DNA from: Acidocella sp. | Lineage (GTDB): Bacteria > Pseudomonadota > Alphaproteobacteria > Acetobacterales > Acetobacteraceae | Length of the DNA stretch: 64,000 nt | Direction of reading: 5' to 3' | Assembly: GCA_031291755.1 (NCBI GenBank) | Contig: JARLIK010000022.1 | Span: 1 to 64,000, forward strand | Shown: positions 1 to 64,000 of the stretch, piece by piece | Numbering within the stretch: the stretch's first letter is position 1 | Layout: each line of letters begins with the position of its first letter | Position numbers and translations under genes: made by a program | The notes under the pieces: model-generated | The model's database searches: none | What the model saw: the letters and a program-made list of their open reading frames with translations, nothing else | What the model was told of the DNA's origin: nothing

Positions 1-807
1 GCCCGCAATACCGGGCAGTTTGAGCGGACCCTGATTATTGCAGCCGAAGGTGCGAGTGTTTCGTACCTCGAAGGCTGCACCGCGCCGATGCGCGATGAAA
101 ACCAGTTGCATGCCGCCGTGGTGGAATTGGTGGCGCTGGATGATGCCAAAATTAAATACAGCACGGTGCAGAACTGGTATCCGGGTGATGCTGACGGCAA
201 GGGCGGGATTTATAACTTCGTCACCAAGCGCGGCGCTTGCCGGGGCAAAAATTCAAAAATTTCCTGGACCCAGGTGGAAACCGGTTCGGCGATTACCTGG
301 AAATATCCGTCCTGCATTCTGCAAGGTGATAATTCGGTGGGTGAGTTCTATTCGGTGGCGCTGACGCATAATTATCAGCAGGCTGATACTGGTACCAAGA
401 TGATCCATATCGGCAAAAACACCACGAGCACGATCATCTCGAAGGGGATTTCCGCCGGCCATTCCAACAACACTTATCGCGGGCTGGTGAAAATTCTGCC
501 GGGCGCTTCCGGGGCGCGTAACTTCACCCAGTGCGATAGTTTGTTGATTGGTGACCAATGTGGTGCCCACACCGTACCATATATTGAAAGCCGCAATATG
601 TCGGCGAAGGTGGAGCATGAAGCCACCACCTCGAAAATTGCCGAGGACCAGCTGTTTTATTGCCGCTCGCGCGGGCTTTCCGAGGAAGACGCGGTGGGGT
701 TGATTGTGAACGGATTTTGTAAGGATGTGCTGAAGGAACTGCCGATGGAATTTGCCGTCGAAGCGCAGAAACTTTTGGCGGTCTCCCTGGAAGGCTCAGT
801 AGGTTAA
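1..807 (+). CDS. sufB: Fe-S cluster assembly protein SufB (3' part)
   Basis: This is the C-terminal 268 residues of SufB; the 5' part lies outside the window and the frame is open from base 1. SufB is the scaffold subunit of the cytoplasmic SufBC2D complex, on which Fe-S clusters are built before transfer to apoproteins. The sequence shows the LEGCTAP segment, equivalent to the region around the essential Cys254 of E. coli SufB, then the [11 protein letters not shown] block and the C-terminal [12 protein letters not shown] motif shared with SufD. It ends with TAA one base before the sufC start, so it heads a tightly packed suf operon. Identification is secure; only the truncation limits it. 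Confidence 0.97.
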
Positions 808-808
808 T

Positions 809-1552
809 ATGTTAGAGATTAAGAATTTATCGGCCAGCATTGGTGATAAGGAAATTTTGCGCGGCGTGAATTTGGTGGTGCCGGACGGCGAAATTCACGC
901 CATCATGGGGCCAAACGGTGCCGGGAAATCAACCTTGTCATATGTGCTCTCGGGCCGCGAGGGTTACGAAGTGACCGGCGGCTCGGCATTTTATAATGGC
1001 CAGGATTTATTGGCGATGGAACCTGAGGAACGTGCCGCGGCCGGGGTGTTTCTGGCGTTTCAATATCCTGTTGAATTGCCGGGCGTGGGGAATGCGAATT
1101 TTATTCGCACCGCGCTGAATTCTATTCGCCGTGCTCGCGGTGAGGCTGAGCTTGATGCCGTGGCGTTTTTGAAGCTGGCGCGGACGGCGATTAAAAATCT
1201 TTCGATGCCCGATGATATGCTCAAGCGCAACGTGAATGTGGGTTTTTCCGGCGGCGAGAAAAAACGCAACGAGGTACTGCAGATGGCATTGTTGCAGCCT
1301 GGTCTTGCTATTTTGGATGAAACCGACTCCGGTTTGGATATCGATGCATTGAAAATTGTGGCTGAGGGCGTGAACGCGCTGCGCGGCCCGAAATTTTCAG
1401 CCTTGGTGATCACCCATTACCAGCGTCTGCTTGACCATATTGTGCCGGATTATGTGCATGTGCTGGCGGCTGGCAAAATTGTGCGCTCAGGCGGGCCGGA
1501 ACTGGCGCTGGAATTGGAAGCGCGTGGTTACGTTGGGCTGGAAGCCGCCTGA
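809..1552 (+). CDS. sufC: Fe-S assembly ATPase SufC
   Basis: SufC is the ABC-type ATPase of the SufBC2D scaffold, and ATP binding reshapes SufB-SufD for cluster assembly. The 247-residue protein has Walker A GPNGAGKST at 34-42, a signature FSGGEKKRNE, and a Walker B LAILDETDSGLD. This signature and Walker B are the usual SufC variants rather than those of a transporter. There are no membrane segments, as expected for a soluble ATPase. The ATG lies one base after the sufB stop, and sufD follows after two bases, so translation of the three scaffold genes is probably coupled. Confidence 0.97.
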   Translation: MLEIKNLSASIGDKEILRGVNLVVPDGEIHAIMGPNGAGKSTLSYVLSGREGYEVTGGSAFYNGQDLLAMEPEERAAAGVFLAFQYPVELPGVGNANFIRTALNSIRRARGEAELDAVAFLKLARTAIKNLSMPDDMLKRNVNVGFSGGEKKRNEVLQMALLQPGLAILDETDSGLDIDALKIVAEGVNALRGPKFSALVITHYQRLLDHIVPDYVHVLAAGKIVRSGGPELALELEARGYVGLEAA

Positions 1553-1554
1553 CG

Positions 1555-2655
1555 ATGACAGCCCTTCCTACCCGCAAGCTTGAAGCCTGGCGCTATACGG
1601 ATTTGAAAAATCTGGCGGCGGTCAGCTTTGCTGAAGCTGCACCTGCAAAAATTGCCGCGCCGTTGCCGGACCTTGGAATTTCGCGCGTTGTGTTTGTGAA
1701 TGGCGCTTATAATGCGGCGCTTTCAACACCGCCGGAATTCCTCAGTGCCTTTGCAAAAGTGGTTGATGAGTCATCGCTGCCCCTGGTACAAATCAATGCC
1801 GCTCATGCGCATGATGGTATCACCATTGATGTGCCGGCAAATGTCGATGCCGGTGCGGTGTTGGTGGTCTCGTACGCCAATGCTGAAACGCCGATGGCGT
1901 TTCACCCCCGCCACCGTATTATGTTGGGTGCGGGCGCCAAGCTGACGATTATTGAAGTGGCGATGGGGCAGGGGGTGTATTGGCACAACCCGGTGACGGA
2001 TATTACCTTGCATGAAGGTGCAGCCCTTGGGCATTACCGTTTGCAGGATGAAGGTAGTGAAGCCTTTCATCTTGCCACGATCAGGGCACAGATTGCCGAA
2101 AAAGCCGCGTATGAGAGTTTCTCGCTGGTGATTGGCGCCAAACTTTCCCGCGCGGAATTTCACGCGACACTCACCGGACCCAACGCCAGCACGCATTTGA
2201 ACGCGGCGCAGCTTCTACGTGGCCGCCAGCATGCTGATTTTACCTCGGTGGTGGCGCATAAGGCTCCTAATTGCGCCTCGCGCCAGACGGTGAAGTCGGT
2301 GCTTTCCGACCATTCACGCGGTGTTTTCCAGGGCCGGATTGAAGTTGCGCAGATTGCGCAGAAGACCGATGGCTACCAGATGAACCAGGCGCTGCTGCTC
2401 TCGCCGCACGCCGAGATCGACATCAAGCCTGAGTTGGAAATTTTTGCCGATGATGTGAAATGCAGCCATGGTGCCACGGTGGGTGCCCTTGATCCTGAAC
2501 AGATTTTCTACCTGCGTAGCCGAGGGATACCAGAGGAGCAGGCGCGCTCAATTCTGATTCGTGCGTTCCTCACCGAAGCGTTGGAACCCGTGACGCATGA
2601 GGCTGCCCGGGTGTTTTTGGAAGACGCTATTGAGACCTGGTGGGCCCGCAAATGA
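1555..2655 (+). CDS. sufD: Fe-S cluster assembly protein SufD
   Basis: SufD is the SufB paralogue that completes the SufBC2D scaffold and is needed for iron entry. The 366-residue protein begins with the LEAWRYTDLKNL motif typical of SufD. It has a beta-helix middle and ends with the conserved block CSHGATVGALDPEQ followed by YLRSRGIPEEQA. The CSHGA His corresponds to the functionally important C-terminal His of E. coli SufD. The ATG lies two bases after the sufC stop. The TGA overlaps the likely sufS ATG in an ATGA arrangement. Confidence 0.95.
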   Translation: MTALPTRKLEAWRYTDLKNLAAVSFAEAAPAKIAAPLPDLGISRVVFVNGAYNAALSTPPEFLSAFAKVVDESSLPLVQINAAHAHDGITIDVPANVDAGAVLVVSYANAETPMAFHPRHRIMLGAGAKLTIIEVAMGQGVYWHNPVTDITLHEGAALGHYRLQDEGSEAFHLATIRAQIAEKAAYESFSLVIGAKLSRAEFHATLTGPNASTHLNAAQLLRGRQHADFTSVVAHKAPNCASRQTVKSVLSDHSRGVFQGRIEVAQIAQKTDGYQMNQALLLSPHAEIDIKPELEIFADDVKCSHGATVGALDPEQIFYLRSRGIPEEQARSILIRAFLTEALEPVTHEAARVFLEDAIETWWARK

Positions 2656-3896
2656 GTGCTGCGTTGAAAACTGAAAGTTTTGATATTGCTGCCATTCGCA
2701 GCGACTTTCCCATCCTGTCGCAGACGGTGCATGGTAAAAAATTCGTCTATCTCGATAGTGGTGCCTCGGCACAAAAGCCGCGCGCCGTGATTGATGCGAT
2801 GGTAAATTCGATGGAAACGCAATATGCCAACGTGCATCGCGGTTTGCATTGGATGTCTGAGCGCACTTCGGATGCTTATGAGGCAGTGCGTGATAAGACT
2901 GCCAAATTCATCAACGCGGCGTCGCGGGAAGAGATTGTCTTCACGCGTAATGCCACCGAGTCGATTAATCTGATCGCCCACACCTATGGCCGCGCCATTT
3001 TGCAACCTGGTGATGCGATTGTCATTTCCGAGATGGAGCATCACGCCAACATTGTTCCCTGGCAGATGCTGCGGGATTCTCACGGTGTTGAATTGCGTGT
3101 TGCCAAAATTACCGATTCCGGCGAGGTTGACTTTGCTTCACTCGAAGAGAAATTTGCTGACGGCAAGGTAAAGCTTCTTGCCATCACCCATATGTCGAAC
3201 GTGTTGGGCACCTACGCCCCGGTTGAGCGCTTGGCCAAATTCGCGCACGCCCATCATGCTAAAATCCTGCTCGATGGCAGCCAGGCTGTGGTGCACCGGC
3301 AAGTTGACGTGCAGGCGATTGACGCGGACTTCTATGTTTTTTCGGGCCATAAACTTTACGGCCCCACCGGCATCGGCGTGCTGTACGCCAAGCGCGAATT
3401 GCTTGATGCCATGCCGCCATTTCTCGGTGGCGGCGACATGATCGCTTCGGTGTCCTACGAGCGCTCCACCTGGGCCAAGCCGCCTTACCGTTTTGAAGCG
3501 GGCACACCGGCGATTATCGAAACCATCGGCCTGGGCGCTGCAATTGATTATGTTGAAGCGATTGGTTTCCCTGCCATCGCCGCGCACGAACGCGCCTTGA
3601 CTGACCATGCACTTGCCGTGCTCTCCAACATCGAAGGCCTGCATATTCTAGGCAGTGCGCAGGACCGTGGCGGCGTGATTTCCTTCACCATGGATGGCGT
3701 GCACGCGCATGATATTGCGACGTTGCTGGACCGGCAGGGTATTGCTGTGCGGGCTGGACACCATTGCGCTGAGCCGTTGATGGGCCGCTTGGGCGTTACC
3801 AGCACCGCCCGTGCTACCTTTGGCCTTTATACGACTATGGAAGAAATTGACGCGCTGGCCACTGGTCTGCTTCGTGTCAAGCAGGTGTTTGCGTAA
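2652..3896 (+). CDS. sufS: Cysteine desulfurase SufS
   Basis: SufS is a PLP-dependent group II cysteine desulfurase that takes sulfur from L-cysteine as a persulfide for the SUF scaffold. From ATG 2652 the protein has 414 residues. PLP lysine 234 lies in SGHKLYGPTG and catalytic Cys372 in RAGHHCAEP, with the C-terminal RATFGLYTT motif. The ATG overlaps the sufD stop (ATGA), which favours it over an in-frame GTG 12 bases upstream at 2640. Its stop overlaps the next start, so sulfur donor and acceptor are produced together. No SufE is present here; the SufU-like protein encoded next is the likely sulfur acceptor (inference). Confidence 0.96.
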   Translation: MSAALKTESFDIAAIRSDFPILSQTVHGKKFVYLDSGASAQKPRAVIDAMVNSMETQYANVHRGLHWMSERTSDAYEAVRDKTAKFINAASREEIVFTRNATESINLIAHTYGRAILQPGDAIVISEMEHHANIVPWQMLRDSHGVELRVAKITDSGEVDFASLEEKFADGKVKLLAITHMSNVLGTYAPVERLAKFAHAHHAKILLDGSQAVVHRQVDVQAIDADFYVFSGHKLYGPTGIGVLYAKRELLDAMPPFLGGGDMIASVSYERSTWAKPPYRFEAGTPAIIETIGLGAAIDYVEAIGFPAIAAHERALTDHALAVLSNIEGLHILGSAQDRGGVISFTMDGVHAHDIATLLDRQGIAVRAGHHCAEPLMGRLGVTSTARATFGLYTTMEEIDALATGLLRVKQVFA

Positions 3897-4309
3897 TGTC
3901 AGAAACCGCCGAGCTTTATCAGACCCTCATTATGGACCGGACCAAAAATCCACGCCACGCCGGTAAGCCTGCGAAGTTTGACCTCGAAGGCCATGGCGAT
4001 AACCCGATGTGCGGTGATCGTATTCATGTTTATGTGGCGGATAATGGCACGCGGGTGAACCATGAATCTCGTGGCTGCGCCATCATGATTGCGAGCGCCG
4101 AGTTGATGGCCGACGCGGTGGTCGGCCTCACGCCCGATGAAGTTACCGAGCGGCGCATGGCGTTCGAGGCGATGGTCAATTCCGGTACGCCTAACCCGGC
4201 GTTGGGTGATCTTAATGCTCTCTCTGGTGTTTCAGAATACCGCTCGCGCATTCGGTGCGCCACATTACCATGGTCGGCTTTGGCCGAAGCTTTAGAAGGT
4301 GCAAAATAA
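3896..4309 (+). CDS. sufU: SUF NifU-family protein (SufU-type sulfur acceptor)
   Basis: This is a 137-residue IscU/NifU N-terminal domain protein of the SufU type. SufU proteins bind zinc and accept persulfide sulfur from SufS. The ligand set matches the family: Cys39 and Asp41 in MCGD, Cys61 in RGCAI, and Cys121 in RCATLPW. The ATG overlaps the sufS TAA by one base, and its own TAA overlaps the next ATG. An IscU-type scaffold role is the alternative, but location inside the suf operon and absence of HscA/HscB favour SufU. Confidence 0.88.
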   Translation: MSETAELYQTLIMDRTKNPRHAGKPAKFDLEGHGDNPMCGDRIHVYVADNGTRVNHESRGCAIMIASAELMADAVVGLTPDEVTERRMAFEAMVNSGTPNPALGDLNALSGVSEYRSRIRCATLPWSALAEALEGAK

Positions 4310-4671
4310 TGGATGAGCAAAAAATGGTGCCGCTCACCACCTGGACCCCCGAAGGTGAAACCACACCGGCGCTGACCGAGGATGCCATCATCGGTGCCAT
4401 CTGCACGGTGTACGACCCGGAAATTCCGGTGAATATTTATGAGCTTGGCTTGATTTACGCCATTGAGATCGCGCCCTCCGGCGATGTGAAAGTGGAAATG
4501 ACACTCACCGCTCCTGCTTGTCCGTCGGCGCAGGAACTGCCCATCATGGTGCGCGATGCGATTGCGAAACTTGATGGCGTGGGCGAGGTGGATGTTGAAA
4601 CCGTGTGGGAGCCCGCCTGGGATCCAAGCCGGATGAGCGACGAAGCCCGGCTGTCGCTGAATATGTTCTGA
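4309..4671 (+). CDS. sufT: SUF-system MIP18-family protein SufT
   Basis: This is a 120-residue DUF59/MIP18-family protein, known as SufT when encoded with suf genes, implicated in Fe-S cluster assembly or delivery under high demand. The core reads EDAIIGAICTVYDPEIPVN, then YELGLIYAI, then a TLTAPACPSAQELP segment holding the conserved Cys, and a C-terminal WDPSRMSDEAR. I chose ATG 4309 because it overlaps the preceding stop (TAATG) and gives the usual length. A longer in-frame start at 4255 would run deep into sufU. Confidence 0.88.
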   Translation: MDEQKMVPLTTWTPEGETTPALTEDAIIGAICTVYDPEIPVNIYELGLIYAIEIAPSGDVKVEMTLTAPACPSAQELPIMVRDAIAKLDGVGEVDVETVWEPAWDPSRMSDEARLSLNMF

Positions 4672-4682
4672 GGAGCCATTTC

Positions 4683-5051
4683 ATGAGCACCACCACAACC
4701 CCCACCAAACCACGCCGTGAATTGCCGCCACTGATGCAACTCACCGATGCCGCGGCCGAGCGCCTGCGCACTTTGTACGCAGGCGGCGAGGCCGGTAAAT
4801 TGCTCCGCATCGCGGTCTCCACTAAAGGCTGCTCCGGCATGTCGTATGAAATGAACTGGGTGGATGCTGCCACGCCGCAGGATGAGGTGGTGACGAGCCA
4901 AGGCCTCACCGTGTTGGTGGACCGCAAGGCGTCGTTATTCCTCATTGGTACGACGATGGATTATAAGGTGGACAAACTCACCGCGGGATTCACCTTCGAA
5001 AACCCCAATGAGAAAGGCCGCTGCGGATGCGGCGAAAGTTTTCACGTCTGA
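4683..5051 (+). CDS. A-type Fe-S carrier (HesB/IscA/SufA family)
   Basis: This 122-residue HesB/IscA-family protein would carry clusters from the SUF scaffold to target proteins. The three cluster-binding cysteines are present: Cys50 in TKGCSGMSY, and Cys114 and Cys116 in RCGCGESF at the C terminus. ATG 4683 follows a GAGGAG-like ribosome site and avoids overlap with sufT. The threonine-rich N-terminal extension is not part of the fold. Being last in the operon, it is functionally a SufA; family-level naming cannot separate SufA, IscA and ErpA here. Confidence 0.9.
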   Translation: MSTTTTPTKPRRELPPLMQLTDAAAERLRTLYAGGEAGKLLRIAVSTKGCSGMSYEMNWVDAATPQDEVVTSQGLTVLVDRKASLFLIGTTMDYKVDKLTAGFTFENPNEKGRCGCGESFHV

Positions 5052-5174
5052 AAACGGTTCTGGTGGCCATTTGACGCGCTTTTTTAAGCTTCGGGTGCTC
5101 GCGTGTCGCAGCGAATGCGCGCTATAAGCATGACACGTACGCTCCGCTCCAGTTCTCGAAAGCCACGCCAACTG

Positions 5175-5211
5175 ACTCACCATAACCGTTTTCGGGTGAG
5201 TGATTGTTTTT
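5175..5211 (+). terminator. Probable rho-independent terminator of the suf operon
   Basis: An ACTCACC/GGTGAGT stem (5175-5181 with 5195-5201) is followed within a few bases by TTTTT at 5207-5211. It lies 124 bases after the last suf stop and before the CAP gene. The loop of 13 bases is long, so strength is uncertain. The loop also contains AACCGTTTTC (5184-5193), a perfect complement of GAAAACGGTT at 5050-5059 over the end of the carrier gene, so an alternative long-range pairing exists. Confidence 0.45.
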
Positions 5212-5286
5212 AGGACACAACCGATCGAAGAGCAGTCTAAATGACCAGCGAGCGTTCGCTTCACGCACCCGACAAAGGACACCGCT

Positions 5287-5775
5287 TTGAGAATTGCCTT
5301 CGCCGTTATGATTGCTGTGCTGTTTCTTGTTCGTCCGGCCCACGCGCAGGTAAACTCCGATAACATCGCCGAACTCCTCGCCGCGCACAATTTCTATCGA
5401 ACAAACCTTCGGCTCCCGCCATTACGCTGGTCCGGCGTGTTGGCGGATGAGGCACAGGATTGGGCCGAGCATCTCGCCGGCATCGGCACACTTCAGCATA
5501 GCGGGCCGGGGCAAAATTTGGCCTGGGCCACCGCCGGCAGTAAGTCGCTCACGCAGTTGGTTAATTTGTGGGGTAGCGAGCGGCGTTACTTTGAAAACGG
5601 CAACTTCCCTGAAATCTCCAGCACCGGAAACTGGATGGATGTAGGCCATTACAGCCAAATTATCTGGGCGGCGACGACTGAGGTTGGCTGCGGGTTTGCT
5701 GAGGGCTATGGGCGCGACTATTTGGTGTGCGATTACGACCCGGCAGGAAATGTTATGGGTGAGCGCCCCTATTAA
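5287..5775 (+). CDS. Secreted CAP-domain (SCP/PR-1) protein
   Basis: This is a 162-residue CAP-superfamily protein with an N-terminal signal peptide ending near PAHA at residues 17-20, so it should be exported. CAP motifs are clear: HNFYR near the start of the domain, HSGPGQNLAW, GHYSQIIWAATTEVGCG with the conserved His, and a C-terminal LVCDYDPAGN. Bacterial CAP proteins have varied or unknown roles; lipid binding and proteolysis have both been suggested. The start is TTG, preceded by AAAGGA at a suitable distance and giving a well-formed signal peptide. It sits alone between the suf operon and hsp20. Confidence 0.85.
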   Translation: MRIAFAVMIAVLFLVRPAHAQVNSDNIAELLAAHNFYRTNLRLPPLRWSGVLADEAQDWAEHLAGIGTLQHSGPGQNLAWATAGSKSLTQLVNLWGSERRYFENGNFPEISSTGNWMDVGHYSQIIWAATTEVGCGFAEGYGRDYLVCDYDPAGNVMGERPY

Positions 5776-5807
5776 GCTGCTTCGCTAACCTCGCTACCAA
5801 AAAATCC

Positions 5808-5835
5808 TTGAAGCCGGGAAAAAATTTCATATAAT
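5808..5835 (+). promoter_or_regulatory. Candidate hsp20 promoter (sigma70 or sigma32 type)
   Basis: TTGAAG (5808-5813), a 16-base spacer and TATAAT (5830-5835) precede the small heat-shock gene. Read as CTTG-N17-CATATA the same bases resemble the alphaproteobacterial heat-shock (sigma32) promoter. A start near 5842 would give a leader of about 100 bases, the usual size of ROSE-type leaders. Confidence 0.55.
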
Positions 5836-5841
5836 AGAGGC

Positions 5842-5942
5842 TGTCCGGAATGCCTCAGAGAGGGTTTTGGGCAATCGCCTAGTGAACCAGCCTCATGGTG
5901 GTTCGTCTATTCTCAACCTTGCTTCTTTCAGGAGGTTTATCA
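5842..5942 (+). promoter_or_regulatory. ROSE-like RNA thermometer in the hsp20 leader
   Basis: The leader folds into successive hairpins, including GAACCA/TGGTTC (5884-5889 with 5899-5904). The last hairpin (5915-5937) pairs AACCTTGCT with AGGAGGTT and so buries the Shine-Dalgarno AGGAGG (5930-5935), seven bases before the ATG. The anti-SD strand contains TTGCT with a G (5921) that would be bulged opposite the SD. This is the hallmark of ROSE elements controlling small heat-shock genes in Alphaproteobacteria. The fold was derived by hand, and heat-induced opening is inferred from the family. Confidence 0.7.
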
Positions 5943-6410
5943 ATGACTTACGACCTTTCTCCCCTGTTCCGTACCGCCATCGGTTTTGACCGTTTGGCCC
6001 GTCTGGTGGACACGCTGCCGCAGGACGCGGGTGCCTATCCGCCCTATAACATCGAAAAACTTGCTGATGATGCCTACCGGCTGCAGCTTGCGGTCGCCGG
6101 TTTTGCCGCTGACGACATTGAGCTGACGGTAAAGGATAACGCCTTGATCGTTGCTGGCCGCGTGGCCGAGGACGCTACCAAAGGTGAGTTCCTGCACCGT
6201 GGTATCGCGGCCCGCGCGTTTACCCGCCGATTTGCGCTGGCAGACCACATGGTTGTGGAAGGTGCCGATATTTCCAATGGTTTGTTGAATATCAGCATTC
6301 GCCGCGTGGTGCCGGAGGCGCTGAAGCCGCGCAAGATCAGCATCAACAGCACGCCTGCAAAAACCATTGTGGGTTCGGCTGAAACGTCGCAGTTGTCACA
6401 GGCTGCTTAA
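5943..6410 (+). CDS. Small heat-shock protein, Hsp20 family
   Basis: This 155-residue alpha-crystallin-domain protein is an ATP-independent holdase that keeps unfolding proteins soluble. The N terminus (MTYDLSPLFRTAIGFDRL) is typical of the IbpA/HspA class of Proteobacteria. The alpha-crystallin domain spans about residues 35-130, with FLHRGIAARAFTRRFALAD and the GLLNISI strand, followed by the I-x-I-like KISINS tail. ATG 5943 follows a perfect AGGAGG and fits homologues better than an upstream in-frame ATG at 5895, which lies inside the leader structure. Confidence 0.93.
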   Translation: MTYDLSPLFRTAIGFDRLARLVDTLPQDAGAYPPYNIEKLADDAYRLQLAVAGFAADDIELTVKDNALIVAGRVAEDATKGEFLHRGIAARAFTRRFALADHMVVEGADISNGLLNISIRRVVPEALKPRKISINSTPAKTIVGSAETSQLSQAA

Positions 6411-6420
6411 TGCCAAAGAG

Positions 6421-6445
6421 GGGGCGGGGTTACACCCGCCCCTTT
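6421..6445. terminator. Bidirectional terminator between hsp20 and the SDR gene
   Basis: GGGGCGGG (6421-6428) and CCCGCCCC (6435-6442) form a perfect 8-bp GC-rich stem with a 6-base loop, followed by TTT on the plus strand. It lies between two convergent genes and can serve both, although the T runs are short. Confidence 0.65.
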
Positions 6446-7215
6446 CAGGGCTTCATAATTTTATAGGCTAATTCAGCGTTCATGCTGCGCGGGGAGAGGC
6501 GGGTGCTGAACGCCATCAGCGCGTTCGCCAATCCGGCAACTACGCTGGTTTTGTTATTTGCCAACGCATCAACGCCAATTTTGGCAACAGCGGCACTGGT
6601 CATCATGGTTTTTTCAACCATGTATGATTTTTTGTGGTGGGCGACGTCAAAGAATTCACTGGCGGTGGTGCCGGGGCAGAGGGCGGTGAAGCGTACGTCG
6701 CGGGGTTTGAATTCAACGTTCAGCGCCTCGCTGAGGGAGAGCACATAGGCCTTGGTGGCGGCATAGGCAGCGTACAAAGGCACCGGCTGGAAGGCGGCGG
6801 TGGAGGCCACCATCATCACCCGTCCATAGCCGCGCGCCGCCATCGGTTTGGTGAACAAGTGCGTCAGATGCGTCAGCGCCGTGATGTTGACATTCAGCAT
6901 GTTGTTCAAATCATCCCAGGCAGCATCGGCAAACATGCCAAACACGCCGAGCCCGGCGTTGTTGATCAGAATATCTACTTGCGGGTGCGCCGCTGCCAGG
7001 GCGATCCGTGCTGTGGGGTCTGAGAGGTCGCATGGCACGGCGCTGGCGATGACGCCGGTTTGGGCAAGCTCGGTGGCCAGTGTTTCCAGCCGCTCGGTCC
7101 GCCTGGCCACCAGCAGCACATTGGTGCCACGTTTGGCCAACTCACGGGCGATATCGGCGCCGATGCCGCTGGAGGCGCCGGTAATGAGGGCGGTGCGTCC
7201 GGTAAATTCAGCCAT
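6445..7215 (-). CDS. Short-chain dehydrogenase/reductase
   Basis: This is a 256-residue classical-type SDR, an NAD(P)-dependent oxidoreductase of unknown substrate. The nucleotide-binding motif TGASSGIG lies at residues 12-19, NNAG follows the fourth strand, and the catalytic YxxxK is in AAYAATKAY. The end of the protein is a short hydrophobic helix-like stretch typical of the cytoplasmic DltE/YdfG-like SDRs. Arg residues after the second strand suggest an NADP preference (inference). It is transcribed apart from its neighbours and converges on hsp20. Confidence 0.88.
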   Translation of the reverse strand: MAEFTGRTALITGASSGIGADIARELAKRGTNVLLVARRTERLETLATELAQTGVIASAVPCDLSDPTARIALAAAHPQVDILINNAGLGVFGMFADAAWDDLNNMLNVNITALTHLTHLFTKPMAARGYGRVMMVASTAAFQPVPLYAAYAATKAYVLSLSEALNVEFKPRDVRFTALCPGTTASEFFDVAHHKKSYMVEKTMMTSAAVAKIGVDALANNKTSVVAGLANALMAFSTRLSPRSMNAELAYKIMKP

Positions 7216-7231
7216 GTAAGCCTCCGAAATG

Positions 7232-8704
7232 TTAATTGGGCGGGACTGCCAGCATATCCTTACCTAGTAGTGCTGGAATCACCAGCAATATGGTGCCATG
7301 AAACGTTACGCTGAGCGCCGGGGCCGGGGATAGGCTTCTGAAATACGGCGCATATTGCCGGGTGATGGCGCTGACATCGCCCGGCATTGCCAGCAATAGC
7401 ACATTTTTGCCCAGCAGCGATGAGGGCGGCGTGGAATCGCCAAACTCGTGCGGCTCCGGCCCGAATACCGTGACCGGCATGGCGCCGCGCAGGGCGTAGG
7501 AAATTTTTCCGGCATCGTACCATCGTAAGGCCGCAACGGCCTGCACATCGCGGTGCAGAATATCGGGCCGCACGGAGTCCCAGTTCACCGCCTGCAGCAG
7601 TGGCGATTTGCCAGGTGCGAAAATTTGGTCGAGACCGGGCAAAAAGGCGAATTGCGTCTCCGCGGCGATGACGCCCGCGGCTCCCGCCAGTAATGCGGCG
7701 CTGATCATGGCGATGCTGTCGCGCCACGCCGGCCGCCAGCGTGCTGCCCAGTTTCCCAGCATCGGCAGGAGCATTAAATAGCCAGGGGTGGCCCAATGAT
7801 AGAGAATCCGGGTGGCCGACCAGATGCCGACCATCGAGAACAGCACGATGGGGATAATGCCCAGCATCACCAGCAGCCAGCCCCGCCTCTCCACCGGCCC
7901 GCGTCGTAATGCGCTGATCAGCAGCGCCACCAAGGGCAGCCATAGCCAGGGGAGTAAAAACAGCGCCTCACCGCCCCAGATGGTCAAAGGCGCTAACGGA
8001 TGCAGCCGCAGCCCCACCGCGCGGCTGCTTTGATAGTCAAATGACTGCCAGCCATGGGCGGCATTCCAGGTGATCACCGGCGTGAACATCGCTACCGCCA
8101 GTAGTCCGGCTGCCCAAGGCCACCGGCACCGCAACTGCGGGCGCGAGGCTGGGTCGGTGAGCAGGGCGAGCACCGCACCGGCCAGCACCAGGGCGGCGCT
8201 GTATTTTGAGAGCAGCGCCAACCCCGCAAAACCTCCAGCCGCCAGCCACCAGCCGGGCTCGGGTTTGGCCGGTTGCCCGGCGATGCCGAGTGCGCGGCTC
8301 AGCGCATAGGCAGCTGCCAGCAGAGCGGCATCGAGCGGGCCGTCAGGCAGTACCCAGGTGCCGAACGCCATCGAGAACACCGGCGAGATGGAATAGGCCA
8401 CCACTGCCCAGAACGCCGCGCTGCGGCCATACAGCCGGTTGGTGAGGGCATAAAGCAGCCAGGACGACACCGCCGAGAGCGCCACAAACGGCAGCCGCAC
8501 CACCAGCGGGTTTTCGCTGCCGAATAACCACCGGCAGGTCAGTTCCAGCCACCAGGAGGCCAGCGGATGGTCGAAATACGAGGCATGAAACTGGCTGGAA
8601 GCCCCCACCATGTAGCTCTCGTCGATGCCAAGCCCGGTGAAAGCGGCGAACAGCAACCGCGCCGCCACCGCCACCAACACTACATAGATCGCCGGATTTT
8701 CCAT
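7232..8704 (-). CDS. GT39/ArnT-type membrane glycosyltransferase
   Basis: This 490-residue polytopic membrane protein belongs to the dolichyl-phosphate-mannose mannosyltransferase (PMT_2) group. Such enzymes transfer sugars from polyprenyl-phosphate carriers on the periplasmic face. Early acidic motifs GIDESYMVG and YFDHPLASWW match the catalytic loops; about ten hydrophobic segments follow, then a soluble C-terminal part. I place the start at ATG 8704 (MENPAIYVVLV) rather than 8764, because the extra 20 residues come from the 25-bp tandem repeat. It is the last gene of a four-gene minus-strand set, but its acceptor is not evident. Confidence 0.8.
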   Translation of the reverse strand: MENPAIYVVLVAVAARLLFAAFTGLGIDESYMVGASSQFHASYFDHPLASWWLELTCRWLFGSENPLVVRLPFVALSAVSSWLLYALTNRLYGRSAAFWAVVAYSISPVFSMAFGTWVLPDGPLDAALLAAAYALSRALGIAGQPAKPEPGWWLAAGGFAGLALLSKYSAALVLAGAVLALLTDPASRPQLRCRWPWAAGLLAVAMFTPVITWNAAHGWQSFDYQSSRAVGLRLHPLAPLTIWGGEALFLLPWLWLPLVALLISALRRGPVERRGWLLVMLGIIPIVLFSMVGIWSATRILYHWATPGYLMLLPMLGNWAARWRPAWRDSIAMISAALLAGAAGVIAAETQFAFLPGLDQIFAPGKSPLLQAVNWDSVRPDILHRDVQAVAALRWYDAGKISYALRGAMPVTVFGPEPHEFGDSTPPSSLLGKNVLLLAMPGDVSAITRQYAPYFRSLSPAPALSVTFHGTILLVIPALLGKDMLAVPPN

Positions 8705-8718
8705 AAGGGGTGCATGGC

Positions 8719-8803
8719 GCGGCTGCGCCAAATAATCAAATCCGCGGCTGCGCCAAATAATCAAATCCGCGGCTGCGCTAAATAATCAATTCGCGGCTGC
8801 GCC
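8719..8803. repeat. 25-bp tandem repeat, about 3.4 copies
   Basis: The unit is GCGGCTGCGCC followed by AAATAATCAAATCC. Copies lie at 8719-8743 and 8744-8768 (identical), 8769-8792 (24 bases with three changes) and a partial copy at 8793-8803. The array spans the 3' end of the DUF1223 gene, supplying its last codons and stop, and the leader of the glycosyltransferase gene. Each unit contains the imperfect palindrome GCGGCTGCGC. Exact copies suggest recent slippage and possible copy-number variation. Confidence 0.9.
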
Positions 8804-9478
8804 TAGTATCTTCCCGTTATCGGCTTGGAGCAGCACGGCTACATGCTCACCAGCCGGGTGCGGCATGGTGTAGTCCATCATCGCGCCGCTCCAAGTGCCA
8901 AGCGGCGTGATGCTGCGCACCACATTCACCTCATGCAAGGTTGCGCCGCCGTTCTCACCACCACCAATTTTTGTGGTGTGGTCAGGGTCAAACCCGAACA
9001 GCCAGATTTTGGCCCCAGCCCCAGCCCCTTGTGAGATATGAATCGTGACCATGGTGCCACCGGTAATACTCACCGGCACCTCAGTGGCCACGGCTTTGGC
9101 CGCTGCAATCGCCGCGGTTACCTCATCGCGGTGCGAGCCCACCATCTGTGCGGTGCCGTCCACCACCGCTTCGGGCGTATAAACCTCGTCACTATGCTGC
9201 AGGCCCACATACCAGCTTTGCCGTTCGGTGGCGCCGGTGAGGGAATAAGCGTCCGTCCAGGCCGGGCCATTCCAATAGGTGACATGGAAGCTGAGCGGCA
9301 AAATATCGGAATCGGATTTTTTAAGCTCGCCCAGCAGCGCTTCCGCCGGCGGGCAGGACGAACACGCCTCCGAAGTAAACAACTCCACCACGACTGGCCG
9401 CGCCTGTGCAGGTGCGCTTAGCCCAAACATAAGAAGCGCTGCGCCTGTGCTGAATGGCCGCCACAGTAGTATTTTCAT
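8786..9478 (-). CDS. DUF1223 secreted thioredoxin-like protein
   Basis: This 230-residue DUF1223 family member has a thioredoxin-like fold and unknown function. It has a signal peptide (cleavage near APAQA, residue 26), so it is likely periplasmic. The family motif VELFTSEACSSCPPAE carries Cys39 and Cys42 as a CxxC pair. ATG 9478 overlaps the stop of the molybdoenzyme gene (ATGA), favouring it over the upstream start at 9514. Coupling to a periplasmic molybdoenzyme and its cytochrome suggests a redox or repair role in the envelope (inference). The last residues and stop codon lie in the tandem repeat. Confidence 0.85.
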   Translation of the reverse strand: MKILLWRPFSTGAALLMFGLSAPAQARPVVVELFTSEACSSCPPAEALLGELKKSDSDILPLSFHVTYWNGPAWTDAYSLTGATERQSWYVGLQHSDEVYTPEAVVDGTAQMVGSHRDEVTAAIAAAKAVATEVPVSITGGTMVTIHISQGAGAGAKIWLFGFDPDHTTKIGGGENGGATLHEVNVVRSITPLGTWSGAMMDYTMPHPAGEHVAVLLQADNGKILGAAAN

Positions 9479-10197
9479 GAGCCGCTGAACCAGTCGTATC
9501 CTTGGTCCTCCCAATATCCGCCGGGGTAGGTGTTGGTGACGGCAAGTTGCATGATCGATTTTGGATTCTTGAAGCCCAGCTTTACTGGAATCCGCAGCCG
9601 CACCGGTGCGCCAAAGGGTGCTGTCAATGGTACGTTCAAGAAATCCAGCGCCAGAATGGTTTGCGGATGCAGCGCCGATGCCATATCGATACTGCTATAA
9701 TACCCATCGGCGCATTTGAACGAGACGTATTTGCAGGTGGTGTCAGCACCGATCCGGTGCAGAAAATACGCCAGCGGCACACCGCTCCATTGACCGATGA
9801 CGCGCCAACCCTCCACGCAGATGAACCGCGTAATCTGGCCTTCTTGCGGTAATCCCCGCAAAGCCGCCAAGGTCCATGGCTGCTTATCCTGAATTTGTCC
9901 GCCAAGCTCGAGTTGATAGGTCGCCGGGTCCACCATCGGGGCCATCGAAATATCGTAATAGGCATTGAAGCGCGGCGGGTTGGTGACCATGCTGGCTGGA
10001 AATGTCGGCGCCAGCGTGTGCGGGTTGAACAGCAACGCCTGCATCTCATCATTGAAGGCCAGCATGGTGCGCAGGAACCGATCCACCAGATCAGGATGCG
10101 CCAAATCTTCAAAGTCGCAGCCGGGCAGGGTGGTGATAGCGCCTAGCGCCAGCGCCCGGCTGAGCAGTTTGCGGCGGCCTAAATCGAGTTTATTCAT
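9475..10197 (-). CDS. MsrP/YedY-like molybdopterin oxidoreductase
   Basis: This is a 240-residue sulfite-oxidase-fold molybdoenzyme. The N terminus carries a Tat signal (RRKLLSRA from residue 8), as expected for export with cofactor bound. Cys127 in RFICVEGW corresponds to the molybdenum-ligating Cys of the YedY/MsrP group. It overlaps the stop of the upstream cytochrome b gene, so the pair resembles MsrP with a membrane haem partner. MsrP proteins reduce methionine sulfoxide in the periplasm; the actual substrate here is not shown. LPGC at 24-27 could be an imperfect lipobox. Confidence 0.82.
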   Translation of the reverse strand: MNKLDLGRRKLLSRALALGAITTLPGCDFEDLAHPDLVDRFLRTMLAFNDEMQALLFNPHTLAPTFPASMVTNPPRFNAYYDISMAPMVDPATYQLELGGQIQDKQPWTLAALRGLPQEGQITRFICVEGWRVIGQWSGVPLAYFLHRIGADTTCKYVSFKCADGYYSSIDMASALHPQTILALDFLNVPLTAPFGAPVRLRIPVKLGFKNPKSIMQLAVTNTYPGGYWEDQGYDWFSGS

Positions 10198-10820
10198 GAT
10201 TGCACCTCAGGCAGTTTGCCGCCAGTGATCATCGGCGGCAGCACGCGCGGCACCATCAGCACCAGCACGACATGGATGAAGAGAAACGCCACGATGCAGG
10301 CCATGGCGGTAAAATGTACGTAGCGGGCAATGTAGAAGCCGCCGCATAAATCGGTAAGAAACCAAAGCTGCACCGGCTTCCAGATGCTTAAGCCAGAAAT
10401 AACGATGGTGATGCCGGCAAAAATTACTCCCAGATACAGCACCCGCTGCACGGCGTTATAAACGCCGCTTTGGTGCGGCAGCTTGAAGCGCAGGGCCGCG
10501 CCGATATCATGCAGCACAGCCCTCGGGGTGATCGGCCAGAGTTTCTGTTTGAAATGCCCGCTTAAAAAGCCCCAGAGCAAGTAGCTTAGCCCGTTGAGCA
10601 TCAGCAGCCAGATGAACGCCAGATGCCAGGCAATGCCGGCTCCCAGCCAGGCGCCGATGGTGATGGTCTCCGGAAAGGTGAAGTTGAACAGTGGGGAGGC
10701 GTTGTAAATCTGCCAGCCGCTGCCGATCAGCATCACGATGGCGAAGGCGTTCACCCAATGCATCAGCCGCAGCGGCCACGGGTGGATGGGCCTGGGTTTG
10801 TGATATGTTGCTCGTCCCAT
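10194..10820 (-). CDS. Cytochrome b561-type membrane subunit
   Basis: This 208-residue membrane protein of the bacterial cytochrome b561/hydrogenase b-subunit type has four or five hydrophobic segments. Candidate haem histidines lie in HPWPLRLMHW, WHLAFIW, VHFTA and FIHVV. It probably passes electrons from the quinone pool to the molybdoenzyme encoded next, whose start overlaps its stop. The start was set at ATG 10820 (MGRATYHKPRP); the 43 upstream residues of the longer frame are not membrane-like and overlap the divergent promoter region. Confidence 0.85.
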   Translation of the reverse strand: MGRATYHKPRPIHPWPLRLMHWVNAFAIVMLIGSGWQIYNASPLFNFTFPETITIGAWLGAGIAWHLAFIWLLMLNGLSYLLWGFLSGHFKQKLWPITPRAVLHDIGAALRFKLPHQSGVYNAVQRVLYLGVIFAGITIVISGLSIWKPVQLWFLTDLCGGFYIARYVHFTAMACIVAFLFIHVVLVLMVPRVLPPMITGGKLPEVQS

Positions 10821-10975
10821 GATGATATTCCTTGTTTGACGCCGCTCAAGCTGCCTGCTGCCTTTGCCTTCGTCCAGGCATCGAATTGATGCCCAAACGG
10901 CATTGGCTGCCGGCGCGCATTTCCTGGAGTTTACACCAGCCGGGCTCAACCGGTGATCAAATTATGGAGTGTACC

Positions 10976-11266
10976 ATGTCGCGTATTATTTTCACCGCCG
11001 TCCTCAGCCTTGGCCTGCTTGGCTCTGCCGCCGCCTTTGCACAAACCACCCCACCGATGAGCAACAATACCATGGCCCCCTCAAGCAGCATGAGCAATGG
11101 CAGTATGGGCCATGATACCATGGGCAACGGCAGCATGAGCAGCAGCACCGACACCAAGAAGCAGGCTGACGGCTCAACCACCGGGAGCATGGGTAACAGC
11201 ACCTCTGGTGCTATGGGCAATGGCAGCATGGGTAACAATAGCATGGGCAACAACAGCAACAAATAA
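10976..11266 (+). CDS. Small secreted Met/Gly/Asn/Ser-rich repeat protein
   Basis: This 96-residue protein has a signal peptide (cleavage near AAAFA, residue 22) followed by low-complexity sequence made of SMGN, GSMG and TMGN-like units with no cysteines. Methionine recurs every four to six residues, recalling the small pentapeptide MXKDX-repeat proteins of Proteobacteria, whose function is unknown. ATG 10976 has GGAG eight bases upstream; an in-frame ATG at 10964 is an alternative. It is divergent from the cytochrome b/MsrP-like unit. Metal binding through methionines or action as an oxidant sink for MsrP are speculation. Confidence 0.7.
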   Translation: MSRIIFTAVLSLGLLGSAAAFAQTTPPMSNNTMAPSSSMSNGSMGHDTMGNGSMSSSTDTKKQADGSTTGSMGNSTSGAMGNGSMGNNSMGNNSNK

Positions 11267-11274
11267 CCATCGCT

Positions 11275-11319
11275 CCCCGGTGCGTTGCCTTAGCGCGCCG
11301 GGGCCCGGCTTGAGTTTTT
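11275..11319 (+). terminator. Probable terminator of the Met-rich protein gene
   Basis: CCCCGGTGCG (11275-11284) pairs with CGCGCCGGGG (11294-11303), ten base pairs including one G-T, around a 9-base loop. A run of T follows after about 11 bases. The stem is strong; the T-run distance is longer than ideal. Confidence 0.5.
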
Positions 11320-11375
11320 GTCCCGCCCGTCTGATACTTCATTAATCAAGCCAGGAACCCGCCGCCATCGAAACC

Positions 11376-12011
11376 TTGCAATCCAAACTCGATGCGCTCC
11401 GCGCCAGCCGCCGCGAGCGGCCTGCCTGGGATGAATCCTATGAGGAAATGCTTGCTCATCTAGGCCAGAACGGGTTTCTGGAGCATGTCATCAAACCCGG
11501 TGAAAGTTTTCCGGAATTCATGTTGCCGAGCGCCGAGGGGGAGTTGCTCTCATTGGCCGATTTTCTGGTGCGCGGCCCAGTGATCGTCTCGTTTTTCCGT
11601 GGCGAATGGTGCCCGTTCTGCCGGTTGATGCTGGCAGCGCTCACCGAAGCTTTGCCGCAGATCTCCGCTGTCGGTGCCACTTTACTGGCACTCACACCCG
11701 AGACCGGCGGGCTGGCACTGAAAATGAAGACCTACCACGGCGCACCATTTGAAATCCTGGCGGATGTGGATTGCGGCATTGGCCTGGCCGCCGGGGTAGT
11801 ATTCAGGATTCCGCCAAAATACCGCGCACTGCTCGGCCCCAATTTTCCGGCCCGGCATGGTAATTCCGGCTGGTATCTGCCAATTCCCGCCACCTTTATT
11901 CTAGCTCAGGATGGCCACATCGCCTGGCGCTTCGCCGATGTTGATTTTTCCCACCGGCCGGAACCTGGCGATATTATCCGTGCGGTTGCGAACATGAATG
12001 GGAAGCCCTGA
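11376..12011 (+). CDS. Peroxiredoxin-like (AhpC/TSA) protein
   Basis: This is a 211-residue thioredoxin-fold protein of the peroxiredoxin-like group. FFRGEWCPFCRLM contains Cys79 and Cys82 (WCPFC), where Cys79 would be the peroxidatic residue. It probably reduces peroxides in the cytoplasm, as no signal peptide is seen. The start is unclear: no ATG or GTG fits. TTG 11376 gives the usual N terminus (MQSKLDALRA), but the AGGAA site is better spaced for ATC at 11367, a very rare initiator. The stop overlaps the LysR start by one base, implying coupling. Confidence 0.8.
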   Translation: MQSKLDALRASRRERPAWDESYEEMLAHLGQNGFLEHVIKPGESFPEFMLPSAEGELLSLADFLVRGPVIVSFFRGEWCPFCRLMLAALTEALPQISAVGATLLALTPETGGLALKMKTYHGAPFEILADVDCGIGLAAGVVFRIPPKYRALLGPNFPARHGNSGWYLPIPATFILAQDGHIAWRFADVDFSHRPEPGDIIRAVANMNGKP

Positions 12012-12880
12012 TGGAACTCTCGCAGGTCCGCTATTTCATCGCGCTCTGTAAAACCCTGAATTTCACTCGCGCTGCGGAATCCTGCAATGTGACGCAACCG
12101 GCTTTCACCCGCGCCATTCAAAAACTTGAGATGGAATTTGGCGGCGCGTTGATCTTCCGCGAGCGCAACCTCACCCAGTTGACCGAACTTGGCCGGACTG
12201 TGCGTCCGCACCTGGAAGCCATGATCGAGGCTGCCGAGGCTGCAACCGCACTGGCCAACGCCAAAATGGGCCGTACCGCGAGCAGCCTGAAAATTGGCCT
12301 CGGGCCGGGCATTGGCGCGGCCAGCATCGCTAGTGCGGTCCGTGAAGTGACCAGCAAATTGCCTGACGTGACAATCCATTTTGAAGAATCCGGCCCCGCC
12401 GCGCTGATCGAGGCCATGCTGATGGATATGCTTGATTGCGCCTTGCTGCCCGAATTTACCGAGCTTCCGGAGCGTCTGAACCGCTGGCCATTATATACTG
12501 ACCGTGCGTTGGCCGTGCTGCCGCCGGACCATGCACTGAATCAAAAAAATGCCGTGACAGCCAAGGATGTTTTGGATGAGCCGATTCTGGTCGGTGAGTA
12601 TTGCGGTGGTTTTGCCAAGCAGCTTGCCGATACCACCGGGTTTTCGTTGCAACTGCAACGTTGCAACGGTGCCGCCACGCAACTGCTGGATTTGGTGGCC
12701 GCCGGACTCGGCATGGCACTGATGTCCGACCGCTTACGTTATGCCGCACCGCTCACCACCAGGCCATTCCATGAACCCGAACTGCAACGCAAAATTTTCC
12801 TTACATCAGTTGCCGGGCGTCCGCTCAATGTCGCCGCCGCCAGTTTCGTGAAACTCTGCCGGGTCAAGGCTTTTTCCTAA
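12011..12880 (+). CDS. LysR-family transcriptional regulator
   Basis: This 289-residue LysR-type regulator has an N-terminal winged helix-turn-helix at about 1-60 (MELSQVRYFIALC, then NVTQPAFTRAIQKLE) and a periplasmic-binding-protein-like effector domain at about 90-285. Cys residues in the effector domain (LLDCALLPE near 140, EYCGGF near 198) could allow redox sensing, but they are not in a clear OxyR pattern. It overlaps the preceding peroxiredoxin-like gene (TGATG), so the two are co-expressed, with control of peroxide-related genes the natural guess. Confidence 0.88.
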   Translation: MELSQVRYFIALCKTLNFTRAAESCNVTQPAFTRAIQKLEMEFGGALIFRERNLTQLTELGRTVRPHLEAMIEAAEAATALANAKMGRTASSLKIGLGPGIGAASIASAVREVTSKLPDVTIHFEESGPAALIEAMLMDMLDCALLPEFTELPERLNRWPLYTDRALAVLPPDHALNQKNAVTAKDVLDEPILVGEYCGGFAKQLADTTGFSLQLQRCNGAATQLLDLVAAGLGMALMSDRLRYAAPLTTRPFHEPELQRKIFLTSVAGRPLNVAAASFVKLCRVKAFS

Positions 12881-12980
12881 ATTAAAATCCACCATAATTT
12901 CATCTGATAGCCGCTCGTATCGGAACTCAAACTGATTACCTTTATCAGGTATGATGCGTTCCGCATCAGGAGGTTAGCCG

Positions 12981-13301
12981 ATGTTCAGCCGTTTTGCCGT
13001 TTTGGCTTTTTATCTTGCTCTGGGCGGTACCGCTCTGGCGCAAACAGGCAATGATGTTAACTCCGGTGTCGGTTCAAATGCGGGCTCGATGTCGGGTGCG
13101 AATATTGACGTGGTCAACGGCACCAACGCCAATGGCACGCCGCGCCAGCAATCGCCGGGAAGTTCGATGACTGTGGGTGCAGGCAATAGCACCATGCTGC
13201 CTGGGATCACTGGTGGCGCTTCGGCCAAAGCCAAGGTGCCGTTACCTACCGTGACAACCGGCACGACCTCCGGCACCGTTCAAACAAAACCTGCGCCGTA
13301 A
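12981..13301 (+). CDS. Small secreted low-complexity protein
   Basis: This 106-residue protein has a signal peptide (MFSRFAVLAFYLALGGTALA) and a mature part rich in Gly, Asn, Ser and Thr, with no cysteines and no recognisable domain. ATG 12981 is preceded by AGGAGG at a good distance, which strongly supports translation. It is convergent with the E1-like gene, with only one base between stops. It resembles in style, but not sequence, the Met-rich secreted protein at 10976. Function unknown. Confidence 0.7.
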   Translation: MFSRFAVLAFYLALGGTALAQTGNDVNSGVGSNAGSMSGANIDVVNGTNANGTPRQQSPGSSMTVGAGNSTMLPGITGGASAKAKVPLPTVTTGTTSGTVQTKPAP

Positions 13302-13302
13302 T

Positions 13303-15669
13303 TCAGCCGCGCAATAGTGCGTCGGCGCAGGCATCGAGAATCGCGGCGGCGTCAATTTCATATTCGGCGTATAAATCGGCCACGTCGCCGGACTGACCAA
13401 AATGGTCCGGCCCCAGGGCCATAACGATTTGACCGCGCACGCCACCCAGCCAGGAATGGGCGGCGGGGTGGCCATCGAGTACGCTGACGATGGCGGCGTC
13501 GCGCGCCAAGGGTGCTAGTATTTGCTCAATGTGTGATGTCGCGTTGGCATCTCCTAACCGCCGCGCCCGCTGCGCTTCGCGCCAGCCGGCGTAAAGCCGG
13601 TCGGGGCTGGTGATCGCCAATAATCCAGCGCCGGGCTCGTCCTCCTGCAATTGCGCAAATGCCTGCTCGGCCTCTCCGGCAACCGCGCCTTGGTAGGCGA
13701 TCACGATCTTAGTCCCAGGTGCGGGTGGCACAACCCAATGGGCACCCGCGATCACATGCGCTTTATCCAAACTGCGCGTCGGCTGGGTTAAAATCTGGGT
13801 GGAGAGCCGCAGCCACACCGCCGAGCCTTCCGGCCGCTGCATCCAGTCAAACGCATGGCGCAGCAAAATCGCCAGCTCGTCGCAATAGGCCGGCTCGTAA
13901 CTCGCTAACCGGTCCTGCACGATGGCCAGTAGCGGCGTGTTGGTGGATTGATGTTGCCCGCCCTCCGGCGCCAGTGTGATGCCGGACGGGGTGCCTACCA
14001 GCAAAAACCGCGCATCCTGGTAGCAGGCGTAAAACAGCGCATCGTGGCCACGGTTCACAAACGGGTCGTACACTGTGCCTACCGGCAGCAACCGCGCTCC
14101 GTTCAGGTCATGGCTCATGCCCGCAGCACCGAGCAGCAGGAATAGGTTTTGCTCGGCGATGCCTAGCTCGATATGCTGACCTGTCGGGTTGGTGCCCCAG
14201 CGCTGGGCGCTGGCCAGTTTGCCGTCGCGGAACACGTCATCGCGGGTGTGCCGGTCAAACACCCCACGCCGGTTGATCCAGGGGCCAAGGTTGGTGGACA
14301 CCGCCACATCCGGGCTCATGGTGACAATGCGCTTGGACATGGCGGCACTCTCGCCCTGGCCACGGCCGATTTCGGATAAAATTTCACCAAACCCAGCCTG
14401 CGTGCTCATCCGCCGGCCAGTGAATTTCGGCTGCGGCAAGGTCTCGGGTACCGGAATCATAGCGGCATCCATTCGCCGGCCATGCGGGGTCAGCGGGGTG
14501 GCAAACGGCACGCCGGCCACAAACCGCTCCACCGCCTGCGGCTGCTTCACCCCTTCCCATGGCTCCCACTCGTGCCCAGGGCGAATATCCATCTGGGTGC
14601 GGAATTCATTCATCTGGTCAACCGTCATCATTCCGGCGTGGTTGTCCTTATGCCCGGCGAACGGCAGGCCCATGCCTTTGATGGTGTAAGCTAAAAAGCA
14701 GGTCGGCTGGTCGCTCTTGGTGGCGGCCCGGAATGCCTCGGTTAATGCCTCGAGATCATGTCCGGCAAGATTCGTCATCAGGCTGCCTAGTTCAGCATCG
14801 CTCAGCGGGTCAATGATCGCCCGCACACCGCGGGATTTCGCCATGTCCGCCAAAATCGCCTGCCGCCAGGCTGCCCCGCCTTGGAAGGTGAGCGCCGAGT
14901 AGGTGGAGTTGGGGCATTCATCAATCCAACCGCGCAGCGATGAGCCGCCTGGCCGGGCAAACGCCGCTTCAAGTTTTTTGCCGTATTTTAACTGGACCAC
15001 GCGCCAGCCCATATCCTTGAACAGCCCCTCAAACCGGCCAAACAGCCGGTCCGGCATCACGCTATCCAGGCTTTGGCGGTTATAATCCACCACCCACCAG
15101 ACATCGCGGACATCGTGCTTCCAGCCTTCCAGCAGGGCCTCGTAAATATTGCCCTCATCGAGTTCGGCATCACCAGCGATGGCGATATGCCGGGCGCGCG
15201 GGCTGGCCGGGTCCACCATGCCGTGCGCCCGCACATAATCCTGCATCATCGAAGCAAAGCTGGTGAGCGCCACACCCAGCCCGACCGAGCCGGTGGAAAA
15301 ATCGATCTCGTTGCCATCCTTGGCGCGGGAGGGATAAGCCTGTGCGCCGCCGAACTGGCGTAACCCGGCCATTTTTTCGACTGTCTGGCGTCCCAGCAGA
15401 TAATTGATCGCGTGCAGCACTGGTCCAGCGTGCGGCTTCACCGCCACCCGGTCCTGTGGCCGTAGCGTGTCAAAATACAGAGCCGTCATGATCGTGGTGA
15501 CTGACGCGCAGGACGCCTGATGCCCGCCCACCTTCATGCCATCCCGGTTGGGGCGCAGATGGTTGGCGTTATGGATCATCCAGGCTGACAGCCAGAGCAG
15601 TTTACGCTCAATGGCGGCCATCACCGCCAGCGCATCGAGTTCAGATTTTATCGGACGTATCTCGTTCAT
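13303..15669 (-). CDS. AceE-like thiamine-diphosphate E1/transketolase-family enzyme
   Basis: This 788-residue ThDP-dependent enzyme is built like homodimeric pyruvate dehydrogenase E1 and transketolases. The ThDP site reads GDAELDEG from residue 166 and ends with N197 in VVDYN, with Ala replacing the second Gly of GDG. The N-terminal part (HNANHLRPN, SCASVTTIMTALYF) is AceE-like, and the pyrimidine domain follows at about 430-610. AceE is normally near 890 residues, so this is a shorter relative. No E2 or E3 gene lies nearby, so assignment as a true pyruvate dehydrogenase is uncertain. Confidence 0.75.
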   Translation of the reverse strand: MNEIRPIKSELDALAVMAAIERKLLWLSAWMIHNANHLRPNRDGMKVGGHQASCASVTTIMTALYFDTLRPQDRVAVKPHAGPVLHAINYLLGRQTVEKMAGLRQFGGAQAYPSRAKDGNEIDFSTGSVGLGVALTSFASMMQDYVRAHGMVDPASPRARHIAIAGDAELDEGNIYEALLEGWKHDVRDVWWVVDYNRQSLDSVMPDRLFGRFEGLFKDMGWRVVQLKYGKKLEAAFARPGGSSLRGWIDECPNSTYSALTFQGGAAWRQAILADMAKSRGVRAIIDPLSDAELGSLMTNLAGHDLEALTEAFRAATKSDQPTCFLAYTIKGMGLPFAGHKDNHAGMMTVDQMNEFRTQMDIRPGHEWEPWEGVKQPQAVERFVAGVPFATPLTPHGRRMDAAMIPVPETLPQPKFTGRRMSTQAGFGEILSEIGRGQGESAAMSKRIVTMSPDVAVSTNLGPWINRRGVFDRHTRDDVFRDGKLASAQRWGTNPTGQHIELGIAEQNLFLLLGAAGMSHDLNGARLLPVGTVYDPFVNRGHDALFYACYQDARFLLVGTPSGITLAPEGGQHQSTNTPLLAIVQDRLASYEPAYCDELAILLRHAFDWMQRPEGSAVWLRLSTQILTQPTRSLDKAHVIAGAHWVVPPAPGTKIVIAYQGAVAGEAEQAFAQLQEDEPGAGLLAITSPDRLYAGWREAQRARRLGDANATSHIEQILAPLARDAAIVSVLDGHPAAHSWLGGVRGQIVMALGPDHFGQSGDVADLYAEYEIDAAAILDACADALLRG

Positions 15670-15725
15670 ACGCTGAACTTAGCAAGGTTCTACCCAGAAG
15701 GGCAGAGGAAACAAAAACGGTGGTC

Positions 15726-15745
15726 GCCGGGGACTTGTCCCCGGC
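15726..15745. terminator. Perfect GC-rich palindrome, likely terminator
   Basis: GCCGGGGAC-TT-GTCCCCGGC forms a 9-bp perfect stem. On the minus strand it follows the stop of the RcnB-like gene at 15759, with TTTTTGTTT about eight bases beyond the stem. The same phrase is common in intergenic DNA of GC-rich bacteria, so it may instead be a dispersed palindromic repeat. Confidence 0.5.
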
Positions 15746-15758
15746 ACACGCACCCATT

Positions 15759-16259
15759 TTACTGGTTCATCGCGTTTAAAATCACGTCGGCGATGATGCC
15801 ACTTGTGATGGCAATGAGAATAAATTCATCGCCGTCTTGCACCCATTCGTAGCCATAGGGCGGTTGACGCAGATGGTAGCGAGCCCAGTCACCCTGATAA
15901 ATCACCCGGCGGCTGCCGGTATAATGATTACCATTATGCCATTGGTGAGAAACCTGTACCTGATGAACCACCGGATGTTGCGGATGCAAAGACTGCATCG
16001 AAGGTGGTCCCATCGCATGGTCCTGGGTAACTGTGTGCTGCTGGGTGATCGGATGCTGTGGGGTCTGTGCATGTTGCTGCACTTGCGGGTGCGGCAGCTG
16101 GGCCGGTGCGGTGTGTTGTGCAGCCTCTGGCGGCTTTTGGGTTTGTCCGGCCGGCGGCGTGCCATTGTCGTGCTGGTCCTGCTGCGCCATCGCAACAGGT
16201 GCAGCGAGCATCGAGAGTGCAATGCCAAAAGCCACGGTCGATTTAAGATAATTTTTCAT
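15759..16259 (-). CDS. RcnB-family secreted protein with Gln/His-rich linker
   Basis: This 166-residue protein has a signal peptide (cleavage near PVAMA, residues 21-25), a long linker rich in Gln, His and Pro (about 30-100) and a C-terminal RcnB domain with YHLRQPPYGYEWVQDGDEF. RcnB of E. coli is a periplasmic protein affecting nickel/cobalt export; most family members have unstudied roles. The His-rich linker could bind metals (inference). A shorter paralogue lies directly upstream on the same strand, indicating duplication. Confidence 0.78.
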   Translation of the reverse strand: MKNYLKSTVAFGIALSMLAAPVAMAQQDQHDNGTPPAGQTQKPPEAAQHTAPAQLPHPQVQQHAQTPQHPITQQHTVTQDHAMGPPSMQSLHPQHPVVHQVQVSHQWHNGNHYTGSRRVIYQGDWARYHLRQPPYGYEWVQDGDEFILIAITSGIIADVILNAMNQ

Positions 16260-16330
16260 TTTGAGGTCCTTTTTTTGTAATTCTTCATTGGCGCAACTGG
16301 CTTGCGTCGTAACAGCCTATGTGACCCAGC

Positions 16331-16645
16331 TTAGTAGATCACCACATTGGCAATATACCCGGTGCCGATATTCAGAAGCACAAAGCTGTGACCATCCTGC
16401 ACCCATTCATAACCGTATGGCGGCTCATGTAGATGGTGATAACGCCAATCCACAACGTTGCGATTGCCATAAAACCGGTCGCCATGGTGCCAGTGATGGT
16501 CATGATCCTGTGGCCCGCCGGGGTAATTCCCATGGTCGTCATGGTGGTCGTACGGCTGCTGGTAAGGCTGGGCCAGCGCGGCGCTTGACCCGACAGAGAC
16601 CAATGCGAACACGGCCCCTACTGTCGTTGCGATAAACTTTTTCAT
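16331..16645 (-). CDS. RcnB-family small secreted protein
   Basis: This 104-residue RcnB-family protein has a signal peptide (cleavage near ALA, residues 23-25), an Asp/His-rich stretch (HHDDHGN, QDHDHHWHHGD) and the family motif YHHLHEPPYGYEWVQDG. It resembles its downstream neighbour at 15759 in the C-terminal domain but lacks the Gln/Pro linker. The His-Asp cluster suggests periplasmic metal binding; this is inference. An AAGGAGC-like ribosome site on the minus strand supports ATG 16645. Confidence 0.78.
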   Translation of the reverse strand: MKKFIATTVGAVFALVSVGSSAALAQPYQQPYDHHDDHGNYPGGPQDHDHHWHHGDRFYGNRNVVDWRYHHLHEPPYGYEWVQDGHSFVLLNIGTGYIANVVIY

Positions 16646-16893
16646 TGGGAAGCTCCTTTTCGATGCTTCTGATATAGGTGCTCGAAAAGGGCAGAATCAT
16701 GGACCCATTGCGGCTACATTACCGGAAATTGTAATAAACCGTTGCAAAGACCGGCCTTCGGGACGATCCGTTACGGTATTGCTCAAAATTGCAGGGTTCT
16801 CAGCCCTCATTCTGACCGCACCTTAATTTATATACCATGTTCAATTGTGTCCCATGCTGCCAAGGTCCGGAAAACGCCCCTGGAAAGACCCAT

Positions 16894-17988
16894 ATGGACA
16901 CGATTTTCTTCAATACCGACGACACAGCCGAAGTTCCGCCACCGGTCTCAGCGATGGATATCGATACCAGGAAGGTCAAAATACATCCTGACCATTGGTA
17001 CCCCGTCGCCTGGTCGCGCGAGGTCAAAGCCGGCAAAACACATGCGGTCAAATTCGCCGGCAGCCCTATTGTACTGATCCGCCCGAAGGAAGGCGCGATA
17101 TTTGCGCTGGCAAATCGCTGCGCCCACCGTCAGGTGCCGCTTGACGCCGGAGTGGTTTCAGGTTGCGCGGTGCGCTGCGGCTATCACGGCTGGACCTATG
17201 ACAGTTCCGGCAAATGCGTTGACGTGCCGTATCTGGGAAAAGGCAAAATGCCGAACGGTGTGCGCGCCTACCCGTGCCGCGAGGAAGCCGGGCTGATTTT
17301 CATCTTCCCGGGTGACCCGGAGAAAGCTGAGGGGTCGTTCCCGAATCTCGGGGGCGCCGTCAGCCCGGACTATAAAACCCGCCGTTTTGGCCGCGAGGTC
17401 GCCTGCCATTACAGCTTCATGCATGAAAACCTGATGGACATGAACCATCAGTTCCTGCATCGCAAACAAATGGGGCAGATCCGCCCGCGCTATCTGGGCC
17501 GCAGCCTCGGCGAGAACTGGCTCGAGGTGCAATATACTTTTGCCCGCACCGGCGGGAAGCAACCGCTCGGTGAAGCCGCGGTCTTCGGGGGCCGCCGCAC
17601 CGCTGATGTCAACGACAAAGATGTCATGACCATCCGCACCGAATACCCTTACCAAACCCTCAGCATCCTGCCCGCCGGCGGCACCGAGCCGGTGATGGAT
17701 CTCTGGATTGTCTATGTGCCGCTCGATGCCGAGCAACGCACAATCCGCACCTTCGGGCTGCTCTCCATCCACAAACCCAAAGGCATCCTAGGCAAAACCT
17801 TGCTCAATATCGGCTGGCCGTTCCTGATCCGCTTCACCGAAAATATCTTTCGCGAGGACCGTGAGATCGTGGAAGCCGAACAAGCCGCCCATGATGCGCA
17901 GGGGATGAACCTGAACCAGGAAGTCTTCCCGGTCATTCGTGAGCTTACTGGTCTGCTGGGCCGTTGCGGGGATGGTGAAGTAAGCTAG
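16894..17988 (+). CDS. Rieske non-haem iron oxygenase, alpha subunit
   Basis: This 364-residue Rieske oxygenase would be a terminal oxygenase inserting oxygen into an aromatic, sterol-like or other hydrophobic substrate. Rieske ligands are Cys76 and His78 (CAHRQ), Cys95 and His98 (CGYHGW). The mononuclear iron site is Asp182, His185 and His189 in ENLMDMNHQFLHRK. ATG 16894 follows GGAAAG and gives a normal N terminus; an in-frame ATG at 16837 is less likely. No ferredoxin or reductase gene is adjacent, so its electron donor is elsewhere. Its 3' end overlaps nnr by 44 bases. Confidence 0.88.
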   Translation: MDTIFFNTDDTAEVPPPVSAMDIDTRKVKIHPDHWYPVAWSREVKAGKTHAVKFAGSPIVLIRPKEGAIFALANRCAHRQVPLDAGVVSGCAVRCGYHGWTYDSSGKCVDVPYLGKGKMPNGVRAYPCREEAGLIFIFPGDPEKAEGSFPNLGGAVSPDYKTRRFGREVACHYSFMHENLMDMNHQFLHRKQMGQIRPRYLGRSLGENWLEVQYTFARTGGKQPLGEAAVFGGRRTADVNDKDVMTIRTEYPYQTLSILPAGGTEPVMDLWIVYVPLDAEQRTIRTFGLLSIHKPKGILGKTLLNIGWPFLIRFTENIFREDREIVEAEQAAHDAQGMNLNQEVFPVIRELTGLLGRCGDGEVS

Positions 17989-19300
17989 TTTCCGGGTGCA
18001 TTATCCCCGGTAGCAGCGAGGCTAAGTCTTCGGCGATCATGCCGGGGCCGGCTTTAATGGCGGTTTGCCCGTGCAACCAGACAGCGGCGCAGCTCGCCTC
18101 GAAGGCGGGCATGCCCTGGGCCAGCAACGCGGCGATGATGCCGGTGAGAACATCGCCAGTGCCGCCGGTGGCGAGCCAAGGTGGGGCGTCTGCATTGATG
18201 GCGGCGCGGCCATCGGGTGCGGCGATGATCGTATCAGGGCCTTTGAGGATCATGACCGCGTTGATCAGGCGGGCGGCAGTGCGGGCGGCGGTTAGTTTGT
18301 CACCATTGATAGGGCCAAAGACCCGGGTGAACTCGCCCATATGCGGGGTGATGACGGCAACGCCGCGCAGTTTTTCCGGCGCACCGGCGCAGGCGGTCAG
18401 GGCGTCAGCATCGGCGATGATGGTTTTACCGGCAGCGATCAGCATGGCGAGTTTCGCACCAGCCATGGCCACACCCAGGCCGGGACCGCACACCCACACC
18501 TTGCGGCGGTCATCGGCGATCAGGGTTTTCAGCGGTTCTGCGCGAACGATCAGCCCGGCTTCGGGTGGGATGAATGCGGCATCGGCGTGTAATGTCACCA
18601 TACCCGCGCCAGCCCGGCGGGCAGCGGCACAGGCGAGCCGGGCCGCACCCGGCATGGTGCCGGAAAGTACCGTAACATCGCCGTTGGAATATTTATGACC
18701 GGTGGCGGCGCGGGCGGGCAGAGACCAGAGCGTAGGGTTATTCCGCCAGGTTTGCGGCTTGATATCTGCCAGCACTGCGGCGGGCAGCCCGATATCGCGC
18801 AGTAGAATCTCGCCGCACAGGCCGCGCCCTGGGTAGAGCAAATGCCCGGGTTTGAGGCGAAAAAAGGTAACGGTGAACTCGGCTTGGGCTGCATAACCAC
18901 GAACACCGCCGGTCGCGCCATCCACCCCGCTGGGGGTGTCTATGGCGACAATCCGTTTGGCCGCGCGCAACAAATCGGCCACCGGTTTGGCAATTTCGCG
19001 CGATAGCCCGGCACCGAATACCGCATCGATCACCAACTCAGCCTTTGCCACCTGCTCTGGCGTGGCGCTTGCCACGGGCAGGATTTGCACTGGCCAGCCT
19101 TGGGTTGCCAAATAGGCAGCCGCCACCCGGCCATCGCCGCCGTTATTGCCGGGGCCCACCAGCACCGCCACCCGGCACGGCGCATAGCGGCGGATGATGG
19201 CGCGTGCCACCGCCCGTCCGGCAGCGGCCATTAAAGCCGCCTCGTTATTGGCCAGCCGGTCGGCCTCGGCCATCTCCAGCGGGGTTAGAAGTTCATTCAT
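17945..19300 (-). CDS. nnr: Bifunctional NAD(P)H-hydrate epimerase/dehydratase
   Basis: This 451-residue two-domain protein repairs hydrated NAD(P)H. The N-terminal YjeF domain (about 1-210), with VGPGNNGGDG at 48-57, epimerises R- and S-hydrates. The C-terminal ribokinase-like domain, with ATGGTGDVLTG near residue 400, dehydrates the S form using ADP. ATG 19300 (MNELLTPLEM) is preferred over 19327 because it matches family N termini. It converges with the Rieske oxygenase gene, overlapping it by 44 bases. Confidence 0.93.
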   Translation of the reverse strand: MNELLTPLEMAEADRLANNEAALMAAAGRAVARAIIRRYAPCRVAVLVGPGNNGGDGRVAAAYLATQGWPVQILPVASATPEQVAKAELVIDAVFGAGLSREIAKPVADLLRAAKRIVAIDTPSGVDGATGGVRGYAAQAEFTVTFFRLKPGHLLYPGRGLCGEILLRDIGLPAAVLADIKPQTWRNNPTLWSLPARAATGHKYSNGDVTVLSGTMPGAARLACAAARRAGAGMVTLHADAAFIPPEAGLIVRAEPLKTLIADDRRKVWVCGPGLGVAMAGAKLAMLIAAGKTIIADADALTACAGAPEKLRGVAVITPHMGEFTRVFGPINGDKLTAARTAARLINAVMILKGPDTIIAAPDGRAAINADAPPWLATGGTGDVLTGIIAALLAQGMPAFEASCAAVWLHGQTAIKAGPGMIAEDLASLLPGIMHPETSLLHHPRNGPADQ

Positions 19301-19363
19301 AGAAAAAACTTGGCACAAACTTCGCACTGTCGCCTAATCGTAACCGAATCGGGAGTTTTGAAC

Positions 19364-19990
19364 ATGGGTAAGGTAATCGCGGTTGCGCAGCAAAAAGGTG
19401 GCTCCGGAAAAACCATGCTCACGGCCCAGTTGGCAGTGGCGCTGGCAGCTGGCTGCAAGGTGGCGGTGCTGGATATCGACCCGCAGAGCAGCCTGACGAT
19501 CTGGGGCAAATTACGGACTAGCGCTGCTAAGGCCGCCGTTCCCATCACTTCCCATACGGTTTCGGGCTGGCGCCTAGGCAGTGAGCTTGAGAAGCTGAAG
19601 GCGGCGTATGATATTGTGCTGATCGACACGCCGCCGGTCATCGACAGTGACGCCAGACGGGCGATTCGGGCGGCTGACCTAGTGATTATTCCGCTCAACC
19701 CCTCGCCGCCGGACCTTTGGGCGGCCGAGGGAACCTTGAAGCTTGCGGCGGAGGAGAAGCGCAAAGTTGCCTTGGTGTTCAACCGCGCTCCTGCGGCTTC
19801 ACGCCTGCGCAAGCGCCTGGAGGCCGAGATTGCGGCACGCGGCCTGAAGTTGTTCAGCAACGCGCTGGCCAACCGGGCCGGCTATGCGAATGCCTTCGCC
19901 GATGGGCTTGGAGTCTCGGAGATCAGCGCCACCACACCGGCCAGCCTGGAGCTATGCGCTTTGGCCGAAGAGGTTATAAATTTCCTTTGA
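19364..19990 (+). CDS. ParA-family ATPase (orphan)
   Basis: This 208-residue ParA/MinD-superfamily ATPase has a deviant Walker A KGGSGKT at 11-17 with the signature lysine, and a Walker B-like VLIDTPP. It is short and lacks an N-terminal DNA-binding extension, like ParA proteins that position plasmids or cellular complexes. ATG 19364 follows GGGAG. There is no parB, and the chromosomal parAB locus is not here, so the cargo is unknown. The residue after GKT is Met instead of the common Thr. Confidence 0.85.
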   Translation: MGKVIAVAQQKGGSGKTMLTAQLAVALAAGCKVAVLDIDPQSSLTIWGKLRTSAAKAAVPITSHTVSGWRLGSELEKLKAAYDIVLIDTPPVIDSDARRAIRAADLVIIPLNPSPPDLWAAEGTLKLAAEEKRKVALVFNRAPAASRLRKRLEAEIAARGLKLFSNALANRAGYANAFADGLGVSEISATTPASLELCALAEEVINFL

Positions 19991-20029
19991 TGGTTATATT
20001 TTATAATTGAATTACCACCCTTCTGTCAT

Positions 20030-20252
20030 AAAAACTTCAGGTTGCCGTTAATTTTTATGATTTTTAAGCTTAAAAAGCCTAAAAATCGCGCAACACACGC
20101 TTGCGTGATCGCCTTTTTTCCGCCACAAACTGCCGCAGTGGTTTACGGTGCCCATGAAGTTTTGATGAAGCATTGGACTTGCCGCCAAGTTTAGGGAGCT
20201 TCTAAAAAAGACACCGAATGGTGTGGCCGGTCATAAGACCGGCCTTTTTTTT
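20030..20252 (+). ncRNA. Candidate small RNA or long 3' UTR ending in a strong terminator
   Basis: The 260 bases after the ParA gene contain no supported reading frame, yet end in an excellent terminator on the plus strand. A possible promoter, TTGAAT with TAAAAA 16 bases later (around 20006-20033), lies upstream. This could drive a transcript of roughly 200 bases. It may equally be the parA 3' UTR. No known RNA family was recognised. Confidence 0.25.
20225..20252 (+). terminator. Strong rho-independent terminator
   Basis: GGCCGGTC (20225-20232), loop ATAA, GACCGGCC (20237-20244) and eight T (20245-20252) make a textbook intrinsic terminator on the plus strand. It lies 234 bases after the ParA gene stop. 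The last bases overlap the stop of the convergent YciI-like gene. Confidence 0.92.
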
Positions 20253-20541
20253 AGCCTTTTCGGCGATGGAACCTCTGGATATTTACCGCGCCCCAAATCT
20301 CATGAACCACATAAGGGTCGGCATTCACGAAACTCTGTACGGCTTCCAGGCTGTCGCCTTCGATCAGAAACAGTGAGCCGATCATGGTCTCGCCGTCGGG
20401 TGTTTGCAGCGGGCCGGAGAGGATGACGCTGACACCACAACTGTCGCCGGTCTCGATGAAGGCCCGGTGGGCTGTGTAGTGCTGCAGCCGCGATGCCAGG
20501 GCATTCGGGCGATCAAGCGCGTGGACGGCAAATAACGGCAT
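20251..20541 (-). CDS. YciI-family protein
   Basis: This 96-residue YciI-like (YCII-domain) protein has the ferredoxin-like dimeric alpha/beta-barrel fold. The family includes dehydrochlorinase-like enzymes, but most members have no known reaction. The typical start MPLFAVHALDRPNA, with a conserved HRAFI segment, and the GSLFLIEGDSLEAVQSFVNADPY end match the family. It is divergent from the FAH-family gene. Confidence 0.85.
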   Translation of the reverse strand: MPLFAVHALDRPNALASRLQHYTAHRAFIETGDSCGVSVILSGPLQTPDGETMIGSLFLIEGDSLEAVQSFVNADPYVVHEIWGAVNIQRFHRRKG

Positions 20542-20660
20542 CTTGCTTGAATCTTTCTATGGGCTGCAGCACATGTAGTCTGATTGAAAAAGTTAGATAT
20601 GGTCTGGCACGCCACCCAGCTTTGAGCCAGTCGCGGGCAATTTTGGATAAGGAATTTGAC

Positions 20661-21506
20661 ATGAAACTATTGCGTTATGGCGATGAAGGGCAGGAACAAT
20701 GGGGTTTGCTGGACGGTGAAGGCAAAATCCGCAGCCTGTCGGACGCTCTGGTTGGGTTTGCCGGTGATGCGCTGAGCCCGGCCTGGATTGAACATTTATC
20801 CAAGCTGCCGCCGCACACGCTACCATTTTTGAAGGCTGAGCACCGCATCGCCGCCCCCATCCCCCGGCCGGTGAATTTCGTCTGCATCGGGTTGAATTAT
20901 GCCGACCATGCGGCGGAAACCGGCGGGAAAATCCCGAAGGAGCCGATTATTTTCCTGAAATCGCTCTCAGCCTTCAGTGGCCCGTTTGATGACATCAAAA
21001 TCCCCCGCGGCTCGGAGAAGACCGACTGGGAAGTCGAGCTTGGCGTGGTGATCGGCACCAAGGCCAGTTACGTGTCTGAGGCCGATGCGCTGGATTATGT
21101 GGCCGGTTATTGCACCGTGAATGATGTCAGCGAGCGCGCTTACCAGATGGAACGTTCCGGCACCTGGGATAAAGGCAAAGGTTGCGACACGTTTGGCCCG
21201 GTCGGGCCCTACCTGGTCACCAAGGATGAGGTGCCGGACCCGCAGAATTTGAACCTCTGGACCGAGGTTGATGGTATTCGGTACCAGAATGGCAACACCA
21301 AAACCATGGTGTTTGGGGTGAAGACTCTGGTGAGCTATGTTTCGCAGTTCATCACTTTATACCCTGGTGACATTATCGCCACCGGCACCCCGCCGGGCGT
21401 GGGGTTGGGCATCAAGCCGGAGCCGGTATTCCTGAAGGCCGGGCAGACGCTGAAAATTGGCGTGCAGGGCCTGGGCGAGCAGACCTATAAAACCATCGCC
21501 GCCTAG
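20661..21506 (+). CDS. Fumarylacetoacetate hydrolase-family protein
   Basis: This 281-residue FAH-superfamily enzyme is likely a C-C hydrolase, decarboxylase or isomerase acting on acylpyruvate-like or ureidoacrylate-like intermediates of catabolism. Metal ligands Glu124 and Glu126 (DWEVELG) and Asp155 (CTVNDVSER) are present, with an early FVCIGLNYADHAAE motif and the C-terminal GDIIATGTPPGVG. ATG 20661 follows AAGGAA; the longer frame from 20493 overlaps the divergent gene. An ABM-family gene follows after 16 bases. The substrate cannot be fixed from sequence. Confidence 0.88.
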   Translation: MKLLRYGDEGQEQWGLLDGEGKIRSLSDALVGFAGDALSPAWIEHLSKLPPHTLPFLKAEHRIAAPIPRPVNFVCIGLNYADHAAETGGKIPKEPIIFLKSLSAFSGPFDDIKIPRGSEKTDWEVELGVVIGTKASYVSEADALDYVAGYCTVNDVSERAYQMERSGTWDKGKGCDTFGPVGPYLVTKDEVPDPQNLNLWTEVDGIRYQNGNTKTMVFGVKTLVSYVSQFITLYPGDIIATGTPPGVGLGIKPEPVFLKAGQTLKIGVQGLGEQTYKTIAA

Positions 21507-21522
21507 TACCGGGAGCCAGCCT

Positions 21523-21816
21523 ATGATCACCGAATTCGCCGAAATCACCGTCAAACCCGGCATGGAGCAGGAGTTTCAGGATGGCGTGGCCACCTGCCAG
21601 CCGGTATTTGCCCGTGCCGCCGGGTGCCATGGGCTGGAATTGCACCATTCCATTGAAAACCCCCAGCATTTTATCCTGATGGTAAAGTGGGAAAGCGTTG
21701 CCCACCACATGGAAACCTTCCGCAATTCGCCGGATTTTCAAATCTGGCGGGGCGCGGTGGGGGCCTGTTTTGCCGCGCCGCCGAAAGTGTATCACACCAA
21801 AACCACCATCCGCTGA
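21523..21816 (+). CDS. Antibiotic biosynthesis monooxygenase (ABM) domain protein
   Basis: This 97-residue single ABM-domain protein is a dimeric ferredoxin-like fold. The family covers quinone-forming monooxygenases, haem degraders and many proteins of unknown role. MITEFAEITVKPGMEQEF and the HHMETFRNSPDF segment are typical. ATG 21523 follows GGGAG, 16 bases after the FAH gene, implying co-transcription. Involvement with the FAH enzyme in one catabolic route is inference. Confidence 0.82.
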   Translation: MITEFAEITVKPGMEQEFQDGVATCQPVFARAAGCHGLELHHSIENPQHFILMVKWESVAHHMETFRNSPDFQIWRGAVGACFAAPPKVYHTKTTIR

Positions 21817-21852
21817 TTGGCTTTTTGAGCGCGAAATTGGTAGGGGAGCCGG

Positions 21853-23421
21853 ATGGACCAGGCTCTCCCCCTTATTGAATCCGCAACCGGCATTCCGCCC
21901 CGGCGCACCTTTGCCATCATCTCGCACCCTGATGCCGGCAAAACCACGCTGACGGAAAAATTGCTGCTGTTCGGCGGCGCCATCCGCGAAGCCGGCATGG
22001 TGAAGGCCCGGCAGGACAGGCGCCAGACGCGATCGGACTGGATGAAAATCGAACGCCAGCGCGGCATTTCGGTGACGTCATCGGTCATGACATTCGAGTT
22101 CGGCGGCGCGGTGTTCAACCTGCTCGACACACCAGGCCACGAAGACTTCTCTGAGGATACCTACCGTACGCTCACCGCCGTTGACAGCGCGGTGATGGTC
22201 ATCGATGCCGCCAAGGGCATCGAGTTGCAGACCAAAAAACTGTTTGAGGTTTGCCGTCTGCGGAACATCCCCATCACCACCTTCATCAACAAGGTGGACC
22301 GCGAAGGGCAAAACCCGTTTGAGCTGCTGGATGAGATTTCCTCAACGCTGGCCTTGGATATCTGCCCGATGGTCTGGCCGATCGGCACCGGCGGGCTGTT
22401 CCGGGGTTGCTTTGATATTCGCAACAACCGGCTGGTCTCGGCGGTGAAGCCGGGGGACACCAAAACCGAGCCAAAATTCGCCATCCCGGCTGACCAGAAG
22501 GCGCAGTTGGAGGAGGATATCGAACTGATCCATGCGGCCTTCCCGCCGTTTGATTTGCAGTCATTCTCGGAGGGGCATTTAACGCCGGTGTATTTCGGCT
22601 CGGCGTTGAAGGATTATTCGGTACGCGAATTGCTGGAAGGGCTGGTGGCCAATGCGCCAGCCCCGCAGCCACGCGCTTCTGATAGCCGCGTGGTGGAGCC
22701 TGATGAAACGCCGGTGACGGGTTTCGTATTCAAGGTGCAAGCCAATATGGACCCGCAGCACCGCGACCGCATTGCCTTCACCCGCATCTGCTCCGGCAAG
22801 TTTACCCGCGGCATGAAACTCATCCATTCGCGCACCAAAAAACCGATGGCGATTCAGGCGCCGATTTTCTTCTTCGCGCAGGACCGTTCACTGGCTGAGG
22901 AAGCCTACCCCGGCGATATTATCGGCATTCCTAACCATGGCACGCTTAGGGTGGGTGATACGCTGACCGAGGGTGAGGTTCTGCGCTTCACCGGCATCCC
23001 GGATTTCGCCCCGGAAATTCTGCGCCGCGTGCGTCTGGCCGACCCGATGAAGGCCAAGCAGCTGCGCAAAGCCTTGGAGGATTTGGCCGAAGAAGGTGTA
23101 ACGCAAGTATTCCGCCCGATGACCGGCTCAGACTGGATTGTGGGCGTGGTTGGCGCGTTGCAGTTGGACGTGCTCTCCAGCCGCATCGAGCAGGAATATT
23201 CGGTGCCGGTGGCGTTTGAGCAGGCGCCGTTCGATACAGCCCGCTGGATATTCTCCGAGGATGCCGCTCGCTTAAAAACCTTCATCGAACTGAACCGCAG
23301 CGCCATGAGCGAGGACCGTGAGGGCGCACCGGTGTATCTGGTACGCAATAATTGGGAACTGAACCGGATGAAGGAGAATTTCCCGGAGATTACCTTCTCG
23401 GCGACAAGGGAGAGAAGGTAG
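21853..23421 (+). CDS. prfC: Peptide chain release factor 3
   Basis: This 522-residue translational GTPase promotes release of RF1/RF2 from the ribosome after termination. The G motifs are intact: SHPDAGKTT at 24-32, RQRGISVTSS, DTPGHEDF and NKVDRE. Domain II (about 290-390) and the C-terminal domain follow, and the length matches RF3 (about 525). The ATG is 36 bases after the ABM gene. RF3 is present in only some bacterial lineages. Confidence 0.96.
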   Translation: MDQALPLIESATGIPPRRTFAIISHPDAGKTTLTEKLLLFGGAIREAGMVKARQDRRQTRSDWMKIERQRGISVTSSVMTFEFGGAVFNLLDTPGHEDFSEDTYRTLTAVDSAVMVIDAAKGIELQTKKLFEVCRLRNIPITTFINKVDREGQNPFELLDEISSTLALDICPMVWPIGTGGLFRGCFDIRNNRLVSAVKPGDTKTEPKFAIPADQKAQLEEDIELIHAAFPPFDLQSFSEGHLTPVYFGSALKDYSVRELLEGLVANAPAPQPRASDSRVVEPDETPVTGFVFKVQANMDPQHRDRIAFTRICSGKFTRGMKLIHSRTKKPMAIQAPIFFFAQDRSLAEEAYPGDIIGIPNHGTLRVGDTLTEGEVLRFTGIPDFAPEILRRVRLADPMKAKQLRKALEDLAEEGVTQVFRPMTGSDWIVGVVGALQLDVLSSRIEQEYSVPVAFEQAPFDTARWIFSEDAARLKTFIELNRSAMSEDREGAPVYLVRNNWELNRMKENFPEITFSATRERR

Positions 23422-23440
23422 GGGGTTTTGCCGGGTCGTC

Positions 23441-23473
23441 ATTGCGATCCCCGCGAAAGCGGGGGGAAGCAAT
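23441..23473. repeat. REP-like intergenic palindrome
   Basis: ATTGC...GCAAT (23441-23445 with 23469-23473) encloses a CCCCGC-GAAA-GCGGGG hairpin (23449-23464). The flanking GTCATTGCGA and AAGCAAT phrases match a style of dispersed palindrome common in Alphaproteobacteria. It lies after prfC between convergent genes and could also serve as a terminator. Confidence 0.6.
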
Positions 23474-23528
23474 TCATTTTTCTTGCTCTTCGACAAATTA
23501 GGTGAACGTAGCGTCCGCTATTCTATGC

Positions 23529-24587
23529 TCACTGCCACCGATGTATTATGTTGTGAATAAATTGCAGCTTCTGAATCACTGGCTGGGTCAGAACAAACGG
23601 ATATAAATCCTTTTCCCCCATGCTGCGGTTGAGATTATTCATAGTCAGGGTGAGAGGTACCCAGGAAGCGATCAATTGCTCTACTGAAGTTGCAGCGTAT
23701 GGATTAAAATCGATCGTCGCGTCCAGACTCTCCGCCCGTGAGATTCTAGGGTGGATTTGTAGGCCGAATGCACGGGCCGTTTCCAAAGTATCAACGATGT
23801 GCAGATAATGCGCCCAGGTTTCGGCGAAATCTTCCCAGGGATGTGAGGTCGCATAGGCGCTGATGAAGTTTTCCTGCCAGTCAGCAGGTGCACCTTGTTC
23901 ATAATATTTTGCCAATGCCTCGCCGTAATCAGCACTCTCATCGCCGAATATTGCGCGGTACTCGTTGATTTCATGGGAGTCCCGCACCAACACATCCCAG
24001 AAGTAATGCCCGATCTCATGGCGAAAATGACCCAGCAAAGTCCGATAAGGCTCATGCATTTCGGCGCGCAGTTGCGCGCGTTTGGCGTCATCAGCTTCGT
24101 TCAGGTTGATGATGATCATACCTTCATCATGTCCGGTGAGAATTTTTTTCCTGGTGCCTTCGGTTTGTTCAGCAAGAAACTCAAACACCAGCCCGTGTTC
24201 CGGGTTTTGTTCGCGTGTCTGCAACGGCAGCCGAAGTGCCATAAGGCTGTAAAACAAACGATGTTTGGCAATCTCCATGTCTCGCCAATGTTCGAGGTTG
24301 TGGTCTTTCGATAAGTCAGGAATGATTCGATTGTGCTGGCATGCCAGGCAAAATGGATTTTGCTGTTCAGCGTCAATCATCCAGTTGCAGGCATCAGGAC
24401 CAACATTCTCGCAATATCTCAAACGCACTGTATTTGGAGCTAGTGCGATCCATTGCTCGCCATCAGGTTCAACTGCCGTTAAAATTCCGGTAAGAGGCAG
24501 ATATCCTAATGCGTAGCCGCAAGACTGACAAAAACGGTTTTCAAAATAAATGGCGGCATCGCATGACTGGCATCGAAAAATTTTCAC
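23529..24587 (-). CDS. Putative zinc-binding metallopeptidase
   Basis: This 352-residue protein has an N-terminal zinc ribbon, Cys6/Cys9 and Cys20/Cys23, a second Cys cluster (FCLAC at 79-83) and a zincin-like HEIGH motif with His190, Glu191 and His194. This matches the putative zinc-binding metallo-peptidase family found in many bacteria, with no known substrate. No signal peptide is present, so it should act in the cytoplasm. Base composition is somewhat poorer in GC than in the flanking genes, hinting at separate origin. Confidence 0.8.
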   Translation of the reverse strand: MKIFRCQSCDAAIYFENRFCQSCGYALGYLPLTGILTAVEPDGEQWIALAPNTVRLRYCENVGPDACNWMIDAEQQNPFCLACQHNRIIPDLSKDHNLEHWRDMEIAKHRLFYSLMALRLPLQTREQNPEHGLVFEFLAEQTEGTRKKILTGHDEGMIIINLNEADDAKRAQLRAEMHEPYRTLLGHFRHEIGHYFWDVLVRDSHEINEYRAIFGDESADYGEALAKYYEQGAPADWQENFISAYATSHPWEDFAETWAHYLHIVDTLETARAFGLQIHPRISRAESLDATIDFNPYAATSVEQLIASWVPLTLTMNNLNRSMGEKDLYPFVLTQPVIQKLQFIHNIIHRWQ

Positions 24588-24622
24588 TCAATCTATCCTA
24601 ACGCCGTATTCATCAGCCGCCA

Positions 24623-25069
24623 TCACCGCATAACCGCCGTTGCCCCAAACTTCCCCTTCAACACCGCAATCACAAACAGCGGCCCGATCATCAAATATTG
24701 CAAATCTTCCAGAAACGAAGGCTTGGCGCCCTCGTAATAATGCCCGATAAACTGCCCAATCCACGCCACCACAAAAATCAGCAAGGCCACCAGCGCCAAA
24801 TGGTGTAGCCCGCTGAGCAAGCTCCACGCCGCCAGCATCACCAGCAGCACCACCGCCATCTCCACCGCCGCTTGCAGGCCAAGCCGGGCGTAATAAACCA
24901 CCGCCGCCGCCATGCCGATCAGCGCCACTGTCAAATTCAGTGCATACAGCAGCCCCAGCACCGCGAACACGATGGCCGGCACGCACACGCAATGGATCAT
25001 CTCATTGCGCGGGTTTTTATGGCTCAGCGCGTAATGCGCGATCATGCCATCAAGTTTTGCGGTATCCAT
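24623..25069 (-). CDS. Mpo1-like (DUF962) membrane protein
   Basis: This 148-residue membrane protein has about four hydrophobic segments. It belongs to the DUF962/YGL010w family, whose yeast member Mpo1 is a dioxygenase in alpha-oxidation of 2-hydroxy fatty acids. Candidate metal histidines lie in HYALSHKNPRNEMIHC and in the C-terminal WIGQFIGHYYEGAKPSF. ATG 25069 has GGGGGAG directly upstream at short spacing; a TTG at 25081 would add four residues. Whether it shares Mpo1 chemistry is inferred from family only. Confidence 0.8.
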   Translation of the reverse strand: MDTAKLDGMIAHYALSHKNPRNEMIHCVCVPAIVFAVLGLLYALNLTVALIGMAAAVVYYARLGLQAAVEMAVVLLVMLAAWSLLSGLHHLALVALLIFVVAWIGQFIGHYYEGAKPSFLEDLQYLMIGPLFVIAVLKGKFGATAVMR

Positions 25070-25160
25070 GGCTCCCCCCAAACAATCATGGTTGCGGCGG
25101 CCAGCCAGGCCGTCTTACAACGATACTTGGTTTTTCAAAGCGGTATGGCAAGCCCTGATT

Positions 25161-26357
25161 TCAGCGGCTGCAGGTAAGCCAGTTCAATACCCCACGTCCC
25201 GCCGCCATGCCGGTGGCCAGGCAGGCTTGCAGCAAATATCCGCCAGTGGGGGCTTCCCAATCCAGCATTTCACCCGCCGCGAACACGCCAGGGTGACGCC
25301 GCAGCATCAGATTGTCATCCAATTCTTCCAGCCTGATCCCCCCTGCGGTGGAAATCGCCCGGCTCAGGTCGCCCGGCGCCACCAGCTGCAGCGGCAAGGA
25401 TTTGATGAGGTCGATCAGCGGCAAGGTAACCCCCGCATGGCGGGCTTCCTGCACCAGGCCAATTGCCACCGGGGACAGGCCGGCCTGTTTACGCAAAACA
25501 TTGGTCAGGGATTCGCGCCCTCCAACCGCCAGACGCGCCGCCAGAGTTTGGGCATCCAAATCCGGGCGTAAATCAATGTGCAACGTCGCAGCACCCTCGC
25601 GTGCGATTATCTCTCGCGCCGGGGCCGACAGCGCATACACCGCGCCGCCTTCGACGCCGTCGCGGGTGATCATCATTTCGCCTGGCACCGTCTGGCCGGC
25701 GCATGACAAGGCAATGCGCTTGAGTGGGGTGCCTGCAAAACGTTCAATAAGATGCGCTGACCAATTAACTTTGAAGCCGCAATTGGCGGGCCGCAGCGGG
25801 GCGATGCCGACATCGGGCAGCAGCGCGGTCCAACCGCCTTCGGCCCCCAACCGCGGCCAGGAGGCCCCTCCCAGTGCCAGCACGACAGCATCAGCTTCGA
25901 AAATGGTGCCATCGACGAAACATAAGCCTGCTTTATCCCATCCGGTCCAATTCGCGCGGGTTACTAACCGCACCCCCAAACCTTCCAGCTGTTTGATCCA
26001 GGCGCGTAACAGCGGGCTGGCCTTCATCGCCGTGGGGAACACCCGGCCGCTACTGCCGATGAAGGTGGGCTGGCCCAACCCTTCGCACCAATCCCGCGTG
26101 GCGGCTGGTGGAAAGGCGGCCAGCCAGGGGGCTATCCAATCCGCCGCCAAGCCGTAGCGGTTTAAAAACCGCTCGGGGGCTTCAGAATGGGTAATGTTCA
26201 ACCCGCCACGTCCGGCCATCAGCAGTTTTCGCCCAACGCTTGGCATGCGCTCGAAGACGGTCACAGCCAGCCCGCCTTGAGCCATCACCTCGGCAGCCAT
26301 CAGCCCGGCGGGGCCGCCACCGATGACGGCGACGCGGTGAGGTGTATTTACTGACAA
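25161..26357 (-). CDS. HI0933/YhiN-family flavoprotein
   Basis: This is a 398-residue NAD(P)/FAD-dependent oxidoreductase of the HI0933-like group. The N-terminal dinucleotide site is VIGGGPAGLMAAE at about 10-22, followed by FERMPSVGRKLLMAGRGGLNITHSE, diagnostic of this family. A C-terminal GEMLDWEAPTGGYLLQAC block closes the FAD site. Many genomes carry one copy, but its substrate is not established. It is separated by about 80 bases from the MFS gene stop upstream. Confidence 0.85.
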   Translation of the reverse strand: MSVNTPHRVAVIGGGPAGLMAAEVMAQGGLAVTVFERMPSVGRKLLMAGRGGLNITHSEAPERFLNRYGLAADWIAPWLAAFPPAATRDWCEGLGQPTFIGSSGRVFPTAMKASPLLRAWIKQLEGLGVRLVTRANWTGWDKAGLCFVDGTIFEADAVVLALGGASWPRLGAEGGWTALLPDVGIAPLRPANCGFKVNWSAHLIERFAGTPLKRIALSCAGQTVPGEMMITRDGVEGGAVYALSAPAREIIAREGAATLHIDLRPDLDAQTLAARLAVGGRESLTNVLRKQAGLSPVAIGLVQEARHAGVTLPLIDLIKSLPLQLVAPGDLSRAISTAGGIRLEELDDNLMLRRHPGVFAAGEMLDWEAPTGGYLLQACLATGMAAGRGVLNWLTCSR

Positions 26358-26438
26358 ATTTTGTTCCCGAGCTGCGTGACCGTATGTGGCTGGATATTGG
26401 CGTTGAATGCCGTCAGTCAGTCAAATGGTAAACTGCGG

Positions 26439-27863
26439 TCACTCTTCTTTTGCCGAGAGGCTATTCCCGCTAACTTCATAGCCAGCGTTTTTAGGAAGAC
26501 CGAATAACTCTGGAACCGACAATAAGGAGATTGCCGCAATGAGAAAGAAGGTGATTTGAAAATCACTCCTCGACAAATGTGTTTCACCCCGCCAAGCCGT
26601 AGCGCATTGCAGGATCAATGCCGGAACTGCAACGCCTAAAGCCTGCCCAAGCTGCTGGGCCAATTGAGCCAGGCTGGTTGCGTTGCTCATCTTCGTTGAA
26701 ATGACATCGGCATAAGCCAAGGTATTAAGACTATTATTTTGGAGCATCCGGGACACGCCACCTAAGAAAATTATAAAAAGGATGAACCATTTTGGTGTTG
26801 TCTGTGTAAATAACGCACATAGGCTGATTGTCACGGCATAAAAAAATGCATTGCGCAGCAATATATTCCGGTATCCGAACCATTTGAGAAGACGGGAGAT
26901 CATCGCCCTGCTCCCGATGGCCCCAAGAGCCGTCACAAACGTTAGTGATCCTGAGGTGAGAGCGCTCATGCCAAAGACTACTTGGAACAAAAGCGGCAGC
27001 ACGAAGGTGGCCGTGCCAAACCCTGAACGGAAAAACGAGCCAGCGACGACGTTCACTCGGAAAGTGGGAATACGCAACAAGGAAAAATCGATGAGCGGGT
27101 GCGGTTTGCGCTGGGAATGCAGTGTCAATAAAACCCCAATTGCAGCACCGCAGCCGACCAGAACAGCGGGTATCTCCCAGTCAGTCAGGTCCCTTCCTAT
27201 GGATACAAAGCCTGACATAAGACAAAACAAACAAGAGCCCGACAACACAAAGCCAATCCAATCAAAGGGTGGCCTCTGGCTTTCCCGGTAATTTTGGATG
27301 AAGACAAGCGCGCAAATGAGTCCGATCATGCCGATCGGCGCATTGATTAAAAAAATCCAGCGCCATGAAATATAAGTGGTAATAAAGCCGCCGACCAGCG
27401 GACCCATTACGGGCCCGATCTGCGCCGGGATCAACACCATCATCATCGCGTGGACATATTGGGATTTCGGGACCGAGCGCAGTACGACCAGACGGCCCAC
27501 GGGGATCATCATGGCACCCCCCATCCCCTGTAGCACGCGCATGGCGGTGAGTTCAAAAAGATCGTTGCTGAGACCACAAAGAACCGAACTTAGGGTGAAC
27601 AGGCATATGGCGGAACTAAACACCAGTTTCGCGCCATATCGATCAGACATCCAACCGCTCATCGGGATGAATACGGCAAGACTAACGAGGTACGCAGTAA
27701 CGGCAGTGCTAAGCCTGACGGGACTGGTGTGGAACGTCAGCGCGATGCGCGGCAACGCGGTCGCAACAATCGTGGTATCCAAACCATACATGAAAAACGC
27801 GCAGGCAATAACAAATGGAAGAAAGCGTGATTGCGCACCCTCTTCAGCCACGAGCAGTTCCAT
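26439..27863 (-). CDS. MFS drug-efflux transporter, DHA2 type
   Basis: This is a 474-residue MFS transporter with 12-14 hydrophobic segments. MYGLDTTIVATALPRIA, GWMSDRYGAK and a GPVMGPLVGGFI motif C identify the DHA2 drug:H+ antiporter family (EmrB-like). No EmrA-type adaptor gene is present. The start is uncertain: ATG 27863 gives the usual N terminus, but ATGs at 27914 and 27938 are in frame and none has a good ribosome site. The gene is visibly poorer in GC than its neighbours and lies beside a tRNA-Ser, consistent with acquisition by transfer. Confidence 0.82.
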   Translation of the reverse strand: MELLVAEEGAQSRFLPFVIACAFFMYGLDTTIVATALPRIALTFHTSPVRLSTAVTAYLVSLAVFIPMSGWMSDRYGAKLVFSSAICLFTLSSVLCGLSNDLFELTAMRVLQGMGGAMMIPVGRLVVLRSVPKSQYVHAMMMVLIPAQIGPVMGPLVGGFITTYISWRWIFLINAPIGMIGLICALVFIQNYRESQRPPFDWIGFVLSGSCLFCLMSGFVSIGRDLTDWEIPAVLVGCGAAIGVLLTLHSQRKPHPLIDFSLLRIPTFRVNVVAGSFFRSGFGTATFVLPLLFQVVFGMSALTSGSLTFVTALGAIGSRAMISRLLKWFGYRNILLRNAFFYAVTISLCALFTQTTPKWFILFIIFLGGVSRMLQNNSLNTLAYADVISTKMSNATSLAQLAQQLGQALGVAVPALILQCATAWRGETHLSRSDFQITFFLIAAISLLSVPELFGLPKNAGYEVSGNSLSAKEE

Positions 27864-27938
27864 CACACAAATTAAAAAAATCCAATATTTTTTATTCCCA
27901 GGCAATAAGTTCATGTATGCAAAATTCTCATTATGCAT

Positions 27939-28312
27939 AATGATGTTCGGATAGACGTTAAGGGCAGGCCCTCAAGATATTTAAAAGCGCCTCTTTTATC
28001 TTAACGGCAACAGGATTCAGTCAAACGTCGAAATTGGCGGGGTGCCCTGCATAATTGTGCTGACATAATTTTTACAAGCGCTCCCGTGCGCGTCGCCAAA
28101 TAGGCGCTGTATACTGCGCGTACCATGGCCCTGTTTTGAGTTAGTTCTTCTAGCGCCCAAAACTCAAAAAGCTGGATGGTGTGTAACACGACAGGCAATT
28201 TACCATTTGGTCATGGCGCATGTAGTTATGCCCGCATATCAGGCGCTCTATCCCCGATAGCTTCAGGTTCCTCTAACTTATTGATCTGCTGTGGTTTGAC
28301 TGATCGTAAAGT
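27939..28312. other. Intergenic stretch without a supported gene
   Basis: This region between the MFS gene and tRNA-Ser is relatively AT-rich. It holds one 65-codon minus-strand frame (28001-28198) with no recognisable motif or ribosome site. I see no terminator, repeat or RNA element that I can support. Confidence 0.5.
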
Positions 28313-28402
28313 TGGCGGAGAAGGTGGGATTCGAACCCACGGTACGCGTTAACGCACGGCGGTTTTCAAGACCGCTGCCTTAAACCACTCGGCCACCTCT
28401 CC
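28313..28402 (-). tRNA. tRNA-Ser (UGA)
   Basis: The minus-strand sequence folds as a class II tRNA. The acceptor stem is GGAGAGG/CTTCTCC with one G-U pair, and the anticodon stem CGGTC...GACCG-like loop contains TGA. A long variable arm precedes the T arm GGTTCGAATCC. The discriminator is G and CCA is encoded (28313-28315). Confidence 0.95.
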
Positions 28403-28464
28403 GGTTGGTGCCTCTTTCAACGGAAACCGCGTGCCGGGTCAAGGCCATGCTGCGTTGAGCGGGA

Positions 28465-30390
28465 CTAGGTTAGCGTGAGGCCAAACACCGCATAGCCGTC
28501 GCCATTGTCTTGCAGCCTCGTCATGCCCGGCTGGGCCAGCAGATATTTGGCGGCGGCGGGGGAACTCTCGAAGGTGACGCTTACCGGGGCTCCCAACGGT
28601 GCGAACGACCATACCGGCGGGACCGCCACATCGAGCGTTTTGTTTTGCAGAATATAGCGCACGATCACGTCGCGGATCTGGTCAGGGGCGCGCAATACCA
28701 CCGCCTCAGGGTGGTCTTTGGGCACCACGCCGCCGCTGTCGGCGCGGTAATTATTGGTCACCACCACAAAATTCTGGTCATCAGCTACCGTCACCCCCCG
28801 GTAGCGCAAATCCACGATGCGCCTGGCGTTTTGGTTCATTTTTCCATGGGCGCCATAGCGGGGCGGGGCGGAAATATCGATCTGGTAGGTTACGCCCGCA
28901 ATCACGTCGAACACGTAGGACGGCACATGCGGGTTCAACAGCGGTTGGGGCTCGGGGTTGTTGATGTTGATGCGGGCAAACACCTCGGCGGAGTGTTCCA
29001 GCCATTCACGCAACTGCGCGCCATTCACCTGCACGGCGCACACCGTGTTGGGATACATATATAAATCCGCCACGTCCTTGATGGCGATGGTGCCGGCCTG
29101 CAGGTCAACAAAATTATCGGGTGACTGATACCCCTCCTTAAACGGTGCCGCCGCCGAGAGCAGGGGGAGTGCTGCTGCCGGCGTGCCGGCCAGCAATGGC
29201 CGTGCGTACCAGGTTTGAGCCTCGTTCACCAAAGCCAGTGAGGCATCATCGCCGATCAACGCAAAATAGCTGTTTACAGGACGGTTTAATTGCCCAATCG
29301 GCTGGCGAATCCAGGCCAGGGTTTTTGCGTGCTCAGGCGCGAGCGCGGCGTTCATGGCGGCGTCGTCAGCCACCAATGATGTCACCGTGCGGCCGTCGCG
29401 GCTGGCGATCGGGCGGGTCTCACAGGTAAAATCAACCACCTGCCAACCAGAGCCAGAGGCCGCCAACGTTAGGTCGATCACGCCCAGATGGCTGCCCCAG
29501 AACCCCGGCATGACGGCGGGCACCCCGTTCAGAGTGCCGCGTACGGCATCAATCCCCTCCAGCCCGGCGTAATCAGGCCCCGGAAACACCCGGTGCGAAT
29601 GGCCGGTGAAAATCACGTCGATGCCCGGCACGGCGGCGAGGTAGAACGAGGCGTTCTCATCGCCGCCCCGGCGTGGGCTGGTGTTGATGCCCGAATGGCT
29701 GAGCGCGACTAGCACATCCACCTGGCGGCGCAATTGCGGCACATAGCGCTGCGCTGCCTCCACAATATCGATGGTCTGCACCCGGTCCTCCAGATGGGCG
29801 CGGTCCCAATCCATAATCTGCGGGGTTACAAACCCGATGACGCCGATTTTCAGCGCATGGGTTTGGCCATCGTCGGCAACGAGGGTCCGCTCCAAAATCA
29901 GATACGGCTTCAAATAGGGTGAGCCATCAGCGTGCAGAAAATTTGCTGAGCAAGCAGGGAATTTGGCACTCGCCAGGGCACTGTCGAAAAATTCCAGCCC
30001 ATAGTTGAATTCATGGTTGCCCACGGTGGCAGCATCATAGTTCAGCAAATTCATCGCCCGGATGGTGGGGTGCACGCGGTCAGCTGGAAAGTTGCCCGGT
30101 AGTGCTACATAATCCGCCAGCGGGTTGCCCTGGATGATGTCGCCGTTGTCGAACAGCAGTGAATTTTTAACCTCGGCACGCGCCGCCCCTATGAGGCTTG
30201 CCACCTTGGTCAGCCCGACGGTTTCATCGGGCTGGTCACGGAAATAATCGTAATCTTCGTCGAACGTATGAATGTCCGAGGTTTCCAGCAGCCGTAATTT
30301 CAGGGTCGCCGCCGCCAGCGCAGGTGTTCCGATGGCAGTGGCAGCGCCCGCACCGGCCACGCCGCGCAATAATCCTCTCCGGCTGGTCAT
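28465..30390 (-). CDS. cpdB: 2',3'-cyclic-nucleotide phosphodiesterase/3'-nucleotidase, Tat-exported
   Basis: This 641-residue periplasmic phosphohydrolase of the CpdB type would release nucleosides and phosphate from 2',3'-cyclic nucleotides and 3'-nucleotides. The metallophosphatase motifs are LETSDIHTFDEDYDYF, DNGDIIQGN, VGNHEFNYG, LSHSG and GHSHR, and a 5'-nucleotidase C-terminal domain follows from about 380. ATG 30390 begins a Tat signal (SRRGLLRG, then a hydrophobic stretch to ALAA). The longer frame to 30585 adds non-homologous residues overlapping the next gene. Two-domain length matches CpdB (about 650). The gene symbol is by family. Confidence 0.88.
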   Translation of the reverse strand: MTSRRGLLRGVAGAGAATAIGTPALAAATLKLRLLETSDIHTFDEDYDYFRDQPDETVGLTKVASLIGAARAEVKNSLLFDNGDIIQGNPLADYVALPGNFPADRVHPTIRAMNLLNYDAATVGNHEFNYGLEFFDSALASAKFPACSANFLHADGSPYLKPYLILERTLVADDGQTHALKIGVIGFVTPQIMDWDRAHLEDRVQTIDIVEAAQRYVPQLRRQVDVLVALSHSGINTSPRRGGDENASFYLAAVPGIDVIFTGHSHRVFPGPDYAGLEGIDAVRGTLNGVPAVMPGFWGSHLGVIDLTLAASGSGWQVVDFTCETRPIASRDGRTVTSLVADDAAMNAALAPEHAKTLAWIRQPIGQLNRPVNSYFALIGDDASLALVNEAQTWYARPLLAGTPAAALPLLSAAAPFKEGYQSPDNFVDLQAGTIAIKDVADLYMYPNTVCAVQVNGAQLREWLEHSAEVFARININNPEPQPLLNPHVPSYVFDVIAGVTYQIDISAPPRYGAHGKMNQNARRIVDLRYRGVTVADDQNFVVVTNNYRADSGGVVPKDHPEAVVLRAPDQIRDVIVRYILQNKTLDVAVPPVWSFAPLGAPVSVTFESSPAAAKYLLAQPGMTRLQDNGDGYAVFGLTLT

Positions 30391-30433
30391 TCTGCTTTGC
30401 CTCCACGCACAACTAATAGTTGTGTACGGTAGA

Positions 30434-31282
30434 TTAGCTTGATAACGCCACCCCCAGGCGCCCGGCGATATCCTGAATGAACTGCCATGCCACGCGCCCT
30501 GAACGTCCGCCGCGCGTAACCGACCATTCAACTGCCGCCGCGTGCAATTCCTCGGTGCTGATCGGCAGCTTGTAGGCGGCGGCATAGCCGTCGATCATCG
30601 CAAAAAACTGCTCCTGGTTGCCATTATGAAAGCCCAGCCAAAGGCCGAAACGGTCGGAGAGGGAAACCTTCTCCTCCACCGCCTCGCCGGGGTTGATGGC
30701 GGTGGAGCGCTCGTTATCGATCATATCCCGTGGCATCAGGTGGCGGCGGTTTGAGGTGGCATAGAACAGCACGTTGTCGGGCCGCCCCTCGATGCCGCCA
30801 TCCAGCACTGACTTCAGTGCTTTGTAATCGGCATCTTCTTTCTCGAATGACAAATCATCGCACAAAATCAGGCAGCGCCGGGGCTGCGGGCGCAGGATGT
30901 TCAGCAAAGCGGGCAGGGTACGAATGTCTTCCCTGTGGATTTCAATCAGCGCCAGCGCCCCGGGGGTGGCCTCGTTGACGGTGGCGTGCACGGCCTTCAC
31001 CAGCGAGGATTTGCCCATGCCGCGGGCACCCCACAGCATGGCGTTGTTGGCCGGCAGACCACGGGTAAAGCGCTGGGTGTTCTCCAGCAAAATTTCCTTT
31101 TGCCGCTCAACCCCCTGCAACAATGCCAGCGGCACGCGCGAAACCTTCGGCACCGGCGCCAGCGACGGCGGGGCAGGGTGCCAGACAAAGGCATCGGCAC
31201 CGGCCAAATCGGGCGCTCCGGCCGCTGCGGGGCTTAAGCGTTCAAGGGCCTCGGCGATCCGGCGTAGCAAACTCTCATCCAT
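30434..31282 (-). CDS. DUF815-family AAA ATPase
   Basis: This is a 282-residue P-loop ATPase of the DUF815 family, conserved in many Proteobacteria but of unknown function. Walker A GARGMGKS is at residues 85-92, Walker B CLILCDDLSFE near 140, and a sensor-like FYATSNRRHLMP follows. In alphaproteobacterial genomes it is often next to yajC, as here, where the two are divergent. It shares the AAA core of DnaA/DnaC-like loaders, but no partner is evident. Confidence 0.87.
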   Translation of the reverse strand: MDESLLRRIAEALERLSPAAAGAPDLAGADAFVWHPAPPSLAPVPKVSRVPLALLQGVERQKEILLENTQRFTRGLPANNAMLWGARGMGKSSLVKAVHATVNEATPGALALIEIHREDIRTLPALLNILRPQPRRCLILCDDLSFEKEDADYKALKSVLDGGIEGRPDNVLFYATSNRRHLMPRDMIDNERSTAINPGEAVEEKVSLSDRFGLWLGFHNGNQEQFFAMIDGYAAAYKLPISTEELHAAAVEWSVTRGGRSGRVAWQFIQDIAGRLGVALSS

Positions 31283-31358
31283 CTAAATTCTGTCCCCTGT
31301 TGACTGGCGAGCGGCGCACCCTATGGTCCGGCGCAAATCACTGCAACCAGGAACCAGC

Positions 31359-31694
31359 ATGCTCATTTCATCAGCCTACGCCCAAACCGCCGCCGCCGCC
31401 CCCAGCAGCATATCTGGCCTCGTTCAATTTGCCCCGATTTTGCTGATAATGGTGGTGTTTTACTTCCTGCTCATCCGCCCGCAGCAGGCCCAGGCCAAGG
31501 AACTGAAGCTCAAGCAGTCGGCCCTGACGCGTGGCGATAAGGTCGTTACCGCCGGCGGCATTGTGGGCGTTGTGAAAAAGGTCACCGATGGCTCCACCGA
31601 AGTGGATGTTGAAATCGCCCCGAACGTGACCGTGAGCATTGTCCGCTCGACCATCACCCAGGTGACCTCGCAGGCGAAGGCAGACAAAGTATAA
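31359..31694 (+). CDS. yajC: Preprotein translocase subunit YajC
   Basis: This 111-residue inner-membrane protein is an accessory of the Sec translocon that binds SecDF. A single membrane segment lies at about 22-44 (APILLIMVVFYFLLIRPQQ), followed by a cytoplasmic domain with RGDKVVTAGGIVG. ATG 31359 follows AGGAA and gives the standard N terminus. Normally secD and secF follow; here a PIG-V-like membrane protein gene starts one base after the stop instead, so secDF must be elsewhere. Confidence 0.93.
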   Translation: MLISSAYAQTAAAAPSSISGLVQFAPILLIMVVFYFLLIRPQQAQAKELKLKQSALTRGDKVVTAGGIVGVVKKVTDGSTEVDVEIAPNVTVSIVRSTITQVTSQAKADKV

Positions 31695-31695
31695 T

Positions 31696-32934
31696 ATGCG
31701 GCGCTTCGGGGGGCATTTATCTGCGCTCCCCGAGCGGTTTCCGGTTTTACTCAGTAACCTGCTGGTTCTTCTCGTTGCCCCATTAGGCGGGATGTTGTCA
31801 GCCCTTTGGCCTATGGGGCCGCATGCGCACGGGCCTGGGCTTGGCGATAAATTCCTGTCGATGGACGGCCTGTTATATCAAAATATCGCGCTCACCGGCT
31901 ACCGTTCACAATTAATCGGCAGTGCGCAAGACCATAACATCGCGTTTTTCCCGCTTTATCCGCTGATTACCCGTGGCGTCAGCCTATTGCTAGGCAGCAA
32001 CGGACCATGGGTTTTTATTCTGCCCGGATTGCTGTTTGGTTTGGGTTCAAATTACCTGTTTTATCGCCTTGCCAAGCAAATTTTACCTCAAACATCAGCG
32101 GCGTGGGCCACATTATTTTTTGCGCTTTGGCCTGCCTGCTGCTTTCTCTTCATGGGCTATGCCACCGGGCTTGCCAATTTATGCGCCTTGCTCAGCCTGC
32201 ATCATTACATAAACGGCCGTAGGCTGCGTGCAGCTATATGGTGCGGCGTGGGCACAGCCGCGGCCCCCGCGCTGGTGTTTTTCGCAGCCGGGCTGTGTGG
32301 CGATGCCGGCTACGAATGGCTGCGTGATAAATTGCCGCTCGCCAAAGTGCCGCGCTTGATTTTATTTGGCCTTCTCTCAGTGGGCGGCCTCATCGGCTTC
32401 ATGATTTTTCAGCTGATAAAATTTCATAACCCGATCGCTTTCGTAGTTGTGCAGCAGGCATGGGCGCAACATACGGAAGATTTCTCACAACATTTGATGA
32501 ATTTGCTGAGTATCGACTGGTATCTTGTCGTCTTCGTGTTTGTGCAACACGCGGTTGAAGGCATTCTGCACGGAAATTTGCTTGCAACCGCTGAAGGCCG
32601 CAACAGTATCGACGTTGCATTCCAATATATGTTTGATTGGCTGGTATTCTGGGCAAGTTTAGCCGCTATTGGAATCGCTACCCGCCGGTTTCCCAAAAAA
32701 CCGCTGGTGTGGACCGGAGCCTGTATCTGGCTCGGTTATTTGTGGTTTAACGTCACCGGCATTGGATATTTTTTTAACGCGATCAGGTTGCTCTACCCGG
32801 TGGTGGTCGTGTTTTTGTTGCTGGGGTCGTGGAGCGTCAAGCATCGCATTTTGGGATACGCTTTGCTCGCTTTATCTATGATGCTGGCTACCTTGGAAAT
32901 GTCATTGGTGCTGGCCGGTTACGACGTGCTGTAG
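31696..32934 (+). CDS. PIG-V/GPI-mannosyltransferase-like membrane protein
   Basis: This 412-residue polytopic membrane protein has about ten hydrophobic segments. The motifs DGLLYQNIALTGY and AFFPLYPLI match the PIG-V-like GT-C mannosyltransferase group, which uses lipid-linked sugars outside the membrane; the Asp at DGLLY would be catalytic. Bacterial members are usually annotated as hypothetical. It begins one base after yajC, so it is probably co-transcribed with it. The acceptor is unknown. A strong hairpin follows the stop. Confidence 0.65.
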   Translation: MRRFGGHLSALPERFPVLLSNLLVLLVAPLGGMLSALWPMGPHAHGPGLGDKFLSMDGLLYQNIALTGYRSQLIGSAQDHNIAFFPLYPLITRGVSLLLGSNGPWVFILPGLLFGLGSNYLFYRLAKQILPQTSAAWATLFFALWPACCFLFMGYATGLANLCALLSLHHYINGRRLRAAIWCGVGTAAAPALVFFAAGLCGDAGYEWLRDKLPLAKVPRLILFGLLSVGGLIGFMIFQLIKFHNPIAFVVVQQAWAQHTEDFSQHLMNLLSIDWYLVVFVFVQHAVEGILHGNLLATAEGRNSIDVAFQYMFDWLVFWASLAAIGIATRRFPKKPLVWTGACIWLGYLWFNVTGIGYFFNAIRLLYPVVVVFLLLGSWSVKHRILGYALLALSMMLATLEMSLVLAGYDVL

Positions 32935-32936
32935 CC

Positions 32937-32969
32937 GGAGCGCGATGCGTTTGAGGGGCATCGCGCTCC
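32937..32969. terminator. Bidirectional hairpin terminator
   Basis: GGAGCGCGATGC (32937-32948) and GCATCGCGCTCC (32958-32969) form a perfect 12-bp stem with a 9-base loop, between the convergent PIG-V-like gene and ilvD. T runs are weak on both sides, but the stem is very strong. Confidence 0.7.
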
Positions 32970-32987
32970 GTGTTGTTCAGCTTGGCT

Positions 32988-34709
32988 TCAAATATCCGCG
33001 TAGCAATGAGTCTCGGCTGCCGCTCCTGGGTGCGTTAAAGCTCCCAGATGCGCCGGACCGACATTTTGCGCATAGCGCCAAATGGCGCCGGAATTGTAAT
33101 TGGTTTTGCGCGGCTTCCATTCTGCCCGCCGCGCGGCAAATTCCTCGTCGGTCAAATCGACATTGATGGTTCCGGCGATTGCATCCAGCGTGATTTTATC
33201 GCCATTTTTCAGCAATGCGATCGGTCCGCCAACAGCGGCTTCCGGCCCGACATGGCCAACACAAAAGCCGCGGGTGGCGCCTGAGAACCGGCCATCGGTG
33301 ATCAGCGCCACATGCTCACCCATCTCCTGGCCGTAAATGGCGGCGGTGGTGGAGAGCATCTCGCGCATACCGGGCCCACCTTTGGGTCCTTCGTAGCGGA
33401 TGATGATAACATCGCCTTTTTTATAGGCCCGCGCTTGCACGGCGGCGAAAGCATCTTCCTCGCAATCAAAGCAAAGCGCGGTGCCGGTGAACACCTGCTG
33501 CTTCAACCCGGCCACTTTCACGATACCGCCATCCGGCGCCAGGTTGCCCTTCAGCGAGACCACGCCGCCGGTTTTGGTAATGGCGCGTGATACCGGATAA
33601 ATCACATCTTGATTTTCTGGGAACACCACACCTTCCAAATTTTCGGCCAGGGTCTTGCCGGTCACGGTCATGCAATCGCCATGCAACAACCCGGCATCGA
33701 ACAGCGATTTCATAATCACCGGAATACCGCCGACATTATGCACATCCAGTGCCACGTATTTTCCACCCGGCTTCAAATCCGCAATGTAAGGCGTGCGGCG
33801 CATGATAGCCGCCACATCATCAAGCGTGAAGCGGATGCCGGCCTCGCTCGCCATGGCGGGTAAATGCAGGGCGGCGTTGGTGGAACCGCCGGTGGCACCC
33901 ACCAGTACGGCGGCGTTTTCGAAGGCTTTAAGCGTGCAAATATCGCGCGGGCGGATGTTTTTCTCGATGAGATTCATCACGGCGTGGCCTGAGAGAACCG
34001 CAAACCGATCGCGCTCCTCATAAGGTGCGGGCGCACCGGCTGAACCTGGCAGGGCCAGCCCAATGGCTTCGGAAACCATCGCCATGGTGTTGGCGGTGAA
34101 CTGACCGCCGCAAGCGCCAGCCGACGGGCAGGCGACGCATTCAAGCTTATACAATTCTTCATCAGACATTTTGCCGGCAGCATGCTGTCCCACCGCCTCG
34201 AACACATCCACCACCGTCACATCACGGCCTTGAAACTTACCTGGCAGGATGCTGCCGCCATACATGAACACCGAAGGTACGTTTAACCGCAGCATCGACA
34301 TCATCATGCCCGGTAGCGATTTATCGCAACCGGCAACGCCCACCAACCCATCGTAGGAATGCCCGCGCATGGTGAGTTCAACGGAATCCGCAATCACTTC
34401 GCGCGACACCAGCGAGGATTTCATCCCCTGATGGCCCATCGCAATGCCGTCGGTTACCGTGATGGTGGTGAATTCACGCGGCGTGCCGAAGGCTTCAGAA
34501 ACCCCACGCTTGACCGATTGCGCCTGGCGCGAAAGAGCGATGTTGCAAGGTGCCGCTTCATTCCAGCAGGTGGCAACACCGATGAACGGTTGGTCGATCT
34601 CTTCCTGGCCTAACCCCATGGCGTAGTAATATGAGCGATGCGGCGCACGGTCCGGCCCGACAGTGACGTGGCGCGACGGAAGGCGGGATTTGTCCCAGAT
34701 TTTTGGCAT
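32988..34709 (-). CDS. ilvD: Dihydroxy-acid dehydratase
   Basis: IlvD is the Fe-S dehydratase that makes the 2-keto acids in valine and isoleucine synthesis, and in the pantothenate route. The 573-residue protein shows the IlvD/Edd features: [10 protein letters not shown] with one cluster Cys, [20 protein letters not shown] with further cluster Cys, and a C-terminal [19 protein letters not shown]. The [10 protein letters not shown] start is typical. Its cluster would depend on the suf genes of this window. It is the last gene in a long minus-strand run; valS upstream fits a valine theme, which may be coincidence. Confidence 0.96.
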
Positions 34710-34732
34710 AATGGCGTCCTTTATTTTAAGCT

Positions 34733-35944
34733 TCAGGGTACGAAAAAATTCTGTTCAGGTTTTGGTGCGGCAAACAGGAAGGTGGCGGATTGCATGATTT
34801 CGACGATTTTAGCGGCGGTTTGTTCCATGCCATAAACTGGCCGGGTACGTTCGCGTGTGGCGCGGGCAAGTTCAAGGGCGGCCTTGGGGTTTTCCACCAC
34901 CCGCTCAAGAGCGGCGGTAACACTGCCTTGGGTGAAGTCAAACGTATAAGGCAAAAGCTCAGGAAACGCTTGTTCGATGTAGGCATTACGGTCGGTCACC
35001 GGCATACTGCCGGCCCCGAGAGCCAGAAAAAACCGCTCGTGCGCTCCAAGATCGGTATTGGGGTGCATGGTCAGGCTGGCGGTGGCTCCTGACAGGCTGT
35101 TTTCAACGACGCTGTATTCCGAAGGTCCGTGGAAGCGGGCTTTCGCGTTGGTGGTGTCGATATGTTCCCACGCACCACCAAATACATCGACCCCGAACGG
35201 CAAAAGGGCTTGGGCGATCGCGGTACTTTTCAACCGGCGACTATAATCATCAATCTGTGCAATGAGAAAACGCGAAAGCAAATCAAACGGCTGTAAATCA
35301 ATCCGGTGCGCGGCGGCCACGCGCTTCACCAGCGGATGAATATCAGCGACAAACACATTGCCCTTGGTGGTCAGCGCCAGTTCATCCATCACGTCATGCA
35401 GGATGTGCTCCAACTGCGGTGCACCGCGCCACATATTTGCCAAAACCTCAGGAGAATTACCCGTTTTTGCAAACACGATGCGCGGGCGGCCTTGTGCTTT
35501 GATCTCTTTCATCGAAGGCACGGGTAAATCAGGAATGCCGTAGTCGATGGTGGTGACGATATTATCAGCCTTCACGTCGCTGGCCTGATATAACGCATGA
35601 TCACGGAAAATGTAGCCCATCACAACAGTTTTTGGCTGGGTACGATGGTGGGCCGCGTAATAAATCGGATGGTCGATATGCAGCGCATATACCGGCAAGC
35701 GCAATTTGGCCCACAGATTTTCACCGTCCACGCCGATATTCAAACCGATCCCGGCGGTGCTCACCACAAACCGTACCCGGCGCGTATTAAGTAAATCGCG
35801 CAGTTGATCATTCCAGCCGGCGGCACCGAGATCAATTTCCACCATCTCAAGGCCCATCTGCTTCCAGGCAGCACCCAGATGCACAATCACCCCGCGTACG
35901 GAATTATAGGCTGAGTTCCAGTTGAGCGAGACAATCACATCCAT
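34733..35944 (-). CDS. CgeB-like glycosyltransferase family protein
   Basis: This 403-residue protein has no signal peptide. It resembles CgeB/GT1-like proteins: an N-terminal half with LHIDHPIYYAAHH, then a C-terminal glycosyltransferase-like section FGGAWEHIDTTNAKARFHG, YSVVENSLSGATASLTMHPN, HERFFLALGAGSMPVTDRN. The last block is the usual nucleotide-sugar part of CgeB-type proteins. The acceptor is unknown. It starts three bases after the valS stop and is followed 23 bases later by ilvD, so all three are likely co-transcribed. A non-catalytic role cannot be excluded. Confidence 0.6.
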   Translation of the reverse strand: MDVIVSLNWNSAYNSVRGVIVHLGAAWKQMGLEMVEIDLGAAGWNDQLRDLLNTRRVRFVVSTAGIGLNIGVDGENLWAKLRLPVYALHIDHPIYYAAHHRTQPKTVVMGYIFRDHALYQASDVKADNIVTTIDYGIPDLPVPSMKEIKAQGRPRIVFAKTGNSPEVLANMWRGAPQLEHILHDVMDELALTTKGNVFVADIHPLVKRVAAAHRIDLQPFDLLSRFLIAQIDDYSRRLKSTAIAQALLPFGVDVFGGAWEHIDTTNAKARFHGPSEYSVVENSLSGATASLTMHPNTDLGAHERFFLALGAGSMPVTDRNAYIEQAFPELLPYTFDFTQGSVTAALERVVENPKAALELARATRERTRPVYGMEQTAAKIVEIMQSATFLFAAPKPEQNFFVP

Positions 35945-35947
35945 GCT

Positions 35948-38629
35948 CTAGGCAATCCGGCTCAAAGCAGCATCAAGCCGGATGATCTCGGCTGAAAAAC
36001 TGGCGCGGCGTTCTTCATTTTCGGCAATAATCGCTTCAGGGGCGCGTTTCACAAAATCCTCATTGGCTAGTTTTGCATTCACTTTATCAAGCTCCGCCGC
36101 CGCCTTGCCGCGCAGTCCGGCCAAGCGAACCCGCTCGGCATCCAAATCGATCAATTCCGCCAGTGGCAGAATAATCGTCGCTTCATTCAGCACCGCCTGG
36201 GCGGAGCCGCGCGGAATTTCACCGGCCAATTCGCCGACTGAACTGGCCCGCGCCATTCTAAAAATGGCTTCCTGCCAGGCCGCCGCCCGCGCCAGTGTTT
36301 CGGCTGAGGCATCCTTCAGCAGCACCGGCGATTTTTGACTGGGAGGCACGTTCATCTCTGAACGCACCGTGCGGATCTCTGAAATCAATTGAATGGCCCA
36401 GGCAACATCGGCACTCGCCGCCGCCGTTTCGCTCACCTCAGCGGCCTGCGGCCAGCTTGCATTGATCAGCGAACATGCCGCGCCATAGCCGAAATGATCC
36501 CATATTTCCTCGGTTACAAACGGCGTGATCGGATGCATCAGCCGCAGCAGCACGCCCAGCACATAAGCTGCCACAGCGCGGATTTCCGCCGCGTCAGCAC
36601 CGCCGCCGGCAAAGGCCGGTTTGGCAAATTCCAGGAACCAGTCACAAAAATCACCCCAGACGAAGTGCCACACCGCGAAGGCATAATCATCCACCCGGAA
36701 GGCCTCCACCGCCGCCGTCGCATCGGCAATGGCCTTGTTGCTGGCTGCCAAAATCCAGCGCGAGAGCGGCAGTTTTGCCGAAGCCGGGTTGAAATCCGGG
36801 TTGGGCACAACCTGATTCATTTCGCAGAAGCGCGCCGCGTTCCAGAGCTTGGTGATGAAGCTGCGGTTGGCTTCAACCTTCGCCTTGCCCAGTTTCACAT
36901 CGCGCCCAGGCCCGGCGGAAGCCGCCACCGTGTAGCGCAACGCATCAGTGCCAAATTCCTCAATCAGGCTGATCGGGTCGATGACATTGCCTTTGGATTT
37001 CGACATTTTCTGGCCGCGCTCATCACGCACCAGCCCATGAATATAAACCGTTTTGAACGGCACATCGTCCATGAAATGCAGCCCCATCATCATCATCCGG
37101 GCGACCCAGAAAAAGATGATGTCAAAACCCGTCACCAGCACGTCGGTTGGGTAATATTTTGCCAGTTCCGCCGTTTGCTCCGGCCAGCCGAGGGTGGAGA
37201 AGGGCCAGAGCGCCGAGCTGAACCAGGTATCCAGCACGTCCTCATCCTGGGTGATCGCGCGGCGCTCGCCATAATGCGCATTGGCCTTGGCCTGTGCTTG
37301 CGCTTCGTCATGCGCCACAAACACCGCGCCATCGGGCCCATACCAGGCCGGGATCCGGTGGCCCCACCAAAGCTGGCGGGAGATGCACCAGGGTTGAATA
37401 TCGCGCATCCAGGCGAAGAAAGTGTTTTCCCATTGTTTAGGCACAAACTCGATCTTGCCGGTTTCCACCGCCGCAATCGCCGGGCCAGCCAGAACCCCGG
37501 CATTGCAGTACCATTGTACGGTCAGCAGCGGCTCAATCACCACGCCGGAGCGGTCGCCATGCGGCACCTGATTGGTGTGCGGCTCAATCTTTTCCAACAC
37601 GCCCTGGGCTTCAAGCTCGGCCACGATCGCCTTGCGGGCGGCAAACCGGTCCATGCCCTCCAGCGACTTCGTGAAGTCCGGAACCTCACCAATTTCCGCC
37701 AGCGTAATGCGGCCCTGCCGGTCGAGGATGGACGGAGAGAGCAGGTTATGCCGCTTGCCGACTTCAAAATCATTAAAATCATGCGCAGGCGTGATTTTCA
37801 CCGCCCCGGTGCCTTTTTCCGGGTCAGCATATTCATCGGCCACGATGGGGATTTTGCGTCCCGTCAGCGGCAGGATGACGAATTTGCCGATTAAATCCTT
37901 ATATTTCGGGTTTTCCGGATGCACCGCCACGGCGCTATCCCCTAGCATGGTCTCCGGCCGGGTGGTCGCCACGATAATCTCAGCCCCGCCCTCAACAGGG
38001 TAGCGCAGATACCACAGACTGCCTTTGACTTCCTTGGTTTCAACTTCGAGGTCGGAAATGGCCGTCTGTAACTTTGGGTCCCAATTCACCAACCGGCGGT
38101 CTTGGTAGATCAACCCCTCGCCATGCAGGCGCACAAACACCTCGCGCACCGCTTTGGAGAGGCCTTCATCCATGGTGAAGCGCTCGCGCCCCCAGTCCGG
38201 CGATGCTCCCAGGCGGCGCAACTGGCTCGAGATGGTGCCGCCGGATTCGGCCTTCCATTTCCAGACGCGTTCGAGGAATTTATCTCGCCCGATTTCCTTA
38301 CGGTTGGTCTTTTCACCGTCCAGCAGGCGTTCCACCACCATTTGGGTGGCAATGCCGGCGTGGTCAGTGCCCGGTTGCCAGAGCACATCGCGGCCCTGCA
38401 TCCGGCGCACCCGCACCAGAATATCCTGCAACGTCATGGTCAGCGCGTGGCCCACATGCAGGCTGCCGGTCACGTTCGGTGGCGGGATCATGATGCTGAA
38501 CGGCGCGGCATTGGATTGCGGATGCGCACCAAAGGCTCCGGCAGCTTCCCAGCCGGCATACAGCCGGGCTTCCTGCCCGGCGGCGTCAAAATGTTTGTCG
38601 AGTGTCACGTTTTGCGATGCGTCATTCAT
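35948..38629 (-). CDS. valS: Valine--tRNA ligase
   Basis: This 893-residue class I synthetase charges tRNA-Val. The HIGH motif appears as HVGH at 58-61 within PPPNVTGSLHVGHA, and KMSKSKGN lies in the second half. The CP1 editing domain occupies about 190-340, and a C-terminal coiled coil (AERVRLAGLRGKAAAELDKVNAKL) is typical of ValRS. ATG 38629 matches homologues. Its ribosome site is inside a long inverted repeat (see 38630-38678), hinting at translational control. It is part of the pcm-tolC-popZ-valS run. Confidence 0.97.
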   Translation of the reverse strand: MNDASQNVTLDKHFDAAGQEARLYAGWEAAGAFGAHPQSNAAPFSIMIPPPNVTGSLHVGHALTMTLQDILVRVRRMQGRDVLWQPGTDHAGIATQMVVERLLDGEKTNRKEIGRDKFLERVWKWKAESGGTISSQLRRLGASPDWGRERFTMDEGLSKAVREVFVRLHGEGLIYQDRRLVNWDPKLQTAISDLEVETKEVKGSLWYLRYPVEGGAEIIVATTRPETMLGDSAVAVHPENPKYKDLIGKFVILPLTGRKIPIVADEYADPEKGTGAVKITPAHDFNDFEVGKRHNLLSPSILDRQGRITLAEIGEVPDFTKSLEGMDRFAARKAIVAELEAQGVLEKIEPHTNQVPHGDRSGVVIEPLLTVQWYCNAGVLAGPAIAAVETGKIEFVPKQWENTFFAWMRDIQPWCISRQLWWGHRIPAWYGPDGAVFVAHDEAQAQAKANAHYGERRAITQDEDVLDTWFSSALWPFSTLGWPEQTAELAKYYPTDVLVTGFDIIFFWVARMMMMGLHFMDDVPFKTVYIHGLVRDERGQKMSKSKGNVIDPISLIEEFGTDALRYTVAASAGPGRDVKLGKAKVEANRSFITKLWNAARFCEMNQVVPNPDFNPASAKLPLSRWILAASNKAIADATAAVEAFRVDDYAFAVWHFVWGDFCDWFLEFAKPAFAGGGADAAEIRAVAAYVLGVLLRLMHPITPFVTEEIWDHFGYGAACSLINASWPQAAEVSETAAASADVAWAIQLISEIRTVRSEMNVPPSQKSPVLLKDASAETLARAAAWQEAIFRMARASSVGELAGEIPRGSAQAVLNEATIILPLAELIDLDAERVRLAGLRGKAAAELDKVNAKLANEDFVKRAPEAIIAENEERRASFSAEIIRLDAALSRIA

Positions 38630-38678
38630 GGCTGGCCTTATAAACCTACCAAATTCAATTTGGCGAGGCAGGCCAGCC
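38630..38678 (-). promoter_or_regulatory. Inverted-repeat leader masking the valS ribosome site
   Basis: On the minus strand, GGCTGGCCT (38678-38670) pairs perfectly with AGGCCAGCC (38638-38630), which directly abuts the valS ATG and contains its only AAGG-like ribosome site. A second perfect palindrome, CCAAATT-G-AATTTGG (38663-38649), sits inside. The element fills most of the 67-base popZ-valS gap. It could act as an attenuating or translational switch, or as an inefficient terminator with read-through. No known RNA family was recognised. Confidence 0.55.
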
Positions 38679-38696
38679 TTGAATGTTACTGCTGGC

Positions 38697-39722
38697 TCAA
38701 TCCAGGCTGCGGCTGACCACCTTCTCGATTTCCGTACGAACGACCCGCTCCACCAGGCTCTGCAGATTGGTGTCCAGCCAGGCTTTTAACAGCGGGCGGA
38801 TTTCCTCGCGCACCATATCCTCGATGGTGGCGCCACCACGAGAAACGGCCACCGATTTTTCTGCTGAAATGCTGCGTACCATGGCGCCGATGGCGCTGGC
38901 GGCAGCGGTTGAGACCTGATCATCGATCAAGCTGTTAGGCGCGGTGACATGATTTTCATTGGTTTCCGGCATGGGAGTCTCCACAGGCGTTGGCATTGGC
39001 TCGGGGGCTTCTGCCGCCGTGCTGTCGGGGGTCGTTGACTGAATGGTTTCCTCAACCGGCTGCAGGCTCGGCGGCAGGTTGCTGAGGTTAGACAAATTCG
39101 GGCTGAATTTGCTGCCGAATACCGGAGGTGCCGCCGTACCGGGGGTGATTGGTGGCGGTGCTGGAAACGGCAACGGCGTATAGGCCGGCGGAACAGCGCC
39201 GCCCATCGACGGGAAGTCGGGGATCGTCCGGTGCCCAAACACTGGCATCCCGGTTGGCGGTGTCCCGCCTAGCGGGCGGTAACCTGCTGGCTCCGCAGCC
39301 GCCGGTGTTTCCATGGCTGGCCATGGCGGCAAATTGCCCGCCGCCGGTTCCGCCGGCGCTTCCGTCGGTGAGGTCGAAAAGCGCGGGTCAGGCAGCGGCA
39401 TCGGCCGGAACGGCGTGTTCAAATCATCGCTTGGCTCATACGGCGCCGCAAACGGAGAAGGCTCCGAGGCAAAACGGCCTGGCTCACTGGCCGGGCCTGA
39501 CAGCGGCATCGAATCTTCGGCGGCCGGTGGCATGGTCGCGGAGGTTAAATCAACCGGCTTGGCAACCATGCTGGAGTCGAGCACCAGAACATCTTCTTCT
39601 GGTTCGCCTTCAACCGGTGGAACCGCCTCATCTTTCAAAATACGCCGGATAGAGGCGAGAATATCCTCCATCGAGGGTTCGCCGGCGCCGCCAGGAGTGG
39701 GTTGGTCACTGTTAGGTGTCAT
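38697..39722 (-). CDS. popZ: PopZ-like polar organising protein (DUF2497)
   Basis: This 341-residue protein has the PopZ layout. An N-terminal helix EPSMEDILASIRRILKDE is followed by a long Pro/Glu-rich disordered region (about 35-240). The C-terminal helical oligomerisation region contains IEDMVREEIRPLLKAWLD and LVERVVRTEIEKVV. In Caulobacter, PopZ forms a network at cell poles that anchors ParB and the chromosome origin. The linker here is longer and more Pro-rich than in Caulobacter PopZ (177 residues). The gene lies 11 bases after tolC and before valS. Confidence 0.85.
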   Translation of the reverse strand: MTPNSDQPTPGGAGEPSMEDILASIRRILKDEAVPPVEGEPEEDVLVLDSSMVAKPVDLTSATMPPAAEDSMPLSGPASEPGRFASEPSPFAAPYEPSDDLNTPFRPMPLPDPRFSTSPTEAPAEPAAGNLPPWPAMETPAAAEPAGYRPLGGTPPTGMPVFGHRTIPDFPSMGGAVPPAYTPLPFPAPPPITPGTAAPPVFGSKFSPNLSNLSNLPPSLQPVEETIQSTTPDSTAAEAPEPMPTPVETPMPETNENHVTAPNSLIDDQVSTAAASAIGAMVRSISAEKSVAVSRGGATIEDMVREEIRPLLKAWLDTNLQSLVERVVRTEIEKVVSRSLD

Positions 39723-39733
39723 TTATCTGTCTT

Positions 39734-41230
39734 TCAGGGTGCCACTTGAGATTGTTTCACATGCAGCAATGTTCCGTCCGGCGCAATTCCTGCATCACTG
39801 TCCGCGGATTCTCCGGTACCGAAACCGGCATATTTTACAGCGCGGTAATATTGCAGGTCGTCATACTGGTTCACGGGAAGTCCTAGGTCTGTGGCGGTCA
39901 GCCTGCCGATGGCTGCGGCTATTGTGTACGAATTATTCACCAGAGTCGCTATGTTTTGCACCTGTTGCACCTGTGAATTCAATAATAATTGCTGTGCGTT
40001 CAGAACATCCAGGGTTGTGCGGGTCCCTACAATCTCCTCGCGTTCGGTGCCATCCAGGGCGATGGCGTTGGCTTTGATCTCGGAATTTGTGCTGACGATC
40101 GCCGCTTGGGACGCCACCAGCGCCTCCCAGGCTTGGGTGGCTTGCGCAAACACCGTGCGCTGCTGGTCGGTCACCGTGGCAAAGCTTTGCTGTTCTTTCG
40201 CGCGGGCGGCGCGGATGGCCGAATATTCCGAGCCCCCCTGATACAGCGGGACGGTTAATTGGCCCAGTACCGAGCCACCCCGGATGCTGGTGCCGGTGCC
40301 GGAAGGATCAGCCTCGGTAAACCCGGAGGCCTGCACCGAGACTACCGGCAGCAGCGCCGTATAGGCCACGTCCACCGCATCCTTGGAGGCAGCATCGGCA
40401 AATTTGGCCGCAACCACGTTCGGATTATTGGCAAGTGCTGCCTGCGCGGCGGCGTCCTTGGAGGCAACCGGCAATGCCAGCGGCTGCGGTGGGGTTAGCT
40501 TGCCGGGATACTCTCCCACCAATTGCCGAAAATTTTCGCGTGCGATCTGCAAATTGCCCTCGGCCACGGCCACCTGCTCCACCGCCTGCGCCAATGAGGC
40601 TTGCGCCTGCGCGACCGAGGTGAGGGTGATTTCGCCGACATTGAACTGGTCGCGGGTGGCTTGCAGTTGCCGTTCCAGCACCGTCTGGTTGTTCTTATCG
40701 AGCGCCAGAACCTGCGCATCGGTAATCACGGTCACGTAGGCATTCACCACATTGAGGAACACCGACTGCTCAGTGGCCAGCAACTGGGCGCGGGCAGCAT
40801 AGACGGCATTCTTGGCTTGCCTGGTTTCGTCGATTACCTTGCCGCCACTGTAAATCGGCTGGTTAATGGTGATTTGGGCCGTTTCAGGATTGCCGGTTTC
40901 AACCAAACGAGACTTGCCTTGCTTATAAGTTGGCGGAGATATGATGACCAATTGCTCGGTTGTTTGCTTGACCGTCTCCGATGAATGTCCGGCACTGCCG
41001 GTCAGCGACACCGTCGGCCGCCAGCCGGACATCGCGGTGGGCACGCCCTCATCGGTGGCCCGCAAGCTGGCGCGCTGTTCCTGCAATGTCGCATTATTGG
41101 CATAGGCTTCGGCCAGGGCTTGCACCAATGTCGTGGGCGGCCCGTCGGCGCTGGGTTGCGGTGTGGCCGCCCCGGCGGACAAGGGAAGTGATACGGCAAT
41201 GCTGATCAGGGCGATCAATTTAGCAGTCAT
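39734..41230 (-). CDS. tolC: TolC-family outer-membrane efflux protein
   Basis: This 498-residue outer-membrane channel protein serves type I secretion and efflux. A signal peptide ends near GAA (about residue 22). The mature part shows the duplicated helical hairpin pattern of the outer-membrane efflux family: EAYANNATLQEQRASLRATDE early, and the second repeat around YTALLPVVSVQASG, then the tail GIAPDGTLLHVK. The pcm-like gene lies just upstream and the popZ gene 11 bases downstream. The Hint exoprotein elsewhere in the window could use such a channel, but no link is shown. Confidence 0.9.
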   Translation of the reverse strand: MTAKLIALISIAVSLPLSAGAATPQPSADGPPTTLVQALAEAYANNATLQEQRASLRATDEGVPTAMSGWRPTVSLTGSAGHSSETVKQTTEQLVIISPPTYKQGKSRLVETGNPETAQITINQPIYSGGKVIDETRQAKNAVYAARAQLLATEQSVFLNVVNAYVTVITDAQVLALDKNNQTVLERQLQATRDQFNVGEITLTSVAQAQASLAQAVEQVAVAEGNLQIARENFRQLVGEYPGKLTPPQPLALPVASKDAAAQAALANNPNVVAAKFADAASKDAVDVAYTALLPVVSVQASGFTEADPSGTGTSIRGGSVLGQLTVPLYQGGSEYSAIRAARAKEQQSFATVTDQQRTVFAQATQAWEALVASQAAIVSTNSEIKANAIALDGTEREEIVGTRTTLDVLNAQQLLLNSQVQQVQNIATLVNNSYTIAAAIGRLTATDLGLPVNQYDDLQYYRAVKYAGFGTGESADSDAGIAPDGTLLHVKQSQVAP

Positions 41231-41342
41231 TCAGAGTTCCTCAGGCAAAGCGTTGCAGGTCGGATTGTTTCAACCATGCGCGAAAACCTCCTGCCAATCA
41301 ATTTGGCCTGGGGCGGCTGGCTCGGTCAGGCCGCGCCATGTC

Positions 41343-42005
41343 TTAAAAAACGAAGGCGGGCGCAGGTTTGAAGGCAGGCAGGCCAGGTGCTGTGCAATCG
41401 AACATCGTGGTTATGGCAAAGCCGCCGCCGCTTGGTTGTGCGACCACCACCTGCCCGAGAGACGCCAGGTTGCCGCCGTTTGCCGTTTTATCGATTAAAA
41501 TAGCAATCACCTTGCCGTCCGGCGTGAGTTGCGATGCCAGAATTTCCGGGATTTCCGGCACAGCCCCTTCGATGAAAATTGCTTCGTACGGGCCAGCCGC
41601 CGGCCATCCGGCGGTCAGCGGCCCGGTGACCATGGTGACGTTCGCAGGTACCGGGCCGGGGTTGGCAATGGCCGGAAATTCCAGCGCGGTGACCATGGCA
41701 CCACTGCTGGCCAAAATGGCGGCGCTATAGCCGGTGCCCGCGCCGATCACTAAAATATGCGCAGGGTTGGGGGCTAAAACCAACTGGGTCAGCCGCGCAA
41801 TCAAAAGTGGCGGCAGCATTACCCGCCCGCCTTCGAGCGCAATGGGGGCATCGGCATAGGGCTTGCTGCCGGCTGGCGCGAAAGCCTCACGCGGCAAATT
41901 GCGCATCGCGGCGATGACCCGCGCATCATTCACCTGGTTGGGGCGAACCTGGCTATCGACCATATGGGCGCGGGCAACGGCGGTATCGGAGGGAAATTCG
42001 GTCAT
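41343..42005 (-). CDS. Protein-L-isoaspartate O-methyltransferase-like protein
   Basis: This 220-residue SAM-dependent methyltransferase is of the PCMT family, which repairs isoaspartyl residues. MVDSQVRPNQVNDARVI, ILVIGAGTGYSAAILA (SAM motif I) and the following acidic strand end are typical of the alphaproteobacterial group found next to tolC. Such members may not be true repair enzymes, as the family motif residues are less conserved. ATG 42005 was chosen over 42131, since the extra 42 residues are not family-like and run towards tRNA-Cys. Confidence 0.82.
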   Translation of the reverse strand: MTEFPSDTAVARAHMVDSQVRPNQVNDARVIAAMRNLPREAFAPAGSKPYADAPIALEGGRVMLPPLLIARLTQLVLAPNPAHILVIGAGTGYSAAILASSGAMVTALEFPAIANPGPVPANVTMVTGPLTAGWPAAGPYEAIFIEGAVPEIPEILASQLTPDGKVIAILIDKTANGGNLASLGQVVVAQPSGGGFAITTMFDCTAPGLPAFKPAPAFVF

Positions 42006-42136
42006 CGGAAACCTTTGCTGGGGTGAGCCGCTGGTCACCTTATAGCGAAACGCTTGCCAGGAACTCAACCGCCTGGGCGACGACACTTGACCCGCGGCGT
42101 CCCGGCGGGGATATACGCCATCTGAAGCCAAGCACC

Positions 42137-42210
42137 GGTCCGGTGGCAGAGTGGTGATGTAGCGGACTGCAAATCCGCGTATGCCGGTTCGATTCCGGCC
42201 CGGACCTCCA
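42137..42210 (+). tRNA. tRNA-Cys (GCA)
   Basis: The 74-base sequence folds as a tRNA. The acceptor stem is GGTCCGG/CCGGACC, the anticodon loop is CTGCAAA with GCA, the T arm is GGTTCGATTCC, the discriminator is T and CCA is encoded. A run of T (42211-42217) follows directly and probably ends the transcript. Confidence 0.95.
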
Positions 42211-42513
42211 TTTTTTTGTGCTATCCTCCCTTAATTATCGTGCTGGAATTTTAACCACCTCGATCTGCTTGCAGAGGCGGGCGTTGACAGAGTTTTGCTG
42301 TTTGAGTAGGTTTCTCATAACAAATGTTCGTATTGTGAACTTAAGAATTAAGGGAAGTCATCGCGGGATTAGAAAATAGGCTGGCAGGATCGGCAAAAAC
42401 GCCAAGGTCTTGGAATCCGGTTCTGTCCTACGGCCCTTCAGTTTTTCTTGTGGTTCACCGAACCCGTTGATCTCGGCTTGTTGAACAGCCGCAGTTTGGG
42501 AAAAGGATAAAAA
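42211..42513 (+). promoter_or_regulatory. Promoter/operator region of the bicupin-EutA-AAHS cluster
   Basis: After the tRNA-Cys T run comes a likely sigma70 promoter: TTGACA (42284-42289), 17 bases and TAGGTT (42307-42312). About 15 bases downstream lies the interrupted palindrome GTTC-N7-GAAC (42326-42340), a plausible operator for an IclR- or GntR-like regulator. No regulator gene is adjacent. A leader of nearly 200 bases would follow. No other coding frame is supported here. Confidence 0.45.
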
Positions 42514-43716
42514 ATGCCGCACGACGTTACAGGCCAGCCACATTGGCACGAACCCACCGGCGAGGTTTCCAAAGCCGGGTTCGGCACATTTAAAAAGCTT
42601 GCGACAGCTTACGATGAATTCATGGTGAGCGAGGGCATCCCAATATTCCGCGATCTTGGAATCGACCGTTGCCAGAATTTGCCGTTGCTTCCGTGGAAGC
42701 GCACCGGCGGCCGCGGCTCCTACATCCAGTTGTTCGGCACCGAGGGCAAATGGGGCTGCCATGTGGTTGAAGTTCCAGGCTCCGGCGCGCTGCATCCTGA
42801 AAAGCATATGTACGAGGAAATCTATCTCGTTTTGGAAGGCCGCGGCACCACCGAGGTTTGGTTGGAGACTGAATCCAAGCGGCATATTTTCGAATGGCAG
42901 AAAGGTTCGCTGTTCTCGATCCCGATGAACGCCATGCACCGCATCGTCAACGGCTCGTCCGCCCCGGCGCTGCTGCTCGGTGGCACCACCGCCCCGGTGG
43001 TGATCAATGCGCTCAATAACGTCGAAGCGGTATTCAACAACCCTTATGTTTTCAAGGACCGCTTCAGCGAGGATGATGATTTCTACAAGCCGCGCGATGA
43101 CATCGAACCCGACCCGGTGCGTGGCCTCGCCATGCGCCGCACCAACTTGGTGCCCGATGCGGTGAATTGTGACCTGCCGCTCGATAACCGCCGCTCACCT
43201 GGTTATCGCCGTGTTGAACCTTTCATGACCAATAACAGTTTTTATCTGTGGATCGGCCAGCATGAAAATGGCCGCTATTCGAAAGCGCATGCTCATACCT
43301 CGGCGGCGATTCTCATTTGCGTGAAAGGCAAAGGATACACCTACACCTGGCCGGAGCGTCTGGGCCCCAACCCGTGGAAGGACGGTAAAGCCGCGGAGGT
43401 GCGCCGGCTTGATTACGAAGCCGGCGGTATGGTGACAGCTGCTCCTGGTGGCGCCCGCTGGTATCATCAGCATTTCAGCGTCTCGAAAGAACCATTCCGC
43501 CTTACCGCCTGGTTCGGGCCACACTCGCCGGGGCGCGACCCTGGGCCGCCTGGTGAAAAGCATACCGATTATACTGCGATGGAATTGCAGGATGGCGGTA
43601 CCGCGATTCCCTATTGGCAGGAAGACCCCTTCATCCGGCAGGAGTATGAAGCGCGTTTGAAGCAAGAAGGCGTGGTGTGCCGGATGGACCCGAAGCTTTA
43701 CGAAAAGCCGGATTAG
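42514..43716 (+). CDS. Bicupin protein, dioxygenase-like
   Basis: This 400-residue two-cupin protein has an overall architecture like gentisate-type ring-cleavage dioxygenases. Cupin 1 has LHPEKHMYEE with His94, His98 and Glu101/102, plus His142 in PMNAMHRI. Cupin 2 has His259 and His261 (KAHAHTS) and His318/His320 in APGGARWYHQHF. Both sites look able to bind metal. It lies seven bases before a eutA-family gene and upstream of an AAHS transporter, which suggests uptake and use of an aromatic or similar acid. A role in activating a B12 enzyme with EutA is an alternative. The reaction is not known. Confidence 0.7.
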   Translation: MPHDVTGQPHWHEPTGEVSKAGFGTFKKLATAYDEFMVSEGIPIFRDLGIDRCQNLPLLPWKRTGGRGSYIQLFGTEGKWGCHVVEVPGSGALHPEKHMYEEIYLVLEGRGTTEVWLETESKRHIFEWQKGSLFSIPMNAMHRIVNGSSAPALLLGGTTAPVVINALNNVEAVFNNPYVFKDRFSEDDDFYKPRDDIEPDPVRGLAMRRTNLVPDAVNCDLPLDNRRSPGYRRVEPFMTNNSFYLWIGQHENGRYSKAHAHTSAAILICVKGKGYTYTWPERLGPNPWKDGKAAEVRRLDYEAGGMVTAAPGGARWYHQHFSVSKEPFRLTAWFGPHSPGRDPGPPGEKHTDYTAMELQDGGTAIPYWQEDPFIRQEYEARLKQEGVVCRMDPKLYEKPD

Positions 43717-43723
43717 TCAGCGT

Positions 43724-45244
43724 ATGGATAACCCCGCCGGCGGCCGGCTGTTTTTCACCAACGCCCGGCGCAGCATTGTCGATGAAGATGAAATCCAAAT
43801 CATCAGCGTCGGCATCGATATCGGATCTTCCACGACGCATCTGGCTTTTTCTCGGATTACACTTGAGCGGGTGGACTCGCATTATATCGTCGCCAATCGG
43901 GAAGTATTGTTTGAATCTGCGATTCTTCTCACCCCCTATGCCGGGGAAAATGAGATTGATACCGCCGCCCTCAAGGATTTTTTTGAAACGCAGTACCAAC
44001 TCGCCGATATTGATTTCGATACGATCGACACCGGCGCCCTCATTTTGACCGGCACCGCGGTACGGCGCAACAATGCTCGTGCCATCGCCGATATATTTGC
44101 CAAGGCGGCTGGTAAGTTCGTCTCGATCAGCGCTGGTGACGGCATGGAGGCTATTCTTGCCGCCCATGGCGCGGGTGCGGTGGCCTTGTCGGTGAATGCC
44201 GCGCATGACGTGCTGAACATTGATATCGGCGGCGGCACCACCAAGCTCGCCCGCTGCTATCGCGGTGAGGTGCGGGAGTTTACCGCCATTGATATCGGAG
44301 CGCGCTTGATTGCCATGGATGAGCTTGGCCGCCTGACTCGCCTGGAACCGGCAGGGCGCAAAATTGCCGAGGCTTGCGGAATCGTGTTGACGCTCGGCGC
44401 CGTTGTAAGTGCTACCGATCTCGACATCATGGCCGATTTGATGACCGACCATCTCATGGAAGCCATTAAAGCAAGTGTGTTGAGCGAGCCGGTTTCCGAT
44501 TTGCTGCGTCTGCCGCCGCTCAGCCCCTCGGCCCGTCCATCATTTATCACTTTTTCAGGCGGTGTCTCAGAGTACGTCTATCAGCGCGCCAGCGCCGGCC
44601 ATGGTGATCTCGGCTTGCGGCTGGCGCAGAATATCGCCCGGAAGGTCAAGGCGTGGGGACCCGAGGTGGTGCCGGTAGCTCAAGGCATCCGCGCCACCGT
44701 CATCGGTGCCTCGCAATATACCGTGCAGGTCAGCGGCTCGACGATTTTTGTTTCCGACCTTGATTTCCTGCCATTGCGCAATGTGCCTACCATTATGCTG
44801 ACACCGGCGCTGTTGAGTGGCGACATCGACGCGCAAGCCATAGCCGCCGATATCACCCACGCCATCGCGACCTCGGGTGTTATCGACACCACGCAGGCCT
44901 TCGCCCTAGGCTATTCGTGGCAAGGCTCCGCCACATTCGCGCGTCTTGAAGCCTTCTGCCGTGGCGTCGCGGCTGGTTTTGCCGCCCAGATCGCCAGCGC
45001 CCAGCCGCTGATTTTGGTGGGTGACTGCGATATCGGCGGCTTGATCGGCTTGCACTTTGCCGAAGAACTGCATATGCGTGGCAAGGTCGTTTCGATTGAC
45101 GGTATTATTTCTAAAAAATTCGACTTCATCGATATCGGGAAAATGCTTGAAGGCTCCGGCTCCGTACCGGTTGTTGTCAAATCCCTGATTTTTCCGGGCT
45201 CGGATGCGGTAGGGCGAAGCAAGCTCGATACTATAAACCACTAA
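43724..45244 (+). CDS. EutA-family (ethanolamine ammonia-lyase reactivase) protein
   Basis: This 506-residue EutA-family ATPase has the actin/Hsp70-type fold, with nucleotide motifs VGIDIGSSTTHLAF and LNIDIGGGTTKLARC. In enteric bacteria EutA reactivates ethanolamine ammonia-lyase by exchanging damaged cobalamin. No eutB, eutC or other B12 enzyme lies within the window, so this copy is orphaned beside the bicupin and transporter genes. The ATG is seven bases after the bicupin stop, and the AAHS gene follows after 20 bases. Its partner enzyme is unknown. Confidence 0.82.
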   Translation: MDNPAGGRLFFTNARRSIVDEDEIQIISVGIDIGSSTTHLAFSRITLERVDSHYIVANREVLFESAILLTPYAGENEIDTAALKDFFETQYQLADIDFDTIDTGALILTGTAVRRNNARAIADIFAKAAGKFVSISAGDGMEAILAAHGAGAVALSVNAAHDVLNIDIGGGTTKLARCYRGEVREFTAIDIGARLIAMDELGRLTRLEPAGRKIAEACGIVLTLGAVVSATDLDIMADLMTDHLMEAIKASVLSEPVSDLLRLPPLSPSARPSFITFSGGVSEYVYQRASAGHGDLGLRLAQNIARKVKAWGPEVVPVAQGIRATVIGASQYTVQVSGSTIFVSDLDFLPLRNVPTIMLTPALLSGDIDAQAIAADITHAIATSGVIDTTQAFALGYSWQGSATFARLEAFCRGVAAGFAAQIASAQPLILVGDCDIGGLIGLHFAEELHMRGKVVSIDGIISKKFDFIDIGKMLEGSGSVPVVVKSLIFPGSDAVGRSKLDTINH

Positions 45245-45264
45245 AAAATACTTGAGGGGCGAAA

Positions 45265-46620
45265 ATGGACACTGATAATAGTTTTAATATCGGTACGGTT
45301 GTCGATAATCTACCGGTCCGCCGGTTCACCATGCTGATCTTCTTCATTTGCTTCCTCGCCATGCTTTCGGACGGTTATGACCTTGGCGTTGTTGGTTTGG
45401 CCGCCCCAGGTATTGTGACCAGTTTTCACATGGTGCGGTCCGCCATGGCCCCGGTGTTTAGCGCCGCACTGCTCGGCATGCTGGTTGGGGCTCTGACCAG
45501 CGGCATTTACGGTGACCGTTTTGGCCGCAAGCGTGGTATTATCATTGCCTGTTTCATTATATGCATCGCCAGCTACGGCTGCGGATTTGCCCCCGATTTC
45601 ACCTCATTGCTTTGGCTGCGATTCGCAACCGGCCTTGGCCTTGGCGGTTTGCTGCCGAACGTCACGGCCATGATGGCAGAGTTTTTACCAAAAAAAATCC
45701 GTGCGGCTTTTACCACTTATGCGTTCATGGGCATCACCTTTGGTGGCATTTTGCCGGGCGTGATCAGTGCGCAACTGGTCGGCGGTGACTGGCATGATCT
45801 GTTTTTTGTCGGTGGTCTTATTCCGATGATCGTATTGCCGCTGGTGTATTTCAAGCTGCCGGAGTCTCTAAAATTCCTGTCGCTTGATCGTAAGAACGAC
45901 GACGAGATACGCAAATGGCTGGGCAAGTTGGCTCCCGAGCTTATGATTCCGCCCAATGTGACCTTCATCCTGAACGAGACCAAAGCCCAAAAATTCTCTA
46001 TCGGCTTTTTATTCGCCGATAAATTGAAATTCGTGACACCGTTTTTGTGGCTGGTGTTTATTTCGATCATGTTGGTGAATTTTTTTGTTAACAGCTGGCT
46101 GGCCATCGTCCTGCACGACATAGGGTTCACCAAAGCGCAGGCGGCGGATACGGTTTCGCTGTATTATGTCGGCGGCGTGACCGGAGGCTTGTTAATCGGC
46201 CCGGCGCTTGATTTAATCGGGCCGATCGTGCTGGCGCTCTACGCGGTGATTGGCTGTGTCATCACCAGCTTGATCGGTATTCCAGATACCGCGCCTGCGA
46301 TGATTCATTTTCTGGTGTTTATGATCGGCTTCAGCATTCTCGGTGCCCAGGTTGGCATGAGTTCATTGGCCGGCATGCTCTACCCTACCGCTATCCGTTC
46401 ACGGGGCGCTGGGTTTGCCCATGCCATTGGCCGCATCGGCGCCATCAGCGGCCCGCTGCTGGCCGGGCAACTGATTGCGCAGCACGCCTCGGTGTTTATC
46501 TTGTTTCTGGTGCCGGTGATTCCGCTCGCTACTGCCGCCATCGGATTTGCCGCCATCACAATCATCTGGACCGGCAAGGCGCTCGGCATCGGCCTAGCAA
46601 AACTGCGTGTGCTGCAATGA
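45265..46620 (+). CDS. MFS transporter, aromatic acid:H+ symporter (AAHS) type
   Basis: This 451-residue, 12-segment MFS protein has the AAHS features: MLSDGYDLGVVGLAAPGI in the first segment with the key Asp, and GIYGDRFGRKRGIII in the loop 2-3 motif. PcaK-like members import 4-hydroxybenzoate or protocatechuate. It follows the eutA-like gene by 20 bases and has GAGGGG before its ATG. Its place in the cluster suggests it imports the substrate of the bicupin protein. A hairpin follows the stop. Confidence 0.83.
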   Translation: MDTDNSFNIGTVVDNLPVRRFTMLIFFICFLAMLSDGYDLGVVGLAAPGIVTSFHMVRSAMAPVFSAALLGMLVGALTSGIYGDRFGRKRGIIIACFIICIASYGCGFAPDFTSLLWLRFATGLGLGGLLPNVTAMMAEFLPKKIRAAFTTYAFMGITFGGILPGVISAQLVGGDWHDLFFVGGLIPMIVLPLVYFKLPESLKFLSLDRKNDDEIRKWLGKLAPELMIPPNVTFILNETKAQKFSIGFLFADKLKFVTPFLWLVFISIMLVNFFVNSWLAIVLHDIGFTKAQAADTVSLYYVGGVTGGLLIGPALDLIGPIVLALYAVIGCVITSLIGIPDTAPAMIHFLVFMIGFSILGAQVGMSSLAGMLYPTAIRSRGAGFAHAIGRIGAISGPLLAGQLIAQHASVFILFLVPVIPLATAAIGFAAITIIWTGKALGIGLAKLRVLQ

Positions 46621-46640
46621 GGATTATGTAAGCGTTAAAA

Positions 46641-46662
46641 CGCCGGGGGTTAAATCCCGGCG
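46641..46662 (+). terminator. Possible terminator after the AAHS gene
   Basis: CGCCGGG (46641-46647) and CCCGGCG (46656-46662) form a 7-bp GC stem with an 8-base loop. A T run is lacking directly after the stem but TTTT occurs about 15 bases later. It separates the AAHS gene from the following MFS gene, only partly if transcription reads through. Confidence 0.4.
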
Positions 46663-46698
46663 CCGGTCTTGAGGCTATTTTAATAAGGTAAAGCATCG

Positions 46699-48054
46699 GT
46701 GGCGGACAGGCTGATACACGCAGACGGTTTACCAAAGCCGCAACGAAACCTCGCCCTCGCGGCGGTGCTTATCACGGTCATTTTAACAGTGATGGATCAG
46801 ACCGTGGCGAACGTCGCCCTACCGACCATCGCAGCCGATTTTCATGCCACCCCAACCGATTCAGTTGCCATCGTCAGCGCCTATCAGTTGGCGATTGTTA
46901 TGCTCATCCTGCCGCTTGCGGCGTTGGCGGAAATCTACGGCTACCGGCTCGTCTATCTCACCGGCATCGTGGTTTTTATTATTGCCTCGCTGGGTTGTGT
47001 GCTGGCCAATTCCATCACCACCCTCACCATCGCGCGCATTGTGCAGGGCTTCGGCGCGGCCGGCATCATGAGCGTGAATACCGCGCTGATCCGGTATATT
47101 TTTCCGCATAGTCTGTTGGGCCGCGGCATCGGGTTAAATTCCATGGTGGTAGCGGTCGCCTCCACTATGGGGCCAAGCTTTGCCGGCATCGTGTTGAGCT
47201 TTGCGTCCTGGCAATGGCTGTTCACCATCAATCTGCCGCTTGGCATTATCTCTTTGGTGATGGGCTACCGTAATTTGCCGGCCAGCGATCTCGTCAAGCG
47301 CCGCTTCGATGGTCTCAGCGCGGCCCTTACCGCGATTGCTTTTGCCATGCTGATCACCACCATCCAAAGCTTCAGCCATGCGGAGCCCCTGGTTTTATCA
47401 TTTGCCGAAATGCTGACGGGCATCATCGCCATCACCTGGTCGGTGCTCAGACAACTGCCCGACCCGGCCCCGTTGCTGCCGGTTGATTTATTGCGCCGTC
47501 CACTATTTGCGCTTTCGGTCGGCACGTCGATCTCATGCTTTACCGCGCAAATGCTGGCGCTGGTGTCGCTGCCTTTTTATTTTGAAACCATTCTGGGCTT
47601 TAACGTCACCGAGACCGGTCTGCTGATCATGGCGTGGCCGCTTACCATTGCGGTTGTCACCAACATTTCCGGCCATATGGCGGACCGTTACCCGGCGGCG
47701 ATTTTGAATTTTTTAGGTATCAGCGTCCTTGCCGCGGGTCTGCTTTTGCTCAGTTTCCTGCCGCCGCACCCTGGCTACGCCAACGTTGTATGGCGCATGA
47801 TGTTGTGCGGCTTCGGCTTTGGGTTTTTTCAGCCGCCGAATAACCGGGTCATTATGACCTCCGCCCCCAAGCCCCGCAGCGGTGCTGCCAGCGGCACCAT
47901 TGCCACCTCACGCCTGCTGGGCCAAGCGACAGGCGCGGCTCTGGCCGCCTTGATACTGGCCAAACTGGGCAACCACGGGGCGATTGTTTCGCTGGATGTC
48001 GGTGCAGGGTTCGCCGGCGTGTCAGCCCTGATTAGTCTGCTACGGCTGGTTTGA
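46699..48054 (+). CDS. MFS efflux transporter, DHA2 (EmrB-like) type
   Basis: This 451-residue MFS transporter has about 14 hydrophobic segments. VMDQTVANVALPTIAADF and the following motif, together with GPSFAGIVLSFASWQW, place it in the DHA2 drug-efflux family, usually with EmrA-like partners that are absent here. The start is GTG 46699, preceded by AAGGTAAAG. It could export a toxic intermediate of the preceding cluster, but co-transcription is uncertain because of the intervening hairpin. Confidence 0.83.
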   Translation: MADRLIHADGLPKPQRNLALAAVLITVILTVMDQTVANVALPTIAADFHATPTDSVAIVSAYQLAIVMLILPLAALAEIYGYRLVYLTGIVVFIIASLGCVLANSITTLTIARIVQGFGAAGIMSVNTALIRYIFPHSLLGRGIGLNSMVVAVASTMGPSFAGIVLSFASWQWLFTINLPLGIISLVMGYRNLPASDLVKRRFDGLSAALTAIAFAMLITTIQSFSHAEPLVLSFAEMLTGIIAITWSVLRQLPDPAPLLPVDLLRRPLFALSVGTSISCFTAQMLALVSLPFYFETILGFNVTETGLLIMAWPLTIAVVTNISGHMADRYPAAILNFLGISVLAAGLLLLSFLPPHPGYANVVWRMMLCGFGFGFFQPPNNRVIMTSAPKPRSGAASGTIATSRLLGQATGAALAALILAKLGNHGAIVSLDVGAGFAGVSALISLLRLV

Positions 48055-48089
48055 CGCCGGTTGCGGGCAGCACGCTCCCGCCCAAAACG

Positions 48090-48239
48090 CTAGTCGGCGG
48101 TTGAGCCGCTTCGGGAAAGGTCATGAAACGACAATGCCGCCAGCACTTCCCACACGCGTTCCGGCGCTGGGTCAGCCTCCGGGTCATTCATCAGATAGTC
48201 GAACTCATCGAGCTTGGATGTGTATTCCGATTGCTTCAC
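48090..48239 (-). CDS. Possible small protein of unknown function
   Basis: This 49-residue frame opens at GTG 48239, giving VKQSEYTSKLDEFD and ending HDLSRSGSTAD. A longer start at TTG 48272 would give 60 residues. An AAAGGG lies upstream of the GTG, at rather long spacing. Acidic, helical-looking sequence (NDPEADPAPERVWEVLAALS) and even codon use favour a real gene. No domain was recognised. It lies between two convergent larger genes. Confidence 0.35.
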   Translation of the reverse strand: MKQSEYTSKLDEFDYLMNDPEADPAPERVWEVLAALSFHDLSRSGSTAD

Positions 48240-48331
48240 CCGCCAGCACCCTTTCCGGTCGATAAAGAGCAAGGTTGCCGCATTTTAATAAATTATGACA
48301 GTAAAATTTCACTTTTATGGCAAAATTTTTG

Positions 48332-48355
48332 GCGATCGCTCAATCAAGCGATCGC
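48332..48355 (-). terminator. Hairpin at the end of the TPR-glycosyltransferase gene
   Basis: GCGATCGCT (48332-48340) and AGCGATCGC (48347-48355) form a perfect 9-bp stem around CAATCA. On the minus strand it spans the stop codon of the TPR gene and is followed by CAAAAATTTTG. The stem uses the GCGATCGC octamer twice. Terminator function is likely but the T run is short. Confidence 0.5.
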
Positions 48356-49743
48356 GCTACCCGCTCCATGACATCGCCCCACTCATAGGGCCGCTGCTGG
48401 CGGAATAGCCTGACTGATCGGTACCAGGGCGTGTCATCGCGTCCCAGCAGCCAGCGCCAGTCCGGCGCATAGGGCAGCACGATTGAAGCCGGTATGCCGC
48501 AGGCTCCGGCCACATGCGCCACCGACGTATCAATGGTGATCAGCCGCTCGACATTTTTCAAAATCGCCATGGTATCGGCAAAATCCGCGATCTCGGGGCC
48601 AAGATTGATCAACGGCGCGTTGCCGTAATAGCTGCCCACTTGGGCAATCTGTTCGCCTTTCTGCACGGTCACCACAGCGATGTCCTCACGCGCCAGCAGC
48701 GGCGCAAATTGCGCCAGTTTCAGAGTGCGCTTCTTGTCGTTCTTGTGGGTCGGACGGCCCGCCCAGACCAGCGCGATGCGCCGCTTGCCCTTCGGCACCA
48801 GCCGGTCCAATTGCGCTCCCCAATGCGCAACCAATTCGGGGTTCGGCGTCAGGTAGCCTTCACTCAGGGGCACGTTGCCGGGATCGATTTTGGCCAGGCG
48901 TGGCAGGCCCGATAGCGGGATATAAGCATCAAAATCGCCGGTAAGTTCCCAGCGCGTCACCATCCGGCCGATGCCTGGAATCTGCCGCAGGATCGGGGTC
49001 AAATCGCCGCTGCAGGCCAGCACCGGGGCGGGCGCGATTTTGGCCGCCCACGGAATCAACCGGCCAAACTGAATGCAATCGCCAAACCCTTGGTCCGCCA
49101 CCAGCAGCAACTTGCCGGCGGGCAGGGGGTTGCCGTCCCATTGCGGCTTGTCGGTCTTGGGCAACATGCCTTCAGCCTGTTTCAGCTTGAAGCGCCATTC
49201 ATAGCTCTCCCAGCCTTCCGCCATATTGCCGCCCAGCAGCAGCGCCTCGGCGCGCTCAAAATGCGCTTCAGCAAAATTCTGGTCGAGCGCCAGAGCGCGG
49301 TCGCAAATCCGCACCGACTCTTCAAGCTCGAGGCGCTCGTAATGAATCAGCGCCAGATTGAAATAGGCGCGGCTGTCATCCGGAGCCAATTCAATCGCCC
49401 GCTTCCCCGCGGCCACCGCGTCATCCAGCCGTCCGGCGCCACGGTAAATCTCGCACATGTTGCGCGGGTACAGCGCCACGTTGGGCGCCAGCGCGATGGA
49501 TTTCTCCATCCGCGCGATGGCCTCAGCAATTTTGCCTTGGCGATATAAAACGATGCCGGACAGATGCAGCACATGCGGGTGCTGCGGCACCGCCGCCAGC
49601 ACGCGCTCTGCCAGGTTGGCCGCCTCATCCAGCCGGTTTTGCTGCTCCAGTTGCGAGATTTGCGAAATAACATCGGATAGCGCGACGCGTTGCTGGCCCG
49701 GCTTCAGCGGTTCCTCACTGCTTAATATTGCCTCCCCGCTCAT
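48340..49743 (-). CDS. TPR protein with glycosyltransferase-like C-terminal domain
   Basis: This is a 467-residue protein with tetratricopeptide repeats at about 25-190 (for example PQHPHVLHLSGIVLYRQGKI), followed by a GT9-like domain with LLLVADQGFGDCIQFGRL and ITIDTSVAHVAGACGIPA. Similar proteins are common in alphaproteobacteria, often near polysaccharide or flagellar glycosylation genes. The ATG 49743 overlaps the stop of the upstream sulfotransferase gene (ATGA), so the two are translationally coupled. No signal peptide is seen. Substrate unknown. Confidence 0.72.
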   Translation of the reverse strand: MSGEAILSSEEPLKPGQQRVALSDVISQISQLEQQNRLDEAANLAERVLAAVPQHPHVLHLSGIVLYRQGKIAEAIARMEKSIALAPNVALYPRNMCEIYRGAGRLDDAVAAGKRAIELAPDDSRAYFNLALIHYERLELEESVRICDRALALDQNFAEAHFERAEALLLGGNMAEGWESYEWRFKLKQAEGMLPKTDKPQWDGNPLPAGKLLLVADQGFGDCIQFGRLIPWAAKIAPAPVLACSGDLTPILRQIPGIGRMVTRWELTGDFDAYIPLSGLPRLAKIDPGNVPLSEGYLTPNPELVAHWGAQLDRLVPKGKRRIALVWAGRPTHKNDKKRTLKLAQFAPLLAREDIAVVTVQKGEQIAQVGSYYGNAPLINLGPEIADFADTMAILKNVERLITIDTSVAHVAGACGIPASIVLPYAPDWRWLLGRDDTPWYRSVRLFRQQRPYEWGDVMERVARSLD

Positions 49744-51584
49744 GCTGATGCCCCGTAGCCAAGCTCCTCGATCCACCCTTCCAAAATTGGACGGACTTCG
49801 CTGAATAATTGCGGCAGCGCTGCCTCATAGGCGCGGTAGCGATACGTGCCGCGCTCATGCAGCGGCTGCTGCATCACCACATGGGCCGGAATGCGTGGCA
49901 TTGGCTGAAACGCGTTGATCCGCACGACCGCTTTGCTCGGTAGCTTGACAGGCGCTGCGCCAATGAATTTCACGATGCTCTGCAGCACGATCAGCGGGTC
50001 GGACACCAGCGCCTCATAGCGCACCGGCAGATAACGCAGCGCCAACTGGCCGCGGTAATGCTTGATCATCGACATACTCAAATCATAGTGCCGCGCTGCC
50101 GCCACCATCGAAACGCCGCAATTGGCCTCAAGTTTTTTGTCCTGGCCTAGATTCGAGAGCATGATATCGAGCGGATGGCGTAATACATGAATGATCGGCG
50201 CGTCTGGGAACAGCAGCTTGATTAATCCCAGGTGCCAATGATTATCGGCTGCCCGGTCAGTGATGAATTTGGTATCCGGCTGAATAACGCCAGCGTTGCC
50301 CAGATTGGCTATATATTGCTCGCGCAATTGGCTGGGAATCATCTGACCGTCGCCGACCGCGATACTGGCCAGCACTTGTGGATAATCCGCTTCGGCGCCG
50401 GCTGCGGCCAATTTGGTTGCCATGTTGACCAAGGTGGAGACCGGCGCCAATCCATCGGCGGCCGCGAAGCCTGGAATTTTCGCCAGCATTTGCTCCAGCA
50501 GTGAGGTGCCCGAACGAGCAAACCCCAGTAAAAAAACCGGCTGTGGACCATCGCTGGGCGCCGCGCGGGGCAGGGCGAGCATCTGGTCGGCGGTAAAAAA
50601 TGCTTTGCAAGCTTCGGCTTTTTGCAAAAATGCCGAAGGTTCATAGCGCTGACCATAACGGTCCCGCTGCATTTGCTTGCCCGTAGCAAACGCGCTTACC
50701 GCATCAGTAATCCGTCCTAGCCGTTGCGCCGCCTGGCCACGCGCCGCCAACTCCGGCGGCAGCAGCTCTGCCAGAGGCCCATCCAGCCGGGTGATCACCG
50801 CATCGAACTGCTCGTCTTGCAAATCCATCAAGGCGCGCAGCAGCCGTAATGTGCGATCGTTTGGCCACGTGGTCAGCGCCTTGTCCAGCAATGCCACCGC
50901 CTGCGTTAATCGGCCGCGCCCGGCTTCCACTTGAGCAAAGCCACCAATGCCGCGTGGGTTATCGGGGCGGATTGCCAGCGCCTGCTCATAAACCCCCGCC
51001 GCCTCATCCAGCCGCCCTTGCAGCTTCAAGTTCCAGGCCAAATTTGCCAGCACCGTGCCATCATCGCGTCCCAGCAGCCGCATGGCGGTACGGTAGTGCA
51101 GTTCACCGGCATGCACTTGTCCGGTTTCAGTCAGCACCACTCCCATGACATGATGCGTATTGGCATCCCGCGGGCTGAGCTTGACCGCCTCCCGCGCTGC
51201 CGCCTCGGCATCGGCATGGCGGCCTTGGGCCACCAGCATTTGTGCCAATTGCAAATGTGCCGCCGCCGCTACCGCGTTGCTTTCAGCCGGGATCGATGCC
51301 AGCCGCCGGGCCAGCGTTTCGGCTGGGCCGAGCTTGTTTTCCGCTCGCCTGATTTCAAACACCACCCGCAGGGCCGCCCGCAGGTTGGGGGCAATATCCA
51401 GAAGCTTAAGCGCCAGTGCCTCGGCTTCCCGGAATTTTTTTTCGTTGAACAGGGTGGTGGCCTCGACGGCCTTGGGGTTCAGTATCTCAAGCGAGGCGGC
51501 ATCCGGCACAGCCGTAAAATCGGCACCGCAGCAACGGATCCGGCGCAGGCCACTGCCGCAGGCGCAAAGTTCAGTGTTCAACAT
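49740..51584 (-). CDS. TPR-sulfotransferase with Cys-rich N terminus
   Basis: This 614-residue protein starts with a Cys-rich SEC-C-like motif (CACGSGLRRIRCCG). TPR repeats follow at about 35-300, then a sulfotransferase domain at about 345-600. The PAPS-binding loop is in FLLGFARSGTSLLEQM, and VLRHPLDIMLS is the 3'-phosphate-binding segment. It would transfer sulfate from PAPS to a sugar or tyrosine. Coupled by overlap to the TPR-glycosyltransferase gene, it may modify the same glycan or protein. ATG 51584 is the natural start. Confidence 0.78.
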   Translation of the reverse strand: MLNTELCACGSGLRRIRCCGADFTAVPDAASLEILNPKAVEATTLFNEKKFREAEALALKLLDIAPNLRAALRVVFEIRRAENKLGPAETLARRLASIPAESNAVAAAAHLQLAQMLVAQGRHADAEAAAREAVKLSPRDANTHHVMGVVLTETGQVHAGELHYRTAMRLLGRDDGTVLANLAWNLKLQGRLDEAAGVYEQALAIRPDNPRGIGGFAQVEAGRGRLTQAVALLDKALTTWPNDRTLRLLRALMDLQDEQFDAVITRLDGPLAELLPPELAARGQAAQRLGRITDAVSAFATGKQMQRDRYGQRYEPSAFLQKAEACKAFFTADQMLALPRAAPSDGPQPVFLLGFARSGTSLLEQMLAKIPGFAAADGLAPVSTLVNMATKLAAAGAEADYPQVLASIAVGDGQMIPSQLREQYIANLGNAGVIQPDTKFITDRAADNHWHLGLIKLLFPDAPIIHVLRHPLDIMLSNLGQDKKLEANCGVSMVAAARHYDLSMSMIKHYRGQLALRYLPVRYEALVSDPLIVLQSIVKFIGAAPVKLPSKAVVRINAFQPMPRIPAHVVMQQPLHERGTYRYRAYEAALPQLFSEVRPILEGWIEELGYGASA

Positions 51585-51686
51585 TTGTTATAGCCGTCTC
51601 GCATATATGAATGTTACGAGTATGGCGTGCTTTGCCGCCCGCCACAACGCGCGGGAAACGCTAGGAAATTCAAGGTTTTGGCTAAC

Positions 51687-51713
51687 GCAAATCATTCTTA
51701 ATCAGCATTTTGC
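51687..51713. promoter_or_regulatory. Inverted repeat upstream of mbfA
   Basis: GCAAA (51687-51691) and TTTGC (51709-51713) flank an AT-rich core (TCATTCTTAATCAGCAT) about 55 bases before the mbfA ATG. MbfA genes are regulated by iron through Irr or Fur in relatives. The element is not a clear match to a known ICE or Fur box, so only its symmetry supports it. Confidence 0.25.
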
Positions 51714-51768
51714 GGGTTGACCAAATGGTAGGGTACCGCCACATGGGCGATCGACAGGAGAGTGTTTC

Positions 51769-52725
51769 ATGCGTGATTTTTCAGAATTATCCGAACGCGA
51801 GGTGCTTGCGCTGGCCATTGGGTCCGAAGAGGAAGATGGACGCATTTATAACGACATCGCCGAGCGCCTGCATGAGGATTATCCAGCCTCCGCTAATGTA
51901 TTCAGCGAAATGGCGCTTGAGGAGAGCGAACACCGGCACAAATTGCTCGATTTGTACCAGCAGAAATTCGGCAGCCACATTCCGCTAATCCGCCGCCAGG
52001 ACGTGCGCGGCTTCCTCACACGCAAGGCCGTCTGGCAGTTGCCCAAGCCCAGCATCGCCGATGTGCGCAGGCTGGCTGAGGGCATGGAGAAGGAAACCCA
52101 GAATTTTTACCGTCTGGCCGCCTCGCGCTCCACCGACCCTTCTATCCGTAAATTATTGGGCGATTTGGCCGAGGCTGAGCGTGAGCACGAGCACCGGGCC
52201 GATGAGTTACAGGCGAAAAACCTCACCGATAAAGCCCTGAAGTCCGAGGATGAAACCGCCGAGCGGCTGTTTGTTTTGCGTTATATCCAGCCTGGCCTGG
52301 TGGGGCTGATGGATGGGTCGGTTTCAACGCTGGCACCGATTTTCGCCGCAGCCTTCTCAACGGGTCACCCAATGGCCGCCTTCGTGGTGGGGCTGGCCGC
52401 CTCGCTGGGCGCGGGTATTTCCATGGGGTTCGCTGAAGCCTTGTCGGATGACGGCAGCCTCACCGGCCGAGGTACGCCGATTTACCGGGGCATCATTACC
52501 GGTGCCATGACCACATTGGGCGGCTTAGGGCATACGTTGCCGTTTTTGATCCCTCATCTAGCGACTGCCCTAACGGTAGCCATCTGCGTGGTGGTGGTGG
52601 AACTTTCGGTAATTTCCTGGATACGCTGGAAGTATATGGATACCTCGCCGATCCGCGCGACCCTGCAGGTGGCGCTGGGCGGCGCTCTAGTATTTGCTAC
52701 CGGCGTGATTATCGGCAATGGTTGA
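51769..52725 (+). CDS. mbfA: Membrane-bound ferritin/iron exporter MbfA
   Basis: This 318-residue fusion has an N-terminal ferritin-like four-helix domain (about 1-150) with diiron motifs EEE near 25, [12 protein letters not shown] and [11 protein letters not shown], and a C-terminal VIT1-type membrane domain with about five segments (from [15 protein letters not shown]). In Agrobacterium and Bradyrhizobium, MbfA exports iron and protects against iron and peroxide stress, particularly in acid. ATG 51769 follows AGGAGAG. A hairpin over its stop separates it from the next gene. Confidence 0.92.
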
Positions 52726-52744
52726 CGTATAGGTAACGTCAACC
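52720..52744 (+). other. Intercistronic hairpin between mbfA and the NMO-like gene
   Basis: GGTTGACGT (52720-52728) and ACGTCAACC (52736-52744) form a perfect 9-bp stem that includes the mbfA stop codon. AAGGA of the next gene follows directly, with no T run. It may be an RNA-processing or partial termination site between two co-directional genes. Confidence 0.45.
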
Positions 52745-52755
52745 AAGGATCAACC

Positions 52756-53718
52756 ATGTCTCTCCCGCAAGTGCTTCAGGGCCGGCTCAGCGTGCCGGTC
52801 ATCGGCTCGCCTTTGTTCATCATCTCCAACCCCGACCTAGTGGTTGCCCAATGCATCGCGGGGGTGGTGGGGTCCTTCCCGGCGCTGAATGCCCGCCCAA
52901 AGGAAAAGCTCGAGGACTGGTTCATCAAAATCACGCAGGCTCTGGCGGCATGGGATGCCGCTCACCCTGGCCAGCCCGCAGCACCCTATGCGGTCAACCA
53001 GATCGTGCATCGCTCGAACGAGCGGTTGCTGCATGATGTTGAGCTTTGCATGAAATACAAGGCACCGATTGTGATCACCTCGCTCGGTGCTCGTACCGAT
53101 GTTTATGATGCCGTGCATTCCTACGGCGGCATCGTGCTGCACGACATCATCAGCAATGAATTTGCCAAAAAAGCCATCGACAAAGGCGCTGATGGCCTGA
53201 TTGCTGTTGCCGCTGGGGCAGGGGGGCACGCTGGCGTTATTTCACCCTTCGCTCTAGTGCAGGAAATCCGTGAATGGTTTGACGGCCCGATCGCGCTCGC
53301 CGGCGCCATCGCCAATGGCGGCGCGGTGCTGGCCGCACAAGCTTGCGGGGCCGATCTTGCCTATATCGGCTCGGCTTTCATCGCTACCGAGGAAGCCAAC
53401 GCCCCGGCGGCCTATAAGCAGGCCATCGTTGATGGTTACGCCAATGATATTGTCTATTCCAACCTGTTCACCGGCGTGCATGGCAACTACCTCAAACCCA
53501 GCATCCGGGCAGCCGGGCTGGACCCTGATCATCTGCCGGACGGTGACCTTTCCACGATGAACTTTCATGAAGGCAATACCAAAGCCTGGAAGGACATCTG
53601 GGGATCGGGCCAGGGCATCGGTGCGGTGAAATCTGTCACCACCACGGCTGAACTGGTGGCGCGGTTGACCCGCGAATATGCGGCGGCGATGGCGCGGCTG
53701 GAGAGCTTGCAAAGCTAA
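52756..53718 (+). CDS. Nitronate monooxygenase-family protein
   Basis: This 320-residue FMN-dependent TIM-barrel protein is of the nitronate monooxygenase/2-nitropropane dioxygenase group, also related to FabK enoyl reductases. VPVIGSPLFIISNPDLVVA near the N terminus, IAVAAGAGGHAGV with the catalytic His region, and GAIANGGAVLAAQACGADLAYIGSAFI for FMN phosphate binding support it. Such enzymes oxidise nitronates such as propionate-3-nitronate. ATG 52756 follows AAGGA. Assignment to NMO rather than FabK is by motif and context only. Confidence 0.85.
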   Translation: MSLPQVLQGRLSVPVIGSPLFIISNPDLVVAQCIAGVVGSFPALNARPKEKLEDWFIKITQALAAWDAAHPGQPAAPYAVNQIVHRSNERLLHDVELCMKYKAPIVITSLGARTDVYDAVHSYGGIVLHDIISNEFAKKAIDKGADGLIAVAAGAGGHAGVISPFALVQEIREWFDGPIALAGAIANGGAVLAAQACGADLAYIGSAFIATEEANAPAAYKQAIVDGYANDIVYSNLFTGVHGNYLKPSIRAAGLDPDHLPDGDLSTMNFHEGNTKAWKDIWGSGQGIGAVKSVTTTAELVARLTREYAAAMARLESLQS

Positions 53719-53774
53719 ATCCGCTTCTGCGCAAGGTGCGGTTGTGCTAGCGTATCATCAACCGGAGTGATGAT

Positions 53775-56648
53775 ATGCGCGTCCGAAAAACGAATTCCAT
53801 AACGCCTGAGGGGAAATCCGCGCAGGAGTTGAGTTCGGTTGCGTTCCTATCAAATCCGCTGTGGAATTTTTCCGGAACCTTGTCTTCCGGTGTGTCGCTG
53901 CAGGCCGATATTGGCTTCAACTTCAGTCTCGCCGCACCAGCCCAATTGGATTACGGGAGTGCACCGGCAGTATCCCCGTCCTTTGCCTCAGTGGTTTCGT
54001 CTGACCGGCCGATTCTCGAAGGTGCCATCGTAGCGAATTCATCGTATGGGGCATCGTCCACTGCCTTGAACGTTGCCGCCGCGGTCACAGAATATGCCAG
54101 CGCCACTGGCGGTGTTTTGAATGGCGCCGGCCTGAAGATCGGCATTTTATCGGATAGCTTCAATGTCAATGGCGGTGAGGCGGCCGCCATAGCCGGGGGC
54201 TACTTGCCAGCCGCCAACATGATCGACATCGTCAAGGAAGGGCCGGCCGGCAGCACCGATGAAGGCATGGCGATGGCTGAGCTTATTCATGCTGTAGCTC
54301 CCGGTGCTCAGATTTATTTTTACACGGCGTTTGATAGCGAAGCTGATTTTGCTAACGGCATCACCACGCTGGCATCGCTGGGGTGCAGCGTCATTGTTGA
54401 TGACGTTGCCTATGGGGATGAGCCGTTTTACCAAAACTCCGGCACCATCACCCAGGCGATTGAAAATGCTGTCGCCAGCGGCGTGAATTATTTCACCGCT
54501 GCGGGGAACGGCTCGAATAATTTCTACGAGCAAGCGTTCACGCCAATTGCGGGCGGATTCAATCTGCCCGGTATTGGCACTGAAGTGACCGATAACGTCT
54601 CGGGTGGTTCACCATATGAGGCGGTTTCACTGGGCACCGGTGCTTATCTTGATTTCACGCTGCAGTGGACACAGCCGTTTGGCGCGAATGCCTATGATCT
54701 TGGTGTGGGACTGTATCGTTATAACAGCTTCACACACAGCTACACGCTGGTTGATAATTTCACCACGGGTGGCCCCACCACAGACCCAATTCTCTCTGTG
54801 CAAACCACCGAGTTTGTCAGCGCCGGTACTTATTATCTGGCGTTTTATGAAACAAATGGCGCTCCGATAACGCCTGGTGAGTTCAAGCTGATTTTTTTTC
54901 AGGACAGTAACGCCACCATCACTGGCATCGGGGCAGGGGTTGGTTCCGGCGCGGTGTTTGGCCATGAACTGGCGGTCGGCGCCAATGCCGTCGCGGCGGT
55001 GGGAGTCACTAACACACCTTCGCAAGGTGTCTCCCCGCCGGTGGTTGAATCATTCAGCGATTACGGGCCTGGAAAGACATATATCAACGCAGGCGGCACC
55101 ATACTCACCACGCCGGTCGTCGATAATTCGCCAGCTTTTGCCGCCCCCGATGGCTCGGCCACCACCATATTCGATCCGTTTGACGGCACCTCCGCCGCTG
55201 CGCCGAATGCTGCCGCTGTCTCATTGCTCATGCTGCAAGCTGATGGCCGGTTGCAGACCAAGCAGGTGACATATCTGCTGGAGCGCTCGGCCATCCCCAC
55301 CGCCAGCACGCTCAACGGCGGGGCCGGGCTGATCCAGGCCAACGTGGCGGTCGCGGGCGCCATTACCGCTTCCAACACCCCGATCTGGACTGCCCAAGGT
55401 GGTTCCGATTTGTGGTCGCTGGCGGCCAACTGGTCGGACAACCTAGTGCCGGGTGCCACCAGCGCGGTGCAAATTACTGATGGGTTGGGTCTGTTCACCA
55501 GCACCTATGCCGTCATCGATAATATTGGCTTGGATAGCATCACCTCGCTGCTGGTGGACGGCAGCAGCTTCACCGGCGCCATCCCCGATTTGACTATCCA
55601 GGCCGCCGATACGCTCAGCACCGGCAATTTGACCCTGGGCAACGGCACTATCGATGTGCTGGGTGCATTGCTTGATACCGGCGCCCTGGTGGCGGGCAGT
55701 GCGGCTGGCACCATTATTCTGGGCGCACAAAGCGAATTGCTGGTCGGCAGTTCGTTAGCTGCCGAGACAATTGATTTCAGCGGCACCAGCAGCGAGCTAG
55801 TTTTAAGCACCGCCAGCAGCGGCACCTTGCAATCTGGCCTTGCTGCCACCATCAATAATTTCATCGCCGGTGACAGTATTGACCTCTCCGGCCTGGCGGA
55901 GTCCCTGGTCAGTTCCATCCACACATCCGGCTCGGAAATTCTGCTTGAGAACGCCACCGGAACAATTCTGGCGCAGCTTGATATCACTGGCCAGACCCTA
56001 AGTGTGATCAGCTTCAGCCGCGATAGCTCCGGCGGTACCGTGCTGGCTGATAACGCCTGCTTTTGTGCCGGCACCCGTATCCTTACCACGCGCGGCGATA
56101 TTGCCGTCGAAACCTTAAAAATTGGCGATGAAGTCATCACCTGCAATGGCGATACCGCGCCGGTGCGCTGGATCGGCTACCGGCATTTGGATATCTCACG
56201 CCATATTTGCCCTGCAAAGGTTCAACCCATCTGCATCAACGCCGATGCCCTGGCCGAGGGCGTGCCGAGCCGCGATTTATATCTCTCGCCTGACCACGCC
56301 ATTTATCACGACGGTTTCCTGGTTCCCGCCAAGGCGCTGGTGAATGGCGCCAACATTACCCAGGTCATCCGCCGCCATGTCACCTATTACCATGTCGAAC
56401 TCGAGGAGCACGCCGTGCTGTTTGCCGAGCATCTGCCCGCCGAAAGCTATCTCGACACCGGCAACCGCGACTGCTTCGAGAACAGTTGCGGTGCTTTACA
56501 ACTGCACCCGGATTTTGCCCAGGATTACCGCGAGCGAAACTCCTGCGGCATTTTTATCGAAACCGGACCGGTGGTTGCCTCGCTGCGTGACCGCGCCAAG
56601 GCGCGTCATCGGCTCACCACAGCAGCGAGGCTATCACGCTTTGTTTAA
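53775..56648 (+). CDS. Large exoprotein: S8-like protease domain plus Hint domain
   Basis: This is a 957-residue protein with three parts. Residues 115-500 form a subtilisin (S8)-like fold with Asp127 in ILSDSF, Asn245 in AAGNGS and Ser473 in DGTSAAAP. The usual HGTxVAG histidine motif is replaced by TDEGMAMAELIH (Asp162, Glu163). Residues 510-750 are Ser/Thr/Gly-rich beta-repeat sequence of adhesin type. Residues 762-905 form a Hint domain starting CFCAGTRIL (Cys762). No classical signal peptide is present, suggesting type I secretion (inference). ATG 53775 follows GGAG. It converges with hpf, overlapping by four bases. Whether it is a protease, self-processing adhesin or both is open. Confidence 0.75.
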   Translation: MRVRKTNSITPEGKSAQELSSVAFLSNPLWNFSGTLSSGVSLQADIGFNFSLAAPAQLDYGSAPAVSPSFASVVSSDRPILEGAIVANSSYGASSTALNVAAAVTEYASATGGVLNGAGLKIGILSDSFNVNGGEAAAIAGGYLPAANMIDIVKEGPAGSTDEGMAMAELIHAVAPGAQIYFYTAFDSEADFANGITTLASLGCSVIVDDVAYGDEPFYQNSGTITQAIENAVASGVNYFTAAGNGSNNFYEQAFTPIAGGFNLPGIGTEVTDNVSGGSPYEAVSLGTGAYLDFTLQWTQPFGANAYDLGVGLYRYNSFTHSYTLVDNFTTGGPTTDPILSVQTTEFVSAGTYYLAFYETNGAPITPGEFKLIFFQDSNATITGIGAGVGSGAVFGHELAVGANAVAAVGVTNTPSQGVSPPVVESFSDYGPGKTYINAGGTILTTPVVDNSPAFAAPDGSATTIFDPFDGTSAAAPNAAAVSLLMLQADGRLQTKQVTYLLERSAIPTASTLNGGAGLIQANVAVAGAITASNTPIWTAQGGSDLWSLAANWSDNLVPGATSAVQITDGLGLFTSTYAVIDNIGLDSITSLLVDGSSFTGAIPDLTIQAADTLSTGNLTLGNGTIDVLGALLDTGALVAGSAAGTIILGAQSELLVGSSLAAETIDFSGTSSELVLSTASSGTLQSGLAATINNFIAGDSIDLSGLAESLVSSIHTSGSEILLENATGTILAQLDITGQTLSVISFSRDSSGGTVLADNACFCAGTRILTTRGDIAVETLKIGDEVITCNGDTAPVRWIGYRHLDISRHICPAKVQPICINADALAEGVPSRDLYLSPDHAIYHDGFLVPAKALVNGANITQVIRRHVTYYHVELEEHAVLFAEHLPAESYLDTGNRDCFENSCGALQLHPDFAQDYRERNSCGIFIETGPVVASLRDRAKARHRLTTAARLSRFV

Positions 56649-57241
56649 GAAACCGGGTCGATCCAGCCGATATGCCCATCAGGACGGCGATAGATCACAT
56701 TCAGCTGGTTGTTCTTTTCGTTACGGAACATCATCACCTGCTGAAATGCCAGATCAAGCCGCATCACCGCGTCGCGCACCGTCAGGGTTTCAATCAAGGT
56801 GTCCGATTCCGCGATGATGGTGGCGTGCAGCGCATCGGGCTCCGCCGCATGCCCGTTCATTACCTTCGCCGGTTCAATTTCAATATCCTCATCGCGCAGG
56901 ATATATTGCTTGCCGGGCTCTTGTTTGACCGGCGGCGCGATATCGCGCGCATGGTCATTCACCCGGCGGCGGTAGCGGCGCAGCCGCTTGGCGATATGCT
57001 CCGCCGCATCATCAAACGCCGCACGTGCATCGCCGGCCTCACCCTCACCGCGCACCGTCACGCCGCGACCGGCATGCACGTTGATATCGCAAGTGAAGAA
57101 ACTTCGTGCCTTGCTGAAGGTCACGTTGGCTTGCAGCGCGTGGTCAAAATATTTGTTGGTGATGACATCCAGATGATCCGAGACGTGTACCCGCAGGGCA
57201 TCGGATAATTCCACCTGCTTACCAGAAACCGTGAGCTGCAT
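56645..57241 (-). CDS. hpf: Long-form ribosome hibernation promoting factor
   Basis: This 198-residue HPF has the N-terminal YfiA/HPF domain (1-100; MQLTVSGKQVELSDALRVHV) that blocks the decoding centre. The C-terminal dimerisation domain (about 145-198; MVMMF-like core, RNEKNNQLNVIYRRPDG) pairs two ribosomes into inactive 100S particles. The gene follows rpoN as in many alphaproteobacteria, where ptsN usually comes next; here the exoprotein lies there instead, on the opposite strand. Regulation by stress or stationary phase is family knowledge. Confidence 0.94.
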   Translation of the reverse strand: MQLTVSGKQVELSDALRVHVSDHLDVITNKYFDHALQANVTFSKARSFFTCDINVHAGRGVTVRGEGEAGDARAAFDDAAEHIAKRLRRYRRRVNDHARDIAPPVKQEPGKQYILRDEDIEIEPAKVMNGHAAEPDALHATIIAESDTLIETLTVRDAVMRLDLAFQQVMMFRNEKNNQLNVIYRRPDGHIGWIDPVS

Positions 57242-57348
57242 TTTTCTTACTCCTTTGGTCTACAAGTTCCGGCTGTATTTTACCGCTTTGGCTTTGTGCC
57301 CCTTGCGGGGTCTTGAGCCTGACGGCTGGGGGTCAAGCCGGCGTAACC

Positions 57349-58842
57349 TCAAGCTGCCGACAATTTCTCCCGTTTGCGCTGCGCCGAACCGGGAATGCGT
57401 AGCGCTTCCCGGTATTTGGCCACGGTACGCCGTGCTATGTCTATGCCTTCTTTTTGTAATATCTGTGCAACCGCGTCATCTGACAGAATTAGCCGGGTTT
57501 CTTCGGCGGCAATTAACGCCTGCACCCGGTGGCGGACGGTCTCGGCGCTATGAGTTTCGCCGTTGGCGCCTGCAATGGCGGTGGTGAAGAAGAATTTCAT
57601 CTCGAAAATGCCGCGCGGCGTGGCGATCGATTTGTTTGAGGTCACCCGGCTGACCGTGCTTTCATGCAGTTCCACCTCGGCTGCTATGTCGCGCAGGGTG
57701 AGCGGGCGCAGGTGGCTGATACCATGCCGGAAAAATCCCTCTTGGCGCCGCACGATCTCACCGGAGACCCGTAAAATCGTCTGAGCACGGGATTCCAGGG
57801 CTTTTACCAGCCAGGTGGCACCCTGCAACTGTTCGGAGAGAAAACTCTTGGTCTCGCGCGAGGCCGAGGCCGCCATTTTGGCGTGAAACCCGCGCCGGAT
57901 CAGCAGACGCGGCATGGTTTCGGGGTTAATCTCCAGCATCCAATCGCTGGTCCCTTCAGCGGTGATCGGCATTGGCCGCATCAGAACATCGGGGATCAAC
58001 GGGCGGATCGGCTCGATGTCATATTGCGCACCGGGCTTGGGGTCGAGCCGCTTCAACTCGGCGATCATGTCCGCCATGTCGGCGGCGTCCACGCCGCAGC
58101 GCTCCATCAACCCGCGCATATCCCGCCGTGCCAGCAGTTCCAGATGCTCGAGCAGGGCCGCCATGGCGGGATCATAGCGGTTTTTCTCTTGCAGTTGCAC
58201 GGCCAGACATTCGCGCAAATCCAGGGCAAAAATCCCCGTCGGATCAAACCGCAGCATTTTTTGCCGGACCGCCTCAAGCAGCACAAATTCAACGCCCAGC
58301 CGCGCGGCAATAGCCTCCGGCGGCTCTGCCAGACGTCCGGCGCCATCCAGCGCCGCGATCAGGGCGGTGGCGACGATGCGTTCCTTCTGAGAGGTAAAAG
58401 CCAGCCGCGCCTGCTGTTCAAGCTGCTCGCGCAGATTCGGTTTCCGCTCGGCCAGGCTATCAATCAGGCTCCAGCCGTCATCATCCTCGCCGCCGCCATT
58501 ATACATTCCACCGCCATCCGAGACGGTGCCGGCGTCATAGCTATTGGTGGTGTCGATATCGAGCGGCGCCTCACCAGTGCCCGGTAACATGCCGGAAGCG
58601 GCAAAGCTGGCGGTGTCGGTGGTTTCGGAGGCCGCCGCGAGCATGGCCACCGGTTCCAGCATGGGGCCGGGATCGATGGTGACGTCAGCATGGGCCAGCA
58701 GAGGGTTTTTCAGCAGTTCGTCTTCGATAAACTGGCTGGCCTCGATATTGGAATATTGCAAAAGCTGAATGGCCTGCCGCAGTTGCGGCGTCATCACCAA
58801 AGACTGCGATTGCCGCAGATCGAGACGGGGACCAATGGACAT
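57349..58842 (-). CDS. rpoN: RNA polymerase sigma-54 factor
   Basis: This 497-residue sigma-54 protein directs transcription from -24/-12 promoters and needs AAA+ activators. The Gln-rich N-terminal region I is PRLDLRQSQSLVMTPQLRQAIQLLQ. A core-binding domain follows, and the RpoN box ARRTVAKYREAL lies at 470-481 near the C terminus. Length matches the family (about 480-510). ATG 58842 gives the standard start. An AT-rich gap of 163 bases before lptB probably holds its own promoter. Confidence 0.96.
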   Translation of the reverse strand: MSIGPRLDLRQSQSLVMTPQLRQAIQLLQYSNIEASQFIEDELLKNPLLAHADVTIDPGPMLEPVAMLAAASETTDTASFAASGMLPGTGEAPLDIDTTNSYDAGTVSDGGGMYNGGGEDDDGWSLIDSLAERKPNLREQLEQQARLAFTSQKERIVATALIAALDGAGRLAEPPEAIAARLGVEFVLLEAVRQKMLRFDPTGIFALDLRECLAVQLQEKNRYDPAMAALLEHLELLARRDMRGLMERCGVDAADMADMIAELKRLDPKPGAQYDIEPIRPLIPDVLMRPMPITAEGTSDWMLEINPETMPRLLIRRGFHAKMAASASRETKSFLSEQLQGATWLVKALESRAQTILRVSGEIVRRQEGFFRHGISHLRPLTLRDIAAEVELHESTVSRVTSNKSIATPRGIFEMKFFFTTAIAGANGETHSAETVRHRVQALIAAEETRLILSDDAVAQILQKEGIDIARRTVAKYREALRIPGSAQRKREKLSAA

Positions 58843-59005
58843 GGCCTATTGGTAACGCAAATTTACCCAATGACCAATGTTTTTTGGCCCGAATCATGCA
58901 TGTCAAGTAGAGAAATTTTCGCGCTGACGTTATTTAGCAGCAGATTTTTATAAAATTACTTTATAGTCAGCAAGTTATAAAATTTTTCTAGAAATCAAAT
59001 GAACT
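58843..59005. other. AT-rich gap between lptB and rpoN
   Basis: These 163 bases are clearly AT-rich (for example TTTTATAAAATTACTTTATAG near 58947) and probably carry the rpoN promoter. I see no reading frame or defined operator in it. Confidence 0.4.
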
Positions 59006-59758
59006 TTAAAGGCTGAATTTTTCGCCAAGGTAAACGCGCCGGACATCTTTATGAGCTACAACCTCGTCCGGAACGCCCTCCATCAGTACCTGTCCGTCGT
59101 GCATAATGTATGCCCGGTCGATAATCTCGAGCGTCTCACGCACGTTGTGGTCGGTGATCAGAACCCCCAGGCCGCGATGCTTCAGATGAGAAACCAGATC
59201 ACGAATTTCACCCACGGCGATCGGGTCAATACCGGCCAAGGGTTCGTCAAGAAGAATATAGTTAGGGCCAGTCGCCAATGCGCGGGCGATCTCCACACGC
59301 CGCCGCTCACCGCCGGAAAGCGCCAAGGCCGGGGTGCGGCGCAGGTGCGAAATTCCAAACTCGGCCAGCAGGGCATCCAGCATCGCCTCGCGCCGGTCGC
59401 GCTCAGGTTCCACCACATCGAGCGCTGCCATGATATTCTGCTCAACGGTCAGGCCACGGAACACGCTGGCCTCCTGCGGCAGGTAGCCGATGCCAAGCCG
59501 GGCCCGGCGGTACATCGGCAGGCTGGAGATTTCGGTGCCATCCAGCGTGATGGTGCCACCATCAGACTGGATCAGTCCGACCAGCATGTAGAAGGTGGTA
59601 GTCTTGCCGGCGCCATTGGGGCCAAGCAGCCCCACCGCCTCGCCCCGGCGCACTGCAATTGAGACATTGCGCACAACCGGACGCTTCTTGAACTGCTTGC
59701 CAAGGCCACGGGCCACCAGCCCGCCCTGAGAATGGATGACCTTGAAATTTTCGCTCAC
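59006..59758 (-). CDS. lptB: LPS export ABC transporter ATP-binding protein LptB
   Basis: LptB powers the extraction of lipopolysaccharide from the inner membrane with LptFG. This 250-residue ATPase has Walker A GPNGAGKTT at 46-54, signature LSGGERRRVE and Walker B ILLDEPLAGIDP. The start overlaps the lptA stop by four bases. Context with kdsD, lptC and lptA makes the assignment certain. Confidence 0.96.
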   Translation of the reverse strand: MSENFKVIHSQGGLVARGLGKQFKKRPVVRNVSIAVRRGEAVGLLGPNGAGKTTTFYMLVGLIQSDGGTITLDGTEISSLPMYRRARLGIGYLPQEASVFRGLTVEQNIMAALDVVEPERDRREAMLDALLAEFGISHLRRTPALALSGGERRRVEIARALATGPNYILLDEPLAGIDPIAVGEIRDLVSHLKHRGLGVLITDHNVRETLEIIDRAYIMHDGQVLMEGVPDEVVAHKDVRRVYLGEKFSL

Positions 59759-60687
59759 TTGCTAGCCGGCGGTGCGCTGCTGGGTGTCACGGTGCCGGCT
59801 ACCTGTCCGCCAGGGGCCGCCAGCAAGGTGGCGATACCGGTGCGCATATTCACCAGCGCATCGCTGCCGTTCAACTGGTTCGGTCCGCTGATGATATGAA
59901 CATTGCCGCCTAGCCGCGCCACGTCGGGGTCTGGCAGATAGACGCCGGAATTACCGGTGGCGGTCTGGTTGGGCGTACGGATAACAACATGGCCGATGGC
60001 ATCAACCTTCTGCAGTTTGCCGGCCTGACCCAGCATATCCGGGGTTTTATCGCTCTTGGCGCTTGGCGCCGGCGCGGTTTTTCCAGCTGGTGGCGGCGCC
60101 AGATAGCCAATGATGGTATCAGCGGCAATCGAGCGGCCGTCATCGGCCACGATCAGCGCATTACCACGTGCGATCGCCTGCCGCTTGACGGAGTAATACT
60201 CAATTGAGTCCTTGGCCGTGATCACATCATGCGGGGTGGTCAGCTTCAAATGCTGGCCGGTCAGCACCAGCACCGCATCATCCATATTATAGACTGCATG
60301 ATCGCCGAAGGCATTATCGGTGGGGGTGGAAATATGAACGTTGCCAATGGCTTCCAGCTCGTAAATTTCGGAATTTCCGTTGTTCAGCACCGATTCAGGA
60401 TCACTTGCCGGTGCTGGAACGGCTGGCGTGCCTGCGGCTGGCGTCGCGCTGGCTTTTTTGCGGTAATGCGCAATCAACCGGTCGGCCTGCACCGTCACAT
60501 TGCCGCGCACCGCCTTTGCGTTGCCGGTGGCAATCACTTCCTGGTCAGTCTGGCGCCATTCAATGCCTTGGGTGGCGGTAATTTGAATCGGCGTCGGCGT
60601 ACCCGAGACAGCCGGATCGCCAGCCTGTCCTTGCGCGTGCGCCGTGGCGATTGCCAATAACGAAAAACCGATCAGCCAGAATTTCAT
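59755..60687 (-). CDS. lptA: LPS transport periplasmic protein LptA
   Basis: This 310-residue protein has a signal peptide (cleavage near AHA, residue 18) and OstA/LptA-type beta-jellyroll repeats, for example VIATGNAKAVRGNVTVQADRLIAHY and DNAFGDHAVYNMDDAVLVLTGQ. It bridges LptC to LptD across the periplasm. It is longer than E. coli LptA (185), with Pro/Ala-rich insertions near 90-100 and 205-215 and a Pro/Ala tail, typical of alphaproteobacterial forms. Start and stop each overlap neighbours by four bases. Confidence 0.9.
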   Translation of the reverse strand: MKFWLIGFSLLAIATAHAQGQAGDPAVSGTPTPIQITATQGIEWRQTDQEVIATGNAKAVRGNVTVQADRLIAHYRKKASATPAAGTPAVPAPASDPESVLNNGNSEIYELEAIGNVHISTPTDNAFGDHAVYNMDDAVLVLTGQHLKLTTPHDVITAKDSIEYYSVKRQAIARGNALIVADDGRSIAADTIIGYLAPPPAGKTAPAPSAKSDKTPDMLGQAGKLQKVDAIGHVVIRTPNQTATGNSGVYLPDPDVARLGGNVHIISGPNQLNGSDALVNMRTGIATLLAAPGGQVAGTVTPSSAPPASK

Positions 60688-61358
60688 GGACCAGGCGCAC
60701 CGCTGGTAGCGTTCAAATGCAATTGAGCGGGGCCGTTGAACACCACGTCCGCGCCGTGCTGAGTCAGGGTAAAGCCGCCCGCCGCATTCAGCGTGCCGAA
60801 CGGGCCTTCTGCCTGCACAGGCGATGTTGAATTGGCATCGCCAAGCTTGAGATCGATATGGGCGTCGGGTGCCGTCATGCTGGTGCCGTCATTGCGGTAC
60901 AAAATGACATTTCCCTTCAATCCCAAGGTCTGAAGCTTCTGGTTAAATAAGCCAGAGTCAGATTTCAGCATCATCCATGCGCCAGATGTTAACGTGATAT
61001 CACCCTGCGGCTTTGCCAGTGCCACATCGTCGATGCCCTGGTCATGCGCGGCGTCGGCGGTCACGGTAAACGGCTGGCCGTGCTGATCGATGCCATGATA
61101 CTTCGGATCGGACATGTCGGAGCCAGATGGCTGCGTGGTCGCCTGCACCTTATAGGTGACGCGGTCTGCCGCCGGTCCGGTTTTCAGGCCGGGCGCAATT
61201 GCCAGGGCCACCAGCAGCAAAGCCGCTGCTGCTGGCAATACCGCCTTGAAGATCGTTACGGTTTTGGAGCGGCGCGCCATGACGGCAATCGATTCCGGAC
61301 TGCGGCGGCGGAAACTCTCCAGCATGCGCTCGCGCGCGGATTGTTGGGCCGGACTCAT
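60684..61358 (-). CDS. lptC: LPS export protein LptC
   Basis: This 224-residue bitopic protein has one membrane segment (about 33-55, FKAVLPAAAALLLVALAIAPG) and a periplasmic LptC/OstA-like jellyroll domain. It passes LPS from LptBFG to LptA. The N-terminal cytoplasmic extension of about 30 residues, with RRSPESIAVMARRSK, is usual in alphaproteobacteria. Its coding region overlaps both kdsD and lptA by four bases. Confidence 0.87.
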   Translation of the reverse strand: MSPAQQSARERMLESFRRRSPESIAVMARRSKTVTIFKAVLPAAAALLLVALAIAPGLKTGPAADRVTYKVQATTQPSGSDMSDPKYHGIDQHGQPFTVTADAAHDQGIDDVALAKPQGDITLTSGAWMMLKSDSGLFNQKLQTLGLKGNVILYRNDGTSMTAPDAHIDLKLGDANSTSPVQAEGPFGTLNAAGGFTLTQHGADVVFNGPAQLHLNATSGAPGP

Positions 61359-62389
61359 GCGAGCCCTGACCGTAAAAGATCGTGGATATGCAATATACCG
61401 TTCACCATTTGCTCCTCATCCACCACGAATAAGGCGGTAAAAGGGCGGGATGCCATGTTCATTTCACGTAACGCGTCTTCGGCCAGAGCTTCAGGACGGA
61501 TGGTTCGGGGCGCGGCGTTCATAATCTGGTCAACGGTTTTGCCAAGAAGATCCGGCCCCATGTTGCGCCGTAAATCGCCGTCTGTCACGATGCCGAGTAG
61601 TTTACCGTTGGCGTCCACCACGGCCAGCGAACCAAAACGCTTGGCAGTCATGGTGATCAGGGCGCGGTCCATCGTGGTGCCAGGGGCTACTAGCGGCAAT
61701 TCATCGCCGGAGTGCATTAAATCCCGTACCCGTTTGAGCCGCGCTCCCAGTTTGCCGCCTGGATGAATGTCGCGGAAATCCTTGGCCGAAAAACCCTTGC
61801 GGGCCAGCAGCGCCACCGCCAGCGCATCGCCCAGCGCCATCTGCATGGTGGTGCTGGTGGTCGGTGCCAGGCCAATCGGCCCGGCTTCTGGCGCATCCGG
61901 TAAAATCAGGGCGATATCCGCCGCCGTGCCAAGCGTGCTGGCAGCGCCGGCGGTGATGCCGATCAGCGCAATGCCGACACGGTGCGCGTGCGCGATGATC
62001 GCGCTCAACTCAGTGGCCTCGCCGGAATTCGACAGGGCCACGACCGCATCACCGGGAATAATCATGCCCAGATCACCGTGCGCCGCTTCGGCTGGATGCA
62101 CGAACATGGCGGGCGTGCCGGTGGAGGATAGGGTTGCCGCAATTTTGCGCGCCACGTGGCCGGATTTGCCCATACCGGTGACAATCACCCGGCCCGATAT
62201 TCCGAACAGGCACTGTACGGCCGCGCAAAAATTTTCACCCAGGCTAGCCGCCAGATCATTCAGCGCCGCCGCTTCGGTCAGCAGAACATCACGGGCAATC
62301 GCGAGATCGGTGGCTGGCAGATCAGTAGTGTCAGTCATGCCCGCAGTGCCCGTCTCCGGAGCGCGTGGTTGAGGGTCGCTGATCATCAT
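61355..62389 (-). CDS. kdsD: Arabinose-5-phosphate isomerase (KdsD/KpsF)
   Basis: KdsD converts ribulose-5-phosphate to arabinose-5-phosphate, the first step to Kdo in LPS. The 344-residue protein has an N-terminal SIS domain (VTGMGKSGHVARKIAATLSSTG, then HGDLGMI) and two CBS domains from about 215. Starts are ambiguous: ATG 62389 is followed by a second ATG at 62386, and ATG 62338 would drop 17 residues that look poorly conserved. It opens the kdsD-lptC-lptA-lptB operon. Confidence 0.93.
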   Translation of the reverse strand: MMISDPQPRAPETGTAGMTDTTDLPATDLAIARDVLLTEAAALNDLAASLGENFCAAVQCLFGISGRVIVTGMGKSGHVARKIAATLSSTGTPAMFVHPAEAAHGDLGMIIPGDAVVALSNSGEATELSAIIAHAHRVGIALIGITAGAASTLGTAADIALILPDAPEAGPIGLAPTTSTTMQMALGDALAVALLARKGFSAKDFRDIHPGGKLGARLKRVRDLMHSGDELPLVAPGTTMDRALITMTAKRFGSLAVVDANGKLLGIVTDGDLRRNMGPDLLGKTVDQIMNAAPRTIRPEALAEDALREMNMASRPFTALFVVDEEQMVNGILHIHDLLRSGLA

Positions 62390-62458
62390 GCTGGTTGTAT
62401 GAACAGCCCATCACGCCGGGTCAACTCAGCCGATGGAAACCCTTTGTAACGCGTGTGT

Positions 62459-63094
62459 TCAGTGGTGGAACAGGTCAGGCTCGCCATAGCCGAGCAGATC
62501 CAACTGGCTCAGGGTAGGCAGAAATTCATAGGCCGCCTGCGCGATATGGCGGCGGTTTTCGCGAATCAACAAGCCTTCCAGTTTTTGCCAGATAGCATGC
62601 AGATACAGCACGTCCGAAGCCGCATAAGTGAGCTGTTCGGGCGTGAGATCAAGGCTGCCCCAGTCGCTGGTCTGCTGCTGTTTGGAGAGATCAACGCCGG
62701 CGAGGTCGCGGGCGAGATCCTTCAGCCCGTGCCGGTCGGTATAGGTGCGCACCAGCTTCGAGGCGATTTTGGTGCAAATAACCGGCGCTGTAATGACTCC
62801 CAAGCCGTTGTAAAGCGCTGCCACATCAAAACGGGCGAAGTGAAACAGTTTGGCGATTTTTGGGTTGCTCAGCAGTGCTTTTAGGTTCGGGCAGTCAGCG
62901 CCCTTGCCACCCAGCGAAGGTGGAATGATCTGCACCAGGTGCGCGGTACCATCGCCAGATGAAAGTTGCACCAGACATAGCCGGTCCCGGCGCGGGTCCA
63001 GCCCCATGGTTTCAGTATCGATCGCTACCATCGGCCCAAAATCGAGATGATCCGGCAGGTCGTGTTGATGCAGGTGGATTGTGCTGCCGCTCAT
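62459..63094 (-). CDS. rnd: Ribonuclease D-like 3'-5' exonuclease
   Basis: This 211-residue DEDD-family exonuclease carries the catalytic Asp26 and Glu28 in VAIDTETMGLD, later Asp and the YAASDVLYLH motif (DEDDy type). It trims tRNA and other small RNA 3' ends. It lacks the HRDC domains of E. coli RNase D, as in most alphaproteobacterial homologues. ATG 63094 was chosen; an in-frame ATG 18 bases upstream (63112) adds six residues. It is divergent from no gene, lying between kdsD and tRNA-Leu. Confidence 0.88.
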   Translation of the reverse strand: MSGSTIHLHQHDLPDHLDFGPMVAIDTETMGLDPRRDRLCLVQLSSGDGTAHLVQIIPPSLGGKGADCPNLKALLSNPKIAKLFHFARFDVAALYNGLGVITAPVICTKIASKLVRTYTDRHGLKDLARDLAGVDLSKQQQTSDWGSLDLTPEQLTYAASDVLYLHAIWQKLEGLLIRENRRHIAQAAYEFLPTLSQLDLLGYGEPDLFHH

Positions 63095-63138
63095 GAAGAT
63101 GATGCTCGCCATAAAGATATTTGAATTTCAAAAAATTT

Positions 63139-63225
63139 TGGTGCCCTGGAGAAGACTCGAACTTCCACGACCTTGCGATCGCTAGCACCTGAAGCTAGTG
63201 CGTCTACCAATTCCGCCACCAGGGC
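63139..63225 (-). tRNA. tRNA-Leu (CAG)
   Basis: The minus strand folds as a class II tRNA. The acceptor stem is GCCCTGG/CCAGGGC, the anticodon stem is CTAGC/GCTAG around TTCAGGT with CAG, a long variable arm is present, the T arm is GTTCGAGTC, the discriminator is A and CCA is encoded (63139-63141). Confidence 0.95.
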
Positions 63226-63358
63226 ACCGTATTTTCGCAAACCATGAATGGCGTGCGAGAGCGCGATGTAGCGAGCGGCACGCGCAGCGTCAACTGTGCC
63301 TTGAGGCCATGCTTCCGGCGGCCTACAACAAAGCGATCGTGAAAAGGGATATCAGACG

Positions 63359-64000
63359 ATGGTGATGGCTTCAGATAAGCGTAGAGTGGCGGCGGTTTTT
63401 GGCGGCTCCGGCTTCATTGGCCGCTACGTGGTCAGACATCTGGCGGCTCAGGGTTACATCGTACGGGTGGCGGTGCGCGATCCGGAGGCCGCTATAACGC
63501 TTAAGCCGATGGGCGAGGTGGGCCAGATTGTGCCGCTATATGCGCCGCTCAGCCGGGAAGCCCTGGTGGCCCGCGCTACCGACGGTGCTGAAGTGGTGGT
63601 CAACCTCACCGGGATCCTGGCCGAGTCCAAAAGCGGTGACTTTTACCGGGTGCATGCCGAAGGGGCAGGGCGTATTGCCCGGTTGGCAGCCAGCTCGGTG
63701 GCGCAGCATGTTATCCACATATCGGCCATCGGCGCTGATTTAGCGAGCGACAGCGACTATGCACGCAGCAAGGCACAAGGCGAGGACGCGGTGCGGGCGG
63801 CGTTTCCCTCGGCGGTGATCTTGCGCCCCTCCATCGTTTTCGGGGCTGAGGACGCGTTCTTCAACCGCTTCGCCGCGATGGCCGGCTTATCCCCGGTGAT
63901 CCCGATCGTCTCAGGGCAAACAAAATTTCAACCAGTCTATGTTGGAGACGTCGCTGATGCCGTGCTGGCCGGCCTCAACCAGCCGAGTGCTGCGGGGTGC
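63359..64000 (+). CDS. NDUFA9-like NAD-dependent epimerase-fold protein (5' part)
   Basis: This frame runs to the window end without a stop (214 codons). It encodes an atypical SDR of the complex I NDUFA9 type: VFGGSGFIGRYVVRHL for NAD(P) binding near residue 14, NLTGIL, and a YARSKAQGEDAV YxxxK-like site. In mitochondria NDUFA9 binds NADPH and lipid in complex I; alphaproteobacterial relatives are complex I-associated or quinone-related. ATG 63359 or ATG 63365 can start it, with AAAAGGG upstream. The 3' end is outside the window. Confidence 0.85.
   Translation, partial: MVMASDKRRVAAVFGGSGFIGRYVVRHLAAQGYIVRVAVRDPEAAITLKPMGEVGQIVPLYAPLSREALVARATDGAEVVVNLTGILAESKSGDFYRVHAEGAGRIARLAASSVAQHVIHISAIGADLASDSDYARSKAQGEDAVRAAFPSAVILRPSIVFGAEDAFFNRFAAMAGLSPVIPIVSGQTKFQPVYVGDVADAVLAGLNQPSAAGC

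Follow-up and report, generated by a model that had tools for sequence, protein, structure and literature searches.

What does a EutA-family ATPase do in a locus that carries no ethanolamine ammonia-lyase? The question is raised by three plus-strand genes lying in tight order in the window, by which we mean the whole 64,000-nucleotide stretch of Acidocella sp. DNA analysed here. Namely, a 400-residue protein with two cupins (42514–43716; Cupin_2, 7.6e-7; Cupin_1, 7.1e-6), which we take as a putative metal-dependent ring-cleaving oxygenase, is followed after 7 bases by a 506-residue EutA-like ATPase of the ASKHA type (43724–45244; PF06277), its partner as judged by gene pairing, and, after 20 more bases, by a 451-residue MFS transporter of the aromatic acid:H+ symporter type (45265–46620; MFS_1, E = 1.9e-33). 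Neither EutB nor EutC lies beside the EutA-like gene in the window. The first-pass annotation had described these genes and gaps, behind a TTGACA promoter and a GTTC-N7-GAAC palindrome; the ORF coordinates confirm the arrangement, and both upstream elements are indeed present. The promoter-like element, read from the sequence on the plus strand (42284–42312), consists of TTGACA at 42284–42289, a 17-base spacer and TAGGTT at 42307–42312, and TTGACA-N17-TAGTTT stands at the equivalent place in a relative with 94% identity (locus L013). The TTGACA/TAGGTT pair is absent from the output of the automated promoter scan, and the promoter and terminator scan gave about as many matches as it gave in shuffled sequences. 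The palindrome, a candidate operator, reads GTTCGTATTGTGAAC at 42326–42340 and has a counterpart, GTTCGTATAATGAAC, 5' of the L013 bicupin; among the other 49 long loci, no bicupin is preceded by it (the long loci being the 50 of our 80 related loci that span at least 19 kb each). Since GTTC-N7-GAAC occurs three times within the 64-kb window, the palindrome is unremarkable by itself. A tRNA-Cys gene at 42137–42210 was considered as a genomic-island site, and a second copy of its end was sought within the window and not found. GC content across the cluster is uneven, ranging from 0.515 to 0.606 in 1-kb steps.

Do the three genes form one functional unit? Relatives of the transporter occur in only two of the 80 loci (L013 and L063), and on this ground we reject the trio as a unit, contrary to what the first annotation had assumed. 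The transporter's best NCBIfam match, by far, is TIGR00895 (aromatic acid/H+ symport), at 309.5 bits, which does not pass the cut-off of 418.55; its role is probably substrate uptake, outside the conserved unit. That unit is the bicupin–EutA pair, which, unlike the trio, is clearly conserved beyond the host. In particular, the host genome carries four EutA-like genes, each adjoining its own bicupin. A EutA-like gene is present in 66 of the 80 loci, and 13 of the 14 genomes whose loci lack one carry it elsewhere; in the remaining bicupin genome (L074), a EutA-like gene was sought and none was found. Among the long loci, the bicupin has a EutA-like gene no more than 300 bp away in 42 of 50, and 41 of these 42 pairs lie on the same strand and match by subfamily. 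What is more, all same-strand pairs match in this way (64/64: W 55, C 5, B1 3, B2 1), while a bicupin within 400 bp is lacking for eleven ATPases of subfamily B1 and four of subfamily W. These pair counts were taken from tblastn because our simple gene caller is unreliable in some high-GC loci, such as L035. In the phylum searches, few candidates were scored per genome and EutA counts refer to the matches listed; since that EutA list lacks the fourth of the host's genes, found separately on contig C12, other genomes may be under-counted.

One could argue that these proteins are ordinary reactivases, serving an adenosylcobalamin enzyme encoded at some other place, be it ethanolamine ammonia-lyase or a different one, and that their adjacency to bicupins is incidental. 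Indeed, the window protein matches the Pfam EutA family over essentially its full length (PF06277, residues 25–490, E = 1.3e-111), RefSeq uses the EutA name, and the host does possess one EutB (contig C30:60489–61790). For this last reason, the earlier claim that no B12 enzyme is at hand holds for the neighbourhood and fails for the genome; our genome-wide search for cobalamin enzymes was a search for EutB. However, the host EutB has no adjoining EutA, and the window protein falls below all four NCBIfam EutA cut-offs (325, 243, 212 and 197 bits against 598, 769, 952 and 799). In the 398-genome sample, all five full-length EutAs outside the host, among the matches listed, adjoin EutB; the host paralogues share 32–35% identity with four of them and 24–28% with the fifth, and in the tree the EutA-like ATPases form a clade apart from these five, with a support of 97/97. 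Of the 49 bicupin-carrying genomes, many of which are incomplete MAGs, 36 have no EutB. Together with the separate clade, this indicates that ethanolamine lyase is not the general client of these ATPases, and we reject EutBC in that role, the host's own EutB lying on another contig. Nor was eutBC found adjacent in close relatives, and a distant cobalamin enzyme as general client, as once proposed for this locus, is not supported. With bicupin and ATPase also matched by subfamily, the incidental-adjacency reading is strongly disfavoured and, in our judgment, very improbable. The other suggestion made for this DNA, that the bicupin, and not a B12 lyase, may be the client of the ATPase, gains from the same two observations, that is, the subfamily-matched pairing and the frequent lack of EutB. 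Cobalamin regulation was rejected as well: no cobalamin riboswitch scored above the Rfam threshold in the 16 loci with nickel genes discussed below, in the window or in L013.

The EutA-like proteins keep intact ASKHA nucleotide-binding motifs, a feature in common with the EutA reactivase. A Foldseek search with the model of the ATPase returns ASKHA relatives, with HgdC (1hux), the activator of 2-hydroxyglutaryl-CoA dehydratase, at the top. HgdC carries a [4Fe-4S] cluster, whereas no cysteine column is invariant across 45 EutA-like sequences (the best two reach 28/45 and 26/45); there is therefore no cluster of the HgdC kind, and an electron-transfer activator of this type was rejected.

What kind of enzyme is the partner? 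The model of the window bicupin (pLDDT 89.3) shows two barrels by secondary structure. Metal-like histidine sites had been noted in both cupins; the site is invariant only in the C-terminal one, with its HxH...HQH pattern. Namely, in an alignment of 58 rows, five of which are single-cupin proteins, H259 and H261 are kept in 53 rows (all 53 bicupins, the remaining five rows being gaps), H318 in 53 and H320 in 54, while in the N-terminal cupin H98 is found in 44 rows and H142 in 47. Gentisate dioxygenase is the top profile match for the whole protein, the matched region being the N-terminal cupin, and again when the C-terminal half is used alone. In the latter case the HxH and HxH-N signatures line up with their counterparts in gentisate 1,2-dioxygenase 3bu7, a two-cupin protein and the best PDB profile match (E = 8.9e-10). 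The likeness has its limits: the window bicupin is far below family level, its N-terminal site is degenerate, phmmer with this single sequence finds no gentisate dioxygenase up to E = 1, and no named dioxygenase family cut-off is passed, the only match being 5-aminosalicylate dioxygenase (NF049978) at 16.4 bits against 650. Gentisate dioxygenases also differ in that the bicupins studied here are accompanied by an ATPase and often by nickel genes.

Alternatively, the bicupin may be a non-oxygenase cupin, resembling a decarboxylase, isomerase or hydrolase and dependent on Mn, Co or Ni, with the ATPase as its metal chaperone. Such a reading would fit the Foldseek results, in which bicupins are matched and the manganese bicupins MncA and oxalate decarboxylase rank highest, the match of the C-terminal cupin to cupin phosphoglucose isomerases (E about 0.001), and the lack, in the alignment, of the usual cupin Glu ligand in this domain. 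We nevertheless regard it as quite improbable, given the profile matches to gentisate dioxygenase and the catabolic character of the neighbours, which include Rieske oxygenases, a ring hydroxylase and class II aldolases. For one further neighbour family the name dihydroxyphthalate decarboxylase-like is tentative, L030:1341–2273 having no match in Pfam or NCBIfam. As far as sequence can tell, then, the bicupin is most likely a gentisate-dioxygenase-like, metal-dependent oxygenase that would cleave the ring in an aromatic-acid pathway.

Which metal would it use? Nickel transporters or NikR occur in 16 of the 80 loci and belong to several unrelated families. Against whole-genome counts as background, HupE was found 8 times versus 0.17 expected and NicO 5 times versus 0.29, the statistical significance of this enrichment being overstated because the loci with nickel genes include several close relatives. 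In Phyllobacterium zundukense, RefSeq annotates cupin, EutA, HoxN/NixA and nikR in a row, and in L064 the stop codon of a B1 ATPase overlaps the start codon of NicO. A search for NikR boxes with up to two mismatches in seven loci (L015, L023, L026, L035, L045, L047 and L064) gave matches only in L023 and L026. Furthermore, all 18 subfamily-B1 ATPases end in a His-rich C-terminal tail, while the histidine count of the tail is 0–1 in 54 other EutA-like ATPases and in five canonical EutAs. Urease or NiFe-hydrogenase was rejected as the cause of the nickel genes, a motif scan of the 80 loci being negative for both.

That said, one should consider that the ATPase may reactivate a bicupin dioxygenase of iron or another non-nickel metal, ejecting an oxidised or product-blocked state much as EutA ejects damaged cobalamin, with the nickel genes serving something else. 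The pairing of bicupin and ATPase fits this equally well, gentisate dioxygenases, which the bicupin resembles, are iron enzymes, and 64 of the 80 loci, the window's included, gave no hit to the nickel-gene families searched for; the host's single NicO gene lies on a different contig. It is also true that NicO, HupE and CbiM-type transporters can carry cobalt. On the other hand, nickel genes of unrelated families recur, they are present in two loci in which no Rieske or aldolase gene was seen (L015 and L047, the latter a 9.3-kb contig), and the tails of the B1 ATPases are rich in histidine. Moreover, when the proteins called in the 80 loci were scanned for motifs, transporters of iron or manganese were not detected: there was no match for FeoB, ZIP, Fur, P-type ATPase or ZnuA, and the five CorA-motif matches and one Nramp-motif match look like chance. 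This motif scan is weaker than a profile search, since it missed 2 of 8 known HupE and 1 of 6 known NicO genes. On balance, we consider this reading unlikely.

Instead, we lean, by a little, towards the view that the bicupin is a ring-cleaving oxygenase whose metal, probably nickel, is loaded or reactivated by the EutA-like ATPase. The metal would sit in the C-terminal cupin, bound by H259, H261, H318 and perhaps H320, and the ATPase, as a dedicated partner in physical contact with the bicupin, would use ATP to open it and to load or renew the metal. Nickel, the most likely metal, would enter through importers of the NicO, HupE or ECF type, with NikR in control in some species, and the His-tailed paralogues may hold it for delivery. 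HypB, UreG/UreE and CooC/CooJ are known nickel-delivery NTPases and chaperones, and the proposed likeness to them lies in nucleotide-driven delivery and in nickel-transport neighbours, the latter in 16 of 80 loci and not at the window's own; a His-rich stretch is present in the B1 paralogues (18/18) and absent from the window protein. The EutA-like ATPase differs from them in having an ASKHA (actin/Hsp70-like) fold rather than a P-loop, and in having a cupin as its proposed client. It differs from the EutA reactivase, in turn, in its partner, a bicupin instead of EutBC, in its separate clade and sub-threshold scores, and in the His-rich tails of one subfamily. More specifically, and tentatively, as we would put its chances somewhat short of even, the EutA-family ASKHA ATPase may be a nickel insertase or reactivase for a new family of nickel-dependent ring-cleaving bicupin dioxygenases, with the His-tailed paralogues acting as ATP-driven nickel stores.

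Searches of the article texts of open-licence PMC papers showed none on a EutA-like protein together with a cupin. In PMC4334477, PMC5924519 and PMC7876524, EutA denotes the ectoine-utilisation protein, and PMC6880040 is not relevant to such a pairing.

For the whole clade, gene context and tree contradict the RefSeq name "ethanolamine ammonia-lyase reactivating factor EutA". The pairing with bicupins, often near nickel-uptake genes, suggests an undescribed ATP-driven system for loading or repairing what is probably a nickel enzyme. If the nickel reading is true, these proteins would make up a new class among the ATPases of metal maturation; they would deliver nickel without belonging to the P-loop NTPases, and a clade that currently bears the name of ethanolamine lyase reactivases would be reassigned. 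It would also place a nickel-dependent step in the bacterial breakdown of aromatic acids, in proteobacteria of soil, freshwater and root nodules.

The three genes that the first-pass annotation had placed in 42211-46620, encoding a bicupin (42514-43716), a EutA-family ATPase (43724-45244) and an MFS transporter (45265-46620), are indeed present, preceded by a tRNA-Cys gene (42137-42210) and followed by a fourth gene, for a DHA2-type MFS transporter (46699-48054). In the near relative L013, there is likewise a tRNA directly upstream, the DHA2-type transporter is kept at the equivalent position (83%), and both the promoter-like TTGACA and the palindrome ahead of the window cluster recur. No description of the bicupin-EutA pair was found in the open-licence literature searched. 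Full-length bicupins occur in 6 of 147 relatives searched (the host, three members of its genus and two of its family), and the family is sporadic, since in an even 398-genome sample of the phylum only the host was positive.

A scan of the GTDB collection returned at least 474 stretches encoding bicupin relatives, the best 80 of which (L013-L092, 69-94% identical) are nearest relatives and not a random sample; they come chiefly from alpha-, beta- and gammaproteobacteria, with one Microbacterium and one Acidobacteriota MAG. MAGs titled Bordetella parapertussis (L068) and Klebsiella pneumoniae (L072) also contain the pair, and those species names look doubtful. Among the 50 loci of at least 19 kb, a EutA-like gene lies within 300 bp of the bicupin gene in 42 (41 on the same strand and subfamily-matched, one divergent) and at 1.1-3.1 kb in three, and is absent from five (L038, L056, L074, L078 and L084). 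Over all 80 loci, the corresponding counts are 59 within 300 bp and 66 anywhere in the locus; 13 of the 14 remaining genomes carry full-length EutA-like genes elsewhere, and in the L074 genome none was found elsewhere either. In the 38 W-subfamily pairs for which the gene caller resolved both genes, the intergenic gap ranges from -4 to 204 bases.

Partners are also matched by subfamily, namely in 64 of 64 same-strand neighbours (W-W 55, C-C 5, B1-B1 3, B2-B2 1). That said, a strict matching rule is contradicted by six B1 ATPases divergent to a W bicupin, and by 11 B1 and four W ATPases with no bicupin within 400 bp. The host assembly (2.59 Mb, 38 contigs, 83.7% complete) holds four EutA-like genes and four full-length bicupins, every EutA-like gene adjoining a bicupin: one pair on C6, the window's contig, one on C12 and two in tandem on C30. 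These paralogues are 28-34% (bicupins) and 36-39% (ATPases) identical to those of the window. Genes of catabolic appearance surround the C30 pairs, among them those for a Rieske-type oxygenase and an HpcH-type aldolase, together with an IclR-type regulator; several of these names are our reading of sequence, and the amidohydrolase-like gene at L010 78-1112 had no match in NCBIfam.

A single EutB was found in the host; it sits on C30 at a distance of 33 kb from the closest pair, and no EutA-like gene adjoins it. EutB is present in 13 of 49 bicupin genomes, once as a 50-position fragment. In a 46-sequence tree (W thinned to 17), a branch (97/97) parts the bicupin-linked ATPases from five EutAs judged EutB-adjacent by coordinates, with a long-branch warning that includes the window's own ATPase (1.37) and one canonical EutA (10). 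As a side observation, EutB exceeded the cut-off in 80 genomes of the phylum sample and, among the matches listed, full-length EutA appeared in only five besides the host, so that most EutB genes there seem to lack a recognisable EutA.

The bicupin model (pLDDT 89.3) ranks MncA and oxalate decarboxylase top in Foldseek (TM about 0.45-0.5). Two HxH motifs are invariant in the C-terminal cupin, and the N-terminal metal site is variable. The best PDB match of the whole-family profile is gentisate 1,2-dioxygenase 3bu7 (E 3.4e-16, mainly N-terminal cupin), which again comes top with the C-terminal half alone (E 8.9e-10; HxH and HxH-N signatures aligned). The ATPase model (pLDDT 84.1) resembles the ASKHA proteins HgdC, Ppx/GppA, PilM, MreB and EutJ; the nucleotide motifs of the EutA-like ATPases are intact, and they have no invariant cysteine. 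All 18 B1 ATPases, some near-copies of one another, carry 10-25 His in their final 50 residues, as against 0-1 in 54 other clade ATPases and five canonical EutAs. In L064, the NicO start codon overlaps the B1 stop codon (ATGA).

Other genes recur in these stretches. Small single-cupin genes with HxH-x3-E and HQHFN motifs, often two adjacent (27 members, 16 of 82 stretches; L024 17175-18375, adjoining a HupE gene; L064 7587-8726; L044 587-1141; host C30 36642-37508), appear to be split bicupin relatives. ChrA (chromate-transporter-like) genes lie near the pairs in L010 (19263-19847), L017 (8696-9837, Pfam-checked), L031 (49-345), L052 (2466-3451) and L064 (16638-17812). Two conserved small families are without Pfam match, one of 170 aa adjoining a Rieske oxygenase (12 loci; e.g. 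L032 18194-18706) and one of 135 aa (6 loci; e.g. L064 7178-7585). Related TonB-receptor-like genes occur close to the pair in L060 (13087-13845), L062 (17757-19835) and L015 (7234-9279), the last perhaps a nickel receptor, as it adjoins NikR.

Neighbour clustering, Pfam and tblastn show that 16 of the 80 loci, in about nine distinct layouts by eye, have nickel genes no more than 10 kb from the bicupin: HupE/UreJ (L018-L021, L024, L027, L030, L032), NicO (L023, L026, L035, L045, L047, L064), NikR (L015, L023, L026, L047) and a nickel-type ECF system of DUF4198, CbiM, CbiQ and ABC ATPase (L017). Direct Pfam checks cover a single representative of each family (L021, L045, L015, L017); the remainder were checked by tblastn, HupE and NicO in long loci also by whole-genome Pfam searches. 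Comparing gene sites across the 49 genomes holding the 50 long loci with those in the 50 stretches, we found 8 HupE_UreJ where 0.17 were expected (37 sites; Poisson P 1.5e-11) and 5 NicO where 0.29 were expected (59 sites; P 1.4e-5), both P values being inflated by related loci, in particular five Rhizobiaceae-like HupE loci of identical layout. The RefSeq annotation of Phyllobacterium zundukense has four consecutive genes, for a cupin, EutA, a HoxN/HupN/NixA-family transporter and nikR. L015 and L047 (the latter only 9.3 kb) combine the pair with nickel genes, and neither a Rieske nor an aldolase gene was seen in them. The 16 nickel-linked loci yielded no cobalamin riboswitch, and a motif scan, though weak, revealed no transporters for other metals. 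The host's single NicO gene is on a different contig from the window, which itself thus gives no direct nickel evidence. Our slightly favoured reading, in which we infer interaction, metal and reaction alike, is that the EutA-like ATPase maintains the metal centre of the bicupin, probably a nickel centre.
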